Shown here piece by piece: positions 1-64,000 of a stretch of DNA of 64,000 bases. Origin of the DNA: a bacterium HR29 (lineage in GTDB: Bacteria > Chloroflexota > Dehalococcoidia > Tepidiformales > Tepidiformaceae). The position numbers and the translations under genes were made by a program. Location of the stretch: NCBI GenBank assembly GCA_002898215.1, contig BEIF01000003.1, forward strand, positions 124,001 through 188,000, given 5' to 3'. The notes below the pieces were generated by a model. That model did no database searches. It had not been told where the DNA came from and saw only the letters and a list, made by a program, of their open reading frames with translations. The first letter of the stretch is position 1, and each line of letters starts with the position of its first letter.

Positions 1-1
1 G

Positions 2-1135
2 GCCTTCGATGAGCTGCTCGCCGGGAGGGTCGGCGCCGCCCTCCGGGTGGTCGGGCCCGGGGGCACCGTCCTCCAGACGCTCGCCGAACAGCCGTACGTG
101 CCCGCCCAGGACATCCACACCACGCTCGACGCCCGCGTCCAGCGAGCCGCCTTCGAACGGCTCGGGGGACGTGCGGGTGCCGTGGTCGTCCTCGACCCGC
201 GGACGAACGAACTCCTCGCCGTGGTGAGCTCGCCCGCCTTCGACCCCGATGCCTTCGAGCGGGGCGACGCCGAGGCCCTCGCCGCCTACACGAACGACCC
301 GGCGAAGCCGCTCACGAACCGGGCGCTGCACGGCCTCTACTCGGCGGGCTCCACCTTCAAGCTGGTTACGGGGGCGGCAGGCCTTGCCTCGGGCCTCGTG
401 TCGCCCGCCACGCGCCTCGACTGCGGGGCCGTCTGGTACGGGGTCGACCCGCCCCGGCGAAACTGGGAAGGGGCGCGCGGCCCGCTCACCATCGCCGAAG
501 GGCTGATGCGCTCCTGCAACCCCGTCTTCTACGAAATCGGTCTGCGCCTCTACAACGAGCGCCCGGGCTTCCTGGCCGAGATGGCCCGCCGCTTCGGTTT
601 CGGCCAGCCCTCGGGGACGCCCGGCCTCGACGACGCCGCCGGCCTCGTCCCCGATGACGCCTGGAAGCGGCGGGCGCGCGGCGAACCCTGGTACCCCGGC
701 GACGAGGTGAACCTGGCAATCGGCCAGGGCGACTTGCTGGTCACGCCTCTCCAGCTCGCGAACGCCTACAGCGCCTTCCTTGCCCGTCAACTTCGCCGGC
801 CGGTGCTCCTCGCTGGCGGCGCCGCCGAGCCAATCGGCGAGCCGCTCCCCCTCACCGACGCCCAATGGGCTCACCTGTACGAAGGCCTGCGGCTCGTGAC
901 CGGGCCTAACGGCACCGCGGCCTCGGCGTTCTGGGCCCTGGGGTACACCGACTTCGGAGGGAAGTCGGGCACGGCCGAGGATGCCGAGCTCCAGCAGCAC
1001 GTGCTCTTCGTCGCCTTCGCGCCCGTCACCGCCCCAGCCGCCCTGGCTGCCGTCGTCCTCGACGACGGCGCCTCAGGCTCGCTCGAAGCGGGGCCCATCG
1101 CCCGGGACGCGGTGCTCGCCGCCCTTGGCCGGTGA
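2..1135 (+). CDS. Class B penicillin-binding protein, C-terminal part
   Basis: D,D-transpeptidase that cross-links peptidoglycan on the outer face of the membrane. The frame is already open at base 2, so the N-terminal anchor and most of the dimerisation region lie outside the window; 377 residues are visible. All three transpeptidase signatures are present: STFK (visible residues 117-120, nucleophile Ser117), SCN (171-173) and KSGT (321-324), so the enzyme looks active. The protein ends shortly after this module, as in FtsI/MrdA/PbpA-type proteins; the sequence does not decide between a division and an elongation role. The next gene converges on it after 6 bp. Confidence 0.93.
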   Translation, partial: AFDELLAGRVGAALRVVGPGGTVLQTLAEQPYVPAQDIHTTLDARVQRAAFERLGGRAGAVVVLDPRTNELLAVVSSPAFDPDAFERGDAEALAAYTNDPAKPLTNRALHGLYSAGSTFKLVTGAAGLASGLVSPATRLDCGAVWYGVDPPRRNWEGARGPLTIAEGLMRSCNPVFYEIGLRLYNERPGFLAEMARRFGFGQPSGTPGLDDAAGLVPDDAWKRRARGEPWYPGDEVNLAIGQGDLLVTPLQLANAYSAFLARQLRRPVLLAGGAAEPIGEPLPLTDAQWAHLYEGLRLVTGPNGTAASAFWALGYTDFGGKSGTAEDAELQQHVLFVAFAPVTAPAALAAVVLDDGASGSLEAGPIARDAVLAALGR

Positions 1136-1141
1136 CCGGCC

Positions 1142-2203
1142 CTACACGGTCCCGGCCTCGATGACCTCCATCAGACGGGCCACCCGCTTCGGCACCTCGT
1201 CCTTCATCCGCGCCCCCTGGGGGTTCGTGACGTTCCCCTGCAGGTAGCGCATGTAGATGCCCTCCCCGATGACGGCCCCCTTGAACATCGCCAGGACCAG
1301 CCAAAAGTGCATGTCGGCCAGCGGCCTACCGCTCCGCTGCGCGTACATCTCGGCAAGCTCCTGGCGCGTCGGGAACCCCTCCCGGAGCGTCACCGAGGGC
1401 GCGAGGACTTCCTCCTCGCCCTCGCTGCGGCGCTCCAGGTCCCGCGGGTCTCCCCAGGTGGAGAGGAGCCACCCCACGTCGCCCAGCGGGTCGCCGAGGG
1501 TCGCCAGCTCCCAATCGAGGATGGCGAGCAGCTTCGGCTCCCGCCGGTCGAACAGGACGTTGTCGAACTTGTAGTCGCCGTGGACGATGGTCCGCTCCCG
1601 CTCCTCCGGGAGGTGCGCCTCTAGCCAGTCGGCAGCTCGGTCGAGGTCGGGAAGGTCGCGCGTGTGCGGACGGGTGAGCTCCCACTGACGCCGCCACCGC
1701 CGCACCTGGCGTTCGGCGAAGCTCGTCGGCGGAGCCGACAGCTCCGTGCTCCGCCAGTCGACGGCGTGCACCTCGACGAGGGCATCGATGAGCTCCTCGG
1801 CCATCTTCCGCCGGCCGGCCGGGTTGTCGTACGCCTCGGGGATGGTGTCGCGGATCTCCGTCCCGTCGACTCGCTCCATCACGTAGAACGGCGCCCCGAT
1901 GAGCGAAGCGTCCTCGCAGGCGGCGATGGGCCGCGGCACCCTCGCCTTCCCCCAGAGGGCGGAGATGAAGCGCCACTCGCGGATGACATCGTGCGCCGAA
2001 GGCAGCAGGTGGCCCGTCGGCGGGCGCCGCAGGACGAGACGCTGGTCTCCCCGGTCGATGAACAGCGTGACGTTGGAGTAGCCCGCCGTGTGCTTGCGAA
2101 CGGAAATCGGCACGTGGCCGCCGAGGCGCTCGTCCAGGAATCGCTCGAGCGCGGGGATGTCGACCAATCCGGCGAGTTCGTCGGAGGAGGGCGGAGCGGA
2201 CAT
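1142..2203 (-). CDS. APH/choline-kinase-fold phosphotransferase (acyl-CoA-associated type)
   Basis: 353-residue kinase-fold phosphotransferase. Seen: N-lobe Gly-rich turn AGYSN (40-44), catalytic loop HGDYKFDN (208-215) with the expected Asp and Asn, and metal-binding DWE (230-232) followed by LGDPLGD. This form of the family is the one that travels with acyl-CoA dehydrogenases (ACAD10/11-like, LvaA-like), where hydroxyacyl-CoA rather than an antibiotic is phosphorylated; that substrate is inference. The gene is a single unit, divergent from the DUF429 gene and convergent with the PBP gene. A second, only distantly similar member lies at 5723. Not an obvious resistance gene: no close match to known aminoglycoside kinases is apparent. 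Confidence 0.85.
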   Translation of the reverse strand: MSAPPSSDELAGLVDIPALERFLDERLGGHVPISVRKHTAGYSNVTLFIDRGDQRLVLRRPPTGHLLPSAHDVIREWRFISALWGKARVPRPIAACEDASLIGAPFYVMERVDGTEIRDTIPEAYDNPAGRRKMAEELIDALVEVHAVDWRSTELSAPPTSFAERQVRRWRRQWELTRPHTRDLPDLDRAADWLEAHLPEERERTIVHGDYKFDNVLFDRREPKLLAILDWELATLGDPLGDVGWLLSTWGDPRDLERRSEGEEEVLAPSVTLREGFPTRQELAEMYAQRSGRPLADMHFWLVLAMFKGAVIGEGIYMRYLQGNVTNPQGARMKDEVPKRVARLMEVIEAGTV

Positions 2204-2284
2204 GGCGCAACCTCGGGCAGAGCTGGCGGAGATACTGTACCGCAGGCGAAGGATCGCCTCACGGCCGGCGAGCGCCCGGGGGAG

Positions 2285-2290
2285 TACGAT
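2285..2290 (+). promoter_or_regulatory. -10 hexamer, probable leaderless start
   Basis: TACGAT ends 6 nt before the ATG at 2297 and there is no Shine-Dalgarno sequence; one of a dozen similar sites in the window. Confidence 0.5.
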
Positions 2291-2296
2291 GGACCC

Positions 2297-2965
2297 ATGC
2301 GTGTCGCCGGTCTCGACGCCACACCCCGGGGGTGGGCCGTCGTGCTCCTCGAACAGGGGCGGTTCGCCGGCGCGGCGGCGGTCCGCCGCCTCGCCGACGC
2401 CTTCGCCCTCCTACACGATGCCGATGCCGTGGCCGCCGATATCCCCCTCGCGGCGCCGCCGCGCGGCGTCCGCGAGGCGGAAGTCGCCGCCCGGCGGGCG
2501 CTCGGCCGGCGCGCCTCCACCCTCTTCCTCACCCCGCCGCGGGCAGCCCTGGCGGCTGCCAGCCGGGCCGAGGCCACGGCCATCGCTCGAGAGCTCGGCG
2601 CGCCGGGCGTCTCCGCCCAGGCGTGGGCTCTCCGGGGGCGCATCCTCGAGGCCGAGGCCTTCTCCGCTGACCCGCGCCTCATCGAGGCCCACCCGGAGCT
2701 CTCCTTCGCCGAGATGAGCGGGGCGCCGCTCGCCATGCCGAAGCACACCTGGAACGGGCTCGCCGCCCGCCTCCAGGCCCTGAACGCCCAGGGGATCGCC
2801 TTCCCCGACGCCATCGGCGGCTCCGGCGGCAGCTTGCCCCCGGCCGACCTCGTCGACGCCGCCGCGGCCGCGTGGACGGCTGCGCGCTGGCTCCGGGGCC
2901 TCGCGAGGCCCTACCCTCCCTCGCCCCCACGCGACGCCACCGGGAGCGGCATCATCTGGGCCTAG
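2297..2965 (+). CDS. DUF429 family protein (RNase H-like fold)
   Basis: 222 residues. The N-terminus has the MxVAGLDxxPRGWAV pattern of the DUF429 family, whose first strand and Asp (Asp7) resemble the RNase H/nuclease fold; further on there is EAHPELSFAEM, also typical (a conserved E-x-HPE motif). Its biochemical role is not established. The frame runs open far upstream, but the ATG at 2297 begins exactly at the conserved first strand and has a -10-like hexamer just before it, so I chose that start. The stop overlaps by 4 bp the end of the convergent gene at 2962. Function is unknown; family membership is the supported part. Confidence 0.8.
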   Translation: MRVAGLDATPRGWAVVLLEQGRFAGAAAVRRLADAFALLHDADAVAADIPLAAPPRGVREAEVAARRALGRRASTLFLTPPRAALAAASRAEATAIARELGAPGVSAQAWALRGRILEAEAFSADPRLIEAHPELSFAEMSGAPLAMPKHTWNGLAARLQALNAQGIAFPDAIGGSGGSLPPADLVDAAAAAWTAARWLRGLARPYPPSPPRDATGSGIIWA

Positions 2966-3558
2966 TCGACCGGGGGGACGAGCAGCCGGAGGACGACGGG
3001 ACCACCGACGTCGCGCACCTCGAGGCGCAACGCCGCCGTGCCGGCGGCGTGCTCGAACTCCACCCGGGTCCGCCGGGGGCCTTCGCGAGGGTCATCGGTG
3101 GCTACGACCAGGTTCCCGTCCACCAACACGCGGAGCTCGCCGTCGAACTCCACTTCGAGCCGGTATCGGCCGTCGGCAGGGATCGCGAGAAGGCCCTCGG
3201 CCACGAGCCGCCAGCGGTCGTCCGGAACGTCGGGAAACGGGTAACTCGGGACGGCGATGTCGACCGTCTCGGCCCTCACTGCCGCCGCAACGGCGTAGCT
3301 TCCGCTTTCCTCCTCGCTTTCGAAGCGGAGGCTCCACCCCAGGAGCGCCCTCGGGACGAGGGGCTGGGGGGTGGGGGTCGGGGTGGGCGGCAGCGGGGTC
3401 GGTGTCGGCGTCGGCGTCGGAGGGGCCGCGATGTCCTCGGCCCTCGGCTCCCGGGGCTTGCCCGCCTCGGGCCGCGCGAGGGCGAAAGGCAGCGCCACGA
3501 GGATCCCCGCCACCAGCACGGCCAATGCCACCACCTCGCGCAGGCCGGGCCGCTGCAT
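2962..3558 (-). CDS. Membrane-anchored PA14-like protein with TP-rich linker
   Basis: 198 residues. A single hydrophobic segment near the N-terminus (about 6-27) would anchor or export the protein; then comes a TPTPTP linker (about 45-70) and a beta-rich domain ending GRYRLEVEFDGELRVLVDG, the pattern of PA14-type domains (strand, turn, DG). The ATG at 3558 was chosen because it directly precedes the hydrophobic segment; the frame is open for 19 further codons upstream. The divergent gene starting at 3660 encodes a homologue with the same order of anchor, TP linker and domain. No enzymatic residues are recognisable; a role in surface binding is inference. Confidence 0.7.
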   Translation of the reverse strand: MQRPGLREVVALAVLVAGILVALPFALARPEAGKPREPRAEDIAAPPTPTPTPTPLPPTPTPTPQPLVPRALLGWSLRFESEEESGSYAVAAAVRAETVDIAVPSYPFPDVPDDRWRLVAEGLLAIPADGRYRLEVEFDGELRVLVDGNLVVATDDPREGPRRTRVEFEHAAGTAALRLEVRDVGGPVVLRLLVPPVD

Positions 3559-3646
3559 GGCTCCAGGGTACGGGAGCGGAGCCTCCCGGGGGCGAGCGGC
3601 AACCCGATCCTTCACCGACCTGCAGGCCGCCGCTGGGGAGTCGCCG

Positions 3647-3652
3647 TAAACT
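3647..3652 (+). promoter_or_regulatory. -10 hexamer, probable leaderless start
   Basis: TAAACT ends 7 nt before the GTG at 3660. Confidence 0.45.
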
Positions 3653-3659
3653 CAAAGGG

Positions 3660-4166
3660 GTGAGCCGTCCGCGGTTCGGCGCCCGCGAAGCTGCAGCGAT
3701 CGCTCTCCTTGCGCTCGCCGTCGTCATCGCCTGGCCCTTCCTCGACCCGAACGGCGAAGCGGGCCAGCCCCGTCCTGTGGAGCTCGGCGACACACCGACC
3801 CCGGCTGCGACCGCGCCTCTGCCCCAATGGCGGGTGGAGATCCTCACGCTCGCCGGGGAGCCGGCGGACATGGTTTTCGAAGGCGAGGACCTCAGCATCA
3901 ACTGGTAGGAGCGTCCCTGGGCCGTTCGTGCGACAACCCTCCTTGCCCTTCCCTCGCCCGGGGTGTGGCGCCTCGTCTTCCAGCACGAGCAGCCCTTCAC
4001 CGTCACCATCGACGGCGCCAGGTACGAGATCGGCGGCGGCGCGCCGGGTCAGGAGTCGAGCGTCCTCTTCCAGTACGGCGGCACGCCGGTGAGCGTGGAG
4101 GTGACCAGTGCCTCCATCGAAGGGCGCCTACGGCTCCGACTCGTGGCCATCGTCCAGGGCCCCTAG
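3660..4166 (+). pseudogene. PA14-like anchored protein, interrupted by in-frame amber codon
   Basis: The GTG at 3660 opens a frame of 82 codons (hydrophobic anchor about 9-27, then DTPTPAATAP linker) that ends at a TAG at 3906-3908. The same frame continues without another stop to 4166, and the continuation matches the product of the divergent gene at 2962: WAVRATTLLALPSPGVWRL here against WRLVAEGLLAIPADGRYRL there, then V-x-I/V-DG in both. The stop therefore cuts a domain that is otherwise intact in frame (168 sense codons in all). Either a fresh nonsense mutation, a base-call error, or stop readthrough. I list it as a pseudogene because termination is the default reading. Its end overlaps by 4 bp the convergent gene at 4163. 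Confidence 0.7.
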
Positions 4167-4786
4167 GCGGTCGGGGCCGTCCCGACCCCTTGGAGCCGGA
4201 GGTAGAGCAGCCGCCAGGCCGCGGTCGCGAAGCTCGCTCCGGCCAGCACCCACAGCGTCCAGTAGCAGTAGCCGAGGGCGGTGCCGACCGCAGCCGCCAG
4301 CAGCCGGACGTCCCGGCTGGCGAGCCCGAAGACGGCATCGAGGTTCGAAGGCACCGCCCCGCCGAGGGAGGCTTCGATGCGCGCGCGGGAGTAGCTCACC
4401 ACGAGGCTCCCTGCGAGGGCGAGCATGCCGGGCAGCTCCGGCCGGGGCCACGCCTCGAACCGCCACGCGAAGAGCGTCATGGCGACGACGATGGCGGCGT
4501 CGGCGTACCGGTCGGTGATGGCGTCGAGGGCGGCGCCGAAGCGGGTCGCGGCGCCCTTCAACCGCGCCAGCTCCCCGTCGATGCCGTCGGCGATGCTCGC
4601 GGCCTGGATTCCGATGCCCCCGGCGATGTTCCACCCAACCGCCGTCGCCGCCGCTGCGGCGAAGGAGAGGGCGAGCACCGCCACGGTCACCGCGTTCGGG
4701 GTCGCTCCGGTACGGGCGAGGAGCCGCGCCGCCGGCCGGCTGAGCCGCCGGTTCAGCGTCCGCGAAACGATGCCGTCGTACCTCAT
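4163..4786 (-). CDS. CDP-alcohol phosphatidyltransferase family, probable DIPP synthase-like
   Basis: 207-residue integral membrane enzyme. The complete family motif DxxDGxxARx8GxxxDxxxD runs over residues 67-92, with all the Asp residues needed for metal and CDP binding. Hydrophobic helices lie around it. The start (ATG 4786) overlaps by 4 bp the stop of the cytidylyltransferase gene upstream, so the two are co-translated. Because that partner looks like a CTP:inositol-1-phosphate cytidylyltransferase, the best reading is CDP-inositol:inositol-1-phosphate transferase, making phosphorylated di-myo-inositol phosphate at the membrane. Alternatives are a phosphatidylinositol-phosphate-type synthase. 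Family certain, substrate inferred from context. Confidence 0.8.
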   Translation of the reverse strand: MRYDGIVSRTLNRRLSRPAARLLARTGATPNAVTVAVLALSFAAAAATAVGWNIAGGIGIQAASIADGIDGELARLKGAATRFGAALDAITDRYADAAIVVAMTLFAWRFEAWPRPELPGMLALAGSLVVSYSRARIEASLGGAVPSNLDAVFGLASRDVRLLAAAVGTALGYCYWTLWVLAGASFATAAWRLLYLRLQGVGTAPTA

Positions 4787-5571
4787 GGGCGACCGCCGGG
4801 TGCGGGCGCGAGGGCCTGCTCTCCCCGGAGCAGGGCGGCGGCAGCGGCCAGGTCGTCGTCGGTGTCGACGTCGTACCAGAAGCTGCCCGAGACGTCGGCG
4901 GCGTACAGCTTGCCGCGCTCGGCCAGCCGCGCGAAGAGCGCGTTCAGCTCGCAGCCGCTTCCCAGCTCGTCGAGCGCTTCCCATACCACGGGGGAACAGA
5001 GGAACGCGCCGGCGTCCAACGCGTCGGCCGGCGTAACCTCCTTGCCGATGGCGAGGACGGGCAGGAGCCGCGTGCCGGGTGGCGTCGGCGCGATCCGGAG
5101 CTTCGTCGCCTCGGCCGCGTAGGCGGCGGCGCGCGGGTGGAAGTCGGCCGCGACCACGCAGGAGCCCGGCGGCGCGAACTCGGCCCGCTCCAGCAACGTA
5201 CGGACGAGCTCCACGCTGAGGAGGTGGTCGGCCATCACCAGCAGGAAGGGCTCGTCGCCGCACGCCCGTCTCGCCGCGGCCAACGAGTGGCCAGCCGGCC
5301 CGTCGTACTCGAGGTTGTAGAGGAAGCGGACGGCCAGCGGGAGCGGCCCCTGGAGCGCCTTCTCCACGAGATGGGCGCTGTAGCCGAGGACGACGTAGGC
5401 CTCCGGGAAACCGGCTCCCGCGAGGGCCTCCAGGGTGTAGACGATGAGCGGCCGGCCGTTCAGGGGCACGGCCGGCTTCGGCAGCCCGTCGACCGAGGCC
5501 GCCAGGCGGCTCCCCTTCCCTGCGGCGAGCACGATCGCCCGCGGGGCTTCTCCGAAGCGGACCTCATCCAT
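4783..5571 (-). CDS. Nucleotidyltransferase, probable CTP:inositol-1-phosphate cytidylyltransferase
   Basis: 262-residue cytosolic nucleotidyltransferase. Seen: AAGKGSRL signature loop (16-23), PKPAVPL, then features I associate with the inositol-phosphate cytidylyltransferase (IPCT) half of the bifunctional DIP enzymes: SLAAARRACGDEPFLLVMADH, a DALDAGAFLCSP motif after an IGKEV element, and FWYDVDT near the end. The product would be CDP-inositol for the gene that overlaps it downstream. In most characterised organisms the two activities are fused in one polypeptide; here they are two genes. I chose ATG 5571 because a TACAAT -10 hexamer ends 7 nt before it; ATG 5580 in the same frame is possible. 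The frame is open much further upstream without a plausible start. Confidence 0.78.
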   Translation of the reverse strand: MDEVRFGEAPRAIVLAAGKGSRLAASVDGLPKPAVPLNGRPLIVYTLEALAGAGFPEAYVVLGYSAHLVEKALQGPLPLAVRFLYNLEYDGPAGHSLAAARRACGDEPFLLVMADHLLSVELVRTLLERAEFAPPGSCVVAADFHPRAAAYAAEATKLRIAPTPPGTRLLPVLAIGKEVTPADALDAGAFLCSPVVWEALDELGSGCELNALFARLAERGKLYAADVSGSFWYDVDTDDDLAAAAALLRGEQALAPAPGGRP

Positions 5572-5578
5572 CCCCGCC

Positions 5579-5584
5579 ATTGTA
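5579..5584 (-). promoter_or_regulatory. -10 hexamer, probable leaderless start
   Basis: Reading on the minus strand, TACAAT is followed by 7 nt and then ATG (5571). It overlaps the alternative ATG at 5580, which argues for the shorter protein. Confidence 0.5.
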
Positions 5585-5722
5585 TCGGCCGGCTTCGCCG
5601 GCTTTCCCGCGGGCACCGCTCCCCGCCCTCCCCTTGGCGGGTTCCGCGAACGATTGCTAAACTCCGCGCACCGTGCGAACGGTTCGCGCCGGGCGCACGA
5701 TCGTCTGCGGGGGAGGGTTACC

Positions 5723-6781
5723 ATGCACGAGGCGCTGCGCGCCGTCCTCCGGCGTCGCTTCCCCGACGCCGACGAGGTCGAGGTCCACGAACTCGCCGTC
5801 ATCGCCGGCGGCTACTCCCGCGAAACCTTCCGCTTCGACGCCCACATCGTGCGGAACGGCAGCCGCGAAGTGCTGCCGATGATCCTGCGCAAGGACCCGC
5901 CGCGGGAGTCGGCCATCCTCCATAGCGACCGCCAGCTCGAGCACGACCTGCTCGAGCGGCTCCGCCGACACACCTCGCTCCCCGTCTCGGAGAGCTACCT
6001 GGTGGAGCAGGACCCCTCCTACTTCGGTGAGGCGGCGATGATCCTCCAGCGGATGCCCGGCAGCGGGGAGGTCTCCGCTCTCTTCCATGGCGACCGGACC
6101 CACGAGGCCGAAGCGATCGCCACCCAGCTCTGCGAGTACATCGCCCAGCTCCACCTCACCGACCCGGCGCTCCTCAACCCCGACGGCCGCCTCGACGACC
6201 CCCGGGGCGTCGGCATCGACGTCTCCTCGTGGGAGCGGTACATGGAGAGCACCATCGATTACTACCTCCGCAGCTACGACGACTTCGCCTTCGACCCCGT
6301 GCCGGTTTTCCGCGACGCGTACCTCTACCTGAAGCACACGCGTCCGCGCCCGCTCCCGCTCCGCGTCGTCCACGGCGACTTCAACCCGGCGAACTTCCTC
6401 TACGAGAACGGCCGGGTCACGGCCATCATCGACTGGGAGAACGCCCACATCGGTGACCCGCGCGAGGACCTGGGCTGGCTGAAGCTCATGGACCTCCTCA
6501 GCAACACGAACATCTTCGGGTCGGTGAGGGCCGAGGGCGGGTTCTTGGGCCTCTACAACAAGCTCACCGGTTTCGGCGTCACCGAAGAGGAGGTGAACTA
6601 CTTCCAGATCTTCACCGGCGCCCACATCGGCGTGCCTGTCGTTTCGGCGGTGAAGCGGCGCATCGACAGGAAGCACCTCGAGCTCCTCCACCTCTACCTC
6701 ACCCAGCCGGTGCTGGTGAGCGAGCTCGCCTTCACGCAACTCCTCGGCTACCCCAACCCTCTCGCGGGAGCGCAGGCATGA
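5723..6781 (+). CDS. APH-family phosphotransferase
   Basis: 352 residues. Seen: N-lobe turn GGYSRETF, strand with MILRKD, catalytic loop HGDFNPANF, metal site DWENAHIGDPREDLGW. This is a complete kinase-fold phosphotransferase. The ATG at 5723 has a good ribosome site (GGGAGGG, 5711-5717); the frame is open far upstream but without family similarity. Its stop overlaps by 4 bp the ATG of a small gene (6778), so the two products are made together. An APH-type kinase with a small partner recalls LvaA/LvaB of bacterial levulinate breakdown, in which hydroxyacyl-CoA is phosphorylated before dehydration or isomerisation; the substrate here is unknown. Confidence 0.85.
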   Translation: MHEALRAVLRRRFPDADEVEVHELAVIAGGYSRETFRFDAHIVRNGSREVLPMILRKDPPRESAILHSDRQLEHDLLERLRRHTSLPVSESYLVEQDPSYFGEAAMILQRMPGSGEVSALFHGDRTHEAEAIATQLCEYIAQLHLTDPALLNPDGRLDDPRGVGIDVSSWERYMESTIDYYLRSYDDFAFDPVPVFRDAYLYLKHTRPRPLPLRVVHGDFNPANFLYENGRVTAIIDWENAHIGDPREDLGWLKLMDLLSNTNIFGSVRAEGGFLGLYNKLTGFGVTEEEVNYFQIFTGAHIGVPVVSAVKRRIDRKHLELLHLYLTQPVLVSELAFTQLLGYPNPLAGAQA

Positions 6782-7284
6782 TCACCCGCCCCAGCGTCGA
6801 CGACGTCCTCGAAGGCATCATCATCTCCCTCCAGAAGGACATCCTTCCCGAGGTCCAGAGCGACCGCGGGCGCGTGCTCGTGCAGGTGATGCAGGCCCTC
6901 CTGCAGTTCGTACGGCAGCGCGTCCCGGTGGAGCAGCAGATCATGGCCGAAGAGCACAACACCATCACCGCGCTCCTCCGCCAGCTCCCCTCCATCATCG
7001 GCGAGGCGGCCGGCCCCGCCGCGGAGCGCATCCGCGCTCGGGCGGAGACCCTCGGGACGCGGCCCGACCTCCCCGCCCTGCCTCCCTCCGATGAGCTCGC
7101 CGCTGCCTACCGCCAACTGAGCGAGGCGCTCGTCGAGACGATCGACGACCTGTACGAGCTGCAGGCCGCCGGCCACCCCGGTGCGGGGCCAGCGTTCGAG
7201 GCGGTCCGCTCCTACCTCGCGGTTCGCGCGGCGCGCGATTTCCAGACGTACATCGTCGGTGCGGGGATGGCCGGTCGCGGCTAG
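6778..7284 (+). CDS. Small helical partner protein of the phosphotransferase
   Basis: 168 residues, soluble, mostly helical by composition, no signal or membrane segment and no catalytic motif. ATG 6778 overlaps the phosphotransferase stop (ATGA). The N-terminal half (DVLEGIIISLQKDILPEV...) resembles in layout the small DUF6285/LvaB-like proteins that follow such kinases and are needed for their activity; I rate that resemblance as weak and base it mainly on position. The stop codon TAG at 7282 doubles as part of the -10 hexamer of the next gene. Confidence 0.65.
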   Translation: MITRPSVDDVLEGIIISLQKDILPEVQSDRGRVLVQVMQALLQFVRQRVPVEQQIMAEEHNTITALLRQLPSIIGEAAGPAAERIRARAETLGTRPDLPALPPSDELAAAYRQLSEALVETIDDLYELQAAGHPGAGPAFEAVRSYLAVRAARDFQTYIVGAGMAGRG

Positions 7285-7287
7285 ACT
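7282..7287 (+). promoter_or_regulatory. -10 hexamer overlapping upstream stop codon
   Basis: TAGACT ends 6 nt before ATG 7294; its first three bases are the stop of the preceding gene. Confidence 0.5.
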
Positions 7288-7293
7288 GCCGCC

Positions 7294-8613
7294 ATGATGA
7301 CCGCTCCACCTGCCATCGACTGGGACGCCTACTTCGACGAGGCGCTGGACATCTTCCAGCGCTACCTCCGCATCGACACCTCGAACCCGCCCGGCAACGA
7401 ATGGCGGGCCGCCGACTTCCTGGAGGGAATCCTCACGGCCGAGGGGGTCCCCTGCCAGCGGTACGATGCGGGCGGCGGCCGCGTCTCCCTCCGCGCGGTG
7501 CTGCCTGGCGACGGCTCCGCCGGAGGCCCGCTCCTGCTCCTCAACCACACCGACGTCGTTCCCGTCGAACGCGAGTATTGGGAGGAGGACCCCTTCGGGG
7601 GGGTCATCCGCGATGGCTGCGTCTGGGGCCGCGGCGCCCTCGACATGAAGAGCCTGGGCGTCGCGGAGCTGATGGCCTTCCTCGCCCTGAAGCGCGAGGG
7701 CGTTCCCCTGCGGCGCGACCTCGTCTTCCTCGCCGTCGCCGACGAGGAGGCGGGCGGCCTCTACGGCATCGAGTGGCTCGCCCGGCACCACCCCGACGCC
7801 ATCCGCGCCGAGTACGTCATCAACGAGGGCGGTGGCGGTGTCACCGAGCTCTTCGGCGTCCACCGCCCGGTGTTCAACGTCGCGGTGGCCGAGAAAGGCC
7901 CCCTCTGGCTCCGGCTCGTCGCCGAGGGCACGCCCGGCCACGGCTCCATGCCCCACGACGACAACGCGCTGGAGCGGCTCGTGCGCGCCCTCTACCGCAT
8001 CCACACCTGGCAGCGGGAGCTCGTCGTCTACCCCCTGCTCGACGAGTACTTCTCCCGCCTCCGCCGCGCCGGCATCTTCCGCGGCGAAGCCACCCCCGAA
8101 GCGCTCGCTCCCGTCGCGGCCGAGGACATCCGCGTCCGCGCCCTCCTCACGAACACGATCAGCATCACGATGGCCCAGTCCGGAATCAAACACAACGTCA
8201 TCCCGGGCCGGGCGGAGGCCGCGATCGATTGCCGCCTCCTACCCGGCGTCGACCCCGATGCCTTCCAGCGCCAGCTCGAGGAGGTGATCGACGACCCGAA
8301 GGTCCGCCTCGAGCGGGTCTTCGCCGGCTGGTCCGAACCGAGCCCCTACGACACCGAGCTCTTCCGCACCATCGAGGAGGTCATCCGCCAGCACGTAGAG
8401 GATGCCGTGGTGGTGCCGGGCGTCACCGTCGGCTTCACGGACAGCCGGGTCTTCCGCAACCAGGGCGTCGTCGCCTACGGGTTCTCCGGCGGCCTCGATA
8501 CCCCCGAGCTGCTGCGCACCTTCCATGGGCACAACGAGCGGGTCACCATCGAGAGCTTCCGCCTGAACTGCCGCCTCGTCTACGAGGTGGTGCGACGGAT
8601 GTGCGCCGCTTGA
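7294..8613 (+). CDS. M20 family metallopeptidase/amidohydrolase
   Basis: 439-residue zinc-dependent hydrolase of the ArgE/DapE/carboxypeptidase group. The di-zinc site is complete: NHTDVVPV (His and Asp), GRGALDMKS (bridging Asp), ADEEAGG (catalytic Glu and ligand Glu) and a late GHNERV His. The lid-domain motif GTPGHGSMP is present. The substrate (peptide, N-acyl amino acid or similar) cannot be told. Own promoter probable (TAGACT directly upstream). The last 34 bp overlap the end of the convergent LysR gene, a tail-to-tail arrangement that could give antisense interference. Confidence 0.9.
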   Translation: MMTAPPAIDWDAYFDEALDIFQRYLRIDTSNPPGNEWRAADFLEGILTAEGVPCQRYDAGGGRVSLRAVLPGDGSAGGPLLLLNHTDVVPVEREYWEEDPFGGVIRDGCVWGRGALDMKSLGVAELMAFLALKREGVPLRRDLVFLAVADEEAGGLYGIEWLARHHPDAIRAEYVINEGGGGVTELFGVHRPVFNVAVAEKGPLWLRLVAEGTPGHGSMPHDDNALERLVRALYRIHTWQRELVVYPLLDEYFSRLRRAGIFRGEATPEALAPVAAEDIRVRALLTNTISITMAQSGIKHNVIPGRAEAAIDCRLLPGVDPDAFQRQLEEVIDDPKVRLERVFAGWSEPSPYDTELFRTIEEVIRQHVEDAVVVPGVTVGFTDSRVFRNQGVVAYGFSGGLDTPELLRTFHGHNERVTIESFRLNCRLVYEVVRRMCAA

Positions 8614-9488
8614 GCGGCTTCGGCCGCTGCCTCGCGCAGGAGCGCCAGGAGCGGCGCGGCGATGGCGGGCAAGTGCCGCCCCGGCCTGCGGATCCATCCG
8701 ATGCGCCGGCGGAGCGGCGGAACGGTCGGCACCGTGTGGAGGTCGGTCCGCCCCGCGACGGCGATGCTCGGCGCGAAGGCGATTCCCGCCCCGGCGGCGA
8801 CCATGCGGAGGAGGGCGAACTGGCTCCGGCACTCCACCCGGCCCACCAGCCGCACGCCGCACTCCTGGGCTGCCCGCTCCACTTCCATGCGTAGGCCGTG
8901 GCCAGGCATCGACAGCAGCAGGTCGGGTTCCGCTAGCGCTTCTTCGAGGGGCACGGGGCCGCGCCCGGCCCAGGGGTGACCGAGGGGCAGCGCCAGCAGC
9001 ACTGGCTCGTCGAAGAGCTCCTCGATGGAGAGACGGGAATCGGCCAGGGGGAGGACCACCACGCCCAGGTCGAACTCGTCCCCTAGCACCCGTCGCACGA
9101 TGTCGTCGGTGGAGAGCATCTCGATGGAGAGCTGGGCCGCAGGGTACGCCGCCCGGAGCTTCGCCCACGCCGGCGGCACCAGGTAGTCCGTCACCGTCTC
9201 CGTCGCCCCGACCCGAAGGCGGGCTGCAGGACCCCCTCCCGAGACGGCAGCGGCCGCCCGCTGGAGCTCTTCGAAGACGCGGTCGGCAGCGTCCGCCAGC
9301 AGGCGCGCCGCCTCCGTCGGCACCACCCGCCGGCCGACGCGGTGGAAGAGGGGCACGCCCAGCTCCCGCTCGAGCGCGCGGATCTGTTTGCTGATGGACG
9401 GCTGGGCGACGTGTTCGGCTTCCGCCGCGGCCGTCACGCTGCCCGTGCGAACCACTGCCCGGAGGTAGCGAAGCTGGTGGAGCTCCAT
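8580..9488 (-). CDS. LysR family transcriptional regulator
   Basis: 302 residues. Residues 1-60 form the winged helix-turn-helix (MELHQLRYLRAVVRTGS, then AEAEHVAQPSISKQIRALE); the rest is the two-lobe ligand-binding domain. ATG 9488 was chosen because LysR proteins begin at this MELxQL position. The gene lies 44 bp downstream of a small gene on the same strand and tail-to-tail with the M20 peptidase, overlapping by 34 bp. LysR proteins usually act on neighbouring divergent genes, but here no divergent partner exists, so the target is not evident from position. Confidence 0.92.
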   Translation of the reverse strand: MELHQLRYLRAVVRTGSVTAAAEAEHVAQPSISKQIRALERELGVPLFHRVGRRVVPTEAARLLADAADRVFEELQRAAAAVSGGGPAARLRVGATETVTDYLVPPAWAKLRAAYPAAQLSIEMLSTDDIVRRVLGDEFDLGVVVLPLADSRLSIEELFDEPVLLALPLGHPWAGRGPVPLEEALAEPDLLLSMPGHGLRMEVERAAQECGVRLVGRVECRSQFALLRMVAAGAGIAFAPSIAVAGRTDLHTVPTVPPLRRRIGWIRRPGRHLPAIAAPLLALLREAAAEAAQAAHIRRTTS

Positions 9489-9532
9489 CGATAGCCGCAG
9501 GATATCGAAGCTGCGGCGTTCCTGCCGTTCGG

Positions 9533-9901
9533 CTAACGCGGTGCCGCCCGCACCGCCTCGCCGGCCGCAAGGGGCTTCCGCTCGGTCGCGAACCCGGCAG
9601 CGCGCAGGCGCTCCGCCACCGACTCCCCGTCCAGGCCGGCAGCGGCATCGGCGATCACCCAGAGGACCGCGCCGCTCGCCACTGCCAACCAGCGCAGCCG
9701 CGAGAGGGTTCCCGGCTCGAAGGTGTCCGGCTCCGGCCACCAGACGATGCGCCGTGCCGGTCGGGCGGTGTGGACGCTGCTGGCGACCGCCGGCCGGGGC
9801 GAGACCCGGCCCGCCTCCGCCAGCACTGCGTCGGGCGGTTCGATGAGGAGGACGCGATCCTCGCCCTGGTCGAGGCCGAGCTCGTGGAGGACTCCGCTCA
9901 T
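9533..9901 (-). CDS. Small uncharacterised protein following secA
   Basis: 122 residues, start ATG 9901, only 4 nt downstream of the secA stop, so probably in the same transcript. The sequence alternates strands and helices: LGLDQGEDRVLLIEPPDAVLAEAG, then ARRIVWWPEP, then LRWLAVASGAVLWVIAD, then LRAAGFATERKPLA. This order slightly recalls DUF3052, in which a small domain has a similar GxxVLxI and LWV strand; I could not confirm it. No known Sec-related function can be assigned. The frame is open upstream inside secA, but the ATG right after the secA stop is the natural start. Confidence 0.6.
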   Translation of the reverse strand: MSGVLHELGLDQGEDRVLLIEPPDAVLAEAGRVSPRPAVASSVHTARPARRIVWWPEPDTFEPGTLSRLRWLAVASGAVLWVIADAAAGLDGESVAERLRAAGFATERKPLAAGEAVRAAPR

Positions 9902-9905
9902 GCCG

Positions 9906-12518
<2,613 letters not shown>

Positions 12519-12577
12519 CCTGAAAGCCAGTGTAGCTCACAACCCGAAAACGGACCGGCAACGGAGCCCATCGCGCG

Positions 12578-14764
12578 ATGACCCCACCCCCCTCCGGCCC
12601 GCCCCGACAGGAGTGGCTCCCCGTGGGCGAGGAGCCCCAGCCGCTCGGCAGCATCACCGACTGCGCCATCCTCCGCAACAGCGGCATCTCCGTCGTCTCC
12701 CTCGAAGACGGCACCATCGACGCCGCCGCCCACGAGGCCACCGGCCTCTACACCCGCGACACCCGCCACCTCTCCCTCCTCCGCCTCACCCTCGGCGGGG
12801 TCGCCCCCCTGCTCCTCGATGCCAGCCAGGCCGGAGCGGTCCACTCCGCCGTCTTCACGAACCCGGCCATGCAGGGGCCCGACGGGACCATCATCCCCGC
12901 GCGGACCCTCATCCTTCGGCGCCGGCGCGTGCTCGACCGGGGGCTCGCGGAATCCATCACCGTCTCGAACTACGGCTCCGCGGAGCACTCCTTCGAGCTG
13001 CGCATCGCCTTCGACGCCGACTTCCGCGACATCTTCGAGGTCCGCGGCTACACCCGTCGCACGCCCCCCGGCCGCATCAGCCGCACCCGCGGCGCCGACC
13101 GGGCCGTGTTCCGCTACGACGGACGCGACGGTGTGCGGCGAGAGACGCACCTGCGCTTCGAACCCCGGCCCACCGCGCTCCGCAACGGCGAGGCGCTCTA
13201 CCACGTGCGGCTCGGCCCCCGCGACACGTTCACGGCCGACATCCGCGTGCACCCGGGGCCGGACCCCGGCGACCGCGAGCCCGTCCCGGCGATCATCCGC
13301 CGCGTCCAGGCCGACGAACGGCGCTTCCTCCGCTCCGTCACCTCGGTCCGCACCGATTACGAGCCGCTCTCCCACGCCATCGAACGGGCGCTCCTCGACG
13401 TGTACGCGCTCCGCACCGCCCTCGATGGCGAAAGCTTCGTCGCCGCGGGCGTCCCCTGGTTCGACACGCTCTTCGGCCGGGACAGCCTCATCACGGGCAT
13501 CTTCCTCGCCGCCTACGCGCCCGACCTCCTCAGGGCGGCCCTCCGCAACCTCGCCCGGGAGCAGGCGGAGAGCAGCGACCCCGCCACCGACGCCGAGCCC
13601 GGGAAGATCCCTCACGAGCTCCGCTGGGGCGAGCTGGCCCGTATCGGGGAAGTTCCCTTCGCGCGGTACTACGGCAGCGTCGACGCGACGCCCCTCTTCG
13701 TCATCGCCGCCGACGAGTACCTCGCCTGGACCGGCGATGTGGGCACGGTCCGCGAGCTGTGGCCTGCCATCCAACGGGCGGTGCGCTGGTGTGCCGAGCG
13801 GCTCGAGGCGACGAACGGGTTCCTCTCCTACGCCCGCCGTTCCGCCCGCGGGCTCGAGAACCAGGGGTGGAAGGACTCCCACGACGCCATCGTCTGGCCC
13901 GACGGCCGCCTCGCCGAGCCGCCCATCGCCCTCGTCGAGGCTCAGGCGTACTGCTGGGCGGCACTCCTCGCCTTCGCGAACATGGCGTCGCTCCTCGACG
14001 AAGACGACGGCGGCGCGCTCGAGGTGGCGAACGCGCTCCGGGCCCGGTTCGAGCGGGCGTTCTACCACGAAGAGCTCGGCTACGTGCTCTGCCTCGAACG
14101 GGCTCGCACTCCGGTACCCACGCCCGCCTCCAACGCTGCCCACGCCCTCTGGGTCGGCGCTGCCTCCGAACGGGCAGCGGCTGCCGTCGCCCGGCGGCTC
14201 TTCCGCCAGGACCTGTTCAGCGGCTGGGGCATCCGCACCCTCAGCAGCGAGGTCGCCGGGTACAACCCGCTCGGCTACCACACCGGTTCGGTGTGGCCGC
14301 ACGACAACGCCATCGCGCTGGCCGGGCTTCGGCGTTACGGCTTCGACGAGCTGGCCTACATCCTCGGCACCGCCTTCATCGAGGCCGCCCTCGCCTTCCC
14401 TGCCGCCCGCATTCCCGAGCTCTACTCGGGCGACCCGCGCGAGCTGCGCCTCGTGCCGACGCCCTTCCCCGTCGCTTCCCGTCCCCAGGCGTGGTCGGCG
14501 GCCAGCCTCCCGTACGTAATGGCCACGCTCCTCGGCCTCCGACCCTCCGGCCCCCGGGCCCTCGCCATCGTCCGGCCAGTGCTCCCCCTCGAGCTGGAGT
14601 GGGTGCAGGTGCGGAACCTCCGCTTCGCCGGTGCCGCCATCGACCTCACCTTCCGGCGCAGCGCCGACCGCGTGGCGGTGGAGGTGGACGACGTCCGCGG
14701 CGACGTCGAGATCGTCCTTTCCCGCACCTGGCCGAGGGGCTCCTCCGGGCCGCAGTCGCCATAA
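12578..14764 (+). CDS. Glycogen-debranching-type amylo-alpha-1,6-glucosidase
   Basis: 728 residues. The N-terminal beta-sandwich (about 30-230; ILRNSGISVVSLEDG, YTRDTRHLS) is the GDE_N_bis type; the remainder is an (alpha/alpha)6 barrel of the glycogen-debrancher fold with GVPWFDTLFGRDSLITG, HELRWGELA and an ending rich in NLRFAG strands. Members release branch-linked glucose or related sugars, but several are annotated only by fold, and substrate here is uncertain. No signal peptide is visible, so probably cytosolic. Followed after 164 bp by a glycosyltransferase gene in the same direction, which has its own promoter-like sequence; trehalose/glucosylglycerate metabolism is another possible setting. 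Confidence 0.85.
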   Translation: MTPPPSGPPRQEWLPVGEEPQPLGSITDCAILRNSGISVVSLEDGTIDAAAHEATGLYTRDTRHLSLLRLTLGGVAPLLLDASQAGAVHSAVFTNPAMQGPDGTIIPARTLILRRRRVLDRGLAESITVSNYGSAEHSFELRIAFDADFRDIFEVRGYTRRTPPGRISRTRGADRAVFRYDGRDGVRRETHLRFEPRPTALRNGEALYHVRLGPRDTFTADIRVHPGPDPGDREPVPAIIRRVQADERRFLRSVTSVRTDYEPLSHAIERALLDVYALRTALDGESFVAAGVPWFDTLFGRDSLITGIFLAAYAPDLLRAALRNLAREQAESSDPATDAEPGKIPHELRWGELARIGEVPFARYYGSVDATPLFVIAADEYLAWTGDVGTVRELWPAIQRAVRWCAERLEATNGFLSYARRSARGLENQGWKDSHDAIVWPDGRLAEPPIALVEAQAYCWAALLAFANMASLLDEDDGGALEVANALRARFERAFYHEELGYVLCLERARTPVPTPASNAAHALWVGAASERAAAAVARRLFRQDLFSGWGIRTLSSEVAGYNPLGYHTGSVWPHDNAIALAGLRRYGFDELAYILGTAFIEAALAFPAARIPELYSGDPRELRLVPTPFPVASRPQAWSAASLPYVMATLLGLRPSGPRALAIVRPVLPLELEWVQVRNLRFAGAAIDLTFRRSADRVAVEVDDVRGDVEIVLSRTWPRGSSGPQSP

Positions 14765-14792
14765 CAATGCGGCGACGGGGCCATACGACGGA

Positions 14793-14822
14793 TTGACGTT
14801 CCGAACCGGCGACGATGAGAAT
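14793..14822 (+). promoter_or_regulatory. Promoter candidate of the GT4 gene
   Basis: TTGACG (14793-14798) and GAGAAT (14817-14822) are separated by 18 nt, about 105 nt before ATG 14929. Confidence 0.4.
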
Positions 14823-14928
14823 AGGGGCGAGCGCGTGGCGCGCTCCTTCCGTGTCCGTCCCGGCTGGTTGCCGCCCCTCACGGACGCGTTCGCTCGTACG
14901 CTCGGAGGCCCGAACCAGGAGGTCGTGC

Positions 14929-16035
14929 ATGGAGAGGATGCGCATCGCCATCGTCGCGCCGCCGTGGTTTGCCGTCCCGCCGACCGGCTACGGTGGCATC
15001 GAGCTCGTGGTGAGCTACCTGGCCGACGGCCTGGTGGAACGGGGTCACGACGTAACCCTCTTCGCCGCCGGAGGCTCCCGCACGAAGGCCCGGCTCGTGG
15101 CCACCTTCCCCGAGCCGCCCTCGCACCTCCTCGGCGACACCCTCATCGAGCAGCACCACGCCCTCCTCGCCTACGAACGCTGGCACGAGTTCGACATCAT
15201 CCACGACCACACCCTGCCGGGGACGCTCGTCGGGGCGTGCCTGCCCGTTCCCGTGGTGCACACCCTCCACGGTCCCGTCACCGACCGCCTCGCCCGGCTG
15301 CTGCCCGACCTGGCCGAACGGGTTCACCTCGTGGCCATCAGCCATCATCAGCGCTCGACGCTCCCCGCCGGCGTGAGGGCGACGGTCATCCACAACGGCA
15401 TCGACCCTGCCGCCTTCCCCTTCTCCGACCGGCCCGGCGACTACCTCCTCTTCTGCGGGCGTATCAACCCCGAGAAGGGGCCGGTGGAGGCGATCGAGAT
15501 CGCCCGCCTGGCGGGAAAGCCGCTCCTCATGGTCGTGAAGATCAACGAGCAGCTCGAGCGCGAGTACTGGGAGGCCGAGGTGAAGCCGCGGCTCCGCGGC
15601 CTCGACGTGGAGGTGAAGCAGCAGCCGCCGACGGAGGAGAAGTTGCGGGCCTACCGGGACGCGCTCGCGACCCTCTTCCCCGTGCAGTGGCCGGAGCCCT
15701 TCGGCCTCGTGATGATCGAGTCGATGGCCACCGGCACCCCCGTCATCGCCTTCCGCAACGGCTCCGTGCCCGAAGTCGTGGAGGACGGCGTGACCGGCTA
15801 CATCTGCGAGAGCGTCGAGGAGGCCGCGGAGGCGGTCCACCGCGCCGCCTCCCTCGACCGCAAGGCGTGCCGGCAGCGCGTCGAGCGGCATTTCAGCGCT
15901 GCCCTCAACGTCCTGCGCCACGAACAGCTGTACCGCTCCATCCTCGCCGGCGATGGCCGCCGCGCGGGGATGCACGCCCTCCTTCGCGGCGCGCCTCCGC
16001 TGGAGGCGGCGGAGGACCGGCGGTCGGCCTCCTGA
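14929..16035 (+). CDS. Glycosyltransferase family 4 (GT-B fold)
   Basis: 368 residues. N-lobe begins MRIAIVAPPWFAVPPTGYGGIE, typical of GT4 enzymes whose loop binds the acceptor; the C-lobe carries PEPFGLVMIESMATGTPV, the E-x7-E nucleotide-sugar motif. ATG 14929 has a strong ribosome site (AGGAGGT, 14917-14923); an ATG three codons later is possible, and the frame is open further upstream. It transfers a sugar from a nucleotide donor to an unknown acceptor in the cytosol. Adjacent debranching-type glucosidase suggests a link to storage or solute sugars, but this is only position. Convergent with purA across 31 bp. Confidence 0.88.
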   Translation: MERMRIAIVAPPWFAVPPTGYGGIELVVSYLADGLVERGHDVTLFAAGGSRTKARLVATFPEPPSHLLGDTLIEQHHALLAYERWHEFDIIHDHTLPGTLVGACLPVPVVHTLHGPVTDRLARLLPDLAERVHLVAISHHQRSTLPAGVRATVIHNGIDPAAFPFSDRPGDYLLFCGRINPEKGPVEAIEIARLAGKPLLMVVKINEQLEREYWEAEVKPRLRGLDVEVKQQPPTEEKLRAYRDALATLFPVQWPEPFGLVMIESMATGTPVIAFRNGSVPEVVEDGVTGYICESVEEAAEAVHRAASLDRKACRQRVERHFSAALNVLRHEQLYRSILAGDGRRAGMHALLRGAPPLEAAEDRRSAS

Positions 16036-16066
16036 ACGGACTCCCGCGGGCCGCGCCGAAGGCCGC

Positions 16067-17371
16067 TCAGAAGATCGGGTTGACGATGATCGCCTGCTCC
16101 CGCTCGGGCCCCACCGAGATGAGGTCCACCGGGCACTGGAGCAGCTCCTCCACCCGCCGCACGAACGCTTTGGCCTGCGGCGGGAGGTCATCGAAGCTGC
16201 GGCAGTGGGTGGTGGGCTGCTGCCAGCCCGGCAGCTCCTCGTACACCGGCCGCACCTGGCGAAGGAGCGAATCGCTCGCCGGGAGGGTATCGATGATCCG
16301 CCCGCCCAGCTCGTAGGCGGTGCAGATTTTGATGGCGGGGAGGTCGTCCAGCACGTCGAGCCGCGTCAAGGCGACGGCACTGAGGCCGTTGAAGCGCACG
16401 CTGTAGCGGGCGGCCACCGCGTCGAGCCAGCCGATGCGCCGAGGGCGGCCGGTGGTGGTGCCGTACTCGCCGTGGCCGTGCTCCTTCCCATGGTCGCGCA
16501 GCTTCTCCGCCGTCTCGTCGAAGAGCTCGGTCGGGAACGGCCCGTTCCCCACCCGGGTGCAGTAGCTCTTGAAGACCCCGACCACGCGGGAGATCTCCGT
16601 CGGACCGATGCCGACGCCCAGCGCTGCCCCGCCGCTCGAGCTGCTCGGCACGCTCGAGGTCACGTACGGATACGTGCCGTGGTCCAGGTCGAGGAGCGAG
16701 CCCTGCGCCCCCTCCAGGAGGACGTGCTCCCCCCGCCGGTGGGCTTCGAGGATGATCGACTGCACGTCGCCCACGTACGGCTTCAGCCGCTGTCCGAACT
16801 CCTTGTACCGCTCGATGCACTCCGTGAACGAGATGGGGTCGGCGCCGTACACCCCGGTGATGAGCCGGTTCGCGAACTCCAGGGCAGGCTTCACCCGCTC
16901 CACCAGGTCCTCCGTCCGCAGGAGGTCGGCCACCCGGATGCCCCGGCGCGCCACCTTGTCCACGAAGCAGGGCCCGACCCCCTTCCCCGTCGTGCCGATG
17001 GCGTTCGCCCCCCGGAGCTGTTCGTCCAACCGGTCGATGAGCTTGTGCCAGGGCATGATCACCTGCGCCCGGTCGCTCACCACCAGGCGGCTCGTGTCGA
17101 TGCCCCGGCTCTGGAGCTGGGCGATCTCGTCCAGCAACACCTCGGGGTCGATCGCCACCCCGTTGCCGATGACGCACGTCTTCTCCGGATAGAAGATGCC
17201 CGCCGGGACGAGGTGGAGGCGGAACTCCCCCCGGTCGTTCACCACGGTGTGGCCGGCGTTGTTCCCCGCCGAATACCGGGCGACCACGCGCGCCTTCCGC
17301 GCCAGGAGGTCGACGATCCGGCCCTTCCCCTCGTCGCCCCACTGACCACCAACGACAACCACGATCGGCAT
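16067..17371 (-). CDS. purA: Adenylosuccinate synthetase
   Basis: 434 residues, full length. Joins IMP and aspartate with GTP to give adenylosuccinate, first committed step to AMP. Seen: GGQWGDEGKGRIVD with catalytic Asp and the GDEGKG phosphate loop, NNAGHTV with catalytic His, GTTGKGVGP, EGAQGSLLDLDHGTYPYVTSS, and TTGRPRRIGWLD. Upstream on the same strand, 43 bp away, is the TrpF-like gene, and before that the FAD oxidoreductase gene; a hairpin sits in the gap (17383-17409), so purA may be partly separated from them. Confidence 0.98.
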   Translation of the reverse strand: MPIVVVVGGQWGDEGKGRIVDLLARKARVVARYSAGNNAGHTVVNDRGEFRLHLVPAGIFYPEKTCVIGNGVAIDPEVLLDEIAQLQSRGIDTSRLVVSDRAQVIMPWHKLIDRLDEQLRGANAIGTTGKGVGPCFVDKVARRGIRVADLLRTEDLVERVKPALEFANRLITGVYGADPISFTECIERYKEFGQRLKPYVGDVQSIILEAHRRGEHVLLEGAQGSLLDLDHGTYPYVTSSVPSSSSGGAALGVGIGPTEISRVVGVFKSYCTRVGNGPFPTELFDETAEKLRDHGKEHGHGEYGTTTGRPRRIGWLDAVAARYSVRFNGLSAVALTRLDVLDDLPAIKICTAYELGGRIIDTLPASDSLLRQVRPVYEELPGWQQPTTHCRSFDDLPPQAKAFVRRVEELLQCPVDLISVGPEREQAIIVNPIF

Positions 17372-17382
17372 GAGACACGCTC

Positions 17383-17409
17383 CGGGCCCCCCGTTCGCCG
17401 GAGGGCCCG
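17383..17409 (-). terminator. Hairpin between the TrpF-like gene and purA
   Basis: Eleven-base arms (with one G-U pair in the minus-strand RNA) and a 5-nt GCGAA loop; no U tract. Could be a weak terminator or a leader structure of purA. Confidence 0.4.
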
Positions 17410-17414
17410 TTCCG

Positions 17415-18107
17415 TCATTCTACCCCAGGGTGGTGAGGCCGTCCTCCCCCGAGCGGGGCAGCGGCGACCGCGGCGAGGAACGCCTGCAGCCGCGCCGGGT
17501 CGAGCCGCCCCCACGCGTCCTCCACCCCCGTGTGGACGTCGACGCCCCAAGGCTGCACGGTGCGGATCGCCTCCGCGACGTTCTCCGGGCGAAGCCCTCC
17601 CGCCAGGATCACGGGGACCCGTACCGAACGGACGATGGCCGCCGAAATGCGCCAGTCGTGCGTCTTCCCCGTTGCCCCGCGGCGGCCCGTTATGGGGTCG
17701 AAGGTGTCGAGCAGGAGCGCATCGGCGTCGGCGATGGTTGTCGCCTCCGCCACGGCCTCCGGCCCGGTCACGTGGACGACCCGAACGACCTTGACCCCCG
17801 GCACGAGCGCCCGCAGGCGCGCTACCGCCTCCTCGGAGGCGCCCCCGTGGAGCTGCACCGTCCGGGCGCCGATGGCCTCCAGTAGCCGCGCCACCTCTTC
17901 GGCCTCGCTGCGATAGGTGATGAGCACCGGGGTGACGAACGGGGGCAGCGCCCGCACCGCAGCCGCGGCGGCCTCGGGTGGGGTGTCGTCGGGAGCGCCT
18001 TTCGGCAGCCCGATGGTGAACCCGACGGCGTCGGCGCCCGCCTCCGCCACCAGGAGGGCGTCCCGCGCCGACGTGATGCCCGCCACCTGGACGCGCACGC
18101 GGCCCAC
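17415..18107 (-). CDS. TrpF-like TIM-barrel protein lacking the catalytic cysteine
   Basis: 230 residues. By fold and motifs it is a phosphoribosylanthranilate isomerase homologue: VQLHG, LLLDTFDP, GATGKTHDW, ILAGGLRPENV, VDVHTGVE. But the KICGIT motif of true TrpF is VQVAGIT here, so the general-base Cys (Cys7 in the Thermotoga enzyme) is Ala9, and the segment that carries the anthranilate-binding Arg (KSKRYIS in Thermotoga) reads KGAPDDT. The Asp general acid and the phosphate-binding loops remain. It is therefore unlikely to be a normal TrpF; it may use a phosphorylated ligand in another reaction. GTG start. Neighbours (FAD oxidoreductase 9 bp upstream, purA downstream) are not tryptophan genes. 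Confidence 0.75.
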   Translation of the reverse strand: MGRVRVQVAGITSARDALLVAEAGADAVGFTIGLPKGAPDDTPPEAAAAAVRALPPFVTPVLITYRSEAEEVARLLEAIGARTVQLHGGASEEAVARLRALVPGVKVVRVVHVTGPEAVAEATTIADADALLLDTFDPITGRRGATGKTHDWRISAAIVRSVRVPVILAGGLRPENVAEAIRTVQPWGVDVHTGVEDAWGRLDPARLQAFLAAVAAAPLGGGRPHHPGVE

Positions 18108-18116
18108 GGGCGCTCC

Positions 18117-19547
18117 TCAGCCCCCGAGCGCCCGGCGGGCCGCCTCCTCCCCGGCGATGCGGCCGAACACCGCTCCGCGGATGACCGAAGTCGCGCCGGG
18201 GTAGTTGTCGTAGAAGAACTCGCCCATCAATTCGCCCGCGGCGTACAGCCCTTCCATCGGCTCGCCGCGCGTGTCGATGACGCGCGCCCGCGTGTCGCAC
18301 TTCAGGCCGCCGAAGGTGAACGTGATCCCGCCGGTCACGGGGATGGCCAGGTAGGGAGGCTGGTCGAGCGGCATCGCCCAGTTGCTCTTCGGGGGAACGA
18401 TTCCCTCCGTCCGCTTCCCGTCGAGCTTGTCGAGGTCGTACTCACCGGGCTGGACGGCGGCGTTGAAGGAGGCGATGGTGGCTTCGAGGTTCGCCGCCGG
18501 GACGCCGATCGCCTCCGCCAACTCCCGCACCGTATTTCCGGTGTACGGCGGCCCCACCGGGCGCCAGGCCCGCGCGAACTCTTCCCGCTGGAAAGCTCGC
18601 TGGTCGAAGATGCACCAGGCAAGGCCGCCTGCCCGCTCGATGATCGCCTTGCTGAACTTCACGTACGTGTGGTCGCGGAAGTCCTCCCCCTCGTCGAGGA
18701 AGCGCCGCCCCTCCCGGTCGACGATGATGCCCATCTGGTAGTTGTAGAGGGCGGTCACGCCGCACTCGACCTTCGGCGAACGGGCATCGAGGACGGCGGA
18801 GTGGTAATCCCCCCACTGGCCGGCCGGTTGGGCGCCCGCCGCCAGGGCCATGAGGATCCCCTCACCGGTGTCGTACCGGCTCCCGCGGAGGATGAGGGAG
18901 TCGGCGAAGCGGCCGAGGTAGGCCACGCGCATGGCCGTGTTCGCCTGGAACCCGCCGCACGCCAGCACCACGCCCCCGCGGCCCAGGAGGTCCACCACGC
19001 CCTCCGGCCCAACGCACCGCACGCCCCGCACGACCCGCCGCTCGTCGACCACGAGCTCCTGCGCGGCCGTTCGGTAGACGATGACCCCACCCCGTCCCTC
19101 CAGTTGGCGGTAGAGGAGGTCGACGAGCCCCTGCCCTCCGGCCTTGGGGCTCCGGCGGTATCCGGCCGTGTGCGGGTAGCCAGGCTCCCACTCCAGGCCG
19201 AACGAGGTGAGCCACTCCACCGTCTCCGCAGCGCGCTGGCAGAGGGTGCGGACCAGGTCCCGGTTCGCCCGGCCGCCCGAGATGCGCATCAGGTCGGCCT
19301 CCATCTCCTCGGCCGTGTAGCTGCGGGGACAGTACTCGTCCGCTTCGTGCGGGAAGCGCATCTGGGCGTCCGCGAAGCGCGTGTTCCCACCCCGATGCTC
19401 GCGCGGCGCCTTCTCGGCGAGGATCACCTCGGCGCCGTGTTCGCGGGCCGCGAGCGCCGCGGCGAGGCCGGCGATCCCCCCGCCGACCACCACCACATCG
19501 AAGGTGTACGACTCGAGCGCGCCGGGGCTCCCGGGGGCGACTGGCAT
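18117..19547 (-). CDS. FAD-dependent oxidoreductase, tricarballylate dehydrogenase/fumarate reductase type
   Basis: 476 residues. N-terminal FAD-binding Rossmann motif DVVVVGGGIAGLAAALAA with AEKAPREHRGGNTRF, the latter characteristic of TcuA-like proteins; C-terminal FGGLKCDTRARV and GLYAAGELMGEFFYDNYPGATS match the flavoprotein subunit family of fumarate reductases and 3-ketosteroid dehydrogenases. The likely reaction is oxidation or reduction of a CH-CH bond in a carboxylic acid; the exact substrate is open. ATG 19547 was chosen: it precedes the Rossmann motif and has TAGACT 8 nt upstream, whereas the frame continues open into a non-coding-looking region. Followed closely by the TrpF-like gene. 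Confidence 0.85.
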   Translation of the reverse strand: MPVAPGSPGALESYTFDVVVVGGGIAGLAAALAAREHGAEVILAEKAPREHRGGNTRFADAQMRFPHEADEYCPRSYTAEEMEADLMRISGGRANRDLVRTLCQRAAETVEWLTSFGLEWEPGYPHTAGYRRSPKAGGQGLVDLLYRQLEGRGGVIVYRTAAQELVVDERRVVRGVRCVGPEGVVDLLGRGGVVLACGGFQANTAMRVAYLGRFADSLILRGSRYDTGEGILMALAAGAQPAGQWGDYHSAVLDARSPKVECGVTALYNYQMGIIVDREGRRFLDEGEDFRDHTYVKFSKAIIERAGGLAWCIFDQRAFQREEFARAWRPVGPPYTGNTVRELAEAIGVPAANLEATIASFNAAVQPGEYDLDKLDGKRTEGIVPPKSNWAMPLDQPPYLAIPVTGGITFTFGGLKCDTRARVIDTRGEPMEGLYAAGELMGEFFYDNYPGATSVIRGAVFGRIAGEEAARRALGG

Positions 19548-19555
19548 CGGGCCGT

Positions 19556-19561
19556 AGTCTA
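19556..19561 (-). promoter_or_regulatory. -10 hexamer, probable leaderless start
   Basis: TAGACT on the minus strand ends 8 nt before ATG 19547. Confidence 0.5.
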
Positions 19562-19703
19562 GCGGCGGACCGGCCGGCTGTCGCGCCCCTTGGCGACGTA
19601 ATTGCCCCGCGCGGAACTCCTCCGGCGGAACCCCCTGCGAACCCGTGCTGGGCATAACGGTTGCGCAATGTCGAGAAATCGTCAAAGGACATTCGAGCCG
19701 ACA

Positions 19704-19996
19704 TAAAATCGTTGCCCCCTCGCCTCCGCCGGGTCTATCGTGCCCGGCGTTGGAGGCGGGGTGGTCGGGAGGCCGCACACCAGGCCGGAACGCCGAAAGG
19801 CAGGACGGCGAAGGTGGCGGCAGACCCGAGGGAAGAGGGCCGACGAACCGGCGCGAGCCCGCGAGGGCCCGCCCGGAGGCACCGCCCGAGGGGACGCCGG
19901 TCCGGACGCCAGCCCGGGCCAGGCCGAAGAACTCCCGGTTCCACAACCTCCGACGCCGAAGGCGCCCGCTACCTGTTCGGGGCAAGCGGGCGCCTT
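19704..19996 (+). other. Possible structured transcript (unidentified)
   Basis: No gene is supported between 19548 and 20067. Within it, an AT-rich patch ends in TAAAAT (19704-19709), then GC-rich DNA follows with a compound hairpin (GCCTCC-GCCGGG paired with CCCGGC-GGAGGC, about 19725-19763) and, at the end, a perfect 12-bp hairpin (19959-19970 with 19985-19996). This could be a small RNA or the leader of the biotinyl-domain gene. I compared it by eye with RNase P RNA, tmRNA, 4.5S RNA and found no match. Confidence 0.3.
19959..19996 (+). terminator. Strong hairpin, terminator-like
   Basis: Arms AAGGCGCCCGCT and AGCGGGCGCCTT pair perfectly over 12 bp with a 14-nt loop; followed by CTCTC, not a real U tract. 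Lies 72 bp before the biotinyl-domain gene. Confidence 0.5.
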
Positions 19997-20067
19997 CTCT
20001 CATCCGTCGCGCTCGCGCCCGGCTCCCCTCTAGACTGGCGGCCGCAACGTTCGTGGGAGGAGTGTGC

Positions 20068-20289
20068 ATGCCCCGCATCGACGTCCGCTCGCCGATGGTC
20101 GCCAACGTCCTGCGCGTGCTCGTCGCCCCCGGGGACGCCATTCGGCCGCGGCAGGAGGTGGTGGTCCTCGAATCGATGAAGATGGAGATCCCAGTGGAAG
20201 CCCCCAGCGGCGGGACCGTCGTCGAAGTGTGCGTCGCCGAATCGGAGCGGGTCACCGAGGGCCAGGTCCTCCTCCGCCTGGAGGCGTAG
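20068..20289 (+). CDS. Stand-alone biotinyl/lipoyl carrier domain
   Basis: 73 residues, just one biotinyl domain: PMVANVLRVLVAPGD, then the biotinylation site ESMKMEI (Lys in MKM), then the hairpin GTVVEVCVAESERVTEGQVLLRLEA. ATG 20068 has a clear ribosome site (GGGAGGAG, 20054-20061). Such domains carry CO2-biotin between carboxylase and carboxyltransferase subunits, for acetyl-, propionyl- or methylcrotonyl-CoA carboxylases. No carboxylase gene lies in the window, so its partner is elsewhere. The usual BCCP N-terminal extension with a Pro/Ala linker is absent. Confidence 0.88.
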   Translation: MPRIDVRSPMVANVLRVLVAPGDAIRPRQEVVVLESMKMEIPVEAPSGGTVVEVCVAESERVTEGQVLLRLEA

Positions 20290-20330
20290 CGGCTGCGAAG
20301 CCGCCGACACCACCGCGATAAGCCGCCGCC

Positions 20331-21138
20331 GTTCGGTTCGAAGGCGAGGAGGTCGAGGCGCTCCCCCGGGACCCGGAGCCGTGCGAGCGCGGCCGTCGGG
20401 CGTTCGGCGACGACCCGAACGCGACGAACGCCGCCCTGCGCCCGTACGACGCGCGCCTGGAGCGGGCGAGCCGCGCCCTCGAGGAGCTGACGCGGACGGC
20501 CGCCGCCATCGGGAGGTGCTCGACCGGGTCACCGAACGGCTCGAGGGGCCGACCGCCGGGGGGAACGACGCCGCGGTGATGGCGAAGCGTACGGCCTGCG
20601 TGAGGCCAGCTCACGGGGCGCGTCGAGGAGTTGGCGGCGCGGACGGCGGCCCTTGCCCGGCGCACGGACGGGCTGGCCCAGCGCTTCGAGGGGATGGCGG
20701 GCAAGGTCGGCGACCGCGAAGGCCGGCAGCTCGACCACCCTTCCTCCCAGGGCCTCCCCGCCCGGCTCGGCCGCTCCCACCGCAACGTCCGGCTCCCCGC
20801 CCTGCCCGACGAAGAAGCCGTCGACCGGGCGCCCCGTCCCGGCGCCACTCCGTGGAGGAGGTTCGGGGCTCGTGGCCCTCGACGCTGTCGCCCGCGCCCG
20901 GCGGCGCCGCGGTCAGCCTCGCCATCGAGGTCTCCTTCCAGGTCGACGCCCGGGAGGTGGAGCGGGCCGTGCGCCGGGCCGAACTCCTCCGCCACCTCTT
21001 CCAGCGGCCGGTCGAGGCGGTGGCGGCCGTCCACACCGCTCTCCCCGGGCGAGCGAAACCGTCCGGGAGCTCGCCGTGCCCCCCGCGCTGCCGGAGAGGG
21101 TCCGGCGGGACGCCGTAGGGCATCGCGACAGGAGCTGA
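20331..21138 (+). pseudogene. Decayed coiled-coil plus nuclease-like (DUF3782-type) gene
   Basis: No intact frame, but recognisable pieces in order and in shifting frames: LERASRALEELTRTAAAI (about 20457-20511), EVLDRVTERLEG, then RVEELAARTAALARRTDG and FEGMAGKVGDREGRQLD (20619-20738), then LAIEVSFQVDAREVERAV and RRAELLRHLFQRPVEAVAA (20918-21030), then VRELAVPPALPERV. This is the layout of the common coiled-coil proteins with a C-terminal PD-(D/E)XK-like domain (E-V-S followed by VDAxDVERAxRRAxLLR). At least four frameshifts separate the pieces, so I call it a dead gene. Family assignment is from memory of the pattern. Confidence 0.55.
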
Positions 21139-21207
21139 CGCTACCGCCTGCGACCATGCCTCTGCTGCCTGCCCGGAAGCGAACCGGGCGAGCCAGGAGG
21201 CTGTCCC

Positions 21208-21489
21208 ATGCGCGATGCCATGCTCGCCGTCGCCCTGCTGCTCGCTGCCGTCGCTCAGGCGGCGAGCACTTTGCTCTACCTGGTCGGCTGCTTCGGCATC
21301 TTCGTCTACCTCGTGCTGGGTGGCTACGCCTTGTGGGCCGGTCTCTGGGCCGTGCTCGGCCCCCTGCTCGTCATCCTCGCCGTCTCCCTCCTCAGGCTCC
21401 CCTTCATCCTCGCGGGGCTCCTTATCGCCGCCCTCGCAGGTCGGCACCGCGAATACCTCGCGGCGGTGTCGGCCTGGAACGACCGCTGA
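21208..21489 (+). CDS. Small hydrophobic membrane protein
   Basis: 93 residues with about three hydrophobic stretches (4-25, 28-50, 52-78) and a charged C-terminus (GRHREYLAAVSAWNDR). ATG 21208 has AGGAGG at 21195-21200. No family recognised. It follows the decayed nuclease gene and precedes the inositol-phosphate synthase gene by 43 bp. Shadow frames over the same bases have poor ribosome sites and arginine/serine-rich products; this frame is the one with membrane-protein composition. Confidence 0.65.
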   Translation: MRDAMLAVALLLAAVAQAASTLLYLVGCFGIFVYLVLGGYALWAGLWAVLGPLLVILAVSLLRLPFILAGLLIAALAGRHREYLAAVSAWNDR

Positions 21490-21520
21490 CGCGAGGCTCG
21501 ACCCCTACCGAAATTTTCGT

Positions 21521-21526
21521 TAGACT
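21521..21526 (+). promoter_or_regulatory. -10 hexamer, probable leaderless start
   Basis: TAGACT ends 6 nt before the GTG at 21533; an AT-rich patch (AAATTTTCG) lies in the spacer upstream. A site for autoregulation by the protein's own HTH would be expected here. Confidence 0.5.
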
Positions 21527-21532
21527 TGCGCC

Positions 21533-23068
21533 GTGGACGCCGCTACCGGCCCCGAGAACCCCGCCGAACGCGTCATCCGTCGCTTCGGCGGTCAGAGCGC
21601 CCTTGCCGCGCTCCTCGGCCGACGTCAGTCCACCATCCACTACTGGGCGAAGACGGGCCGCATCCCTGCCCGCTGGCAGAACACCCTCCTCCGTCTCGCC
21701 CGCGAACGAGGTGTCCCCTTGGAACCGAAAGACTTCGTCTCCCGCCAGCCACGCGAGATCGCTTCCCCGAAGGGGACGCTCGGCGTGCTGCTCGTCGGCC
21801 TCGGCGCCGTCGCCTCCACCTTCATCGCCGGCGTCGAGAACATCCGCCGCGGCCGCGCCCTCCCCATCGGCTCCCTCACCCAGATGGGCACCATCCGCCT
21901 CGGGAAGCGCACCGAGCACCGCTTCCCCCTCATCAAGGAGTTCGTGCCCCTCGCCGAGCTCGACCAGCTCGTCTTCGGTGCCTGGGACCCCATCCCCGAC
22001 AACGCCTACGAGGCGTGCTTGAAGGCGGGCGTGCTCGACCGCCACGAGCACGTGGAGCCCATCGCCGGCTTCCTGAAGAGCATCGCCCCCATGCCCGCGG
22101 CCTTCGACCCCGCCTACGTCCGCCGCATCCACGGCACGAACGTGAAGCAGGCCCCCACCAAGGCCGACCTGGTCCGCCAGCTCCGCGAGGACATCCAGCG
22201 CTTCCGCGAGGCGAACCGGTGCGACCGCTTGGTGATGGTCTGGTGCGCCTCCACCGAGGTGTACCTCGAGCAGGCGCCCGTCCACCAGAACCTCGAAGCG
22301 TTCGAGGAGGCGCTCGAACGGAACGACCCTGCCATCGCCCCCTCGATGCTCTACGCCTACGCCGCCCTCCAGGAGGGCGTCCCCTTCGCCAACGGCGCCC
22401 CCAACCTCACCGTCGACATCCCGGCCATGGTCCAGCTCGCCAACCAGCGCGGGGTCCCCATCGCCGGCAAGGACTTCAAGACCGGCCAGACGATGGTGAA
22501 GACCGTCATCGCGCCCATGCTGAAGGCGCGCATGCTCGGCGTGGCCGGCTGGTACTCCACCAACATCTTGGGCAACCGCGACGGCGAAGTGCTCGACGAC
22601 CCGGAGAGCTTCAAGACGAAGGAGGAGTCGAAGCTCGGCGTCCTCGAGTACATCCTCCAGCCCGACCTCTACCCCCAGCTGTACGGGAACGTCTACCACA
22701 AGGTCCGCATCAACTACTACCCGCCCCGGGGGGACAACAAGGAGGGCTGGGACAACATCGACATCTTCGGGTGGCTCGGCTACCCGATGCAGATCAAGAT
22801 CGACTTCCTCTGCCGCGACTCCATCCTCGCGGCGCCCATCGTCCTCGACCTCGCCCTCTTCCTCGACCTCGCCCAGCGCGCCGGCCTCAAGGGCATCCAG
22901 GAGTGGCTCTCCTTCTACTTCAAGAGCCCCCAGCACGCCCCCGAGGTCTACCCCGAACACGACCTCTTCATCCAGCACACGAAGCTGAAGAACACGCTCC
23001 GCTACCTGATGGGCGAAGAGCAGATCACCCACCTGGGCATCGAGTACTACGAGTACCGGAAGGAGTAA
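21533..23068 (+). CDS. myo-Inositol-1-phosphate synthase with N-terminal helix-turn-helix
   Basis: 511 residues. Residues 1-65 form a Cro/YdaS-like helix-turn-helix: RVIRRFGGQSALAALLGRRQ, then STIHYWAKTGRIPARWQ, the pattern of small DNA-binding domains. From about residue 80 the protein is an inositol-3-phosphate synthase: NAD-binding GVLLVGLGAVASTFIAGVE, then VMVWCASTEVY, NGAPNLTVDIPAM, GKDFKTGQTMVKTVIAP with the active-site lysines, GWYSTNILGNRDG. It converts glucose-6-phosphate to inositol-1-phosphate. With the cytidylyltransferase and CDP-alcohol transferase at 4.2-5.6 kb it would supply di-myo-inositol phosphate synthesis. The fusion is in one uninterrupted frame; I know of no characterised protein of this build. 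Confidence 0.9.
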   Translation: MDAATGPENPAERVIRRFGGQSALAALLGRRQSTIHYWAKTGRIPARWQNTLLRLARERGVPLEPKDFVSRQPREIASPKGTLGVLLVGLGAVASTFIAGVENIRRGRALPIGSLTQMGTIRLGKRTEHRFPLIKEFVPLAELDQLVFGAWDPIPDNAYEACLKAGVLDRHEHVEPIAGFLKSIAPMPAAFDPAYVRRIHGTNVKQAPTKADLVRQLREDIQRFREANRCDRLVMVWCASTEVYLEQAPVHQNLEAFEEALERNDPAIAPSMLYAYAALQEGVPFANGAPNLTVDIPAMVQLANQRGVPIAGKDFKTGQTMVKTVIAPMLKARMLGVAGWYSTNILGNRDGEVLDDPESFKTKEESKLGVLEYILQPDLYPQLYGNVYHKVRINYYPPRGDNKEGWDNIDIFGWLGYPMQIKIDFLCRDSILAAPIVLDLALFLDLAQRAGLKGIQEWLSFYFKSPQHAPEVYPEHDLFIQHTKLKNTLRYLMGEEQITHLGIEYYEYRKE

Positions 23069-23086
23069 CCGGCGCGGCCGGCCTCC

Positions 23087-23614
23087 TCAGCCCCGGCCCT
23101 CCGACTCCGCCTCCCGCCGGGCGAGGTAGGCGGCCCAGAGGGCGTCCCTACGCCGGACCGCCCGCCGGTAGCCGATCTGCCCGCCGATGATGGGCCCGAA
23201 GAGTTGGGCGAGGAGGTAGCCGCCGCCGATGAGCACCGCGAAGGCCACCCCGGGATGCCCCAGCAACCCTGGCCCCCAGACCACCAGCACCACGAAGAGG
23301 AGGGAGGCGATCGCCAGGCCGAGCATCGCCCCGGCGTGCACCCAGCGCGCCTCGACCCGCCGCTTCGTCCAGTAGATGCGCAGCACCTCCTGCGGGACCT
23401 CCCGGGCCGTGCCCACCTCGGCGACCTCCCGCTCGCAGTACGGGCAGCGGGTGTCGTGGGGCTGCAGCCGTCCGAAGCAGAAGCCGCAGAAGCGTCCCGC
23501 CGGCGGCACCTTCCGCTCTAGCCGCTCGTCCATCTTCGGCTGGAGCCGCTCCAGGTAGGGGTACCGCTCGCCCGCCCGCTCGCCCCGGCCCTCGGCCCTC
23601 CCTCCGCCGCTCAC
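23087..23614 (-). CDS. Zinc-ribbon membrane protein
   Basis: 175 residues. A four-Cys zinc ribbon (CGFC at about 44-47, CPYC 10 residues later) is followed by two transmembrane helices (about 95-117 and 121-140) and an Arg-rich tail. Start GTG 23614 is favoured by a ribosome site (GGAGG, 6-8 nt upstream); ATG 23533 in frame would still keep the ribbon. It follows the VOC gene by 28 bp on the same strand, so it is probably co-transcribed. No function is recognised; convergent with the inositol-phosphate synthase gene. Confidence 0.65.
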   Translation of the reverse strand: MSGGGRAEGRGERAGERYPYLERLQPKMDERLERKVPPAGRFCGFCFGRLQPHDTRCPYCEREVAEVGTAREVPQEVLRIYWTKRRVEARWVHAGAMLGLAIASLLFVVLVVWGPGLLGHPGVAFAVLIGGGYLLAQLFGPIIGGQIGYRRAVRRRDALWAAYLARREAESEGRG

Positions 23615-23642
23615 AGGGTCCTCCGACCGCCGCCCTCGCGGC

Positions 23643-24503
23643 TCACCGCGGCTCTTCGAAGAGCTGGAAGAGCACCCCGCCGCTCTGCTTCGGGTGGATG
23701 AACGTGTGCCGCTTCCAGCCGTTGTCGACGATCCCGCCCCACGGCTCGATCCCGGCCTGCCGCAGCGCCGCCACCGCCGCATCCACCGACTCCACCTCGG
23801 CCGTGATGTGGTGGAGCCCCGGCCGCCGCTCCCGGATGAACTTCGCCACGAAGCTCTCCTCCCGGATGGGAGCGATGATCTCGAACTTCAGCCGGCTGTT
23901 CGGGATGCGAAGGACCGCCCCGGCGTACCCCTCCGCCTCGGACTGCCACCGCCCCTCCACCTCCATCCCGAACACCCGCTCCTGGAAGGCGATCTGGCGC
24001 TCGATATCCGGCACGGCCACCGAGACGTGGTCCACGCGCACGAGCCCCACCAGCCCGCCGATCCCGCCCTCCTGCCGGGCGACGGGCGCCGACCCGTCCT
24101 TGGGCACGAACGGCTGCCACAAGACCCCGCCGCTCTCCTTCGGGTGGATGAAGGTGAACCGCCAGCTCCCGTCGTCCCGGATACCACCGAAGGGCGTCAG
24201 CCCTAGCCGCTCCATCTCCGCCGCCGTCTCCTCGATGTCGTCGACCTCGATGGCGATGTGGTGGAGGCCCGGCCCGTCGTTGTCGAGGAAGCGCTGGAGG
24301 AAGCTGTCGGGCCGCGTCGGAGCGATGATTTCGAACTCGATGTCCGTCCCCGGCACCTGTAGGGTGCAGCCTTCGAACCCCTCGCCGTGGTCGGGGAAGT
24401 GGCCCAGGAAGCGGAACCCCAGCACGCGTTCGAGCCAATCGGCCTGCGCCCGCCAGTCGGGCGCGCCCATGGCGATATGGTCGACGCGCTTGATGCGAAT
24501 CAT
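23643..24503 (-). CDS. Tandem VOC (glyoxalase-fold) protein, methylmalonyl-CoA epimerase-like
   Basis: 286 residues made of two related VOC modules. Each has a start IKRVDHIAMG / LVRVDHVSVAV, a middle GLHHIAIEVDDI / GLHHITAEVESV, and the ending TFIHPKESGGVL / TFIHPKQSGGVL. The last motif with a lone metal-ligand Glu or His pattern is that of methylmalonyl-CoA epimerases, which usually have one VOC unit (about 140 residues) and dimerise; here the pair is in one chain. The likely action is on an acyl-CoA or similar alpha-proton, but this is inference. ATG 24503 precedes the first strand; the frame is open 14 codons further. Confidence 0.85.
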   Translation of the reverse strand: MIRIKRVDHIAMGAPDWRAQADWLERVLGFRFLGHFPDHGEGFEGCTLQVPGTDIEFEIIAPTRPDSFLQRFLDNDGPGLHHIAIEVDDIEETAAEMERLGLTPFGGIRDDGSWRFTFIHPKESGGVLWQPFVPKDGSAPVARQEGGIGGLVGLVRVDHVSVAVPDIERQIAFQERVFGMEVEGRWQSEAEGYAGAVLRIPNSRLKFEIIAPIREESFVAKFIRERRPGLHHITAEVESVDAAVAALRQAGIEPWGGIVDNGWKRHTFIHPKQSGGVLFQLFEEPR

Positions 24504-24559
24504 GCCGCGGCTCCAGGGGAGGGAAGTGGGTGGGTGCGCGACCATCCTACGTTTCGGGC

Positions 24560-24565
24560 TAAGAT
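24560..24565 (+). promoter_or_regulatory. -10 hexamer, probable leaderless start
   Basis: TAAGAT ends 8 nt before ATG 24574. On the other strand TAGGAT (24544-24549) would serve the divergent VOC gene with a leader. Confidence 0.45.
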
Positions 24566-24573
24566 CGCCGCAA

Positions 24574-25542
24574 ATGGACGGGGCGCCCGCCTACGCCACC
24601 GCGACCCTCCTCCTCAACCCGTACGCCCGTCGCGCCGGACGCTTCGACGTGACCGGCGCCCTCCACTACCTCCGCCGCCGGGGCCTCTGCGTCCGCCTCG
24701 CCGTCCCCACCACCATCGAGGCGATGCGCCGCGCCGCCCGGCGGGCCGCCGAGGAGGGCGACGACCTCCTCTTCGTCGTCGGCGGCGACGGCTCCCTCCG
24801 CGTGGCCGCGGGCGAACTCGCCGGCTCGAAGACCGCCCTCGCCGCCGTCCCCGCCGGCACCGCCGACGTCTGGTGCCGGGAGGTCGGCATCCCCCGCCGC
24901 TTCCGCACGGCCATCGACGCCCACCTCGCCGGCCAGGTGGTGGCCATGGACCTCGGCCGCGCGAACGGGGAGCCCTTCCTCCTCATGGCCGGGGTCGGCT
25001 GGGACGCCGAGGTGGCCCGGAGCGTCGACCCCGTCACGAAGCGGCTGCTGGGGCCGGCCGCCTACGTCCTCTACGGGTTCATCGACGCCCCCCGCCTCCG
25101 CCTCCGCTCCATGGGGTGCACCCTCGCCGGCCCCGACGCCGACGGCTTCGACGGCGCGCGCCCCCGCGCCGCCCTCGTCTTCAGCAACACCCGCCTCTAC
25201 GGCGGCGTGGTCGAACTCACCCCCGCCGCCCGCGCCGACGACGGCCTCCTCGACGTCTGGTCGCTGACACCCATCGGAGCCCTCCGCGCCGCCTGGGCCG
25301 GAATCCGCCGCTTCCTCGGCAGGCCGTGCAGCGGCCCCCCGGGCCTCCGCGCCGAACGCGCCCGCCTCGAGGCGCCGGGCATCCCCATCCAGCTCGACGG
25401 CGACCCCGCCGGCGAGACGCCCGCCACCATCTGGGTGGAGCCCCACGCCCTCCGGGTGAGCATCCCCGCCGGGCCGCTGCCGCCCGTCTTCGGCGGCCCG
25501 GCCGCGGGTGAGGCCGCCTCCCCCTATACTCCCAATCGATGA
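24574..25542 (+). CDS. Diacylglycerol/lipid kinase family protein
   Basis: 322 residues. Catalytic-domain motifs of the DAGK/YegS/sphingosine-kinase fold: NPYARRAG, FVVGGDGSLRVAAGEL (GGDGS at 70-74), and AAVPAGTADVWCRE (93-102), where most members have PLGTGNDFAR. The second lobe has LMAGVGWDAEV, GGVVELTP, DDGLLDVW and a late LDGDPAGE. It would phosphorylate a lipid hydroxyl at the inner membrane. Its stop overlaps by 4 bp the HAD gene, and the acyl-CoA dehydrogenase gene follows 39 bp after that. Confidence 0.9.
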   Translation: MDGAPAYATATLLLNPYARRAGRFDVTGALHYLRRRGLCVRLAVPTTIEAMRRAARRAAEEGDDLLFVVGGDGSLRVAAGELAGSKTALAAVPAGTADVWCREVGIPRRFRTAIDAHLAGQVVAMDLGRANGEPFLLMAGVGWDAEVARSVDPVTKRLLGPAAYVLYGFIDAPRLRLRSMGCTLAGPDADGFDGARPRAALVFSNTRLYGGVVELTPAARADDGLLDVWSLTPIGALRAAWAGIRRFLGRPCSGPPGLRAERARLEAPGIPIQLDGDPAGETPATIWVEPHALRVSIPAGPLPPVFGGPAAGEAASPYTPNR

Positions 25543-26198
25543 ACGACGCCCGCACCTCCCCCATCCGTGCCGCCATCTTCGACATCGGCGGCGTCCTCAC
25601 CGTCTCCCCCGTCCACCGCATCATCGACTTCTGCCGCCGGCACGGCATCCCCGACGAGGTCCGCTACGCCATCTTCGCCCCCCACGACGGCCCCTGGGGC
25701 CGCTTCGAGCGGAGCGAGATCGGCCCCGAGGCGTTCGCCGCCGAGTTCGATGCCCTCGTCCATCCGACCGGCGCCGCCGTCACCGGGCGGGAGTTCCTCG
25801 AATGGTTCGGCCAGGGGTTCGAACCCCGCCCCGAGATGATCGCCGTCGTCCGCCACCTCCGCGGCCGGCTCCGCCTCGGCTGCATCACGAACAACGTCCC
25901 CGCCGACGGGCGCGGCCGCGAGCGCCCCTTCGACCCCTACGAGCTCTTCGACGTCGTGGTCGAATCCTCGAAGGTGGGCCTCCGCAAGCCCGACCCGCGC
26001 ATCTACCTCCTCGCCTGCGAACAACTCGGCATCGCACCCGCCGAGGCCGTCTTCCTCGACGACCTCGGCGAGAACCTGAAGGCCGCCCGCGCCCTCGGGA
26101 TGGTGACCATCAAGGTCGACCCCTCGCCCTCCGCCATCGACGAGCTCGAGCGCATCCTCGGCTGGCCGCTCCCCCGCCAGCACGAAGATCTTTCGTGA
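25539..26198 (+). CDS. HAD-superfamily hydrolase (IA, ACAD10/epoxide-hydrolase-N type)
   Basis: 219 residues. Motif I is FDIGGVLT (Asp15 as nucleophile, Gly18 where most phosphatases have Asp), the form of HAD-IA-v3 proteins such as the N-terminal domain of ACAD10 and soluble epoxide hydrolase; motif II ITNN, motif III lysine in SSKVGLRKPDPRIY, motif IV FLDDLGEN. In ACAD10 this domain is fused to an APH kinase and an acyl-CoA dehydrogenase; here all three exist as separate genes in the window, the dehydrogenase being the next gene. ATG overlaps the lipid-kinase stop. Confidence 0.9.
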   Translation: MNDARTSPIRAAIFDIGGVLTVSPVHRIIDFCRRHGIPDEVRYAIFAPHDGPWGRFERSEIGPEAFAAEFDALVHPTGAAVTGREFLEWFGQGFEPRPEMIAVVRHLRGRLRLGCITNNVPADGRGRERPFDPYELFDVVVESSKVGLRKPDPRIYLLACEQLGIAPAEAVFLDDLGENLKAARALGMVTIKVDPSPSAIDELERILGWPLPRQHEDLS

Positions 26199-26209
26199 TA
26201 GGCTAAAAT
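26181..26209 (+). promoter_or_regulatory. Operator-like inverted repeat and -10 before the acyl-CoA dehydrogenase
   Basis: CACGAA-N5-TTCGTG (26181-26197) lies just upstream of TAAAAT (26204-26209). The repeat overlaps the end of the HAD gene. Suggests separate regulation of the dehydrogenase. Confidence 0.4.
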
Positions 26210-26233
26210 TCCCCCGACGACCACGAAGGGGGA
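26210..26233 (+). promoter_or_regulatory. Small hairpin covering the ribosome site
   Basis: TCCCCC (26210-26215) can pair with GGGGGA (26228-26233), and the G-run is the ribosome site for GTG 26238. Folding would hide it. Confidence 0.35.
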
Positions 26234-26237
26234 TGCC

Positions 26238-27467
26238 GTGGAGCCCTGGGAGACGGAGCTCGTCGAGCGCGTGGGCGCGCTGGCCCGCGAGGAGTTCGCC
26301 CCGCGCGCCGCCCGGTACGACCGCGAAGGAAGCTTCCCGCACGAGAACATCGAGGCGCTGCGGGCCCTCGGCATCCCGGGGATGGCCCTCCCCCGGGAGC
26401 TGGGCGGCCTCGGCATCGGACTGGAGGCGCACGTCCGCATCGTCGAAGCGATCGCCTACGGCGACGGGTCGACCGCTGTCGCCCTGAACATGCACCTGCT
26501 CATCGCCGACTTCCTCCGCTTCCTGCCGCCCTTCCCCCGCCGCGACGCCGTCCTCCGCGACGTCGCCGAATCGGGCGCGCTCATCTGCGGGCCGGGCAGC
26601 ATCCCCGTCGGCGAACTCGACAACCGCCGCAGCGGCTTCACCTTCCGGGAGGTCGAGGGCGGCTTCCGCATCGACGGGCGCTCCGGGTTCGCCTCGGGAA
26701 GCGATGCCGCCCGGTACGTCTTCGTCCCCGGCGTGGTCCCGCGCGAAGGAGTCCGCCCCGACTTCGCCCTCGCCCTCCCCACCGTCGACACGCCCGGCGT
26801 CACCATCGTCCCGAACTGGGATGCCATGGGCCTCCGCGGCACCGCCAGCAACGATGTCGTCCTCGACGACGTCTTCGTGCCCCGGGAGGAGGCGGTGGTC
26901 ATCCCCGCGCCCGTCATCGAAGCGCTCGCCAAGGGGGAGGGCGGCATCGGCCTCACCCCCGACCGCGTCCGTGGCGCCCTCGGCATCCTCGCCATCTGGC
27001 TCGGCCTCGCCCAGGCGGCCCTCGATTTCGCCGTCGAGTACGTGAAGCAGCGGCACGGCTACCTCGCCGGTCCGGGCATCGGCGTCGGTCCCGCTCCCGG
27101 CTACCGCGCGGAGGAGGCGTGGGCGCAGGTCGACCTCGGCCACCTCGACCACTGGGTGGAGACGGGCCGCACCGTGCTCTACGACGCGGTCCGTCGACTG
27201 GGTGCGCCGCCGGCGAGCCAGCACGAGTTCACGCGGATGATGGTTCGCACCGTGTACCACCTGCGGCGGATGGGGGAGGAGGTCGCGAGCGGGGCGATGC
27301 GGGTGTGCGGGGCCCATGCGTACACGAAGAACCGACCGCTCGAGCGGATCGTCCGCGACCTGGTGGGCGGGAACGTGATGGCTTGGAAGACGACCCAGCT
27401 CCTCCAGACCCTCGGGCGGGGCGTCCTGGGGATGCCCATCACCATCACCGGCCCGGCAGGCGCCTGA
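26238..27467 (+). CDS. Acyl-CoA dehydrogenase family protein
   Basis: 409 residues. N-terminal helical domain (LPRELGGLGIGLEA), beta domain with NWDAMGLRGTASNDVVLDDVFVP, and C-terminal four-helix bundle (CGAHAYTKNRPLERIVRDL). It is a flavoprotein of the acyl-CoA dehydrogenase class; the MGLRGTASND and VRDLVGGN variants also occur in FMN/FADH2-using hydroxylases of the same fold, so a monooxygenase-like or desulfurising role cannot be excluded. GTG 26238 with G-rich ribosome site; an upstream ATG at 26233 is out of frame. Co-directional with the lipid-kinase and HAD genes. Confidence 0.88.
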   Translation: MEPWETELVERVGALAREEFAPRAARYDREGSFPHENIEALRALGIPGMALPRELGGLGIGLEAHVRIVEAIAYGDGSTAVALNMHLLIADFLRFLPPFPRRDAVLRDVAESGALICGPGSIPVGELDNRRSGFTFREVEGGFRIDGRSGFASGSDAARYVFVPGVVPREGVRPDFALALPTVDTPGVTIVPNWDAMGLRGTASNDVVLDDVFVPREEAVVIPAPVIEALAKGEGGIGLTPDRVRGALGILAIWLGLAQAALDFAVEYVKQRHGYLAGPGIGVGPAPGYRAEEAWAQVDLGHLDHWVETGRTVLYDAVRRLGAPPASQHEFTRMMVRTVYHLRRMGEEVASGAMRVCGAHAYTKNRPLERIVRDLVGGNVMAWKTTQLLQTLGRGVLGMPITITGPAGA

Positions 27468-27473
27468 GCGGGG

Positions 27474-28838
27474 CTACGCCTCCCGCCAGGTCGTCCCCTC
27501 GGGCGTGTCCTGCAGCTCGATGCCCAGCTCGCCCAGCCGGGCGCGGATGTGGTCGGCGAGGGCGTACTGCTTCGCCGCCCGCAAGGCCGAGCGCACCTCC
27601 ACGAGCAGGTCGATGAAGGGGGCGGCGTCCTGTCGCCGCCGCGGCGGCTCCTGGAGGGTGAGCCCGAGGACCCCGGCCAGCTCCCGCAGCAGCCCCTGGG
27701 CCGCGGCCGTGTCCCGCCCCTCCGCTCGCCCGCGGTTGATGTCCCGCGCCAGCTCGAAGAGCACCGCCAGGGCGCGAGGCGTGTTCAGGTCGTCCTCCAT
27801 GGCGGCGGTGAACCGCTCGCGGAGGGCCGCGAGCGGCAGCTCCAGGGGCGGGCCGGGGGGCGCCGGCGCCAGCGCGGCCTCGCGCAGGCGCTCGGCGCCC
27901 GCCCGGGCCGCCTCCATCGCCTCCTCCGAGAAGGTCGCCGGCGTCCGGTAGTGGCTCTGGAGCACGAAGGTCCGGAAGGCGTCCGGCCCCCAGCGGTCCA
28001 GCGCCTCGCCGATGGACACCACGTTCCCCAGCGACTTCGACATCTTCTCGCCGCTCAGCTGCAGGAGGGCGTTGTGCACCCAGATGGACGCGAACGGCTT
28101 CCCGGTGAGCGCCTCCGTCTGGGCGATCTCGTTCTCGTGGTGGGGGAAGATGAGGTCCGCTCCGCCGCCGTGGATGTCGATCTGCTCGCCCAGGGTGTGG
28201 TAGGCCATCACCGAGCACTCGATGTGCCAGCCGGGGCGCCCCGGCCCCCACGGGCTCGGCCAGGAAGGCTCTCCCGGCTTCGCCGCCTTCCAGAGGGCGA
28301 AGTCCAGCGGGTCCTCCTTCCGCTCCAGCGGGTCGACCCGGGCCCCCGCTTTCAGCTCGTCGATGCGGCGGTGGGAGAGCTTCCCGTAGGCGGGCCAGCT
28401 CCGCACCCGGAAGTAGACGTCGCCCCCCGCTTCGTAGGCGTGCCCCCGGGCGACGAGCCCCTCGATGAAGGCGACGATCTCCGGGATGAACTCCGTGACC
28501 CGCGGGTAGACCGTGGCCGGCAGCACGTTCAGACGGTGGAGGTTCGCCAGGTAATCCTCGATGTGCTCCGCCGCCAGGTCGGCGATGCTCACGCCCAAGG
28601 CGTTCGCCCGTTCGATGAGCTTGTCGTCGATGTCGGTGAAGTTCTCCACGTGGCGCACGCGGTGCCCCCGCCATTCGAGGAAGCGCCGGAGGACGTCGAA
28701 GACCACCGCCTTCAGGGCGTGGCCCACGTGCGCCCGGCTGTACGGGGTGAGGCCGCAGACGTACATCCGCACGCCGCCCGCGGGGTCGATGGGGAGGAGG
28801 GGCTTCTTCTCGCCGCTCAGGGTGTCGGTGAGGCGCAC
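27474..28838 (-). CDS. cysS: Cysteine--tRNA ligase
   Basis: 454 residues. Class I synthetase: signature HVGH (37-40, a variant of HIGH), KMSKS (265-269), zinc/cysteine-binding residues Cys28, Cys208 and the FPHHENEIAQ segment, and WHIECSVM. It charges tRNA-Cys. It follows cysE by 41 bp on the same strand; the coupling of cysteine synthesis and charging is seen in many bacteria. No T-box leader is visible before cysE, where only 56 bp separate it from the divergent gene. Confidence 0.97.
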   Translation of the reverse strand: MRLTDTLSGEKKPLLPIDPAGGVRMYVCGLTPYSRAHVGHALKAVVFDVLRRFLEWRGHRVRHVENFTDIDDKLIERANALGVSIADLAAEHIEDYLANLHRLNVLPATVYPRVTEFIPEIVAFIEGLVARGHAYEAGGDVYFRVRSWPAYGKLSHRRIDELKAGARVDPLERKEDPLDFALWKAAKPGEPSWPSPWGPGRPGWHIECSVMAYHTLGEQIDIHGGGADLIFPHHENEIAQTEALTGKPFASIWVHNALLQLSGEKMSKSLGNVVSIGEALDRWGPDAFRTFVLQSHYRTPATFSEEAMEAARAGAERLREAALAPAPPGPPLELPLAALRERFTAAMEDDLNTPRALAVLFELARDINRGRAEGRDTAAAQGLLRELAGVLGLTLQEPPRRRQDAAPFIDLLVEVRSALRAAKQYALADHIRARLGELGIELQDTPEGTTWREA

Positions 28839-28879
28839 GAAGCGAGTCTACCCTGCTCCGGCGGAAGGGTCGCCGGCCC

Positions 28880-29581
28880 TCACTCCCCCGTCTCCCGGTG
28901 GGCCGGCTCCCCGGCTGGAGCGTGATGGCCGTCGTGGAGGCCGCGGACGTGCGCCTCGAGGTGCTCCACCAGCCGCTGCAGCTCCTGCACCCGCCGGTCG
29001 AGCTCGTTCAGCCGCTCCCATTCGGGGTCGGGCAGCCGCTGGATGGTGTTGTTCGACGTATCCCGGAAGGCCACGATGTGGCCGGGCACGCCCACCACCG
29101 TCGCGTTCGCCGGGACGCTCGTCACCACCACCGAGCCCGCCCCGATCTGGGTGTTCTCGCCGATGGTCACCGCGCCGATGACCTTCGCCCCCGCGCCCAC
29201 CACCACGCCCCGCTCCAGGGTCGGGTGGCGCTTCACCCGCAGGGTGCTCGTCCCGCCCAGCGTGACCCCCTGGTAGAGGGTGACGTCGTCGCCGATCTCC
29301 GCCGTCTCGCCGATGACCACGCCCATGCCGTGGTCGATGAAGAAGCGGCGGCCGATCTTCGCCCCCGGGTGGATCTCGATGCCGGTGAGGAAGCGCGCCA
29401 GGTGCATGATCCCTCGCGGCAGGAGCGGCACCCCCCGGCGGTGGAGGGCGTGGGCCACCCGGTGGAAGAGGCGGGCGTGGAAGCCGGGGTAGAAGAGCAC
29501 GACCTCCAGCCAGCTCCGCGCCGCCGGGTCGCGCTCCAGCGCGGCCTGGATGTCTTCCTTGATCTCCTGGAGGAGCGACAT
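28880..29581 (-). CDS. cysE: Serine O-acetyltransferase
   Basis: 233 residues. Makes O-acetylserine, the carbon skeleton for cysteine. Seen: N-terminal helices, [20 protein letters not shown] with the active His, and hexapeptide repeats (left-handed beta-helix) to [11 protein letters not shown]-terminal extension of about 55 residues ([19 protein letters not shown]...) looks like a short coiled coil and is longer than in E. coli CysE; it may change cysteine feedback or partner binding. TATCGT lies 8 nt upstream. In operon with cysS. Confidence 0.95.
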
Positions 29582-29589
29582 CGCCTTCG

Positions 29590-29595
29590 ACGATA
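29590..29595 (-). promoter_or_regulatory. -10 hexamer of cysE
   Basis: TATCGT on the minus strand ends 8 nt before ATG 29581; a GAAGG in the gap could also act as a ribosome site. Confidence 0.35.
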
Positions 29596-29625
29596 CCGCG
29601 GAATGCCGGCCCCCGAAAGCGGCGG

Positions 29626-29631
29626 TACCAT
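29626..29631 (+). promoter_or_regulatory. -10 hexamer, probable leaderless start
   Basis: TACCAT ends 6 nt before GTG 29638. Confidence 0.45.
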
Positions 29632-29637
29632 CCGCCC

Positions 29638-30813
29638 GTGACCTCCGTCACCGGCCGCGTCGCCGCCCTCCGCTTCGTCGTCGCCCTCGGCGTCGTCTCC
29701 CTCCTGGCCGATGCCACCTACGAGGGGGCGCGCTCCATCCTGGGGCCGTACCTCGCCGCCCTCGGTGCGGGCGCGGCCGCGGTGGGGGTGGTCGCCGGGG
29801 CGGGCGAACTGGCCGGCTACCTCCTCCGCCTCGTCGCCGGGTACGCTGCCGACCGTCTCCGTCGGCCCTGGCTCCTCGTCGGTGCGGGGTACACCCTCAA
29901 CCAGCTCGCCGTGCCGTTCCTCGCCCTGGCGGGGAGCTGGCCGGCCGCTGCCGGGCTGGTGGTGGCGGAGCGGGCGGGGAAGGCGCTCCGCGCCCCCGCC
30001 CGCGACGCCGTCCTGGCGTCCGCGGCCGAGCCGCTCGGCCGCGGCCGCGCCTTCGGCCTCCACGAGGCCCTCGACCAGGCCGGGGCGGTGGCCGGTCCCC
30101 TGGCCGTGGCCGGCTTCGTGGCCTGGCTCGGCGGCGAGCGGGCCGCCCTCGCCCTCCTGGCCGTCCCCGCGGCCCTCTGCCTCGCCGCCCTGGCCGTCGC
30201 CCGGCGGCTCGAACCCTCCCCGGCGGGGTTCGACCCCCCGGCGGCCGGGGCCGCCGCCGGGACGGGGCCCCTCCTTACGCCCGCCTTCCGCTGGTACCTG
30301 GCCGGGGCGGCGCTCTTGGGGCTCGGCTTCGCCGACTTCCCCCTCCTCGCCTTCCACCTCGAGCGGGAGGGGGTGGTGGGGGCCGCCGCCGTCCCGGCCC
30401 TCTACGCCCTCGCCATGGGCGTCGATGCTGCCGCCGCCCTCGTCGCCGGCGAGTGGTACGACCGTGCCGGGCCGGGCACGACCGCTCTCGCGGGCCCGCT
30501 GGCCGCGGCCGCCCCCGCCCTCGTCTTCCTCGGGGGGACGGGCGCGGCGGTCGTGGGCGTGGCTCTCTGGGGCGCGGCCATGGGCGTGCAGGAGTCGACC
30601 CTACGGGCGGGGGTGGCCCGCGCCGCCCCTGCCGGCCGGGTGGCCACCGCCTACGGCCTCTTCCACGCCGTCTTCGGGCTCGCCTGGTTCGCCGGGTCGG
30701 CGGCCATCGGGGCGCTCTACGGCGCCGCGCCCGCGGCGGCCGCAGCCTTCGCCGCGGCCGCCTGTGGGGGCGGCGCCGTCATCCTCGCTGCCTCGGGTCG
30801 GCGCGTCCCTTAG
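29638..30813 (+). CDS. MFS transporter
   Basis: 391 residues, about 12 transmembrane helices. Between helices 2 and 3 the MFS motif is [19 protein letters not shown]; the start [21 protein letters not shown] is typical of a subgroup of uncharacterised drug/solute exporters. Substrate unknown. GTG start directly after a -10 hexamer. The 3-prime end overlaps by 4 bp the convergent zinc-ribbon gene. Confidence 0.88.
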
Positions 30814-30965
30814 CTGGTCGCCCATTCGAAGACGGAGCCGAGCTGCTTGCCGCACTTCGGGCAGAGGAGCTCCACCACCACCTGGTGGCTTCCTTCGATC
30901 TTCCGCTTGTTCGTGCGGCACTTCACCCGCTCGCCGCAGGCGTAGCACTCCTTCTCGTACGACAT
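30810..30965 (-). CDS. Small zinc-ribbon protein
   Basis: 51 residues: MSYEKECYACGERVKC at the start and LLCPKCGKQLGSV near the end give two CxxC pairs that should bind one zinc. ATG 30965 is preceded by GGGTGGAG. Too short for a family name. It could be a nucleic-acid or ribosome-associated ribbon. Its promoter region contains a perfect CIRCE operator, so it may be a heat-shock gene. Confidence 0.7.
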   Translation of the reverse strand: MSYEKECYACGERVKCRTNKRKIEGSHQVVVELLCPKCGKQLGSVFEWATS

Positions 30966-31020
30966 GCTCCACCCTCTGTCTGCCGTGCAATGCGTGCGTC
31001 GCGGCCGCGCGCCCACCATC

Positions 31021-31047
31021 TTAGCACTCCCTTGACGTGAGTGCTAA
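31021..31047. promoter_or_regulatory. CIRCE operator (HrcA binding site)
   Basis: TTAGCACTC-N9-GAGTGCTAA, a perfect match to the CIRCE consensus, between two divergent genes (zinc ribbon ATG 30965, acetate transporter ATG 31115). -10-like hexamers overlap both arms: TAAGCT (31045-31050) for the plus strand and TAAGAT (minus strand, 31018-31023), so HrcA binding would block both promoters. CIRCE normally marks groE and dnaK operons; neither is next to this site. Confidence 0.93.
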
Positions 31048-31114
31048 GCTGGCGGGTGGAGGGATGACAGCGGGGCGTGGGGCCCACAACCCCGACGCTG
31101 TCCGGAGGTGATGC

Positions 31115-31834
31115 ATGGCAGAGCAGGCGATGCAGATGCCCGCAGGGGCGCGTCCAATCGAGGTCGAACGGGAGCGTGAGGTGTTGGCGGAGGCCCAGGT
31201 GGCCTCGGTGGCCAGTCCGCTCGCGCTCGGCTTCGCCGCCTTCGCCCTGCCCCTCTTCGTGTGGGGCGTGATCCTCGCCGGGTTCTTCGACCGGGCGACG
31301 GCGGTCTCGTTCCTCATCCCCATCGCCCTCATGTACGGTGGTCTGGCCCAGGTGGCCGGGGCGATGTGGGCCTTCCGGAAGCACGATGGCCTGTTGGCCA
31401 CCGTGTTCGGTTCGTACGGAGCCTTCTGGCTCACCTACGGCACGCTCCTCTGGATGGAGAAGGCGGAGTTCCTGGCCTTCGGCGCCGACCGGAACGGGCT
31501 GATGAGCCTCTTCTTCGCCGCCTGGGCGGTGTTCGGCGTCTACGCCTGGCTCGCCTCGATGGCTCGCGGGCGGGAGATGAACTACGCCATGGCGGCGGCG
31601 CTCCTCGGTGCGGCGGCCACGTTCGTGCTGGCGGCCATCGCCCACGGCACCGACGCGGACGCCTGGTACAAGGTGGCCGGGTGGGTGGCGATGGTGACGG
31701 CGGCGGCCGGGTGGTACACCTCGGCCGCGGCGGCCATCAACCACGCCATCGCCCGGATGATCGTCCCGACCCATGCGGCGCCGCTCGGGACGGAGATCGA
31801 GCGGATCGAGCGGCACCGGGAGCACCTGGTGTGA
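31115..31834 (+). CDS. GPR1/FUN34/YaaH (SatP) family acetate/succinate transporter
   Basis: 239 residues with six transmembrane helices. SPLALGFAAFALPLFVWG replaces the usual NPAPLGL motif at the first helix, and FGSYGAFWLTYGTLLW is typical of the family. N-terminus of about 30 residues is cytosolic and charged. It would take up acetate, succinate or similar small acids with protons. ATG 31115 has GGAGGTGATG upstream. The gene is controlled by the CIRCE site 68 bp upstream if HrcA exists in this organism. Confidence 0.85.
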   Translation: MAEQAMQMPAGARPIEVEREREVLAEAQVASVASPLALGFAAFALPLFVWGVILAGFFDRATAVSFLIPIALMYGGLAQVAGAMWAFRKHDGLLATVFGSYGAFWLTYGTLLWMEKAEFLAFGADRNGLMSLFFAAWAVFGVYAWLASMARGREMNYAMAAALLGAAATFVLAAIAHGTDADAWYKVAGWVAMVTAAAGWYTSAAAAINHAIARMIVPTHAAPLGTEIERIERHREHLV

Positions 31835-32569
31835 GCCCATCCGGGCCCCGTGCCCCCTGTCTCCCCCGCCGCCTTCCCTCGCCCGACCCTCCGCCCCCGT
31901 CCCCCTGCCGCCGGCGGGGGACGTTTTCTTCTCCCCCGTAGGGACACGGGGGGCCTCGGGTGGCGGAGGGCCGGCGAGCGAGGGCGCGCCGGCGCCGAGG
32001 CGGGACGGCGCCGTGTCACCCTGCCGGCGGCGAGGGCGCTGTTGCGATGGCGCGCCGAGGTCCTGGCGGTGAGGCCGCATCGGCGGCGGCCGGCCGGCTC
32101 CGAGAGGCTCCTCCGACCGGCGCCCCGCGGGCGGCGGCGGTGGGGGGTGGAAGCTCCCTCGACCGCACCCCCTGGGGCCGTGCCTCGTCGATTCCACCTC
32201 CGCGCCGTCCCGGCCGGCGGTGGGGCTGGACGCCCCTTCCGGTCGGGAGCCTGCCCGCCGCGGGACCGACGCGGCGCCGGGAGGGGTTCTTCGCCGCCCG
32301 CGGTGGACGCCCCCGGAAGGGGTTCCTCCCCGGGCGGGGGGCGTGGCCGTCCACCGCATCCCGTCCCGTCGCGCCCTCGCCGAGCGCTTCGTCCTCGACG
32401 GGGCCCGTGCCGCCCGACCCGCCGGCCCGAGGGGCTTCCGGCGGCGCCGGCTCCCTCTCCCGAGGCGCGTGGCAGAGGGGGAAGGCGTAGAGGAAGTTAA
32501 CCCGCGGTCCGGCCGAGCGTTATCCCCTTGCGGAACGGTTCGTGGGGAGTGGTGGCTCCCGCGGGGGCG
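31835..32569. other. Gene-poor, extremely GC-rich stretch
   Basis: About 0.7 kb with no supported gene. Every long frame here is Arg/Pro/Gly/Ala-rich in all phases, has no ribosome site, and matches no family by eye. It contains several short inverted repeats typical of very GC-rich DNA. I see no tRNA or known riboswitch in it. Confidence 0.5.
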
Positions 32570-32598
32570 TTGACCCTATGCCGGTGGGGGCGTACCGT
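32570..32598 (+). promoter_or_regulatory. Promoter candidate of the DUF11-like surface gene
   Basis: TTGACC (32570-32575), 17-nt spacer, TACCGT (32593-32598). It would give a leader of about 270 nt before ATG 32873, containing hairpins with arms GGGGCGG/CCGCCCC (32763-32780) and CGCTCG/CGAGCG (32843-32859). Confidence 0.5.
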
Positions 32599-32872
32599 TC
32601 CCTGCGGACTGGCGGGGCCGGCGGGAAGCCGGGCCCCAGCTCGGCATTCCGGTGCGGGCGGCGAGCCCGGCCGTGAGGAAAGGGGGGATGCCCGGGCGCC
32701 CGGGCTGGTGGAGGCCTGGAGGGGGCGCCCACGGAGAGGATGGAGGGAACCGAAGACGCCTGGGGGCGGGCGACCGCCCCGAAGGAGGCGGGCCGGTGCC
32801 GCGGGAGCGGCTGGGGGTCCGGCGGGGCGAAGGCCCCGAGAACGCTCGCAACACGAGCGAGAGGGAGAACGG

Positions 32873-34798
32873 ATGACAGAGCTAGGAACGTACTTCGGGA
32901 AGCGGGCGGTGGCCCTGGGGGCCATCGTCGCGCTCCTCCTCGCCGGCTTCGCCGCCCTCGCCCAGCAGCAGGCGGCGAAGGCGACCATTACTTCGTCCAC
33001 GTTGACCGTGGACGTAAAGAACGTCTCGCCGCCGGCGGGCGGGAAGATCATTTACAAACTCACATGGACCGAGGACGGCACGGCGACCGACTATCAGGTC
33101 CGCGTGACGAACCTCGGGAACCTCGACGGCTGCACGAACGCGAGTTTATCCGTCACGGGCATTGCGGCTGCCAGCATAAGTACCTGCAGTACCGTAACGC
33201 TGCCATTCGGTGGCGGGACGTACATCTACTGGAACGTCACCGACAACACCGATACAGGCTCCATCACCGCCACGGTCGTACTCCAGGTCAGCGCGGGTGC
33301 GTCCGTGGGTGCCTCTATCCAGCCCACCTTTACCCTGCTGCAGACCGTGGGGTCGAACACGTATAGCCTCAGCGCTACCGCTCCTGCTCGGGCGGTCGGG
33401 AGCGCAACTGTCACGCCCACTGCTACCGAAGCGGTTGCCGGGCAGCAGGTCACCTTTACCTTCACGCTGCCGCCGGGGTGGACGTGCGGCAATGACGGCA
33501 CCGAAGACCCGACTCGCGCCTGTGTGGCCGCGGACGTTACGAGTGGACTCTCATCTCCGGTCGTGAGCGTGTCCGACACGAACCTCTACGCTCCGGCGAC
33601 CGTCACCGTAACGGGCCAGCCTAGCGGCGTGGGCCTCAATACGGTATCTCTCGACGTGCAGTACCATGGCGACGCCGACAACGCAGGCGACAACAACGCA
33701 ATCGCTACTGATGTTTCGGCGACGTTGAGGGTTTGGATCGGCCTCAATGGGACCCTTCCCACGCCCACGTTCGCTGGCGGCAGCGCATCGTACCAGGTCG
33801 AGATTGCGAACCTCACGGGGCAGGATGCTTCGGCCGGCACGGTGGCCGTGACGGTCACCTTCCCGCCGGAGTTCACGAGCGCCACCGCGCCGAGCATTTC
33901 CGGCTGGAGCTGCTCCGCCAGTGGACTGGTGGTTTCGTGCACTTCGAGCGGTACCACCACGATTAACAACGGCGACACGGTCACGCTCTCGGGGTTCGCC
34001 GGCGTGCTGAGCCCGAACACCGGGAGCAGCTCGCGGTCCATCACCGTCCAGGCCCAGGTGACGTTCACGAACCTGATCTCCGGCCCGGTGACGAAGACGG
34101 CGACGAGGACTGACACTCAGGACAAGGCGGGCTCGGTGAGCGTGACGGCGAACCCGACCGTCATCCCGAGCGCCGGCTCCTCAGTGGTCCAATGGACCGT
34201 GAGCGTTTCCAACGACACGGGAAGCTCGGTCGCCGCCGCAAACGTCTCCTTCCAGTTCAAGGCGCCGCCGGGCACGCTCGCGACGAACGTCGTGCCGGCT
34301 TCCGGCTGGTCCTGCACGGTCGCTGACGCCGAGACGGTGAACTGCAGCCGCACGGCGTCGCTCGCGACGGGTTCGACTTCGGTCGGCACGTTCGTGACGC
34401 AGGTGCCCGCGAACGCCTCGGCGACCATCGTCACGCGGACGGCCACGGCCACCCTCGGGCTCACCGTCGGCTCGACGACCTACACGCTCCAGGGCTCGGC
34501 GAACGCGCTCCATCCGGGCACGGGCCAGCCGAACGTCACCTACAACCTCGTCTTCGGCTGGAACCTCATCACCTGGGGCGGCCAGACGACGGCCGTGAAC
34601 GGCCCGAACGGGCTCGGCAGCATCGTGGCCAACGTGAGCGCGGTGTACACGTTCGACGCCGCCGCGCAGACCTGGCTTGCCTGGTTCCCGGGCGGTGGGC
34701 CGGCGAACACGTTGACGACCCTGCAGCACGGCACGGCGTACTTCGTCTACGTCACCAACCCGGCTGGGGTCACGCTGACCGTTCCGGCGGGCCCGTAA
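32873..34798 (+). CDS. Secreted DUF11-like repeat protein
   Basis: 641 residues. Signal/anchor at the N-terminus (LGAIVALLLAGFAALAQQQ), followed by about four Ig-like DUF11-type units rich in Thr, Ser and Val, with recurrent GWSC (or GWTC) motifs at the end of a strand, then a C-terminal domain (GWNLITWGG ... QTWLAWFPGG ... GTAYFVYV) that I associate with Chloroflexi surface proteins. No LPxTG-like tail. Its bases are less GC-rich than the neighbours, as expected for Thr/Ser/Asn-rich secreted proteins. Likely a cell-wall or S-layer-type component. Long leader and strong 3-prime hairpin suggest high expression. Confidence 0.78.
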   Translation: MTELGTYFGKRAVALGAIVALLLAGFAALAQQQAAKATITSSTLTVDVKNVSPPAGGKIIYKLTWTEDGTATDYQVRVTNLGNLDGCTNASLSVTGIAAASISTCSTVTLPFGGGTYIYWNVTDNTDTGSITATVVLQVSAGASVGASIQPTFTLLQTVGSNTYSLSATAPARAVGSATVTPTATEAVAGQQVTFTFTLPPGWTCGNDGTEDPTRACVAADVTSGLSSPVVSVSDTNLYAPATVTVTGQPSGVGLNTVSLDVQYHGDADNAGDNNAIATDVSATLRVWIGLNGTLPTPTFAGGSASYQVEIANLTGQDASAGTVAVTVTFPPEFTSATAPSISGWSCSASGLVVSCTSSGTTTINNGDTVTLSGFAGVLSPNTGSSSRSITVQAQVTFTNLISGPVTKTATRTDTQDKAGSVSVTANPTVIPSAGSSVVQWTVSVSNDTGSSVAAANVSFQFKAPPGTLATNVVPASGWSCTVADAETVNCSRTASLATGSTSVGTFVTQVPANASATIVTRTATATLGLTVGSTTYTLQGSANALHPGTGQPNVTYNLVFGWNLITWGGQTTAVNGPNGLGSIVANVSAVYTFDAAAQTWLAWFPGGGPANTLTTLQHGTAYFVYVTNPAGVTLTVPAGP

Positions 34799-34812
34799 GC
34801 AGCCTCGATACG

Positions 34813-34849
34813 CCTTGGCGGGGGGAAGACGTCTTTCCCCCCGCCAAGG
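34813..34849 (+). terminator. Terminator-type hairpin after the surface gene
   Basis: Perfect 15-bp arms (34813-34827 with 34835-34849) and a 7-nt loop, 14 nt after the stop of the DUF11-like gene. No U tract. Confidence 0.75.
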
Positions 34850-34914
34850 AGGCGGGGATTGGGGCCCTCCGTCCGGCTGCGAATCGGGAGGCCTAACGAA
34901 GGAGGAATGGAACC

Positions 34915-35457
34915 ATGAGCGTGATGCGAACCGTGCCTAAGGTGCTGGTGGCGATGGTGACGGCCGTCGGCGTGGCCGCGGGCGCGTGGGTGTTCGGCGG
35001 CTCGGTGGCTTCGGCTCAACCCGTGCCGCCAGCTGTCTTCTCGGGAAGCGTGACCATCGGCGGGAACCCCGCTCCGGCGGGGACCGTGGTGGTGGCGTAC
35101 CTCGGGAACACCGCCTGCGGGACGACGATCGTCAGCACCCCAGGCCAGTACGTGCTCCAGTGCGCCGGCGGCCAGGTGGGCGACACGGTCACCTTCACGG
35201 TGAACGGCCAACCGGCCGGGAGCGGCACCTGGAACAACACCCAGCTGAACACGGTCAACCTGGTGGTGGAAGAGCGCACGCCGACGCCCACGGCGACGCC
35301 GACGCGGACGCCCACGCCGCGGGCGCCGCGGACGGGCTCCGGGATGGAGGCGGACGGCGGCACGGCGGGCGGCGGGATGCTCCCGCTGGCCCTCCTCGGC
35401 GTCGCCCTCCTCGGCCTCGGCGCTGCCGGCGCCGTGGCGGCCCGCCGCGCGCGGTAG
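34915..35457 (+). CDS. Secreted protein with TP linker and PRTG-type C-terminal anchor
   Basis: 180 residues. Signal peptide (about 1-34, VASAQ cleavage), one beta-sandwich-like domain (VFSGSVTIGGNPAPAGTVV), a [14 protein letters not shown] linker, then APRTGSG followed by 20 hydrophobic residues and a basic tail (AARRAR). The tail order (PRTG motif, membrane helix, basic residues) is like a sortase sorting signal. A second protein with PPRTGTG and the same order is at 57828. AAGGAGG ribosome site at 34899-34905. Bounded by strong terminators on both sides. Confidence 0.75.
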   Translation: MSVMRTVPKVLVAMVTAVGVAAGAWVFGGSVASAQPVPPAVFSGSVTIGGNPAPAGTVVVAYLGNTACGTTIVSTPGQYVLQCAGGQVGDTVTFTVNGQPAGSGTWNNTQLNTVNLVVEERTPTPTATPTRTPTPRAPRTGSGMEADGGTAGGGMLPLALLGVALLGLGAAGAVAARRAR

Positions 35458-35477
35458 CGGTACCGCACCAGAACGCC

Positions 35478-35521
35478 GAGCTCCCCCTCCTCGGCCCCCG
35501 GCCGGAGGGGGAGCTCCTTTT
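35478..35521 (+). terminator. Rho-independent terminator
   Basis: GAGCTCCCCCTC and GAGGGGGAGCTC pair over 12-13 bp with a loop of 13 nt, followed by CTTTT. Ends the secreted-protein transcript. Confidence 0.85.
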
Positions 35522-35646
35522 CGCTCCTCGGGTCCCTCGGCCCTGCCGTGGCCTGGAGCCCGCGGACGAACCGGCAGGGACCTGGCGAAGCAGCGGGGGA
35601 CGGTCGAATTTCGGGTAGAGGAGGGAATCCACCCGAGGAGCGCTCC

Positions 35647-37173
35647 GTGCAGAAGATCACCGTCCCGCGCCTCGGCATGTCCTGCCCCGGCGGGCTCGTC
35701 GCCGAATGGTACGTGCCCGACGGCGGCACCGTGGAGGAGGGCCAGCCGCTCTTCCGCCTCGAGGCGGAGTTCGCCGCCATCGACGTGGAGGCGGAGTGCG
35801 CCGGCATCGTCCGCCACCGCGTCCCCGCTGGCATACCCCAGTTCTCGGGGGACATCGTCGGGGTGATCGTCGCCCCCGGCGAGCCGATCCCGACCGACGA
35901 GGAGCTGGCCGCCCTCGACGCGCCCCGCGGCGCAGAGCGCGCCGCCGGCGCTGAAGCGAGCGCGGCGAAGGGGAAGGGCGGCGCCCGGCCGGACGTCCTC
36001 CCGCCCTACGAGCCGCCGCGGGAGCCGGTGCCGCTCCGCCCCCGCCGCCGGGCCGAGCCGGCCGAGGTGCGGCCCGGCGGCCTCTGGGAGGCGATGGCGG
36101 GCGGCGCGATGCCCGGATTCGCCTGGGAGCCGGAGCCGCCGACGGCGCGGCAGGAGGCTGCCCCGCCGGCGGGGGCCCCGCCTCCGGAGCCCCGAGCGGT
36201 GCCCGCACCCGACGCGGCGGCACCGCCCGCACCCGAGCCGCGCGCGGCGGTCGAGGAGGCCGAGGAGGACCTCGCGGCGGCCGGCGAGGCCACCCGCGAA
36301 GGACGGCCGGCCGGCCGGGAGGCGGCGGTGGCGACGGCGCCCGAGCCCGCCCCCGCGCCCGAGCCGGCACCGGCCCCCGAAGAGGAGGTTGTGGCCGCCG
36401 CTCACGGGGAGGAGGAAGAGCCGGCCGGGGAGGCCGCGCCGCCACAGGGCCCCGAACGGGGGACGAGGGCGGCCGCTTCGGTCGCGCCCGTGCTGGAGGG
36501 AGAGGCGGCGGGGGTCGCGCCGGCTGGGGGGCCTGGGGAGGGGGCGGGTTCCCCGCTGACGGATGGGCGGGGCGTGGGGGGAGAGCCCCCGCGCCCGGAG
36601 TCGCGGCCGGCGGCGGCGCTCCCCTGGGTCGCGCCCGGCGGGCGGCACGCGGTCCGCGCCACCGTGGCCCTCGACGATGCCCACCGGCTGGTGCGGGCCC
36701 TGCGGCGTCAGGGGGTCGCTTCGGCCACGGTGGAGTCGCTGGTGGCGTGGGCGATCGTCCGCGCCCTGGCCTGCGAAGGGGCGGCCCAGGCTGCAGTGGC
36801 CATCCACTGGCTCGCCGACGGGAGCTGGTCGGCGTACGAGGGGAGCACCCGCCAGCCGTTGGCGGACGTCGCCGCTGCCCTGGAGGGGCGGGGCGCCGAG
36901 CCGCCGGAGGTGCGGGATGCGGTCATCGTGGCCACGCGGGGCACGTCCATCGAGGAGGTGTGGGCGGGCGGCGAGTTCGGTGAGGTGCCGGTGGTTGCCC
37001 TCGGGGCGGAGCGGTGGGAGCCGGTGCGGGCCCGCGGTGGCGAGCTACAGTGGCGCTTCGTGGCCACGGTCACCCTGTCGCTGCCGGCGGAGGCGCCCCT
37101 CGCCCAGGCCGCCGCGCTGCTGCGGCAGGTGGCCCGCTCCCTCGAGCGCCCCTTCGAGCTGCTGGTAGCGTGA
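35647..37173 (+). CDS. E2-like protein with unlipoylatable lipoyl domain and degenerate acyltransferase domain
   Basis: 508 residues, GTG start with GAGGAG upstream. Residues 1-75 are a lipoyl-domain fold (ITVPRLGMSCPGGLVAEWYV, then GDIVGVIVAPGE), but the ETDKA site reads EAEFA, so the lysine that carries lipoate is Phe42. A long Pro/Ala/Glu linker (about 90-330) follows, then a domain with the E2 acyltransferase pattern (TVESLVAWAIVRALA, EVRDAVIVATRGTSIEE, ending LERPFELLVA), in which the expected ADHRVVDG region is PAEAPLAQA, so the catalytic His and Asp are missing. It looks like a non-catalytic relative of 2-oxoacid dehydrogenase E2. Next gene, lipB, begins 14 bp later. Confidence 0.78.
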   Translation: MQKITVPRLGMSCPGGLVAEWYVPDGGTVEEGQPLFRLEAEFAAIDVEAECAGIVRHRVPAGIPQFSGDIVGVIVAPGEPIPTDEELAALDAPRGAERAAGAEASAAKGKGGARPDVLPPYEPPREPVPLRPRRRAEPAEVRPGGLWEAMAGGAMPGFAWEPEPPTARQEAAPPAGAPPPEPRAVPAPDAAAPPAPEPRAAVEEAEEDLAAAGEATREGRPAGREAAVATAPEPAPAPEPAPAPEEEVVAAAHGEEEEPAGEAAPPQGPERGTRAAASVAPVLEGEAAGVAPAGGPGEGAGSPLTDGRGVGGEPPRPESRPAAALPWVAPGGRHAVRATVALDDAHRLVRALRRQGVASATVESLVAWAIVRALACEGAAQAAVAIHWLADGSWSAYEGSTRQPLADVAAALEGRGAEPPEVRDAVIVATRGTSIEEVWAGGEFGEVPVVALGAERWEPVRARGGELQWRFVATVTLSLPAEAPLAQAAALLRQVARSLERPFELLVA

Positions 37174-37187
37174 GCCGGGAGGGTAGG

Positions 37188-37910
37188 ATGGCGGAAGGAG
37201 ATGTGCGGACGATGACGGCGGTCGACCAGCGCACCATCCGGGCGTACGACCTCGGGCTGACGAACTTCGAGGACGTGCACCGGCTGCAGCAGCGGCTCCA
37301 CGAGCAGCGGCGGGAGGGCCGGGGTGCCGACGTGCTCCTCCTCACGGAGCACCGACCGGTCATCACCCTCGGGCGGAGCCACCCGGTGCCCAGCCTGCGG
37401 GTGGACGAAGCGGTGGTACGGAACTACGGCATCGCCATCGTCCCCACGGAGCGCGGGGGGAACATCACCTACCATGGTCCCGGGCAGCTCGTGGCCTACG
37501 GCATCGTCGACCTCCGCGCCTGGAACATCAGCGTCGTCGATTACGTCTCCGGCCTCGAGCGGACGGTGATCGGCGTGCTGGGCGACTGGGGCATCCGGGG
37601 GGAGCGGCGCGAGGGGATGCGGGGGGTCTTCGTGGAAGGGCGGAAGGTCGCCTCGGTGGGCATCTACGCCCGCCGCTGGATCACCATGCACGGCGTCGCC
37701 CTGAACGTGGACCCGGACATGGGGCACTGGAGCCTTATCAACCCCTGCGGCATGCCCGACATGGAGGTGACGAGCCTCGCCGCCGAGGTGGGGAAGGCGG
37801 TGCGCATGGCGGAGGTGAAGGAGTCGTTCCTCCTCCACTTCGGGCGTGTCTTCGATTGCCGGGTCGAGGTGGCGGAGGTGCGGCGGAGGGCGGCGCTCGG
37901 CGGCGCGTGA
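37188..37910 (+). CDS. lipB: Lipoyl(octanoyl) transferase
   Basis: 240 residues. Moves octanoyl from acyl carrier protein to the lysine of lipoyl domains. Seen: RGGNITYHGPGQLVAY (89-104), catalytic Lys153 in GRKVASVGIY, TMHGVALNV, and catalytic Cys187 in INPCGM. ATG 37188 follows GGGAGGG; ATG 37212 in frame is an alternative. It lies 14 bp after the E2-like gene, so both are probably on one transcript, yet that E2-like protein lacks the lysine this enzyme would modify. Downstream is a tiny hydrophobic frame, then a methyltransferase gene. Confidence 0.96.
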   Translation: MAEGDVRTMTAVDQRTIRAYDLGLTNFEDVHRLQQRLHEQRREGRGADVLLLTEHRPVITLGRSHPVPSLRVDEAVVRNYGIAIVPTERGGNITYHGPGQLVAYGIVDLRAWNISVVDYVSGLERTVIGVLGDWGIRGERREGMRGVFVEGRKVASVGIYARRWITMHGVALNVDPDMGHWSLINPCGMPDMEVTSLAAEVGKAVRMAEVKESFLLHFGRVFDCRVEVAEVRRRAALGGA

Positions 37911-37917
37911 GGGGCCG

Positions 37918-37980
37918 GCCTCGGGGCGTTCCCCGATTCTTCCTCCTCGGCGGGAACTTCGGCGGGCCTCGGGGCGTTCC
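37918..37980 (+). repeat. 15-bp direct repeat
   Basis: GCCTCGGGGCGTTCC occurs at 37918-37932 and 37966-37980, between lipB and the next frame. Purpose unknown; may be a relic of a small duplication. Confidence 0.6.
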
Positions 37981-38011
37981 TTCGGAGGGAAGCCGCCGAA
38001 AGGACGCTGCC

Positions 38012-38086
38012 ATGGCCGACCTGATGCACGCCGCGGGGCTCTTCGCCGCCGTCTACCTGGCGCTCATCCTCATCCGCTTCGCTTGA
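38012..38086 (+). CDS. Possible 24-residue membrane peptide
   Basis: ATG 38012 after AAAGGA encodes MADLMHAAGLFAAVYLALILIRFA, 24 residues of which about 17 form one hydrophobic helix. It sits alone between lipB and the methyltransferase gene. A small membrane regulator is possible; so is chance. Only the ribosome site and composition support it. Confidence 0.3.
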   Translation: MADLMHAAGLFAAVYLALILIRFA

Positions 38087-38139
38087 GGAACCGACCGGGA
38101 CGCTGCCCCTGGGGCGCTCCCTGGGCAGAATGGAGGCGG

Positions 38140-38829
38140 ATGGGGACGATCTTCGACGAGCTGGTGGCCGAGTACCCGGTCTGGTGGATCGACGTTCTCG
38201 GGGAGCACAACCACATCGGCGGCATCGAGGCCACGCGATGGCTGCTGGCGCGGGCGCGGCTGTCGCCGGGGGCGGCGATGCTCGATGCGGGGGCGTTCGT
38301 GGGCGCGGCTGCCCGGCTCGCCGCCCGGGAGACGGGGGCCCGCGCGGTGGCGGCCGACATCAACCGCGACTTCCTGGCGGCGGGGCGCTCCATGCCCGGG
38401 GGCGAGTTGGTGGAGTGGGTGACGGCCTCGAACGCGCGCCTGCCCTTCCGCGACGGCAGCTTCGCCAGCGTCTGGTGCCTCGACAGCGCGGTCGTCCCGA
38501 AGGAGCTGACGCGCGTGGCCGCGCCGGGCGCCACCCTCTGCCTCTGCTGCGAGGTGCCGGTCGACGGCCGCGGGGGCATGGAGGCGTTCCTGCAGGAGTG
38601 GGAAGCGCTGGGCTGGCGCCTGGTCGCCCACAAGCCGCTCAGCCTCGAGGCGACGGAGGCGTGGCGGCGGGCCGAGAACCTGCTGGTGCGCCACCGGCCC
38701 CGCTTCGAGGAGCGGTACGGGAAGCGGGGATACCTCTTCGCCCTCGATACGCTCGCCGACCTCGTCCGCGCCTACGAGTACGGGGAGCGGGGGCACGGCC
38801 TCTTCGTGTTCGAAAGGACGGGGCGGTGA
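38140..38829 (+). CDS. Class I SAM-dependent methyltransferase
   Basis: 229 residues. Motif I is LDAGAFVGAAARLAA (a variant of the usual DxGxGxG loop), motif II acid in AADINRD, then ARLPFRDGSFASVWC (motif IV), then RVAAPGATLCLCCEV. The C-terminal part (AWRRAENLLVRHRPRFEERYG) is like that of small-molecule methyltransferases. ATG 38140 with GGAGG right upstream; the frame is open further but without similarity. Substrate unknown; the neighbours do not reveal it. Confidence 0.8.
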   Translation: MGTIFDELVAEYPVWWIDVLGEHNHIGGIEATRWLLARARLSPGAAMLDAGAFVGAAARLAARETGARAVAADINRDFLAAGRSMPGGELVEWVTASNARLPFRDGSFASVWCLDSAVVPKELTRVAAPGATLCLCCEVPVDGRGGMEAFLQEWEALGWRLVAHKPLSLEATEAWRRAENLLVRHRPRFEERYGKRGYLFALDTLADLVRAYEYGERGHGLFVFERTGR

Positions 38830-38833
38830 GCCC

Positions 38834-39331
38834 TTACGCCTGCGGTGTCCCCTCGGCGGGCCTGCGGAGCCACTCCGTCCAGGCGTAGGCGGCGAGGGCG
38901 GCGACCACGGTGAAGCCGAGGAGCACGCCGGCGAGGATGGCCAACGCGTCGCGGAGGGCGTCGCCCTTGCCGGCGAAGGCGGCCCACACGTCGGCGCCGG
39001 TGGCGACGAGGAGGAGCGCCAGGAGGGCGAGCGCCGGGGCCGCGGCGGCCCACGCCCGTCGGAGGAGGAGGGCGGCGAGGGCGATCCCGGCTGCGGCGTA
39101 GAAGGGAGCGGTCGTCGGCACGACCCAGTCGCGGTGGGTGTGCCAGCTCGCCCGGGCTTCGAAGGCGAGGGCGATGAGGCCGAGGCCGAGGGCGGTGCCG
39201 AGGATGAGCGCGGCGTTCGCCCGGAGCAGGTCGCGCCAGGCGAGCTTCGGAGGGGCCGGCTTCGCCTTCGGGTCGTGGAGGGCGTGCTCCTTCTGCGGTT
39301 CGAAGGGGGCGGGAAGGGTGAAATCGGCCAT
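38834..39331 (-). CDS. Four-helix membrane protein of unknown function
   Basis: 165 residues. Cytosolic N-terminus of about 38 residues (MADFTLPAPFEPQKEHALHD), then four transmembrane helices (about 40-60, 72-90, 92-112, 125-148) with a short basic tail. No family recognised. ATG 39331; the frame is open upstream in the lipoprotein gene, without similarity. Lies 44 bp downstream of that gene on the same strand, so possibly part of the cofD transcript. Confidence 0.65.
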   Translation of the reverse strand: MADFTLPAPFEPQKEHALHDPKAKPAPPKLAWRDLLRANAALILGTALGLGLIALAFEARASWHTHRDWVVPTTAPFYAAAGIALAALLLRRAWAAAAPALALLALLLVATGADVWAAFAGKGDALRDALAILAGVLLGFTVVAALAAYAWTEWLRRPAEGTPQA

Positions 39332-39375
39332 CGCCCGCCGATCTTCGCCCGAAGCGCGCCGGAGGGCAAGCGGCG

Positions 39376-40329
39376 TCAGGGGACCGAGGGGAAGAGGAGA
39401 CGGGCGAGCTCGGCGAGGGCGTCGACCACCGAGGGGCCGGGCGCCCGGAGGAAGCGGCGCACGTCGAGGGCGTAGACGCGCCCCGCGGCCACGGCGGGCA
39501 CTCCTGCCAGGGCGGGGTCCCGGAGGACCCAATCGGCGAGGCTGTTCTCCCCGGCGGGGATGACGAGGATGACCTCCGGCCCGAGGGCGGCGGCGTCGCC
39601 GGGCGAGGTGGCGGCGAAGCCGGGCAGCGGCGCGCCCGGTGGGGCGTCGGCCATCACGTTCACCGCCCCGAGGTAGTCGAGGAGGTTGCCGATGTAGGTC
39701 TGCCGGCTGGCGGCGTACAGGTCCCGCTCGGCACCGGTGAGGACGAGGACGCGGGGGGCCCGCTGGTCGGCGACGCGCGTGCGGATGGCCTCCGCCTGGC
39801 GGCGGATGGTGTCGGCGACCTGGGCGGCGCGCTCCTTCCGGCCGAGCGCGTCGCCCAACGCCTCCAGCGCTTCGAGCACGTCGCCGTAGCCGTTCACGTC
39901 GACGAAGAAGGTCGGGTAGGGGAAGGCGTCGAGGTCGCGGACGAGCCCGGAGTGGAAGCGGGCGTCGGCGATGACGAGGTCGGGGGCGAGGGCGGCGATG
40001 GCCTGGAAGTCGGGCGAGAGGGTGCGGCCGATGGCGGTGCCGCCGCCGGCGGGCGGGGCGTCGCTGGTGGCCGCCACGGGCTCGAGGCCGAGGGCCGTGA
40101 GGAGGTCGTAGGCGGTGGGGCTCAGGGCGACGACGCGTCGGACCTCGGAGGGAAGCCCGACCTCGCGGCCGAGCATGTCGCGCACGGTTCGCGCCGGCGT
40201 GGCGGTCGCCGTCGGCGCCGCGACGGTCGGGGTGAGGGTGGGCCGCGGGGCGACCGGCGGGCCTTCCTCGCCACAGGCGGCCGCCGCGAGGAGCAGGATG
40301 GCCGCGGCGAGGGGCGCGAGGGGCCTCAC
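39376..40329 (-). CDS. Lipoprotein, BtuF/FhuD-like ABC transporter binding protein
   Basis: 317 residues. Lipobox at LLLAAAACGEE (cysteine about 20), a short TP-rich linker, then the helical-backbone binding protein fold: RTVRDMLGREVGLPSEVRRVVALSPTAYD, LAPDLVIADAR, GDVLEALEALGDALGRK. Such proteins catch cobalamin, iron chelates or haem for an ABC importer. No permease or ATPase gene adjoins. The GTG start overlaps by 4 bp the stop of cofC, so it is translationally coupled to F420 genes, which is unusual. Confidence 0.85.
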   Translation of the reverse strand: MRPLAPLAAAILLLAAAACGEEGPPVAPRPTLTPTVAAPTATATPARTVRDMLGREVGLPSEVRRVVALSPTAYDLLTALGLEPVAATSDAPPAGGGTAIGRTLSPDFQAIAALAPDLVIADARFHSGLVRDLDAFPYPTFFVDVNGYGDVLEALEALGDALGRKERAAQVADTIRRQAEAIRTRVADQRAPRVLVLTGAERDLYAASRQTYIGNLLDYLGAVNVMADAPPGAPLPGFAATSPGDAAALGPEVILVIPAGENSLADWVLRDPALAGVPAVAAGRVYALDVRRFLRAPGPSVVDALAELARLLFPSVP

Positions 40330-40988
40330 CGCCCGCCCTCCCCGACACAGCCCGGCGGCGGGAGCAGCCCCCAGGCGCGGAGGAGCCGCACGGCAGGGGT
40401 AGCCGGCAGGTCGGCGAGCTCGCGGAGCGCCGCCAGGGCCTCGGGCGTGTCGAGGTCGAGGGAGAGCCAAGGGTCGTCGACCAGCCGCACCGCCATGCCC
40501 GCCCCTCGGGCCGCCTCCGCGTGGCGGCGCCCGCTCTCGGGGCCGTAGGCGAGGGGGAACCGTCCCGGCGGTCGCAGGAGCATCGCGTTCGTGCCGCCGT
40601 CGCGGCTCACCGCCAGCGTGGCGGAGGGTGGGGGCGGGGCCTGGCTCGCCAAGGCGGCGAAGGGTGCGCCGGTGGCCAGGGGGAGGTCGGCCAAAGCGAT
40701 GAGCAGCTCGCCGCCGTCGATGAGCTCGATGGCGCGCTCGAGCTGCGCGTTCAGCCCCTCCACCTCGGGCGTCTCCTCGATGACGGTCGCGCGGTCGGCG
40801 CAGGCGGCGGCCACCTTCATGTCGGAGGTGAGGACGAGCGGTTCGAACCCCGCCTCGCGCAGCGCTTCGAGGACGCCCTCGAGCATGGCGAGGGTGAGGG
40901 CCTCGCGGCGGTCGGTGTCGAGGAGCGACGCCAGGCGGCCCTTGGCTCGGGCGAGGGGTGCGACCGGCACGAGGGCGGGCGTGCTCAT
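40326..40988 (-). CDS. cofC: 2-phospho-L-lactate (or phosphoglycerate/PEP) guanylyltransferase
   Basis: 220 residues. Start ALVPVAPLARAKGRLASLL is the CofC form of the nucleotidyltransferase loop; later ALADLPLATG and SRDGGTNAMLLRPP (GGTNAL-like) are diagnostic. Charges a three-carbon phosphate with GTP for CofD. ATG overlaps by 4 bp the cofD stop. The C-terminal extension after the DLDTPEALAAL motif is typical. Confidence 0.93.
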   Translation of the reverse strand: MSTPALVPVAPLARAKGRLASLLDTDRREALTLAMLEGVLEALREAGFEPLVLTSDMKVAAACADRATVIEETPEVEGLNAQLERAIELIDGGELLIALADLPLATGAPFAALASQAPPPPSATLAVSRDGGTNAMLLRPPGRFPLAYGPESGRRHAEAARGAGMAVRLVDDPWLSLDLDTPEALAALRELADLPATPAVRLLRAWGLLPPPGCVGEGGR

Positions 40989-41938
40989 GGGCGCCGGGCC
41001 TGCCGGGCCGCCTCGAGGGTGGCGCGGGCGAGGGCGGCCTTGGCGGCGTCGTCGGTCATGAGGGTCGGTACGGCGGCGCACCGCATCCCGAGGGCTTCGA
41101 TTGCCGGCGAGAGGTGGGCGTCGGCTTCGTCGATGACCATCACGTCCACCAGGCCGCGGTACAGCCGGGCGACGCCGAGGGCGGACACCTCGTGGCCCAG
41201 GGCAGCCAGCATCGCCGCGGCCGGCCCTTTGACGGCCTGGCCGGCGATGATGGGGCTGACCGCCGCCCGGACGGCGGCGGCCCCTGCGATGGCGTCGCGG
41301 ATGCCGGGGACGGCGAGGATCGGGCCGATGCTCACGAACGGGTTGCTCGGGGCGAGGAGGATGGCGTCCGCGGCGGCGATGGCCTCGAGGACCCCCGGCG
41401 CGGGACGGGCCGCTTCGATGCCGGCGAAGCGGATGGCGAGGACGCGCGGCTCGGCGGCGCGCCGCACCATGTACTCCTGGAAGGGAAGCTCGCCCTCGGA
41501 GGTGGCGACGCGCGTCTCCACCCGCTCGTCGCACATGGGGAGGATGCGGCAGGGGACGCCCCAGGCGCGGGCGATGTCGGCCACGACGGCGTGGAGCGGG
41601 TGCCCCTCGCGGAGGAGCCGGGTGCGGTGGAGGGCCGTGGCCAGGTCGCGGTCGCCCAGGTTGAACCACCGCTCGTAGCCGTACCGCTGGAGGGCCTCCA
41701 CCACGTGGAAGGTGTCGCCCGCGAGCCCCCAGCCGGTCTCGGGGTTCACGGCTCCGGCGAGGGCGTAGATGACGATGTCGATGTCCGGCGAAACCCGCAG
41801 GCCGAGGAAGTCCAGGTCGTCGCCCGTGTTCGAAACGACGGTCACGGCGGAAGGGTCGGTCACCCGGACGAGGCCCTGGAGGAACCGGGAGGCGCCGACG
41901 CCGCCGGCGAGGACGACGATCCGTTCGGGCGGAGCCAT
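40985..41938 (-). CDS. cofD: 2-phospho-L-lactate transferase (F420 biosynthesis)
   Basis: 317 residues. Joins the activated three-carbon unit from CofC with the deazaflavin Fo. Seen: VVLAGGVGASRFLQGL at the N-terminus, NTGDDLDFLGLRVSPDIDIV, GWGLAGDTFHVVEAL, ILLAPSNPFVSIGPILAVPG, and PIIAGQAVKGPAAAML. ATG 41938 with TAGAAT 8 nt upstream. First gene of a tightly overlapped row with cofC and the lipoprotein gene. No cofE, cofG or cofH in the window. Confidence 0.95.
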   Translation of the reverse strand: MAPPERIVVLAGGVGASRFLQGLVRVTDPSAVTVVSNTGDDLDFLGLRVSPDIDIVIYALAGAVNPETGWGLAGDTFHVVEALQRYGYERWFNLGDRDLATALHRTRLLREGHPLHAVVADIARAWGVPCRILPMCDERVETRVATSEGELPFQEYMVRRAAEPRVLAIRFAGIEAARPAPGVLEAIAAADAILLAPSNPFVSIGPILAVPGIRDAIAGAAAVRAAVSPIIAGQAVKGPAAAMLAALGHEVSALGVARLYRGLVDVMVIDEADAHLSPAIEALGMRCAAVPTLMTDDAAKAALARATLEAARQARRP

Positions 41939-41946
41939 CGCTCCGC

Positions 41947-41952
41947 ATTCTA
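41947..41952 (-). promoter_or_regulatory. -10 hexamer, probable leaderless start
   Basis: TAGAAT on the minus strand ends 8 nt before ATG 41938. Confidence 0.45.
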
Positions 41953-42001
41953 GGCAGGCGCCCGCTTGCCCGCCTGTGCGGCGCCGGCGAAGATACGCGG
42001 C

Positions 42002-42595
42002 GTGGCCGCTCCCGCAGCGTTCGACCGGCTCCGGACGGTGGTGCGCCCCGCCCTTCGCCCGCTGAAGCGCCTTGTGGAGACGGCTTCCCTCGCCCGCCTC
42101 TGGTGGGCGTACTGGACCGACGGCATCGACGGCGTCGCCATCGAGCTGCGGAAGCTCCGCAGCGGGCATGCCCGGGCGCTGCGCGCGTTCGGGGCGCGCA
42201 TCGCGCCGAGCGCGGTCCTCGCCGGCCCGCTCACGGTGGTGAACGCCCGGCGCGACTTCTCGAACCTGGAGGTCGGCCCGGGCGCGCACGTGGGGCAGGA
42301 GGTCTTCATCGACCTCGCCGACCGGGTGGTTATCGGTGAACGGGCGACGGTGTCGATGCGGTGCTGCCTCATCACCCACTTCGACGCCGGCCGCAGCCCC
42401 ATCGCGGAGGTGCGGCCTCGGCGGACGGGGCCGGTGGTCATCGAGCCCGGGGCATACCTGGGCGCGGGGGTGACCGTGCTCCACGGCGTGACCATCGGCC
42501 GGGAGGCGCTCGTGGCTGCGGGAGCGGTGGTGCGCGAGAGCGTACCGGCGGGGGCGCGGTACCCGCCGAAAGCCGGTAGCGAGGCGCCGTCGTAG
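42002..42595 (+). CDS. Left-handed beta-helix acyltransferase
   Basis: 197 residues. The N-terminal half is helical and basic; from about 85 hexapeptide repeats form a left-handed beta helix (SAVLAGPLTVVN, LEVGPGAHVGQEVFIDLADRV, GPVVIEPGAYLGAGVTVLHGVTIGREALVAAGAVV), with HFDAG as possible active-site segment. Acetyl- or acyl-transfer to a sugar is probable because it heads the surface polysaccharide locus. GTG 42002 is the assumed start; a TTG at 41966 is also in frame. Confidence 0.78.
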   Translation: MAAPAAFDRLRTVVRPALRPLKRLVETASLARLWWAYWTDGIDGVAIELRKLRSGHARALRAFGARIAPSAVLAGPLTVVNARRDFSNLEVGPGAHVGQEVFIDLADRVVIGERATVSMRCCLITHFDAGRSPIAEVRPRRTGPVVIEPGAYLGAGVTVLHGVTIGREALVAAGAVVRESVPAGARYPPKAGSEAPS

Positions 42596-42608
42596 CATTG
42601 GCTTCGCA

Positions 42609-43943
42609 GTGGACGTAGCAAAGAGGAGCCTGGTGGCCTTCGTGGCCCGGGTGGCGGCTGTCTTCTTCCTCGCCGCGGTGAGCGCGGTGGCAGCGCGGTC
42701 CCTGCCCGTCGACCAGTTCGGGGTGTTCCGGACGGCGGCCACTGCCATCGGGGCGGCAGCGAGCATCGGGGGGAGCTTCGCCGCCTCCCTCGGCTACTTC
42801 GTGGCGAACCGGCGGCACCCCGAGGGCGAGGTCGCCTCCAACGGGATGGTGCTGGCAGGCGGGCTCGGCCTTCTCGCCCTCGCCGCCGGAGCCTCGGCGT
42901 GGGCGTGGACGTCCTGGGAGCACCGGGACCTGGCGCTGCTCGTCGGGGTGGCCGTGTTCCCCATCGTCGGCCGTTTCGCGGTGGGTGGCGTCTTCCTCGG
43001 GTCGGGGCGGATCGGATGGTCGGTGCTCGCAGTTCAGGGGTTCGGGGTGCCGGCGCTGGTGCTCTTGCTGCTGTGGGTGGTCGCGCTGGACCATCGCACC
43101 GGCGCGGACGCCCTGGCGACGTGGATCGCGGCCCAGTACGTCACCCTGGGCATCGCCGCCGCCCGTGGCTGGCGGTGGTGGGGATGGTTCGCCGCGCACC
43201 GGCCCGACCCGCGCCTGATGCGGGCCATGGCTGCCTACGGCGCGGTCACGGGTCTCGCGGGCGTAATGACGTTCCTTAACTACCGGGTGGACCAGCTCCT
43301 GGTGGCCGGACTGGACGGCACTCGGGGAGCGGGGTTGTACGCCGCCGCGGTGAGCCTGGCGGAGGGGCTCTGGATCGTTTCGGCCTCGGTGGCCGTGGCC
43401 ACCTACGCGCCCATCGGCTCCGGGGAGCGCCAGGAGGCGGCCGAGCTGACGGCGCGGGCCGTTCGGCACACGCTCATCGTCGTGACGCTCCTCGCCGTTC
43501 CCTTGGCGGCCGCGGGTGGCCTCGTCCTGGAGGGGATCTTCGGCAGCGCGTACGGAGAGGCGGTCTGGGCGTTCCGGATCCTCTGCGCCGGCACCCTGCT
43601 CTTCGCGCCGCAGGGCACGCTGGCGAACTTCTACTCGGTGCAGTTGGGCCGGCCCGGCATCGCCCTCGCGTTGGCGGCGGCCTCCACGGCGATCAACGTC
43701 GCCGTGAGCTTCGCCCTCATTCCCCGCTTCGGCTACGTCGGGGGGGCGTGGGCGACGGCGGCCAGCTACGCTGCCGTCTCCGCGGTTTCCGCCTGGCTCT
43801 TCGTGCGGCTCTCGGGGCTCCCGTTCCGCTCGCTGTGGCGCCCCGAGCCTGCGGATGTGGCAGCATACTTCCGCCTGGCGCGGCGGGCCGCCGCCCGGGC
43901 AGGCCTCGGAGCAGGCACGCGGCCGGCAGGGCAGAACCCGTGA
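42609..43943 (+). CDS. Polysaccharide flippase (Wzx/MOP superfamily)
   Basis: 444 residues with about 12-14 hydrophobic helices and the MATE/Wzx pattern: RSLPVDQFGVFRTAATAIG, RVDQLLVAGLDGTRGAGLYAAAVSLAE, ILCAGTLLFAPQGTLANFYSVQLGRP, and the late ALIPRFGYVGGAWATAASYAA. Moves lipid-linked sugar units across the inner membrane. GTG 42609; TAGCAT ends 10 nt upstream and its TAG is the stop of the acyltransferase gene. Its stop overlaps by 1 nt the next gene's ATG. Confidence 0.88.
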   Translation: MDVAKRSLVAFVARVAAVFFLAAVSAVAARSLPVDQFGVFRTAATAIGAAASIGGSFAASLGYFVANRRHPEGEVASNGMVLAGGLGLLALAAGASAWAWTSWEHRDLALLVGVAVFPIVGRFAVGGVFLGSGRIGWSVLAVQGFGVPALVLLLLWVVALDHRTGADALATWIAAQYVTLGIAAARGWRWWGWFAAHRPDPRLMRAMAAYGAVTGLAGVMTFLNYRVDQLLVAGLDGTRGAGLYAAAVSLAEGLWIVSASVAVATYAPIGSGERQEAAELTARAVRHTLIVVTLLAVPLAAAGGLVLEGIFGSAYGEAVWAFRILCAGTLLFAPQGTLANFYSVQLGRPGIALALAAASTAINVAVSFALIPRFGYVGGAWATAASYAAVSAVSAWLFVRLSGLPFRSLWRPEPADVAAYFRLARRAAARAGLGAGTRPAGQNP

Positions 43944-44827
43944 TGCGGCTGGCGGTCATTGGGTTGCCGTTCTTCGGGGAGCGCGTGGCGGCGTTGCTCG
44001 CGGAGGCCGGGATCGACGCCCGGTTCCTCCCGTCTCCGGTCGTGGAGCCGCGCCGAACGCCGTGGGTGCTGGCAGAGCTCGTGCGGTCCGACCTCGTCTA
44101 CGCGATCGGCAGCCGCGCAGCGCGCGGCGCACCGGTCGACCTCCTCCTACGGCTGGGTAAGAAGGTGGTGTTGCATTGGGCTGGTAGCGACGTTCTCTTC
44201 GCCCAACGCGATGCCGAATCGGGCCGGCTTTCGCGGCGCGTCGCGGAGCGAGCGGTGCACTGGGCCGTCGCCCCCTGGCTCGTGGAGGAGCTGGGTGCCC
44301 TGGGCATCGCCGCCGAGGAGCGGCCGCTCCCCTTGCCCATCGCCTGGGGCGAACCCGTGCCCCTGCCCGAGACCTTCCGCGTGCTCGTCTACCTGCCCGA
44401 GCGTCCCTGGGAGCCGTACGACGTCGAGGGAACGCTGGCGGTCATGCGTGCCCTGCCCGACGTGCCCTTCCTCGTCGTCGGCGGGTACGTGCCGCCGGCC
44501 CCGCTTCCCAACGTCGAGGCCCTGGGGTTCGTTCCGAACATGGCGGAGGTTTACCGACGCACCAGCGTGCTCCTCCGCCTGACGCACCACGACGGACGCT
44601 CGCACTCGGTGATCGAGGCGCTCAGCTTCGGGCGGTACGTCGTCTGGACGTACGGTCTGCCCGGCGTCGTGCGCGTCTCGGGGCCGGCGGAGGCGGCGGC
44701 GGCGATCGCTCGGCTCCGGGCTGAGGCGCATGGCCTGAACGAACGGGGACTGGAAGAAGCAGCGCGCTATCGGGCGGAGGTGCTCGTCCCCGAGGCGGTG
44801 GAACGCTTGCGGAGCATCGTGGGATGA
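43943..44827 (+). CDS. Glycosyltransferase, GT-B fold
   Basis: 294 residues. Short GT-B protein: MRLAVIGLPFFGERVAALL, VLHWAGSDVLFAQRD, ERPWEPYDVEGTLAV, LRLTHHDGRSHSVIEALSFGRYVVWT, the last being the E-x7-E donor region. Reduced in length against usual family members (about 370). ATG 43943 overlaps the flippase stop (TGATG); GTG 43940 is also in frame. Part of the polysaccharide operon. Confidence 0.82.
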   Translation: MRLAVIGLPFFGERVAALLAEAGIDARFLPSPVVEPRRTPWVLAELVRSDLVYAIGSRAARGAPVDLLLRLGKKVVLHWAGSDVLFAQRDAESGRLSRRVAERAVHWAVAPWLVEELGALGIAAEERPLPLPIAWGEPVPLPETFRVLVYLPERPWEPYDVEGTLAVMRALPDVPFLVVGGYVPPAPLPNVEALGFVPNMAEVYRRTSVLLRLTHHDGRSHSVIEALSFGRYVVWTYGLPGVVRVSGPAEAAAAIARLRAEAHGLNERGLEEAARYRAEVLVPEAVERLRSIVG

Positions 44828-47058
44828 AGGGACGGCTGTGGGCGTTCCTCGCCTTCCGCGACCGGCGCGCCCGAGCGGCGGCGTTCTTCGCCTTCCTCGT
44901 GGCCGCCATCCTCTCGCCGAACGTGGGGATGCCCGCGGGGCTGCCGGCGATCCGCGCGGAGCAGCTCCTGCTGGTCCTCCTCCTCCCCTCCCTCGCCTGG
45001 TATCACTGGCGCGACCCCGAGGCCCGGCGCCTCAACTTCCTCGACGGTGCCTTCGCGGCCATGGGGTTCTCCTTCGCCCTCACCCTCGTCTACGCCCCGC
45101 TTCGCCTGCCGGGCGTGTCCTTCTCCCTTCGCGACCCCTTCGAGCTCGCCCGTTTGGCCGAGTACTGGCTCGCCTACCGCCTCGGCCTCTCCGCCGCGGT
45201 GTGGCCGGGCACGGCACGTGGTCTGTTCGCGTTCGCCGGGCTCGCTGCCCTCGGGGGCGGGGCGTTCGCCCTCGTGCAATACCTCGAGCCGGATGGCTTC
45301 AACGAGGCGGTCACGGCGGTCTGGACGCCAGCACGCCACCTCGACGCCCTGGACCGGACCGGTCGGGCTGTTGGGACAGTCGGGAACTCGAATTACTTCG
45401 GCTTGGCGAGCGGCCTCTTCCTCTCCCTCTGCTTAGCGGCGATCGTCCTGCGGACGGCGAGCAGGCGGTGGGCATGGCTGGCGTACGCTGGAACGGCCGC
45501 GGCGGTGCTCGGCCTCGTGCTCTCGCAGTCGCGGACGGCCACCTTCGCGACCCTGGCCGCGCTCGGCGTCGGGTTCGCCGCCCTCGTCCTGACGCGAGGG
45601 AAGCGGGCCGCCTACCTGCCCGCGACGGCGGTGGTGCTCGTCGCCGCTGCGGCGTCCATCGCCTTCGTCGAACTCGTGCCGCCCGACTTCGGCAGCTACC
45701 ACGCCCGCTTCGCCCCGCGCGAGCTCACGGAGGGCTCCTCCCTTGGCATCCGCCTCTCCCGTTGGCGCTCCATCTTCGCCGGGTTCTCCGAGGGGGGCCC
45801 GGCGTTCTGCGAAACCGGGGAGGTCCCCGGCATTCCGCCCGAGCGCGGCCACGAGCCTGCCGCGGCGGAGTCCGGGGCCGACGCGGCCGCCCGGGAGCGG
45901 GATGCCCGGCGGAAGGCCGACGTCCAGGCCGTCGCCCGGGCGATCCTCCGCTCCTACTGCGACCGCCGCCGCTGGCCCGTGGACGAGCCGCTCGCCGAGG
46001 TGCTCGTGCCCCGCTACCTCGCTGCCCTGCCCTCCGACCCCCTGACGGGTGAGCCGTACGCCGCCTACGTCGCCTCGGGAGGGTTCACCGTCGTCGCCCG
46101 CCTCGAGGACCCGGGCGACCCCGAGGGCCCGTGGTACACGGTGGGCACGCTCCCGAACATGGTCCTCAACCCCAGCTTCGAAAGCGGCCGGGGCAACCCT
46201 GACGGGTGGAGGGCGATCCAAGGCGCCAGCGCGGCCGTGGTGTCCGGCGGACGGTACGGCTCGCGGGCAGCGCACCTCGTCGTCCCTCCGGGCGGGTTGG
46301 TTTACCAGAACGTCGTCTTCGAGTTCGCCCTCCACCGGCCGTACGCCGTCGGCATCTGGGCGAAGGCCTCGGGGGAGCGGCCGCAGTCGCTGCAGCTCTA
46401 CCTGGCGGGTGATTTCGCTGACGGCCCGCGCCGGGACCCCTTCGTCACCCGCGAGGCGGAGATCCCCGCCGACGGCGCCTGGCACCACGTCGGCCTCACC
46501 TTCGAGACGGGCTCGGTGCGCATGACGACGTTGCAGGTCATCCTCCGCGGCAGCGGCGGCGCGCCTCTCGAGGTGCTCGTGGACGGGGCGACCCTGAACG
46601 AAGGGCCCCTCCCCCTCGCCTTCCCGACCGCGGTCGACGTCGACCCTGCCCGCCTCGTTCCTGGTGACCTGCCGACGTTCGCCGACTCCCCCCTCCTCGG
46701 TGTCGGACCGCGGAAGGATATCCAGCTCGGGGCGGTGGACAACGAGTACGCCCTCTTCCTCGACCGGTACGGGCTGGCGGGGACGGCGGCCTACGTCGTG
46801 CTGCTCCTGGCGGGAGCGGTCGTCGGCTGGCGGGCGTACCGGCGGTCGGCCTCGACCTGGGGGAGCGCCGCCGGGTTCGCCCTCGCTGCCTCCTTCGCCC
46901 TGCTGGCGGTCTTCAACGTGGCGGCGGGCAGCTTCTACCATTTCCAGCTCATGGCCATCGTGTGGGGGTGGGCTGGGGCGGCCGCTGGCTTCGCCTCGGC
47001 CCCGTTCCAGCCGGGAGCTGCTCGTTCTTTCGAGCTGGCGGAGGTTTCCCGTGCCTGA
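44824..47058 (+). CDS. O-antigen-ligase-like protein with large inserted domain block
   Basis: 744 residues. Residues 1-320 form a ligase/polymerase-type membrane region (about 9 helices) ending in the loop helix GIRLSRWRSIFAGF. Family members continue directly to a DxPLLGVGP motif; here it appears at 621-629, followed by AVDNEYALFLDRYGLAG and two or three last helices. The 300 residues between are an insert: a low-complexity segment (330-360), a pseudopilin-like segment (362-427; PRYLAALPSDPLTGEPYAAY), and a CBM4/9-like jelly roll (447-592; MVLNPSFESGRGNPDGW). The insert falls in the extracytoplasmic loop. It should polymerise or ligate surface glycan. ATG overlaps the previous stop. Confidence 0.82.
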   Translation: MKGRLWAFLAFRDRRARAAAFFAFLVAAILSPNVGMPAGLPAIRAEQLLLVLLLPSLAWYHWRDPEARRLNFLDGAFAAMGFSFALTLVYAPLRLPGVSFSLRDPFELARLAEYWLAYRLGLSAAVWPGTARGLFAFAGLAALGGGAFALVQYLEPDGFNEAVTAVWTPARHLDALDRTGRAVGTVGNSNYFGLASGLFLSLCLAAIVLRTASRRWAWLAYAGTAAAVLGLVLSQSRTATFATLAALGVGFAALVLTRGKRAAYLPATAVVLVAAAASIAFVELVPPDFGSYHARFAPRELTEGSSLGIRLSRWRSIFAGFSEGGPAFCETGEVPGIPPERGHEPAAAESGADAAARERDARRKADVQAVARAILRSYCDRRRWPVDEPLAEVLVPRYLAALPSDPLTGEPYAAYVASGGFTVVARLEDPGDPEGPWYTVGTLPNMVLNPSFESGRGNPDGWRAIQGASAAVVSGGRYGSRAAHLVVPPGGLVYQNVVFEFALHRPYAVGIWAKASGERPQSLQLYLAGDFADGPRRDPFVTREAEIPADGAWHHVGLTFETGSVRMTTLQVILRGSGGAPLEVLVDGATLNEGPLPLAFPTAVDVDPARLVPGDLPTFADSPLLGVGPRKDIQLGAVDNEYALFLDRYGLAGTAAYVVLLLAGAVVGWRAYRRSASTWGSAAGFALAASFALLAVFNVAAGSFYHFQLMAIVWGWAGAAAGFASAPFQPGAARSFELAEVSRA

Positions 47059-48199
47059 CCGCCCGCATGTCGCCGTGCTCACCTCGGTACACCCCCCGTT
47101 CGACACGCGCGTGTTCTATCGCGAGGCGCGGAGCATGGCTGCCGCGGGTTTCCGCGTCACGCTCCTCGCACCCGGCGCTCCCCGTGGCGAGCGGGAGGGC
47201 GTCCGCCTCGAGCCGCTCCCCTCCTGGGGTGGCCGCGCCGGTCGTCCCCTCCGGTGGCCGGTGCTCCTCTGGAAGGCCATGCGGCTCCACGCCGACCTCT
47301 ACCACCTCCACGACCCGGAGCTGCTGCCCTGGGGCGTGCTCCTGCGGCGGCTCACGCGGCGTCCGGTCGTGTACGACTCGCACGAGTACCTGCGGGAGGA
47401 CATCGAGAAGAAGCACTGGATTCCGGGGCCGTTGCGGAGGCCGGTGGCGCGCTTCGCAGCCGCCGTCGAGCGCTGGGCGGCCCGTCGGCTCGACGCGGTG
47501 GTGGCGGTGACCGAGGAGATGGCCCAGCGGTTCGCCGCCGTCCAACCCCGCACGGTGGTGGTGCGGAACCTACCCGAAGCGCCGCAGCGGGAGCCGGTGT
47601 TCGAGGGCCGGCCGCCGGTCGTCATTCATTCTGGATTGATGAACGCGGAACGCGGCCTTGGCATGCTCCACGCGACAGCAGCTGTCGTGGCCGCGCGGTA
47701 TCCTGCTGCGCGATTCCACATCCTCGGTCCGGTGGAATGGTGGGGTCTCCCTGCAGCGGAACGGAACCGGACGGAATCGGAGTGGGAGGCGGTCGGCGTT
47801 CGGTTCCTGGGCACGGTGCCGTATCCCGAGGTGCCGTCGTACCTGGAGGGTGCGGCGGTCGGCTGGCTTCCGCGGGACCCGGCCGCTCGGAACAACCTGC
47901 TCGCCTGGCCGAACAAGCTGGTGGAGTACATGGCTGCCGGGCTGCCGATCGTGGCATCGGACCTGCCGACCCAGTCCCGCGTCATCCGGGAGGTCGGTTG
48001 CGGGCTCGTCGTTCCGGCGATGGACCCCGAGGCTCACGCGGAGGCGATCTGCTACCTCCTGGAGCACCCCGAGGAGGCGGCGGCCATGGGCCGGCGCGGC
48101 TTCGAAGCGGCCCGAACGCGCTTCTCGTGGGAAGGCGAGGCGACGAAATTACAGAAGCTTTACACGTCGCTGCTGGGATTGGGGGAACCCCATGATTGA
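47051..48199 (+). CDS. Glycosyltransferase family 4
   Basis: 382 residues. N-lobe VAVLTSVHPPFDTRVFYREARSMAAAGF is characteristic of WcfI/PelF-type GT4; then YHLHDPELLPWG, VYDSHEY, and in the C-lobe WPNKLVEYMAAGLPIVASDLP with the donor-binding region. GTG 47051 with GGAGG upstream, overlapping the ligase-like gene by 8 bp. Cytosolic face of the membrane, building the surface polysaccharide. Confidence 0.9.
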   Translation: MPDRPHVAVLTSVHPPFDTRVFYREARSMAAAGFRVTLLAPGAPRGEREGVRLEPLPSWGGRAGRPLRWPVLLWKAMRLHADLYHLHDPELLPWGVLLRRLTRRPVVYDSHEYLREDIEKKHWIPGPLRRPVARFAAAVERWAARRLDAVVAVTEEMAQRFAAVQPRTVVVRNLPEAPQREPVFEGRPPVVIHSGLMNAERGLGMLHATAAVVAARYPAARFHILGPVEWWGLPAAERNRTESEWEAVGVRFLGTVPYPEVPSYLEGAAVGWLPRDPAARNNLLAWPNKLVEYMAAGLPIVASDLPTQSRVIREVGCGLVVPAMDPEAHAEAICYLLEHPEEAAAMGRRGFEAARTRFSWEGEATKLQKLYTSLLGLGEPHD

Positions 48200-48221
48200 C
48201 CGTGGACTCGGAGGAACTAGG

Positions 48222-49838
48222 ATGCGAGCCATGAGCATCAACAGTCGGCGAGTCATCGCGTGGGCGCTGCGTGCGGCGGCCGTGGGCGCGCTGGCAGCGC
48301 TCTTCCTCGGACGGGAGCATCCGACGCCCACGATCGCGCTCACCGGGCTCCCTTCGGGCAGCGAGAACACGAGTGTCCACGTGCAGAACGTCGGGAACGC
48401 CCCCGCGACGATCGCGATGGACCTGTACACGTCGGGGGGTCTCCAGATCCCCGGGGCGAGCGAGGTCCGGACCAACGTCCCGCCCGGAGGGACGGTGCGC
48501 CTCTCGCAGGCGGTGAACTCGGGGCTCGTCCCGGGCTTCCGGGGCGTGGGCGTCGTCTCCTCCGACCAGCGCGTCACCGCCGTGCGGGTGACGGAGGTCA
48601 TCGATTGGTTCCGCCCGACGGCGAACATGTCCTACTCGATCGCAACCGCCGGCGGCACGGGTGGCCATCGGTTGGCGTTGCCGATCGTGTTCAACGAGCT
48701 GCTCACGGCGCACTGGAACAGCCGGATCACGGTCGCGAACGTCGGCACGCAGACCGCGTGCATCCGGGTCACCTACTATCGGATCCCGGGGATCGGCGGT
48801 GCGACGCCGCCCGGCCCGGCGCCCGCGCCGGTCGTCGACAACGGCCCCGGTGGAAGCGGCTGCTCGTCGGGCTACCCCGTTCCGGTGGCTGGCCAGATCA
48901 TCTTCGGGCGTGAGCCCGGCTATACCCGCTTCCCCACCAGCACCGACAACAACCAGATGGCGGCAGTGGTCGAGGTCCTGAACCCGAGCCCGAACAACCG
49001 GGTCACGGCTATCGTGGACCTCTACCGGGGCGACGGGAACCGGCTCTTCGGGTCGTACAACGGCCTGGTGGACGAGGGGCCGTCATCCACCACCGACGAC
49101 GTGGGCACGGACGTCATCGTGCCCATCGCGCTGAAGTCGAACAGCGGGTTCTACTCGGTCATCGGGGTGATGAACCTGGACGGCACGCCCGCCGATGTGA
49201 ACATCGAGTACTCCGGTCGGCTCTCCGACGGCCTCGGCGCGCCGCAGGTGCGCACCGTCACCCTCTCGAACGTGACGGACGTCTCCTTCCACTCCACCTA
49301 CTCGAGCGGACCGAATGTCGACCTCGGGTTCATCGGTAGCGCCCGTGTGACGTCCTCGGCGCGCATCGCCGTGGTCGTGGTGCGTGGCAAGCTCGTCTCA
49401 CCGACGAACCGGGTGAACGAGCCCATCTACACGGCGGTGAACGGCGTGCCCGTCGACCGCGGGGCGAACGCCTGGAGCCTTCCCATCATCTACCGCCGCT
49501 TCCAGCCCGGCCCGCCGCCCAGCTTCGGGTACAACAGCTGGATCCAGGTTCAGGTTCCCGACGGGGGCTCGGCGAACGTGACCCTCCGCTTCGTCGGCGA
49601 CCCGACGTCCGGTTGTCCCATCGGCCCATACCAGTCGACGCACGTGGTAACGGGGAGCAAGGTCTTCTACATGAACCTGGACAACCCCGACAACGGCTTC
49701 GGTGGCGTGAACCCGACCTGCTTCTTCGGCGGCGCCACGGTCACGGCCGACCGGCCGGTCATCGTCATCGGCCAGGTCGGGGCGGACAAGTTCCCTGGCG
49801 GCGACGCCGAAGGCGTGTACAACGCGATCCCGTACTGA
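48222..49838 (+). CDS. Secreted surface protein with repeated beta domains
   Basis: 538 residues. N-terminal signal/anchor (RVIAWALRAAAVGALAALFLG), then repeated Ig-like units with recurring VQNVGNAPATIAMDLY, VANVGTQTACIRVTYY, VLNPSPNNRVTAIVDLY, VMNLDGTPADVNIEY, and LPIVFNE / LPIIYRR. This is the pattern of Chloroflexi cell-surface proteins with repeated VxNxGxxxxxVxxxY strands. No enzyme motifs. ATG 48222 was chosen for the ribosome site GGAGGA (48210-48215, 6 nt upstream); ATG 48192 is in frame. It is embedded in the polysaccharide operon, so it may be the carrier or partner of the glycan. Confidence 0.7.
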   Translation: MRAMSINSRRVIAWALRAAAVGALAALFLGREHPTPTIALTGLPSGSENTSVHVQNVGNAPATIAMDLYTSGGLQIPGASEVRTNVPPGGTVRLSQAVNSGLVPGFRGVGVVSSDQRVTAVRVTEVIDWFRPTANMSYSIATAGGTGGHRLALPIVFNELLTAHWNSRITVANVGTQTACIRVTYYRIPGIGGATPPGPAPAPVVDNGPGGSGCSSGYPVPVAGQIIFGREPGYTRFPTSTDNNQMAAVVEVLNPSPNNRVTAIVDLYRGDGNRLFGSYNGLVDEGPSSTTDDVGTDVIVPIALKSNSGFYSVIGVMNLDGTPADVNIEYSGRLSDGLGAPQVRTVTLSNVTDVSFHSTYSSGPNVDLGFIGSARVTSSARIAVVVVRGKLVSPTNRVNEPIYTAVNGVPVDRGANAWSLPIIYRRFQPGPPPSFGYNSWIQVQVPDGGSANVTLRFVGDPTSGCPIGPYQSTHVVTGSKVFYMNLDNPDNGFGGVNPTCFFGGATVTADRPVIVIGQVGADKFPGGDAEGVYNAIPY

Positions 49839-50953
49839 TGCCGGTCCGGGCGGGAAGGAAGGAAACGAGCGAGCGCACCCGGGAGGGTGCGCTCGCGTCG
49901 CTCCCCCCCTTGCCCGAACGGCCGCTCGTCTCGGTCATCATCCCCGTACTCAACGAGGAAGCCACCATCGGTGCCTGCTTGGAGGCCATCGAAGCGCAAA
50001 CGTACGACCACGGCTTCATCGAGGTCATCGTGGCCGACGGGGGGAGCACCGACGGGACGCGGGCCCTCGTGGCCGAGCACGCGCGCGCCTCGACCCTCCG
50101 CGCCCTCCGCCTAATCGACAACCCGGGGCGTACGACGGCGAGGGGTCTGAACGAAGCCCTGCGGGTGGCGGGCGGGGAGGTCATCCAGATCATCGGCGGG
50201 CACACGGTCGTGCCGCCGGAGTTCATCGCCGCGAACGTCCGCGCCCTCCGCGAGACGGGCGCCGCCGCGGTCGGGGGCGTGATCGAGACGCGCGGGCGGG
50301 GGCGCGTGGGCGAAGCCATCGCCCTGGCGATGTCCCACCCCTTCGGGGTCGGCGATGCGCGCTTCCGCATCGGCGGCGACCCCGGCCCGGTCGATACGGT
50401 ACCCATGGCCGCCTACCGCCGGGCCTGCTTCGAGCGCCTCGGAGGCTTCCCCGAGGCCGACAAGGGTGAGGACGACGCCTTCAACTTCTTCGTTCGGCAG
50501 GCCGGCGGGATGGTCTACCTCGACCCCCGCATCCGCTGCGTCTACTACTGCCGCTCCACCTACCGCGCCCTCGCGGCCCAGTACTTCGGCTACGGGCGGG
50601 CGCGCGGCCGCGCCCTGGTGGAGCGGCCGCGGTCCGCCCGCGTGCGGCACGTCGTGCCCGCGGCAGCCGTAGGCGCGGGCGGTGCGGCCCTGGCGGCGGC
50701 TCCGCTCTCGGCCGCGGCTCGCTGGGCCGCCGGAGGGCTGAGCGCCGCCTACGGGCTGCTCGCCGCCGGGGCGGCCCTCCACGCTGCCGGGCGTCGCCGG
50801 GCCTGGAGCCTCGCGCCCCTGACGCTGCTCGCCTTCCCGGTGATGCACCTCTCCTACGGGCTGGGCACGCTCCTCGGGGCGGCCGAAGCGGCGTTCCGCC
50901 CCCTCACCCTCGGCCGGCGCCGGTCCGTCCCCTCGCCAGCCGCTCCTCGATAG
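49838..50953 (+). CDS. Glycosyltransferase family 2
   Basis: 371 residues. GT-A fold: VSVIIPVLNEEATIGACLEAIE, VADGGSTDGTRALV, GGHTVVPPEFIAANV, then AADKGEDDAFNF-type acceptor site and C-terminal membrane helices (about 260-350). Resembles succinoglycan/exopolysaccharide GT2 enzymes. ATG 49838 overlaps the surface-protein stop by 1 nt; a TTG at 49910 just before the first strand is an alternative, since a hairpin covers the codons between. The 3-prime end overlaps 50 bp with the convergent epimerase gene. Confidence 0.86.
   Translation: MPVRAGRKETSERTREGALASLPPLPERPLVSVIIPVLNEEATIGACLEAIEAQTYDHGFIEVIVADGGSTDGTRALVAEHARASTLRALRLIDNPGRTTARGLNEALRVAGGEVIQIIGGHTVVPPEFIAANVRALRETGAAAVGGVIETRGRGRVGEAIALAMSHPFGVGDARFRIGGDPGPVDTVPMAAYRRACFERLGGFPEADKGEDDAFNFFVRQAGGMVYLDPRIRCVYYCRSTYRALAAQYFGYGRARGRALVERPRSARVRHVVPAAAVGAGGAALAAAPLSAAARWAAGGLSAAYGLLAAGAALHAAGRRRAWSLAPLTLLAFPVMHLSYGLGTLLGAAEAAFRPLTLGRRRSVPSPAAPR
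49869..49896 (+). terminator. Hairpin at the start of the GT2 gene
   Basis: Perfect 12-bp arms with a GGGA loop, 31 nt after the stop of the surface-protein gene and inside the first codons of the GT2 gene. Possible attenuator. Confidence 0.45.
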
Positions 50954-51992
50954 CCGCAGCCATCCGCTCCGCCGCCCTGCCGTCCCCGAAGACCGGCGGC
51001 CGCTCCTTTCCCCGAGGGGGGTGCGCGAGCGCCGCCCGGATACGCTCGGGGTCGGCCCCTGTGAGGACGTTCCACCCCAGGTCGACCGTCTCCGGCCACT
51101 CCGTCGTCTCACGGAGGGTGATGCACGGCGTCCCCGCGAGGTAGGCCTCCTTCTGGAGCCCGCCCGAGTCGGTCACGACCACGGCCGCCGACCGCACCAG
51201 GCCTACCATGTCGAGGTATCCGAGCGGGTCCACTGCCCTGACGTTCTCCGGGAGCCCGATGGCGGCGGCTGCCAGCGCTGCCCGCGTCCGCGGGTGCACG
51301 GGGAAGAGGAGGGTCGTGCCGCCGCGCACGCCCTCGACGATGGCAGCGAGGCGCCGAGGGTCGTCGGTGTTGGCAGCACGGTGGACCGTCAGCACACCGT
51401 ACGGGCCCTCGCCGAGCCGGAAGCGCCGGCGGAGCGTCTCCTCGTCCGGGGCCCGCTCGGATGCTCGGAGGAAGGCGTCGACCATGATGTCGCCCGTGAG
51501 CACGGCGCGGTCGGCGAGCCCTTCGCGGGCGAGGTTCGACATGGCGGTCTCGTCGGGGGCGAAGAGGAGGTCGCAGACGTGGTCGGCCACGATGCGGTTG
51601 ATCTCCTCCGGCATGGTCCGGTCGAAGCTGCGGAGCCCAGCCTCGACGTGGACGGAGGGGACGCCGAGCTTCGCCGCCGCGAGGGCACCGGCGAGGGTCG
51701 AGTTCGTGTCACCGAACACGACCACGAGGTCGGGGCGCCGGGCCAGGAGCTCCCGCTCGATCCCCTCCAGGGCGCGGGCGGTCATCTCGCCGTGCCGGCC
51801 CGACCCGACCCCCAAGTTCACGTCCGGTTCGGGGATCCCCAGCTCCGTGAAGAAGCGGGCCGACATGCCCTCGTCGTAGTGCTGGCCCGTGTGGAGGATC
51901 GTCTCGCGGTGTCCCCGGGCGCGGATGGCCGCCGAGAAGGGCGCCAGCTTGACGAACTGGGGGCGGGCTCCGACGACCGAGCAGATGTGCAC
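50904..51992 (-). CDS. wecB: UDP-N-acetylglucosamine 2-epimerase (non-hydrolysing)
   Basis: 362 residues. Interconverts UDP-GlcNAc and UDP-ManNAc for surface glycans. Seen: VVGARPQFVKLAPF, GDTNSTLAGALAA (catalytic Asp), VEAGLRSFDRTMPEEINRI (catalytic Glu residues), and DSGGLQKEA near the C-terminus. One deviation: the usual HRxEN is HRAAN here, so the Glu is Ala; the catalytic His remains. GTG start. Faces the polysaccharide operon and is divergent from the aminotransferase gene. Confidence 0.93.
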   Translation of the reverse strand: MHICSVVGARPQFVKLAPFSAAIRARGHRETILHTGQHYDEGMSARFFTELGIPEPDVNLGVGSGRHGEMTARALEGIERELLARRPDLVVVFGDTNSTLAGALAAAKLGVPSVHVEAGLRSFDRTMPEEINRIVADHVCDLLFAPDETAMSNLAREGLADRAVLTGDIMVDAFLRASERAPDEETLRRRFRLGEGPYGVLTVHRAANTDDPRRLAAIVEGVRGGTTLLFPVHPRTRAALAAAAIGLPENVRAVDPLGYLDMVGLVRSAAVVVTDSGGLQKEAYLAGTPCITLRETTEWPETVDLGWNVLTGADPERIRAALAHPPRGKERPPVFGDGRAAERMAAAIEERLARGRTGAGRG

Positions 51993-52051
51993 GTGACAAG
52001 GAAAGCATGTCGGGCGCGCAGGTGCGACGGGAGCCTGCGTCGTGCGGTTGG

Positions 52052-52057
52052 TACACT
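52052..52057 (+). promoter_or_regulatory. -10 hexamer, probable leaderless start
   Basis: TACACT ends 6 nt before GTG 52064. Confidence 0.5.
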
Positions 52058-52063
52058 GCGCCC

Positions 52064-53230
52064 GTGGCCGAGCTGCGCATCCCCTTCTTCCGGCCGTCGA
52101 TCACCGAGGAGGACGTCGCCGCCGTCGCCGCCTGTCTGCGCAGCGGCTGGCTCACCAGCGGGCCGAACGTCGCCGCCTTCGAACGTGAGCTCGCCGATTA
52201 CGTCGGCGCGCGCTTCGTCAACGTCGTGAACTCCTGCACGGCGGCCATGCACCTCGCCCTCCGCGCCTGGGACATCGGCCCTGGCGACGAGGTGATCACC
52301 ACCCCGTACACCTTCGCTTCGACCGTCACGGTCATCCTCCACGCCGGGGCCGAGCCCGTCCTCGCCGATATCCGGTCGCACGACGGGAACATCGACCCCG
52401 CCGAGGTCGAACGGCGGCTGAGCCCGCGGACGAAGGCGGTCCTGCCCGTCCATTTCGCCGGCGAGCCGTGCGACATGGACGCCATCCTCGACATCGCCCG
52501 GTCTCGCGGGTTGAAGGTGCTGGAGGATGCCGCCCACGCGCTCGGCACGAAGTACCGCGGCCGGATGGTGGGCTCCATCGGCGATGCGGCCGCCTTCAGC
52601 TTCTACGCCACGAAGAACATCACCACCGGTGAAGGGGGCGCCCTCGCCACCGACGACGAGGCGCTGAGCGAGCGCGTGCGCGTCCTCACCCTGCACGGGA
52701 TGACGAAGGATGCATGGCACCGGTACGACGCCGGCGGGAGCTGGCGGTACGACATCCAGGAGCTGGGGTTCAAGGACAACCTGCCCGACCCGGCGGCCGC
52801 TCTCGGGCGGAGCCAGCTCCGGCGCGCCGAGGCGCTCCGGGCCCGGCGGGAGCGGGCGGCGAGGCGGTACCTCGAGCAGCTCCGCGACGACCCCTACCTC
52901 ATCCTCCCCGGCTTCGACCCGCGCAACCGCCACGCCTGGCACCTGTTCGTCGTCCGCGTGCGGGATGGCGCGCCGCGCGGCCGCGACGACGTCATTCGGG
53001 AGCTGGCCGCGCGAGGGATCGGAACGTCCGTACACTTCATCCCGGTGCACTTCCACTCGGCCTTCCGGCGGCTGGGGCGGTGGCGCGAGGGGGATTTCCC
53101 CGTCGCCGAAGCCTTCTTCCGGGGAGCGATCAGCCTCCCCCTCTACCCCGACATGACCGATGCCGAGGTGGACACGGTCTGCGAGGCCCTGCGTGAGGCC
53201 GTGAGGGGGAAGCCTGCACTGGCCAGCTGA
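52064..53230 (+). CDS. DegT/DnrJ/EryC1/StrS family sugar aminotransferase
   Basis: 388 residues. PLP enzyme that aminates keto-sugars on nucleotide carriers. Seen: IPFFRPSITEEDVAAVA, SGWLTSGPNVAAFE, NSCTAAMHLAL, and FSFYATKNITTGEGGAL with the PLP lysine (K in TKN). GTG 52064 was chosen: the -10 hexamer lies 6 nt upstream and the family normally begins with IPFxRP. The usual partner dehydratase is not in the window. Probably supplies an amino sugar to the surface polysaccharide. Confidence 0.92.
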   Translation: MAELRIPFFRPSITEEDVAAVAACLRSGWLTSGPNVAAFERELADYVGARFVNVVNSCTAAMHLALRAWDIGPGDEVITTPYTFASTVTVILHAGAEPVLADIRSHDGNIDPAEVERRLSPRTKAVLPVHFAGEPCDMDAILDIARSRGLKVLEDAAHALGTKYRGRMVGSIGDAAAFSFYATKNITTGEGGALATDDEALSERVRVLTLHGMTKDAWHRYDAGGSWRYDIQELGFKDNLPDPAAALGRSQLRRAEALRARRERAARRYLEQLRDDPYLILPGFDPRNRHAWHLFVVRVRDGAPRGRDDVIRELAARGIGTSVHFIPVHFHSAFRRLGRWREGDFPVAEAFFRGAISLPLYPDMTDAEVDTVCEALREAVRGKPALAS

Positions 53231-53244
53231 GGGGTGCCGCCCCG

Positions 53245-54456
53245 CTAGCCGATGACGCCCTCGGTGGCCAGCCGGTCGAGCTCCTCCCCCTCGATACCGA
53301 GCTCGGCCAGGATCTCGAAGGTGTGTTCGCCCGGGTTCGGCGCTCGACCTCGCGGGCCGATGTCGGCGCCGTACAGCTTGAACGGCGTGGTCAGCGTCTC
53401 GTATGCCCCGTACCGCTCGTCCTCGATGGTCGTGAACCAGCCCATCTCCCTCGCCTGCCGGTCCTCGATGACCTCCGGCAGGGTGGCCACCGGCGCCCAG
53501 ATGAGCCCGTACTCGTCGAGCTTCCGCGACCAGTAGGCGTAGTCGTGCTCGGCGAAGATGCGGTCGATTTCGGCCACGAGCTCGCGGCTGTGTTCGCGCC
53601 GGGCGAGGAGGGTGGCGTAGCGGGGGTCGGTGATCCACTCCTCCTTGCCGATCATCCGGCAGAAGCGCGGCCAGTACTCGGGGTCGGGCTGTGGCATGAC
53701 CAGCAGCACCCACTTCCCGTCGCTGCACTGGTAGGAGTTCCAGATGGGGTTCGCCGGCTGGGTGCGGTCGTGCCGCGGCGGCTGCATGCGCGAGACGAGG
53801 GCTGCCTGGATGTCGCTGGCGATGGTCCACATCCCCGTCGCCTGCAGGGTCACCTCCACGTGCTGTCCCTTCCCCGTCTTCTGCCGTTGGATGAGCGCCG
53901 CGAGTACGGCTGCGAGGATGTTGAGGCAGGTGGTGTGGTCGCCCTGCCCGCCGCGACAGAGGGGCGGGGGCGACGGTGGCTCGCCCAAAAGGCCCATGAT
54001 GCCGGTACGGGCCCAGAAGGCTGCGTAGTCGAAGCCCGGGCGCCAGGCGTCGGGCCCTCGCGTCCCGTAGCCGCTGAACGAGCAGTAGATGATGTCGGGC
54101 TTCACCGCCCTCACCTTCTCCTCGGTGAGTCCGTACTTCTCCCGCCGCTCCTGGATGAGGTTCGTGATGAAGACGTCGGCCGTCTTCGCCAGGCGCAGGA
54201 CCAGCTCCGGGCCCCCGGGCCGGTCGAGGGCGACGGTGATGGAGCGCTTGCCGCGGTTGTCGAGCTCGAAGGCGTAGTTCGTCTTGAAGTCGAAGTCGAC
54301 GAGTGCCCGGAGCACGAATCCCCGGAAGACGTCGCCGCCGGGGGGCTCCACCTTGATCACGTCGGCGCCGAGGTCCGCCATCAGCGCCGCCGCGCTCGGC
54401 GCCGCGAGCCAGTTCGCCACCTCGACCACACGGATGCCTTCGAGCGGTGCCGTCAT
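53245..54456 (-). CDS. CaiB/BaiF family (class III) CoA transferase
   Basis: 403 residues. Seen: LEGIRVVEVANWLAAPSAAALMADLGADVIKVEPPGGD, NRGKRSITVALDRPGG, and the catalytic Asp in GGQGDHTTCLN. It moves CoA between carboxylic acids. ATG 54456 has GGAGG and a TAGAAT with leader upstream. Faces the aminotransferase gene; upstream neighbour is an alpha/beta hydrolase gene on the same strand. Fits an acid-degradation cluster with the acyl-CoA ligase and the acyl-CoA dehydrogenase elsewhere in the window. Confidence 0.92.
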   Translation of the reverse strand: MTAPLEGIRVVEVANWLAAPSAAALMADLGADVIKVEPPGGDVFRGFVLRALVDFDFKTNYAFELDNRGKRSITVALDRPGGPELVLRLAKTADVFITNLIQERREKYGLTEEKVRAVKPDIIYCSFSGYGTRGPDAWRPGFDYAAFWARTGIMGLLGEPPSPPPLCRGGQGDHTTCLNILAAVLAALIQRQKTGKGQHVEVTLQATGMWTIASDIQAALVSRMQPPRHDRTQPANPIWNSYQCSDGKWVLLVMPQPDPEYWPRFCRMIGKEEWITDPRYATLLARREHSRELVAEIDRIFAEHDYAYWSRKLDEYGLIWAPVATLPEVIEDRQAREMGWFTTIEDERYGAYETLTTPFKLYGADIGPRGRAPNPGEHTFEILAELGIEGEELDRLATEGVIG

Positions 54457-54504
54457 CTCCCTACCTCCACGAAGGGGAATTCGGCGACCGATTCTACCGC
54501 GTGC

Positions 54505-55329
54505 TCAGCCCACCCGGTCGAGGAAGGCGCGTACCTCGGCGGCGAACTCGTCCGGATGTCGCTGCCAGTACCCCGGCTCGGGAGCGATCCGCACCGTGCA
54601 ATCCGGGACCGTCTCGGCCAACAGGCGGGCAGCCCGCACCGGGTGGAGGCCGTCGCCCTCGTGGGCCAGCACGAGGGTCGGCGCGCGGATGGTGCGGTAC
54701 GCCTCGGGGTCGTGGATCGGGGCCTGGAGGAGCCCGCGGATGGCATGGACGATGGTGCGGGGGTTCTGGGCCCGGAGCCAGGCGGCCCGCTCCTCCGCCT
54801 CCTCGGGCGTGGCGGCGAATCCGGGCATGTTTTTCGCCAGCTCCGCCGTCTGCTCCAATCCGTAGGCCGCGATGGCCGCTGCCAGCAGCTCGAGGGCCTG
54901 GATGGCCCGGTGCTCGTCCTCGCCGCGGAGCGAGGGCGGGCCGAGCGGCGGGGGGACGGCCAGGACGAGCGCCCGCACCGACTCCGGCCGCTCGACCGCG
55001 GCCCAGAGGGCTGCGCCCGCGCCCATCGAGGCGCCGCCCAGCACCGCCGGTGCGTCGCCGAACGCCGCCGCCAGCCGCACCATGTCCTCCCCGAGCGTGT
55101 CCCAGCGGTAGGCGGACGGGTCCTCCGGCCCTTCCGACTCCCCGTGCCCGCGGGCGTCGAAGAGGAGGAGCCGCACCCGCTCCAGGATCGCGCCGAGCGC
55201 CCCGCCGGCATCGAACTGCTCGATCCGGCCGAGCAGCCCGTGGCCGAAGACCGCGAGCGGGCCCGCGCCCCCTACCCGGTACCGCAGCCGCAGCCCGTTG
55301 ACCTGGGCGAACCCCTCCTCGAAGAGCAC
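54505..55329 (-). CDS. Alpha/beta hydrolase
   Basis: 274 residues. AVFGHGLLG (oxyanion region), LFDARGHGES, nucleophile elbow GGASMGAG (Ser), an Asp in LAHEGDGLHPV and a late EPGYWQRHP where the His is expected. The nucleophile sequence G-x-S-x-G is intact. Ester, lactone or thioester cleavage is likely, substrate unknown. GTG 55329 was chosen: TACACT ends 6 nt upstream and the fold starts directly after it; the frame is open 25 codons further to a GTG at 55404. 48 bp upstream of the CoA transferase gene. Confidence 0.82.
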   Translation of the reverse strand: MLFEEGFAQVNGLRLRYRVGGAGPLAVFGHGLLGRIEQFDAGGALGAILERVRLLLFDARGHGESEGPEDPSAYRWDTLGEDMVRLAAAFGDAPAVLGGASMGAGAALWAAVERPESVRALVLAVPPPLGPPSLRGEDEHRAIQALELLAAAIAAYGLEQTAELAKNMPGFAATPEEAEERAAWLRAQNPRTIVHAIRGLLQAPIHDPEAYRTIRAPTLVLAHEGDGLHPVRAARLLAETVPDCTVRIAPEPGYWQRHPDEFAAEVRAFLDRVG

Positions 55330-55335
55330 GGGGTG

Positions 55336-55341
55336 AGTGTA
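55336..55341 (-). promoter_or_regulatory. -10 hexamer, probable leaderless start
   Basis: TACACT on the minus strand ends 6 nt before GTG 55329. Confidence 0.45.
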
Positions 55342-55410
55342 GCGCCCGCTCGCATCCGGCGGCGCGGGCTCGCTTACGCACCGGCCCCGCGCCGGTCGCA
55401 ACACGGGCGG

Positions 55411-55439
55411 TTGACGCGCCCTTCCCGGACGCGTATTGA
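55411..55439 (+). promoter_or_regulatory. Promoter candidate of the luciferase-like gene
   Basis: TTGACG (55411-55416), 17-nt spacer, TATTGA (55434-55439), about 45 nt before ATG 55485, which has GGAGGG upstream. Confidence 0.45.
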
Positions 55440-55484
55440 TTAGCCGAATCCTAAGGGGGCGTCGCTCGCCCGGAGGGTGCGGAG

Positions 55485-56729
55485 ATGAAGTTCCACTGGT
55501 TCCACCTCATGCCCTGGCCCTACCTGCCGGACGACTTCCAGCAGAAGCACCGCAGCGTCTGGGTCGACGTCGACTACAACCTCTTCGACCCCGAGAAGGG
55601 GCACCACGTCTACAACGAGTACCTCGACGAGCTGGAGTACGCCGAGAAGTGCGGCTTCGACGGGATCTGCTGCAACGAGCACCACTCGAACGCCTACGGG
55701 CTCATGCCGAGCCCGAACCTCATCGCCGCGGCGCTCGCCCGCCGGACCGAGCGGGCCGCGCTCGTCGTGCTCGGCAACTCCATCGCGCTGTACAACCCGC
55801 CCATCCGCGTCGCCGAGGAGTTCGCCATGCTCGACATCATCTCCGGGGGGCGGCTCGTGGCCGGCTTCCCCGTCGGGACGAGCATGGACACGAACTTCGC
55901 CTACGGCGTCACTCCCGCCACCCTCCGCGAGCGGTACTACGAGGCGCACGACCTCATCCTCCAGTGCTGGACCCGCAAGGACACCTTCCACTTCAACGGG
56001 AAGTACACCCAGGTGCGGTACGTGAACCCGTGGCCGCGGCCGCTCCAGCAGCCGCACCCGCCCATCTGGATCCCGGGCGGCGGCTCGCTGGAGACGTGGG
56101 ACTGGACCACCGAGAAGAACTACGTCTACTGCTACCTCTCCTACTTCGGCTACATCCGCGGGAAGACCGTCATGGACAGCTTCTGGCGCCGGGTGGAGGA
56201 GCTCGGCGGCGACGACAACCCGTTCCGGGCGGGGTTCCTGCAGCTCGTCTGCGTGGCGGATTCCGACGCCGAAGCCGAGCGGCTGTACGCCGAGCACGTC
56301 GACTACTTCTACAACCGCTGCCTGCACGTCTACACCGGCTTCGCCGACGCTCCCGGCTACCGCACGCTGAAGACGGTGCGGGCGGGCATCCGCGCCCAGG
56401 TCGGCGCCGCGGCTTCCGCCCTTCGCCAGAACCTGACCTGGAAGGACTTCGTCGAGCAGGGGTACGTCGTAGCCGGCAGCCCGGACTCGGTCGCCCAGCA
56501 GCTCGAGGAGGTGATCAAGGGGCTCCGCGTCGGCCAGCTCATGTGCCTCATGCAGATCGGGAACATGCCGAAGGAGAAGGTCCTCTACAACACGAAGCTC
56601 TTCGCCGAGAAGGTGATGCCGAAGCTCCGCAACATCTGGAGCGGGTACGAGGACCACTGGTTCATCAAGCCGCTTCCGCCGGAGAAGCGTGCGAAGGTGG
56701 GAGACATCCGCGAGCCGGTCATCGCCTGA
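55485..56729 (+). CDS. LLM-class flavin-dependent oxidoreductase (luciferase-like)
   Basis: 414 residues, TIM barrel of the bacterial luciferase superfamily. Seen: EYAEKCGFDGICCNEHHSNAYG (active-site EHH), IALYNPPIRVAEEFAMLDIISGGRLVAGFPVGT, and HPPIWIPGGGS. Long (about 60 residues more than many members). Uses FMNH2 or F420H2; the presence of cofC and cofD in the window makes F420 conceivable, but this LLM class is often FMN-type. Followed after 28 bp by an alpha/beta hydrolase gene in the same operon, as in degradation of ketones and cyclic esters. Confidence 0.9.
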   Translation: MKFHWFHLMPWPYLPDDFQQKHRSVWVDVDYNLFDPEKGHHVYNEYLDELEYAEKCGFDGICCNEHHSNAYGLMPSPNLIAAALARRTERAALVVLGNSIALYNPPIRVAEEFAMLDIISGGRLVAGFPVGTSMDTNFAYGVTPATLRERYYEAHDLILQCWTRKDTFHFNGKYTQVRYVNPWPRPLQQPHPPIWIPGGGSLETWDWTTEKNYVYCYLSYFGYIRGKTVMDSFWRRVEELGGDDNPFRAGFLQLVCVADSDAEAERLYAEHVDYFYNRCLHVYTGFADAPGYRTLKTVRAGIRAQVGAAASALRQNLTWKDFVEQGYVVAGSPDSVAQQLEEVIKGLRVGQLMCLMQIGNMPKEKVLYNTKLFAEKVMPKLRNIWSGYEDHWFIKPLPPEKRAKVGDIREPVIA

Positions 56730-56757
56730 CCGTCATCGAACCTGAGGAAGGAGCACC

Positions 56758-57555
56758 ATGGCTATCGAACCGGAAACGATCAGCGTCCGCGACGGGATGT
56801 TCAAGCCGCGCGTCTACCGCGCGGGGAAGGGCGAGCCCCTCCTCTGGCTCCACGGCGCCGGGGGGATGGCGCAGGGGTTCACGCCGGACCTGGAGGCGCT
56901 CGCCGAGCGGTACGAGGTGATCGCGCCCGTCCACCCCGGATGGGACGACACGCCGGGGCTCGAGCACCTCGATGACGTCCACGACATGGTCGTGTACTAC
57001 CAGGACTTCTGCGACGCGATCGGGCTCACGTCGTTCTACCTCGCCGGGCACTCGCTGGGCGGGATGTTCGCCGCCGAGCTCGCCGCCGCCCGCCCGGACA
57101 TGGTGCGGAAGCTCGTCCTCGTCGCGCCCGTCGGCCTCTGGATGGACGAGACGCCGGTGACGGATATGTTCATCCTCCTCCCCCAGGAGCTGCCCCAGTA
57201 CCTGGTGGCGGACCCGTCGAACCTCCCTCCCGCGCTCCAGGAGCTCTTCCGCCCGCCCGCGGACGCGGACGAGATGGCGGAGCGGATGTACCGGCAGATC
57301 GCCAACTTCGCCGCGACCGGGAAGTTCATCTGGCCGATCCCGGACAAGGGGCTGAAGAAGCGCATCCACCGCATCAAGGCGCCGACGCTCATCCTCTGGG
57401 GCGACGGCGACCGCCTCGTCCCGCCGGCCTACGGCGAGCTCTTCCACCGGCTCATCCCGAACTCGCAGCTCGCCGTCATCCCCGGCGCGGGCCACCTCCT
57501 CCCGCTGGAGAAGACGGAGGAGTACGTGCGCGAGGTGACCGCCTTCCTCGGCTGA
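56758..57555 (+). CDS. Alpha/beta hydrolase (catabolic type)
   Basis: 265 residues. LLWLHGAGGMAQGF, AGHSLGGMFAAELAA (nucleophile Ser), WGDGDRLVPPAYGELF (Asp), PGAGHLLPLEKTE (His): a full triad. ATG 56758 after AAGGAG. Same operon as the luciferase-like gene, 28 bp apart. Likely hydrolyses the ester or acyl product of that monooxygenase. Confidence 0.9.
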   Translation: MAIEPETISVRDGMFKPRVYRAGKGEPLLWLHGAGGMAQGFTPDLEALAERYEVIAPVHPGWDDTPGLEHLDDVHDMVVYYQDFCDAIGLTSFYLAGHSLGGMFAAELAAARPDMVRKLVLVAPVGLWMDETPVTDMFILLPQELPQYLVADPSNLPPALQELFRPPADADEMAERMYRQIANFAATGKFIWPIPDKGLKKRIHRIKAPTLILWGDGDRLVPPAYGELFHRLIPNSQLAVIPGAGHLLPLEKTEEYVREVTAFLG

Positions 57556-57576
57556 GCGGACCGGCCGTTGGGGGTG

Positions 57577-57597
57577 AGGGCGCCGGCTCGGCGCCCT
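57577..57597 (+). terminator. Terminator-like hairpin
   Basis: AGGGCGCC/GGCGCCCT, 8 bp with 5-nt loop, 21 nt after the hydrolase stop. No U tract. Confidence 0.45.
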
Positions 57598-57827
57598 AGA
57601 CGGGCTGTGCGGGTCCGGCTCCAAGGCGCGTGCAATTGACCCCACTGGCCCGGCGCGAGGGAGCGGGCCCGTTCCAATCTGCCTTTTCACCCCGCGAGCC
57701 CGGAGAGGACCCGGCTCGACGGACCCCGGAGCAGGGAAGAGTTGGCATGGCCGGCGGTACCGGGCGGCTTAGGCCGAAGGCGCCGTGCCCGGCTTCGAAC
57801 CCGCCTGGCCGCCTCGACCCGCGGCGT
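57598..57827. other. Intergenic, no gene seen
   Basis: About 230 bp with no ORF of coding character and no recognised RNA. A TTCGAAC triplet context near 57795 does not fold into a T-arm. Confidence 0.5.
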
Positions 57828-58424
57828 TCATCTGCGGCGCTCGCGGAGGGCGAGGCCGAGGACGCCGGCCGCGGCGGCAGCGATCGCGGCCCAGAGCGCC
57901 GCGGCGGCCGCCCACCCGCCGCTCCCACCGCCGGCCGCCCCGGTCCCCGTCCGCGGCGGGGCTGGCGTCGGGGTCGGCGTCGACGTCGCGAAACCCGCTG
58001 CCCCCTCGTCCGGAGCCGCGGCGGACGTGGGCGTCGGAGTCGGGCTTGGCGTCGGGGTCGCGGTGGGCGTCGGGGTCGCGGTGGGCGTCGGAGTCGGCGT
58101 AGGCGTGGACGTCGGCGTCGGGCTTGGGGTCGGGGTCGCGGTCGGTGCCGGCGGGGTAGCGGTCGGCGTCGGCGTGGGGCTCGGCGACGGGGTGACGAGC
58201 GGCTCGTAATAGCAGATCTCGATGACAACGTCCCCTTCACCGATGACCTCGCACCAGGACCGGCACACCGTCGGGTCGTCCCGGTTCAAGCCCAGGGGCG
58301 TGCAGTTGTCGACAACGACGGTCCCAGACTGGGCCTCGACGCTCCCGGTGCCGCCGGCTGCGGCGGCCGCCAGCACGCCGAGCATCGCCAACCCGAGGGC
58401 CGCTACCACCACTCGAGCACTCAT
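57828..58424 (-). CDS. Secreted protein with TP-repeat stalk and PRTG-type tail
   Basis: 198 residues. Signal peptide (1-32, about VEAQ cleavage), a Cys-containing head of about 45 residues ([26 protein letters not shown]: four cysteines), a stalk of TP/SP/TAT repeats (about 75-150), then PPRTGTG, one hydrophobic helix and a basic end (LRERRR). The tail matches that of the gene at 34915. The stalk repeats are near-identical at the DNA level (18-nt period). Only this end of a much longer minus-strand frame is real. Likely covalently or membrane-anchored surface protein. Confidence 0.7.
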
Positions 58425-58649
58425 CTCGGAACGAGCCTCCGCGCGATTCGAGCGATCGGCGCAAATGTAGGCCCAAGGCTCGCATGGAGCAAGCGCGAGT
58501 TTGCAGCCTCTGCGCAGCGCAGGGGGAACCCGTGCTGCTCCCCGAGGGCGTCCGGCCGTGCGTGGATTCGAGGTGCGTCGGACTGGACGAATCCCGCGGC
58601 TCTCATGCACGGCACGACGGCCGCCCGCAAACACCGGTCTCCGGCTACC

Positions 58650-59162
58650 GCCGAGCCCTCCGGAGCGCGCCGGCCCCGCTACCGCCGGGCGCGGGCTCGG
58701 CTCCTTGCGCATCGGGGCAGGGAACAGGGTTCTCGACGCGTGGCCCGGGCCGGCTGATTCCACCATCGAAGCCGGGCGCCGCGTCGGCCCCGGTGGCCAC
58801 ATCGGCTGCCACGATGGGCAGCGCCCGAGGCTCGACCGTCCCCGGCGCGGGCCCGCGGAAGCGGGCGCGGAACGCGGGGCTCCTCCACGCCGACGCCGCT
58901 CGCCTCCCTCTTCGCGACGGCAGCGTCGAGGCTGCCGCCATCGGGGCGGTGCTCGGCCGGGTGTCGGACGACGTGGCTGCGCTCGGCGAGCTAGACCGCC
59001 TGCCCCGGCCCGGCGGGATGGGCTCCTCCGCCGACACGCTCGCCGACGCCGATTCCGCCACCCGTGACGGACCTCGAGGGGCCTTGTCAGGCCCTCGGCT
59101 TCGAGTCGGGGAAAACGGCCGGGCTCTCCCGTTCCACGGTCCGCTTTCGAAAGCCAGCGGGA
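58650..59162 (+). pseudogene. Decayed SAM-methyltransferase gene
   Basis: Fragments of a class I methyltransferase in order but in three frames: [18 protein letters not shown] and [10 protein letters not shown] (58714-58803, motif I), then [20 protein letters not shown] and [20 protein letters not shown] (58878-58999, motifs III-IV), [18 protein letters not shown], then [16 protein letters not shown] with a TVRFRKPA end (59083-59159). The family normally reads VLDVGPGPG...[11 protein letters not shown]...VLRPGG. Two or more frameshifts separate the parts, so it is dead. It lies directly upstream of the acyl-CoA ligase gene. Confidence 0.6.
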
Positions 59163-59180
59163 CCTTCCCCGTCCGCACCC

Positions 59181-59210
59181 TTGCCGCGCTTGTTTACCGC
59201 TCGGTATCGT
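59181..59210 (+). promoter_or_regulatory. Promoter and palindromic operator of the acyl-CoA ligase gene
   Basis: TTGCCG (59181-59186) and TATCGT (59205-59210), 18 nt apart. Overlapping the -10, TACCG-CT-CGGTA (59195-59206) is an inverted repeat of the kind bound by TetR-type acid-degradation regulators. Confidence 0.45.
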
Positions 59211-59255
59211 TATCGGGACCGCAGGGATGCAGGACTGCCGAGGGAGGTCGAGCGT

Positions 59256-60905
59256 ATGTTCCCGAGCACGATGATGGACCTGCCGCTCACCATCCAGAAC
59301 ATCCTCTGGCGGGTCGAGCGGCTCTTCTACGACAAGCCGCTCGCGACCTACGACGAGGCCGGCAACGCCACTCGCTCCACCTACGGCGAGCTCGTCCGGA
59401 ACGCCAACCGCCTGGCGAGCGCTCTCGCGAAGGAGGGAGTCCGCCCCGGCGACCGGGTGGCCACCTTCGGCTGGAACACCCAGCGCCACCTGGAGTGCTA
59501 CTTCGCCATCCCCTGCATGGGGGCGGTGCTGCACACCCTGAACGTCCGCCTCTTCAGTGAGCAGCTCGAGTACATCATCAACCACGCCGAGGACAAGGTC
59601 ATCTTCTGCGACCGCTCGGTGCTGCCGATCCTCGAATCGTTGGCCGACAAGATCCCCACCGTGCAGCTCGTGGTCCTCATGAACCAGGGCCCCGAGCCGA
59701 CCGGGAAGCTGAAGCGGACGGTCGACTACTTCGAGTTCCTCGCTTCGGGAGACGACCAGTACCCCTGGCCCACCCTCGACGAGCGGGCCGCGGCCGCGAT
59801 GTGCTACACCTCCGGCACGACGGGCAATCCGAAGGGGGTCGTCTACAGCCACCGCTCCACGATGATCCACTCCCTGGTGGCTGCCCTGCCCGATGCCGTC
59901 GACATCTCCGAGTCCGACGTCCTCATGTACGCCGTGCCGATGTTCCACGCCAACGCCTGGGGTCTCCCCTACGCGGCGGCGATGATGGGTGCGAGCCAGG
60001 TGTTCCCCGACCGGTACCTGGACGCCGAGCGCATCGTGAACATCCTCGAGAAGGAGCAGGTGACCATCTCGGCTGGCGTGCCGACCGTCTGGATTCCCGT
60101 CCTCAACCTGCTCGACCGCACGGGGAAGAAGCTCCCGGCGCTGAAGAAGGTGCTCTGCGGCGGCTCCGCGGCGCCGCCGGCCCTTATCGCCGGGCTTCGC
60201 CGCCACGGCATCCACCTCGCCCACGCCTGGGGGATGACCGAAACCTCGCCGCTCTGCTCCCTCAGCCGCATCCGCTCGACGATGGACGGCTGGAGCGAGG
60301 ACCGGAAGCTCGAGGTGATGGCGAAGCAAGGGGTGGTCGTCCCCACCGTCGAATGGCGCATCGTGGACCTCGACTCGGGGAAGGAGCTGCCCTGGGACGG
60401 AAAATCCTTCGGCGAGCTGCAGGTGCGGGGGCCGTACATCACCGGCACCTACTACAACGACCCGACGGCCAGCGAGAAGTTCATGGACGGCTGGCTGCGC
60501 ACCGGCGACGTCGCCACCATCGACCCGCTGGGGTACGTGCAGCTCGTCGACCGGACGAAGGACCTGGTGAAATCGGGCGGGGAGTGGATCTCCTCCGTCG
60601 AGCTCGAGAACCTCATCATGGCCCACCCCAAGGTGCTCGAGGCGGCGGTGGTGGGGCTCCCGCATCCACGCTGGCAGGAGCGCCCGGTGGCGGCGGTCGT
60701 TCCCAAGTCCGAGCACAAGGGCGACCTCACCGCCGAGGAGCTCCGCGCCTACCTCTCCGACAAGGTCGCCAAGTGGTGGCTGCCCGACGAGATCGTGTTC
60801 GTGGAGGCCATACCGCGGACGAGCGTGGGGAAGTTCGCCAAGAGCCAGCTCCGCGAGCAACTGAAGGAGATCGCCGAGCGCTGGGCGGCGACGGCTACGG
60901 CGTAA
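59256..60905 (+). CDS. Long/medium-chain acyl-CoA ligase (AMP-forming)
   Basis: 549 residues. Adenylates a fatty or other carboxylic acid and transfers it to CoA. Seen: [19 protein letters not shown] (P-loop-like), [39 protein letters not shown], and the final RTSVGKFAK with the adenylation Lys. ATG 59256 after GGGAGG (59242-59247). The start [19 protein letters not shown] matches medium/long-chain members. Preceded by its own operator-like palindrome; followed by a 14-bp terminator hairpin. Fits the acid-catabolic set in the window. Confidence 0.92.
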
Positions 60906-60925
60906 CCCCTTGTGCCTCTGGTCGT

Positions 60926-60959
60926 AGCCCCCTCCCCCGAACGCCCGGGGGAGGGGGCT
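60926..60959 (+). terminator. Terminator hairpin of the acyl-CoA ligase gene
   Basis: Perfect 14-bp arms (60926-60939 with 60946-60959), 6-nt loop. No U tract. Confidence 0.75.
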
Positions 60960-61097
60960 CGGTTCCCTCGGCCGAACGGCGGTTCGCCTCCCGCCGACCT
61001 CCGCCGCGGCCCAGGGCCGAGCCTGGCCGCGAGGGGCGGGCCCGGGAAGATTCGGCGGAAGCGGAAGGTGCGGCCGGATGGGGTGGTGCGGCTCAGG

Positions 61098-61583
61098 TCA
61101 GGAGGTGGGGTCGTCGCGGTCGACCAGCTCCACGGCGTCCCCGGGGCGGATCACGCCCCCTTGGAGCACCCGGGCGTACACCCGGCTCCAGCCGGGATGC
61201 AGGGCGTGGTGGATGCGGTTGAAGTCGCCGCCGAGGAAGCTCCCCCGGATCGTCTTGCAAGGGGTCGTGAAGCGGGTGACCTCCACCAGCACGGAGCTTC
61301 CCAGCCGGAGCCGGCTTCCCGGCCGTACCCGGTCCCAATCGAGCCCGCTGATGGTGACGTTCTCGCCTGCCGACCCGGGGGCGATGGGATGCCCCTCCCG
61401 GCGGAGCGCTTCGATCCGCTCGAGCGAGTAGAGGCAGAGCGCCCGCTCGGGCCCGCCGTGGTTCTCGGTGTCGTTGTGGCCGTCGCCCTCGATGCCGAGC
61501 GGCCCCACGCGCGCCTCGCTCACAGGCAGCTTCGGCACGCCGCCGGGCGAGACGTTGATCTGCGTGATCCGCCCCACGTCCAT
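61098..61583 (-). CDS. MOSC domain protein
   Basis: 161 residues. GRITQINVSPGGVPKLPVSEA, GIEGDGHNDTENHGGPERALCLYS, SAGENVTISGLDW, and a conserved Cys in RFTTPCKTI. MOSC domains bind molybdenum cofactor or sulfur; stand-alone forms act in N-hydroxylated base reduction or as sulfur carriers. No partner gene is visible. ATG 61583. Divergent from the PAS-GGDEF gene (65 bp). Confidence 0.9.
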   Translation of the reverse strand: MDVGRITQINVSPGGVPKLPVSEARVGPLGIEGDGHNDTENHGGPERALCLYSLERIEALRREGHPIAPGSAGENVTISGLDWDRVRPGSRLRLGSSVLVEVTRFTTPCKTIRGSFLGGDFNRIHHALHPGWSRVYARVLQGGVIRPGDAVELVDRDDPTS

Positions 61584-61648
61584 GCCGGGAAGGGTAGCAC
61601 ACCGGCGCTCAAGGAACGGCCGCCCCCGCCCGATTACCAGGGTGTGGC

Positions 61649-62620
61649 ATGGGGACGCACCGCGTGGATCGACGTGACCTTCTCGACTTCGTCCGCGACG
61701 ACGGGCTCGAGCTCCTGCTCCTGAGCTGTCCCGACGCGGTCGTCGTCGCCGGAGAGGGCGATTCCGTCATCCTCTTCTCCGGCTCGGCCGAATGGCTCTT
61801 CCGCTCCGACCCCCCCGCCGTGCTGGGCAAGTCGGCGAGCGACTTGTTCGCCCCGGGGGAGTTCGACCGCATCCGGCGTGCGGTCGAAACCGAAGGGGCG
61901 GTGCGCGGAATGGCCGTTCGCGGCCGCCGGGCCGACGGCAGCGAGTTCCCCGCCAGCGTTTCGGCGGCTCGCCTCTCGGACCGGTACGGGGGCGCCGCCG
62001 TCGCCATCTTCGTGCGCGACCGCACCGCCCAAGAGGAGCTCGAGCGTGAGCTCTCCGAGCGGAACGAGCGCCTCCGGGGGCTCGTGGTGCGGTTGAACGA
62101 AGCTGCCCAGCGCGACCCGCTCACGGGGCTGCTCCACCGCGGTGCGGGGCTCGCCCGCGCGGAGGAGGCGTTCCTCGAGGCGCGCGCCGCGGAGCGCCCC
62201 TTCGCCGTCGTCCTCTTCGACCTCGACCACTTCAAGGGGATCAACGACGTCTACGGCCACCTGGTCGGCGACCGCGCCCTCCGGCGCCTCGCGAACGTCA
62301 TCGCCGAGCACACCCGCCGCGGCGACATCGTCGCCCGGTTCGGAGGCGAGGAGTTCATCCTCTTCCTGCCCGCGGCGAACCGCGAGGTGGCTGCGGCTGT
62401 GGCGGAGCGGGTCCGCACCGCCGTCGCCCGTCTGCGCTTGGAAGTGGAGGGGCTCCATCTGGCCGTCACGGTGAGCGCCGGCGTCGCCTCCGTCCCCGAG
62501 TGCGCCCCGACGCTTCTCGAGGCGATCCACGTCGCCGATACCCGCCTCCTGGCAGCGAAGCGGCTCGGAAGGAACCGCGTCGTTGCCGAGGATCTCGAAG
62601 AAGGAGACCAGGCCGCATGA
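61649..62620 (+). CDS. PAS-GGDEF diguanylate cyclase
   Basis: 323 residues. PAS domain about 22-125 (VVVAGEGDSVILFSGSAEWLF, GRRADGSEFPASVSAARLSD), coiled linker, GGDEF domain with DPLTGLLHR, LFDLDHFKGINDVYGH and the active-site loop GGEEF (232-236). The product-inhibition I-site RRGD (223-226) precedes it at the correct spacing. It should make c-di-GMP from two GTP, controlled by the PAS ligand. ATG 61649. Its stop overlaps the HDOD gene by 4 bp. Confidence 0.93.
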   Translation: MGTHRVDRRDLLDFVRDDGLELLLLSCPDAVVVAGEGDSVILFSGSAEWLFRSDPPAVLGKSASDLFAPGEFDRIRRAVETEGAVRGMAVRGRRADGSEFPASVSAARLSDRYGGAAVAIFVRDRTAQEELERELSERNERLRGLVVRLNEAAQRDPLTGLLHRGAGLARAEEAFLEARAAERPFAVVLFDLDHFKGINDVYGHLVGDRALRRLANVIAEHTRRGDIVARFGGEEFILFLPAANREVAAAVAERVRTAVARLRLEVEGLHLAVTVSAGVASVPECAPTLLEAIHVADTRLLAAKRLGRNRVVAEDLEEGDQAA

Positions 62621-63582
62621 CGAGCTGGACCGGAACCGACGAGCGTGGCCGCGTGCGAACCATCGTCAACCGTACGACGGAGCTGGCGCCCCTCAAGGTG
62701 GTGGCCGCGAAGGCCATCGCCCTGGCCGAGGACGAACGCAGCGCCGCCCTCGACCTCGCGGCGGTGATCAGCTCCGACCAAGCCCTCACCGCGAAGCTGC
62801 TCCGCCTCGCGAACTCGGCCTATTACGGCTACGCCCGCCGCATCTCGAACGTCCGCGAGGCGGTGATCCTCCTCGGCATGCGCACGGTCCGCTCCGTGGC
62901 CATCGCCTCGTCGATCATGGATGCCTTCCGCGTCCCCGAGACCGAAGGGTTCGACGTTGAGCTCTTCTGGGGACACGCCGTGGCCGTCGGTGTGGTCGCC
63001 GAGCAGATCGCCCGCGAAACGCGGGCCGCGCGCCCGGAGGACGCCTTCACCGCTGGCGTTCTCCACGACGTCGGCCGGCTGGCGATGGCCGTGGTCGAGC
63101 CGGACCGCTTCCAGACGATGGTCCGCCTCGTCGTCGAGAAAGGGATGACGACGCGCGAGGCCGAGTTCGCGGCCTTCGGCGTCTACCACTGGCAGGTGGG
63201 CAGCCGGCTGGCCCAGCGGTGGCGGTTCCCCGAGCCCCTCGTCGAGGCGATCCGCGAGCATGCGAAGAGCGACACCCGGTCGCTTTCCTCGCTTGCCGAC
63301 GTGGTGGCGGCCGCCAACCTCGCCTGCAACAAGTTCGGCTACGCGGCCGGATTCGACTGGACGAACCGGCCCGAGCGCTGGCCGACGCTCGCCCTGTCGC
63401 CGAGGGTCGAGCGCGTGCTCGACGCTGTCCCCGGCGGGATCCACGCCCTGATGGAGCGGGCCCGTACCTTCCTCGTCAACGTCTCCTCGAGGCCGCCTCG
63501 CTGGTTCCGCTCCCCGCTCGCCGACGGTGCCGAAGAGGAGGAACAACCTGAACCAGGGACGGCGATCGATGGCGCAGCCTGA
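62617..63582 (+). CDS. HDOD domain signalling protein
   Basis: 321 residues. HDOD domain about 20-220: ISSDQALTAKLLRLANSAYYG, ISNVREAVILLGMRTVRSVA, GVLHDVGRLAMA (HD pair). The full metal set of an HD-GYP enzyme is not visible, so it is more likely a binding or scaffold protein than a phosphodiesterase. ATG overlaps the stop of the GGDEF gene, and the next gene is another GGDEF gene, so this is a c-di-GMP module. Confidence 0.9.
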   Translation: MTSWTGTDERGRVRTIVNRTTELAPLKVVAAKAIALAEDERSAALDLAAVISSDQALTAKLLRLANSAYYGYARRISNVREAVILLGMRTVRSVAIASSIMDAFRVPETEGFDVELFWGHAVAVGVVAEQIARETRAARPEDAFTAGVLHDVGRLAMAVVEPDRFQTMVRLVVEKGMTTREAEFAAFGVYHWQVGSRLAQRWRFPEPLVEAIREHAKSDTRSLSSLADVVAAANLACNKFGYAAGFDWTNRPERWPTLALSPRVERVLDAVPGGIHALMERARTFLVNVSSRPPRWFRSPLADGAEEEEQPEPGTAIDGAA

Positions 63583-63643
63583 TGCCCCGCTCCCCGACGG
63601 CCGAATTCTTCTCCCAGAAGGAGGCGGATTGGGGAGCGACGAG

Positions 63644-64000
63644 ATGGACCCCGCCACCGATTCGGGAAGCAGCCGCCGGAAGGTGGTACTGCGGCTGGTG
63701 AGCCTCGCCCTCTGGGGCGCGGTCCTGGCGATGTTCGCCGTGCCTGCCGTCCGTGAGCCGAGCGCCGGCCGCGTGGCCACCGCCCTGCTCTTCGCCCTGC
63801 TCTTCGTGGCTGCCAACGCGCAGCTGGTGCTCGTCCGCTGGGCCGGGCATCGGCGCGTTCGGCAGCTCAACGCGAAGCTGCGGACGTCCGGGTACTTGAG
63901 CGACGAGTTCGACCTGCCGAACCGGAACTACCTGCTGGCCGAGCTGCGGCGCGAGATGCCGCACGCCCGCGAGCACGGCTCGCCCTTCACCCTCATCGTC
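63644..64000 (+). CDS. Membrane-anchored GGDEF protein (cut by window edge)
   Basis: The frame runs to the end of the window. ATG 63644 has GGGGAG 7-12 nt upstream; ATG 63569, overlapping the HDOD stop by 14 bp, is also in frame. Residues 19-68 hold two hydrophobic helices with a short loop; then YLSDEFDLPNRNYLLAELRREM opens a GGDEF domain (usual form DxLTGLPNRxxF). The active-site loop is outside the window, so activity cannot be judged. Confidence 0.8.
   Translation, partial: MDPATDSGSSRRKVVLRLVSLALWGAVLAMFAVPAVREPSAGRVATALLFALLFVAANAQLVLVRWAGHRRVRQLNAKLRTSGYLSDEFDLPNRNYLLAELRREMPHAREHGSPFTLIV

Follow-up and report, generated by a model that had tools for sequence, protein, structure and literature searches.

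The attachment of lipoate to dehydrogenase enzymes starts with a step catalyzed by LipB, and dihydrolipoamide acyltransferases (E2) are among the targets of this enzyme. In eukaryotic pyruvate dehydrogenase, an inactive E2 paralogue, the E3-binding protein (E3BP, PDHX, or protein X), recruits E3, and in mammals it has a lipoylated domain. E3BPs are characterized by an E2-like topology, a catalytically inactive C-terminal domain, and an E3-specific subunit-binding domain (PMC10156792). An accessory protein of lipoate attachment itself has been described for Thermoplasma acidophilum, whose split lipoate ligase LplA/LplB contains the accessory subunit LplB (PMC6067878). A bacterial E2 that has no lipoyl lysine and is linked to lipB was not described in the literature covered by our search, which left many subscription papers outside its reach. 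Here, we describe such a protein, designated pseudo-E2 (psE2), from a 64,000-nucleotide stretch of bacterial DNA (the window) and from related genomes.

The psE2 gene of the window (35647..37173, on the plus strand like all features of psE2 and lipB given below) starts with GTG, comprises 508 codons and a TGA stop, and has orthologues in 22 other genomes. A 14-bp gap (37174..37187) separates it from lipB (37188..37910, ATG start), which encodes an octanoyltransferase matching TIGR00214 with 152.9 bits (cutoff 83.55) and retaining the catalytic lysine (GRKVASVG) and cysteine (INPCG). These coordinates bear out the initial annotation, which had reported a clean, full-length gene 14 bp from lipB. 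Short or overlapping junctions are frequent among the 23 psE2-lipB pairs, many of the gaps, as measured from projected lipB starts, ranging from -18 to +30 bp, with several overlaps.

AlphaFold2 (AF2) with 18 orthologues predicted two confident domains, residues 1-80 and approximately 335-508, which are connected by a long, mostly disordered linker. The first domain (residues 1-80; 35647..35886; pLDDT 85-98) is of the lipoyl type according to the alignment and to a match of residues 3-56 with Biotin_lipoyl (PF00364; 33.3 bits, cutoff 22.1). Its lipoyl-lysine position is occupied by Phe42 (codon 35770..35772), located within 'RLEAEFAAIDVEAE', as had been noted initially. The alignment confirmed this replacement and extended the loss of lysine to all 18 full-length orthologues, which have Phe (10), Asn (2), His (2), Ala (2), Asp (1), or Tyr (1) at a position that is Lys in 18/18 true E2s; the lysine is also missing in two incomplete but readable psE2 N-termini. 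The linker (residues 81-329; 35887..36633) contains no PF02817 domain according to Pfam and AF2. This E3/E1-binding domain, the loss of which had not been mentioned in the initial annotation, gave no match in seven psE2s and strong matches in two control E2s. Pattern comparison delimited a linker motif, 'PVPLRPRRR...GGLWE...WE' (residues 127-161; 36025..36129), and the underlying pattern, Pro-[Phe/Leu] followed by Arg/Lys and then Trp, which was defined only after inspection of the sequences, occurs in 12 of 18 psE2s, in none of 18 true E2s, and in about 1 of 18 shuffled linkers.

The second domain (residues 330-508; 36634..37170; pLDDT ~85-97) is a reduced, E2-core-type (CAT-like) domain. It has no Pfam match in the window protein, and the C-terminal part of six orthologues matches the E2 catalytic family PF00198 above the cutoff. 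Structure prediction, which had been proposed as a check, assigned an E2 core fold to it: Foldseek placed the domain on E2 cores, with E 2e-10 and a TM-score by target of 0.67 for 7q5r and TM-scores of 0.67-0.70 across 7q5r, 7ott, and 7bgj (0.70 for the last). At the HxxxD site of true E2s, the alignment places LPAEAPLA (residues 479-486; 37081..37104), the window protein reading 'VTLSLPAEAPLAQAA' compared with 'LSLTIDHRAVDGAP' in true E2s. In line with the initial annotation, H-x3-D is missing from every aligned psE2; it is present in the true E2s of the same family. psE2 is an E2 paralogue that is dead in three respects, having neither lipoyl lysine nor E1/E3-binding domain nor HxxxD motif; the loss of these three defining features excludes it from the functional E2s, and what it has kept is the E2 core fold.

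In genus g16, psE2 has a dN/dS of 0.22-0.27 and its lipoyl domain one of 0.04-0.13, compared with 0.08-0.12 for lipB; the E2-type domain gave a dN of 0.036 and a dS of 0.23 between G022 and G024. Judged by these substitution rates, psE2 is maintained by purifying selection, and no sign was found of the relaxed selection that the initial annotation had considered. Around the former lysine position, Glu at -3 (Glu39 in the window) is present in 18/18 psE2s vs 13/18 true E2s, and Gly at -16 (Gly26) and +11 (Gly53) is invariant in both groups; these three residues may be conserved for folding. Ala occupies position +2 in 14/18 psE2s, where true E2s mostly have Glu, Asn, or Thr, and Cys or Ser occupies position -2, mostly Thr in true E2s, again in 14/18. 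According to reported mutagenesis of H-protein and of E2 lipoyl domains, positions -3, -16, and +11 are implicated in how lipoate-attaching enzymes recognize their targets. The psE2 frame is broken in G026 (one deleted base) and in G023, and these breaks may be errors or real losses. In the single-contig genome G026 (L116, oriented, 4703-6565), the one-base deletion near the 3' end fuses psE2 and lipB into a frame of 621 codons, which is either a sequencing error or a real fusion.

The host order was sampled with 38 genomes from 18 genera, all belonging to one family of Dehalococcoidia-type Chloroflexota; the majority are drafts, and contig ends truncate several psE2 genes. A psE2 profile search detected the gene in 23 of these genomes and 13 of the genera, three of the hits being contig-edge fragments. 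In all 23 carriers its sole location is immediately 5' of lipB, and because of this recurrence, always beside lipB, the pattern is beyond chance. lipB was detected in 37/38 genomes and is kept without psE2 in g17 (nine genomes), G012, G019, and G020; psE2 is therefore not required for LipB function as such. In G003 (L175), which is ~90% complete, lipA and true E2s were detected and lipB and psE2 were not; lipB may have fallen into an assembly gap, or the organism may lipoylate by a different route. Outside the family, no psE2-level match was obtained in 294 genomes of the class and 400 evenly drawn genomes of the phylum, and none of the readable lipB loci of the class has a lysine-less E2 upstream. 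By these searches, psE2 is confined to this one family. In the wider class, lipB is often located in dehydrogenase operons, directly after E2 in G118, G220, G230, G297, and G251 and directly after E3 in G062, G170, G041, and G276. A plasmid origin of psE2 was also considered, and the search gave no match.

The 18 psE2s form one clade with a support of 100/100, within which the branches are very long. The nearest active E2s are encoded in the order E1a, E1b, NAD-kinase-like (AcoX-type), E2, E3, a gene order which suggests an acetoin-dehydrogenase-like operon. These E2s carry Lys, PF02817, and DHRxxxD, and form a clade separate from the psE2s; homologues with intact Lys and HxxxD, in which the initial annotation would have seen the mark of a decayed copy, were found only in such a separate paralogue clade. 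The lipoyl domains of the acetoin-type E2s are on average ~48% identical to that of the window psE2, compared with 26% for the E2s of the window's own genome (G000), and these E2s match the psE2 profile along its full length with ~174-226 bits. Our data show that psE2 descends from an acetoin-dehydrogenase-like E2, with a single origin upstream of lipB in this lineage. In the LipB tree, the psE2-free G012, G019/G020, and g17 branch first, followed by a psE2-bearing clade (support 99/94) in which one psE2-free genome, G018, is nested; this topology implies one gain and one loss of psE2. The synteny agrees with this origin, as thyX and lipB are adjacent in g17 and flank psE2 in g16, g18, and G010, with one extra open reading frame (ORF) in G013, and psE2 was apparently gained between the two genes. 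A remnant of an E2-lipB operon was initially plausible, given that other families have lipB right behind E2 or E3; a gain upstream of lipB inside the family agrees better with the LipB tree and the synteny. The place between thyX and lipB is taken in G018 by an unrelated ORF of 485 amino acids (L108, 3947-5404), which by eye looks like a LuxR-type regulator.

Several observations concern the surroundings of the gene pair. In genus g16 (L111-L116), the last ~75 nt of psE2 are the most conserved DNA of psE2 and lipB, with an invariant fraction of ~0.87 vs 0.5-0.78 in most other stretches; this segment has A/T-ending codons despite the GC-rich genome, contains an imperfect inverted repeat (CGGGTACG...CGTACCGG), and may harbour a promoter of lipB or a site for its regulation. 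Downstream of lipB, the window has a gene for a SAM-dependent methyltransferase (38140..38829, plus strand; Pfam Methyltransf_11). Such a gene directly follows lipB also in G010, G019, and G020, lies farther downstream in G013, and is kept 3' of lipB also in genomes without psE2; it is not established as part of the psE2-lipB unit. Upstream of psE2 (32873-35457), two exported-looking proteins of 641 and 180 amino acids without Pfam match are encoded, the larger of which resembles, by eye, beta-sandwich repeat surface proteins. The region 39376-41948 contains a periplasmic binding protein gene (PF01497) beside genes for CofC and CofD (the latter recognized by eye), which belong to coenzyme F420 biosynthesis.

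The genome of the window (G000; 2.34 Mb, 4 contigs, 97% complete) carries two true E2s with PF00198, of the pyruvate (PDH) and the branched-chain type, in operons of the order E3-E1a-E1b-E2 and E1a-E1b-E2, both on a contig other than that of the window. lipA is located on the window's contig, ~60 kb from lipB, and with real dehydrogenases, lipB, and lipA present, G000 has the LipB-LipA route. An acetoin-type E2 was not found in G000 or G002, both of which carry psE2, and participation of psE2 in an acetoin-type complex is accordingly disfavoured.

The identity of psE2 is well established by these results; its mechanism we infer. Our preferred reading, held tentatively, is that psE2 is a non-lipoylatable adaptor or regulator that serves as a dedicated partner of LipB. 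It is favoured because the most constrained domain is that of a LipB acceptor minus the reactive residue, in a gene fixed beside lipB; the location alone is a weak argument, since lipB of the class often resides in dehydrogenase operons. The lipoyl-type domain would resemble a LipB acceptor in shape and in the residues around the modification site, octanoylation being impossible, and psE2 could dock on LipB through this domain without being consumed. The E2-core-type domain might assemble together with the real E2 cores of the pyruvate and branched-chain type or lie alongside them. In the simplest version, psE2 would tether LipB to dehydrogenase cores needing octanoylation, or would occupy the acceptor site and tune activity. 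The more specific proposal that psE2 is a lipoylation accessory factor, a dedicated partner carrying LipB to 2-oxoacid dehydrogenase cores or regulating it there, is possible, and we hold it with less confidence. Four LipB positions (20, 36, 42, and 217) vary outside the psE2-bearing clade but not within it, a looser control group having one such position, and in G018, which lost psE2, Tyr20 of LipB is also lost and Arg42 and His217 are kept. This pattern is suggestive of co-constraint with psE2, and it could also consist of ordinary clade-specific substitutions. AF2 modelling of psE2 and LipB of G037, read through the in-frame stop, gave a pTM of 0.59 with the E2-type domain poorly modelled (mixed alignment), above an estimated pTM of ~0.42 if LipB alone were confidently placed; this indication is weak and indirect.

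The main rival to a LipB partner is core scaffolding in the manner of E3BP, by which psE2 would be a structural subunit of a 2-oxoacid dehydrogenase core that changes its geometry or recruits a protein other than E1 or E3, adjacency to lipB being a convenience of co-expression. We regard this as unlikely, but it is consistent with the retained E2-core fold, with the frequent location of lipB within dehydrogenase operons of the class, with the recurrent motif of the linker, and with the family profile matching human PDHX/E3BP (6h60) best among PDB entries (E 2.7e-26, whole length). It is difficult to reconcile with the absence of the subunit-binding domain, the defining feature of E3BP (PMC10156792), with the persistence of psE2 in two genomes, G000 and G002, in which the search detected no acetoin-type E2, and with the finding that psE2 is never within an E1/E2/E3 operon in the family. 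Among the three roles proposed initially, a classical dehydrogenase scaffold is weakened by the missing subunit-binding domain and by the retention of psE2 without an acetoin-type complex, the linkage in 23/23 carriers speaks for a link to LipB without proving it, and a full-length paralogue turned to another use is supported.

Such a use might lie outside lipoylation altogether, for example in ligand sensing or in a new complex, with the link to lipB being one of descent; the very long branches of the psE2 tree would suit this, as would the fact that psE2 travelled with lipB like a simple operon unit when the upstream neighbours changed, but a single gain followed by retention beside lipB in every carrier over large divergence, with other neighbours being shuffled, makes it improbable. 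Less probable again is a decoy or product-type inhibitor of LipB that would restrict lipoylation by competition with the real acceptors, since a small lipoyl domain would suffice for this and the E2-type domain is conserved too, even though an acceptor-like domain without acceptor lysine and an apparent operon shared with lipB speak for it. From sequence, a decoy and an adaptor would be inseparable, and the net effect of the LipB partner that we prefer could be either help or restraint. That psE2 is a duplicate E2 in the course of being lost is very improbable indeed: the family also has intact E2 paralogues, and the frame breaks in G026 and G023, perhaps sequencing errors, and the loss in G018 could be read in this way, but the frame is open in 13 genera, the lysine loss is shared and ancestral, and dN/dS is low overall and lower still in the lipoyl domain. 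A decayed copy is contradicted by conservation, single origin, and dN/dS alike.

Compared with known systems, psE2 shares with the active acetoin-dehydrogenase-like E2 the fold and about half of the lipoyl domain residues, whereas the latter carries Lys, PF02817, and DHRxxxD, is encoded in an E1/E2/E3 operon, and belongs to a separate clade. Like E3BP of eukaryotes, psE2 is an E2 paralogue of E2-like topology whose acyltransferase-type domain is inactive. Unlike E3BP, it has no E3-specific subunit-binding domain and no lipoylated domain such as that of the mammalian protein, and it is bacterial and tied to lipB; because the E3-binding domain is missing, psE2 is not a member of the E3BPs. A bacterial lineage has evolved a different E2 pseudoenzyme, which has also lost the lipoyl lysine and the subunit-binding domain and is always found beside lipB. 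Binding of psE2 to LipB, if it occurs, would mean that an acceptor mimic can be a dedicated partner in lipoyl assembly, and would make psE2 a natural non-modifiable acceptor for trapping complexes of LipB with lipoyl domains. In our preferred reading, psE2 would act most like LplB, assisting a lipoate-attaching enzyme as an accessory subunit, although the two folds are unrelated and LplB serves an ATP-dependent ligase, whereas the partner of psE2 would be an octanoyl-ACP transferase.
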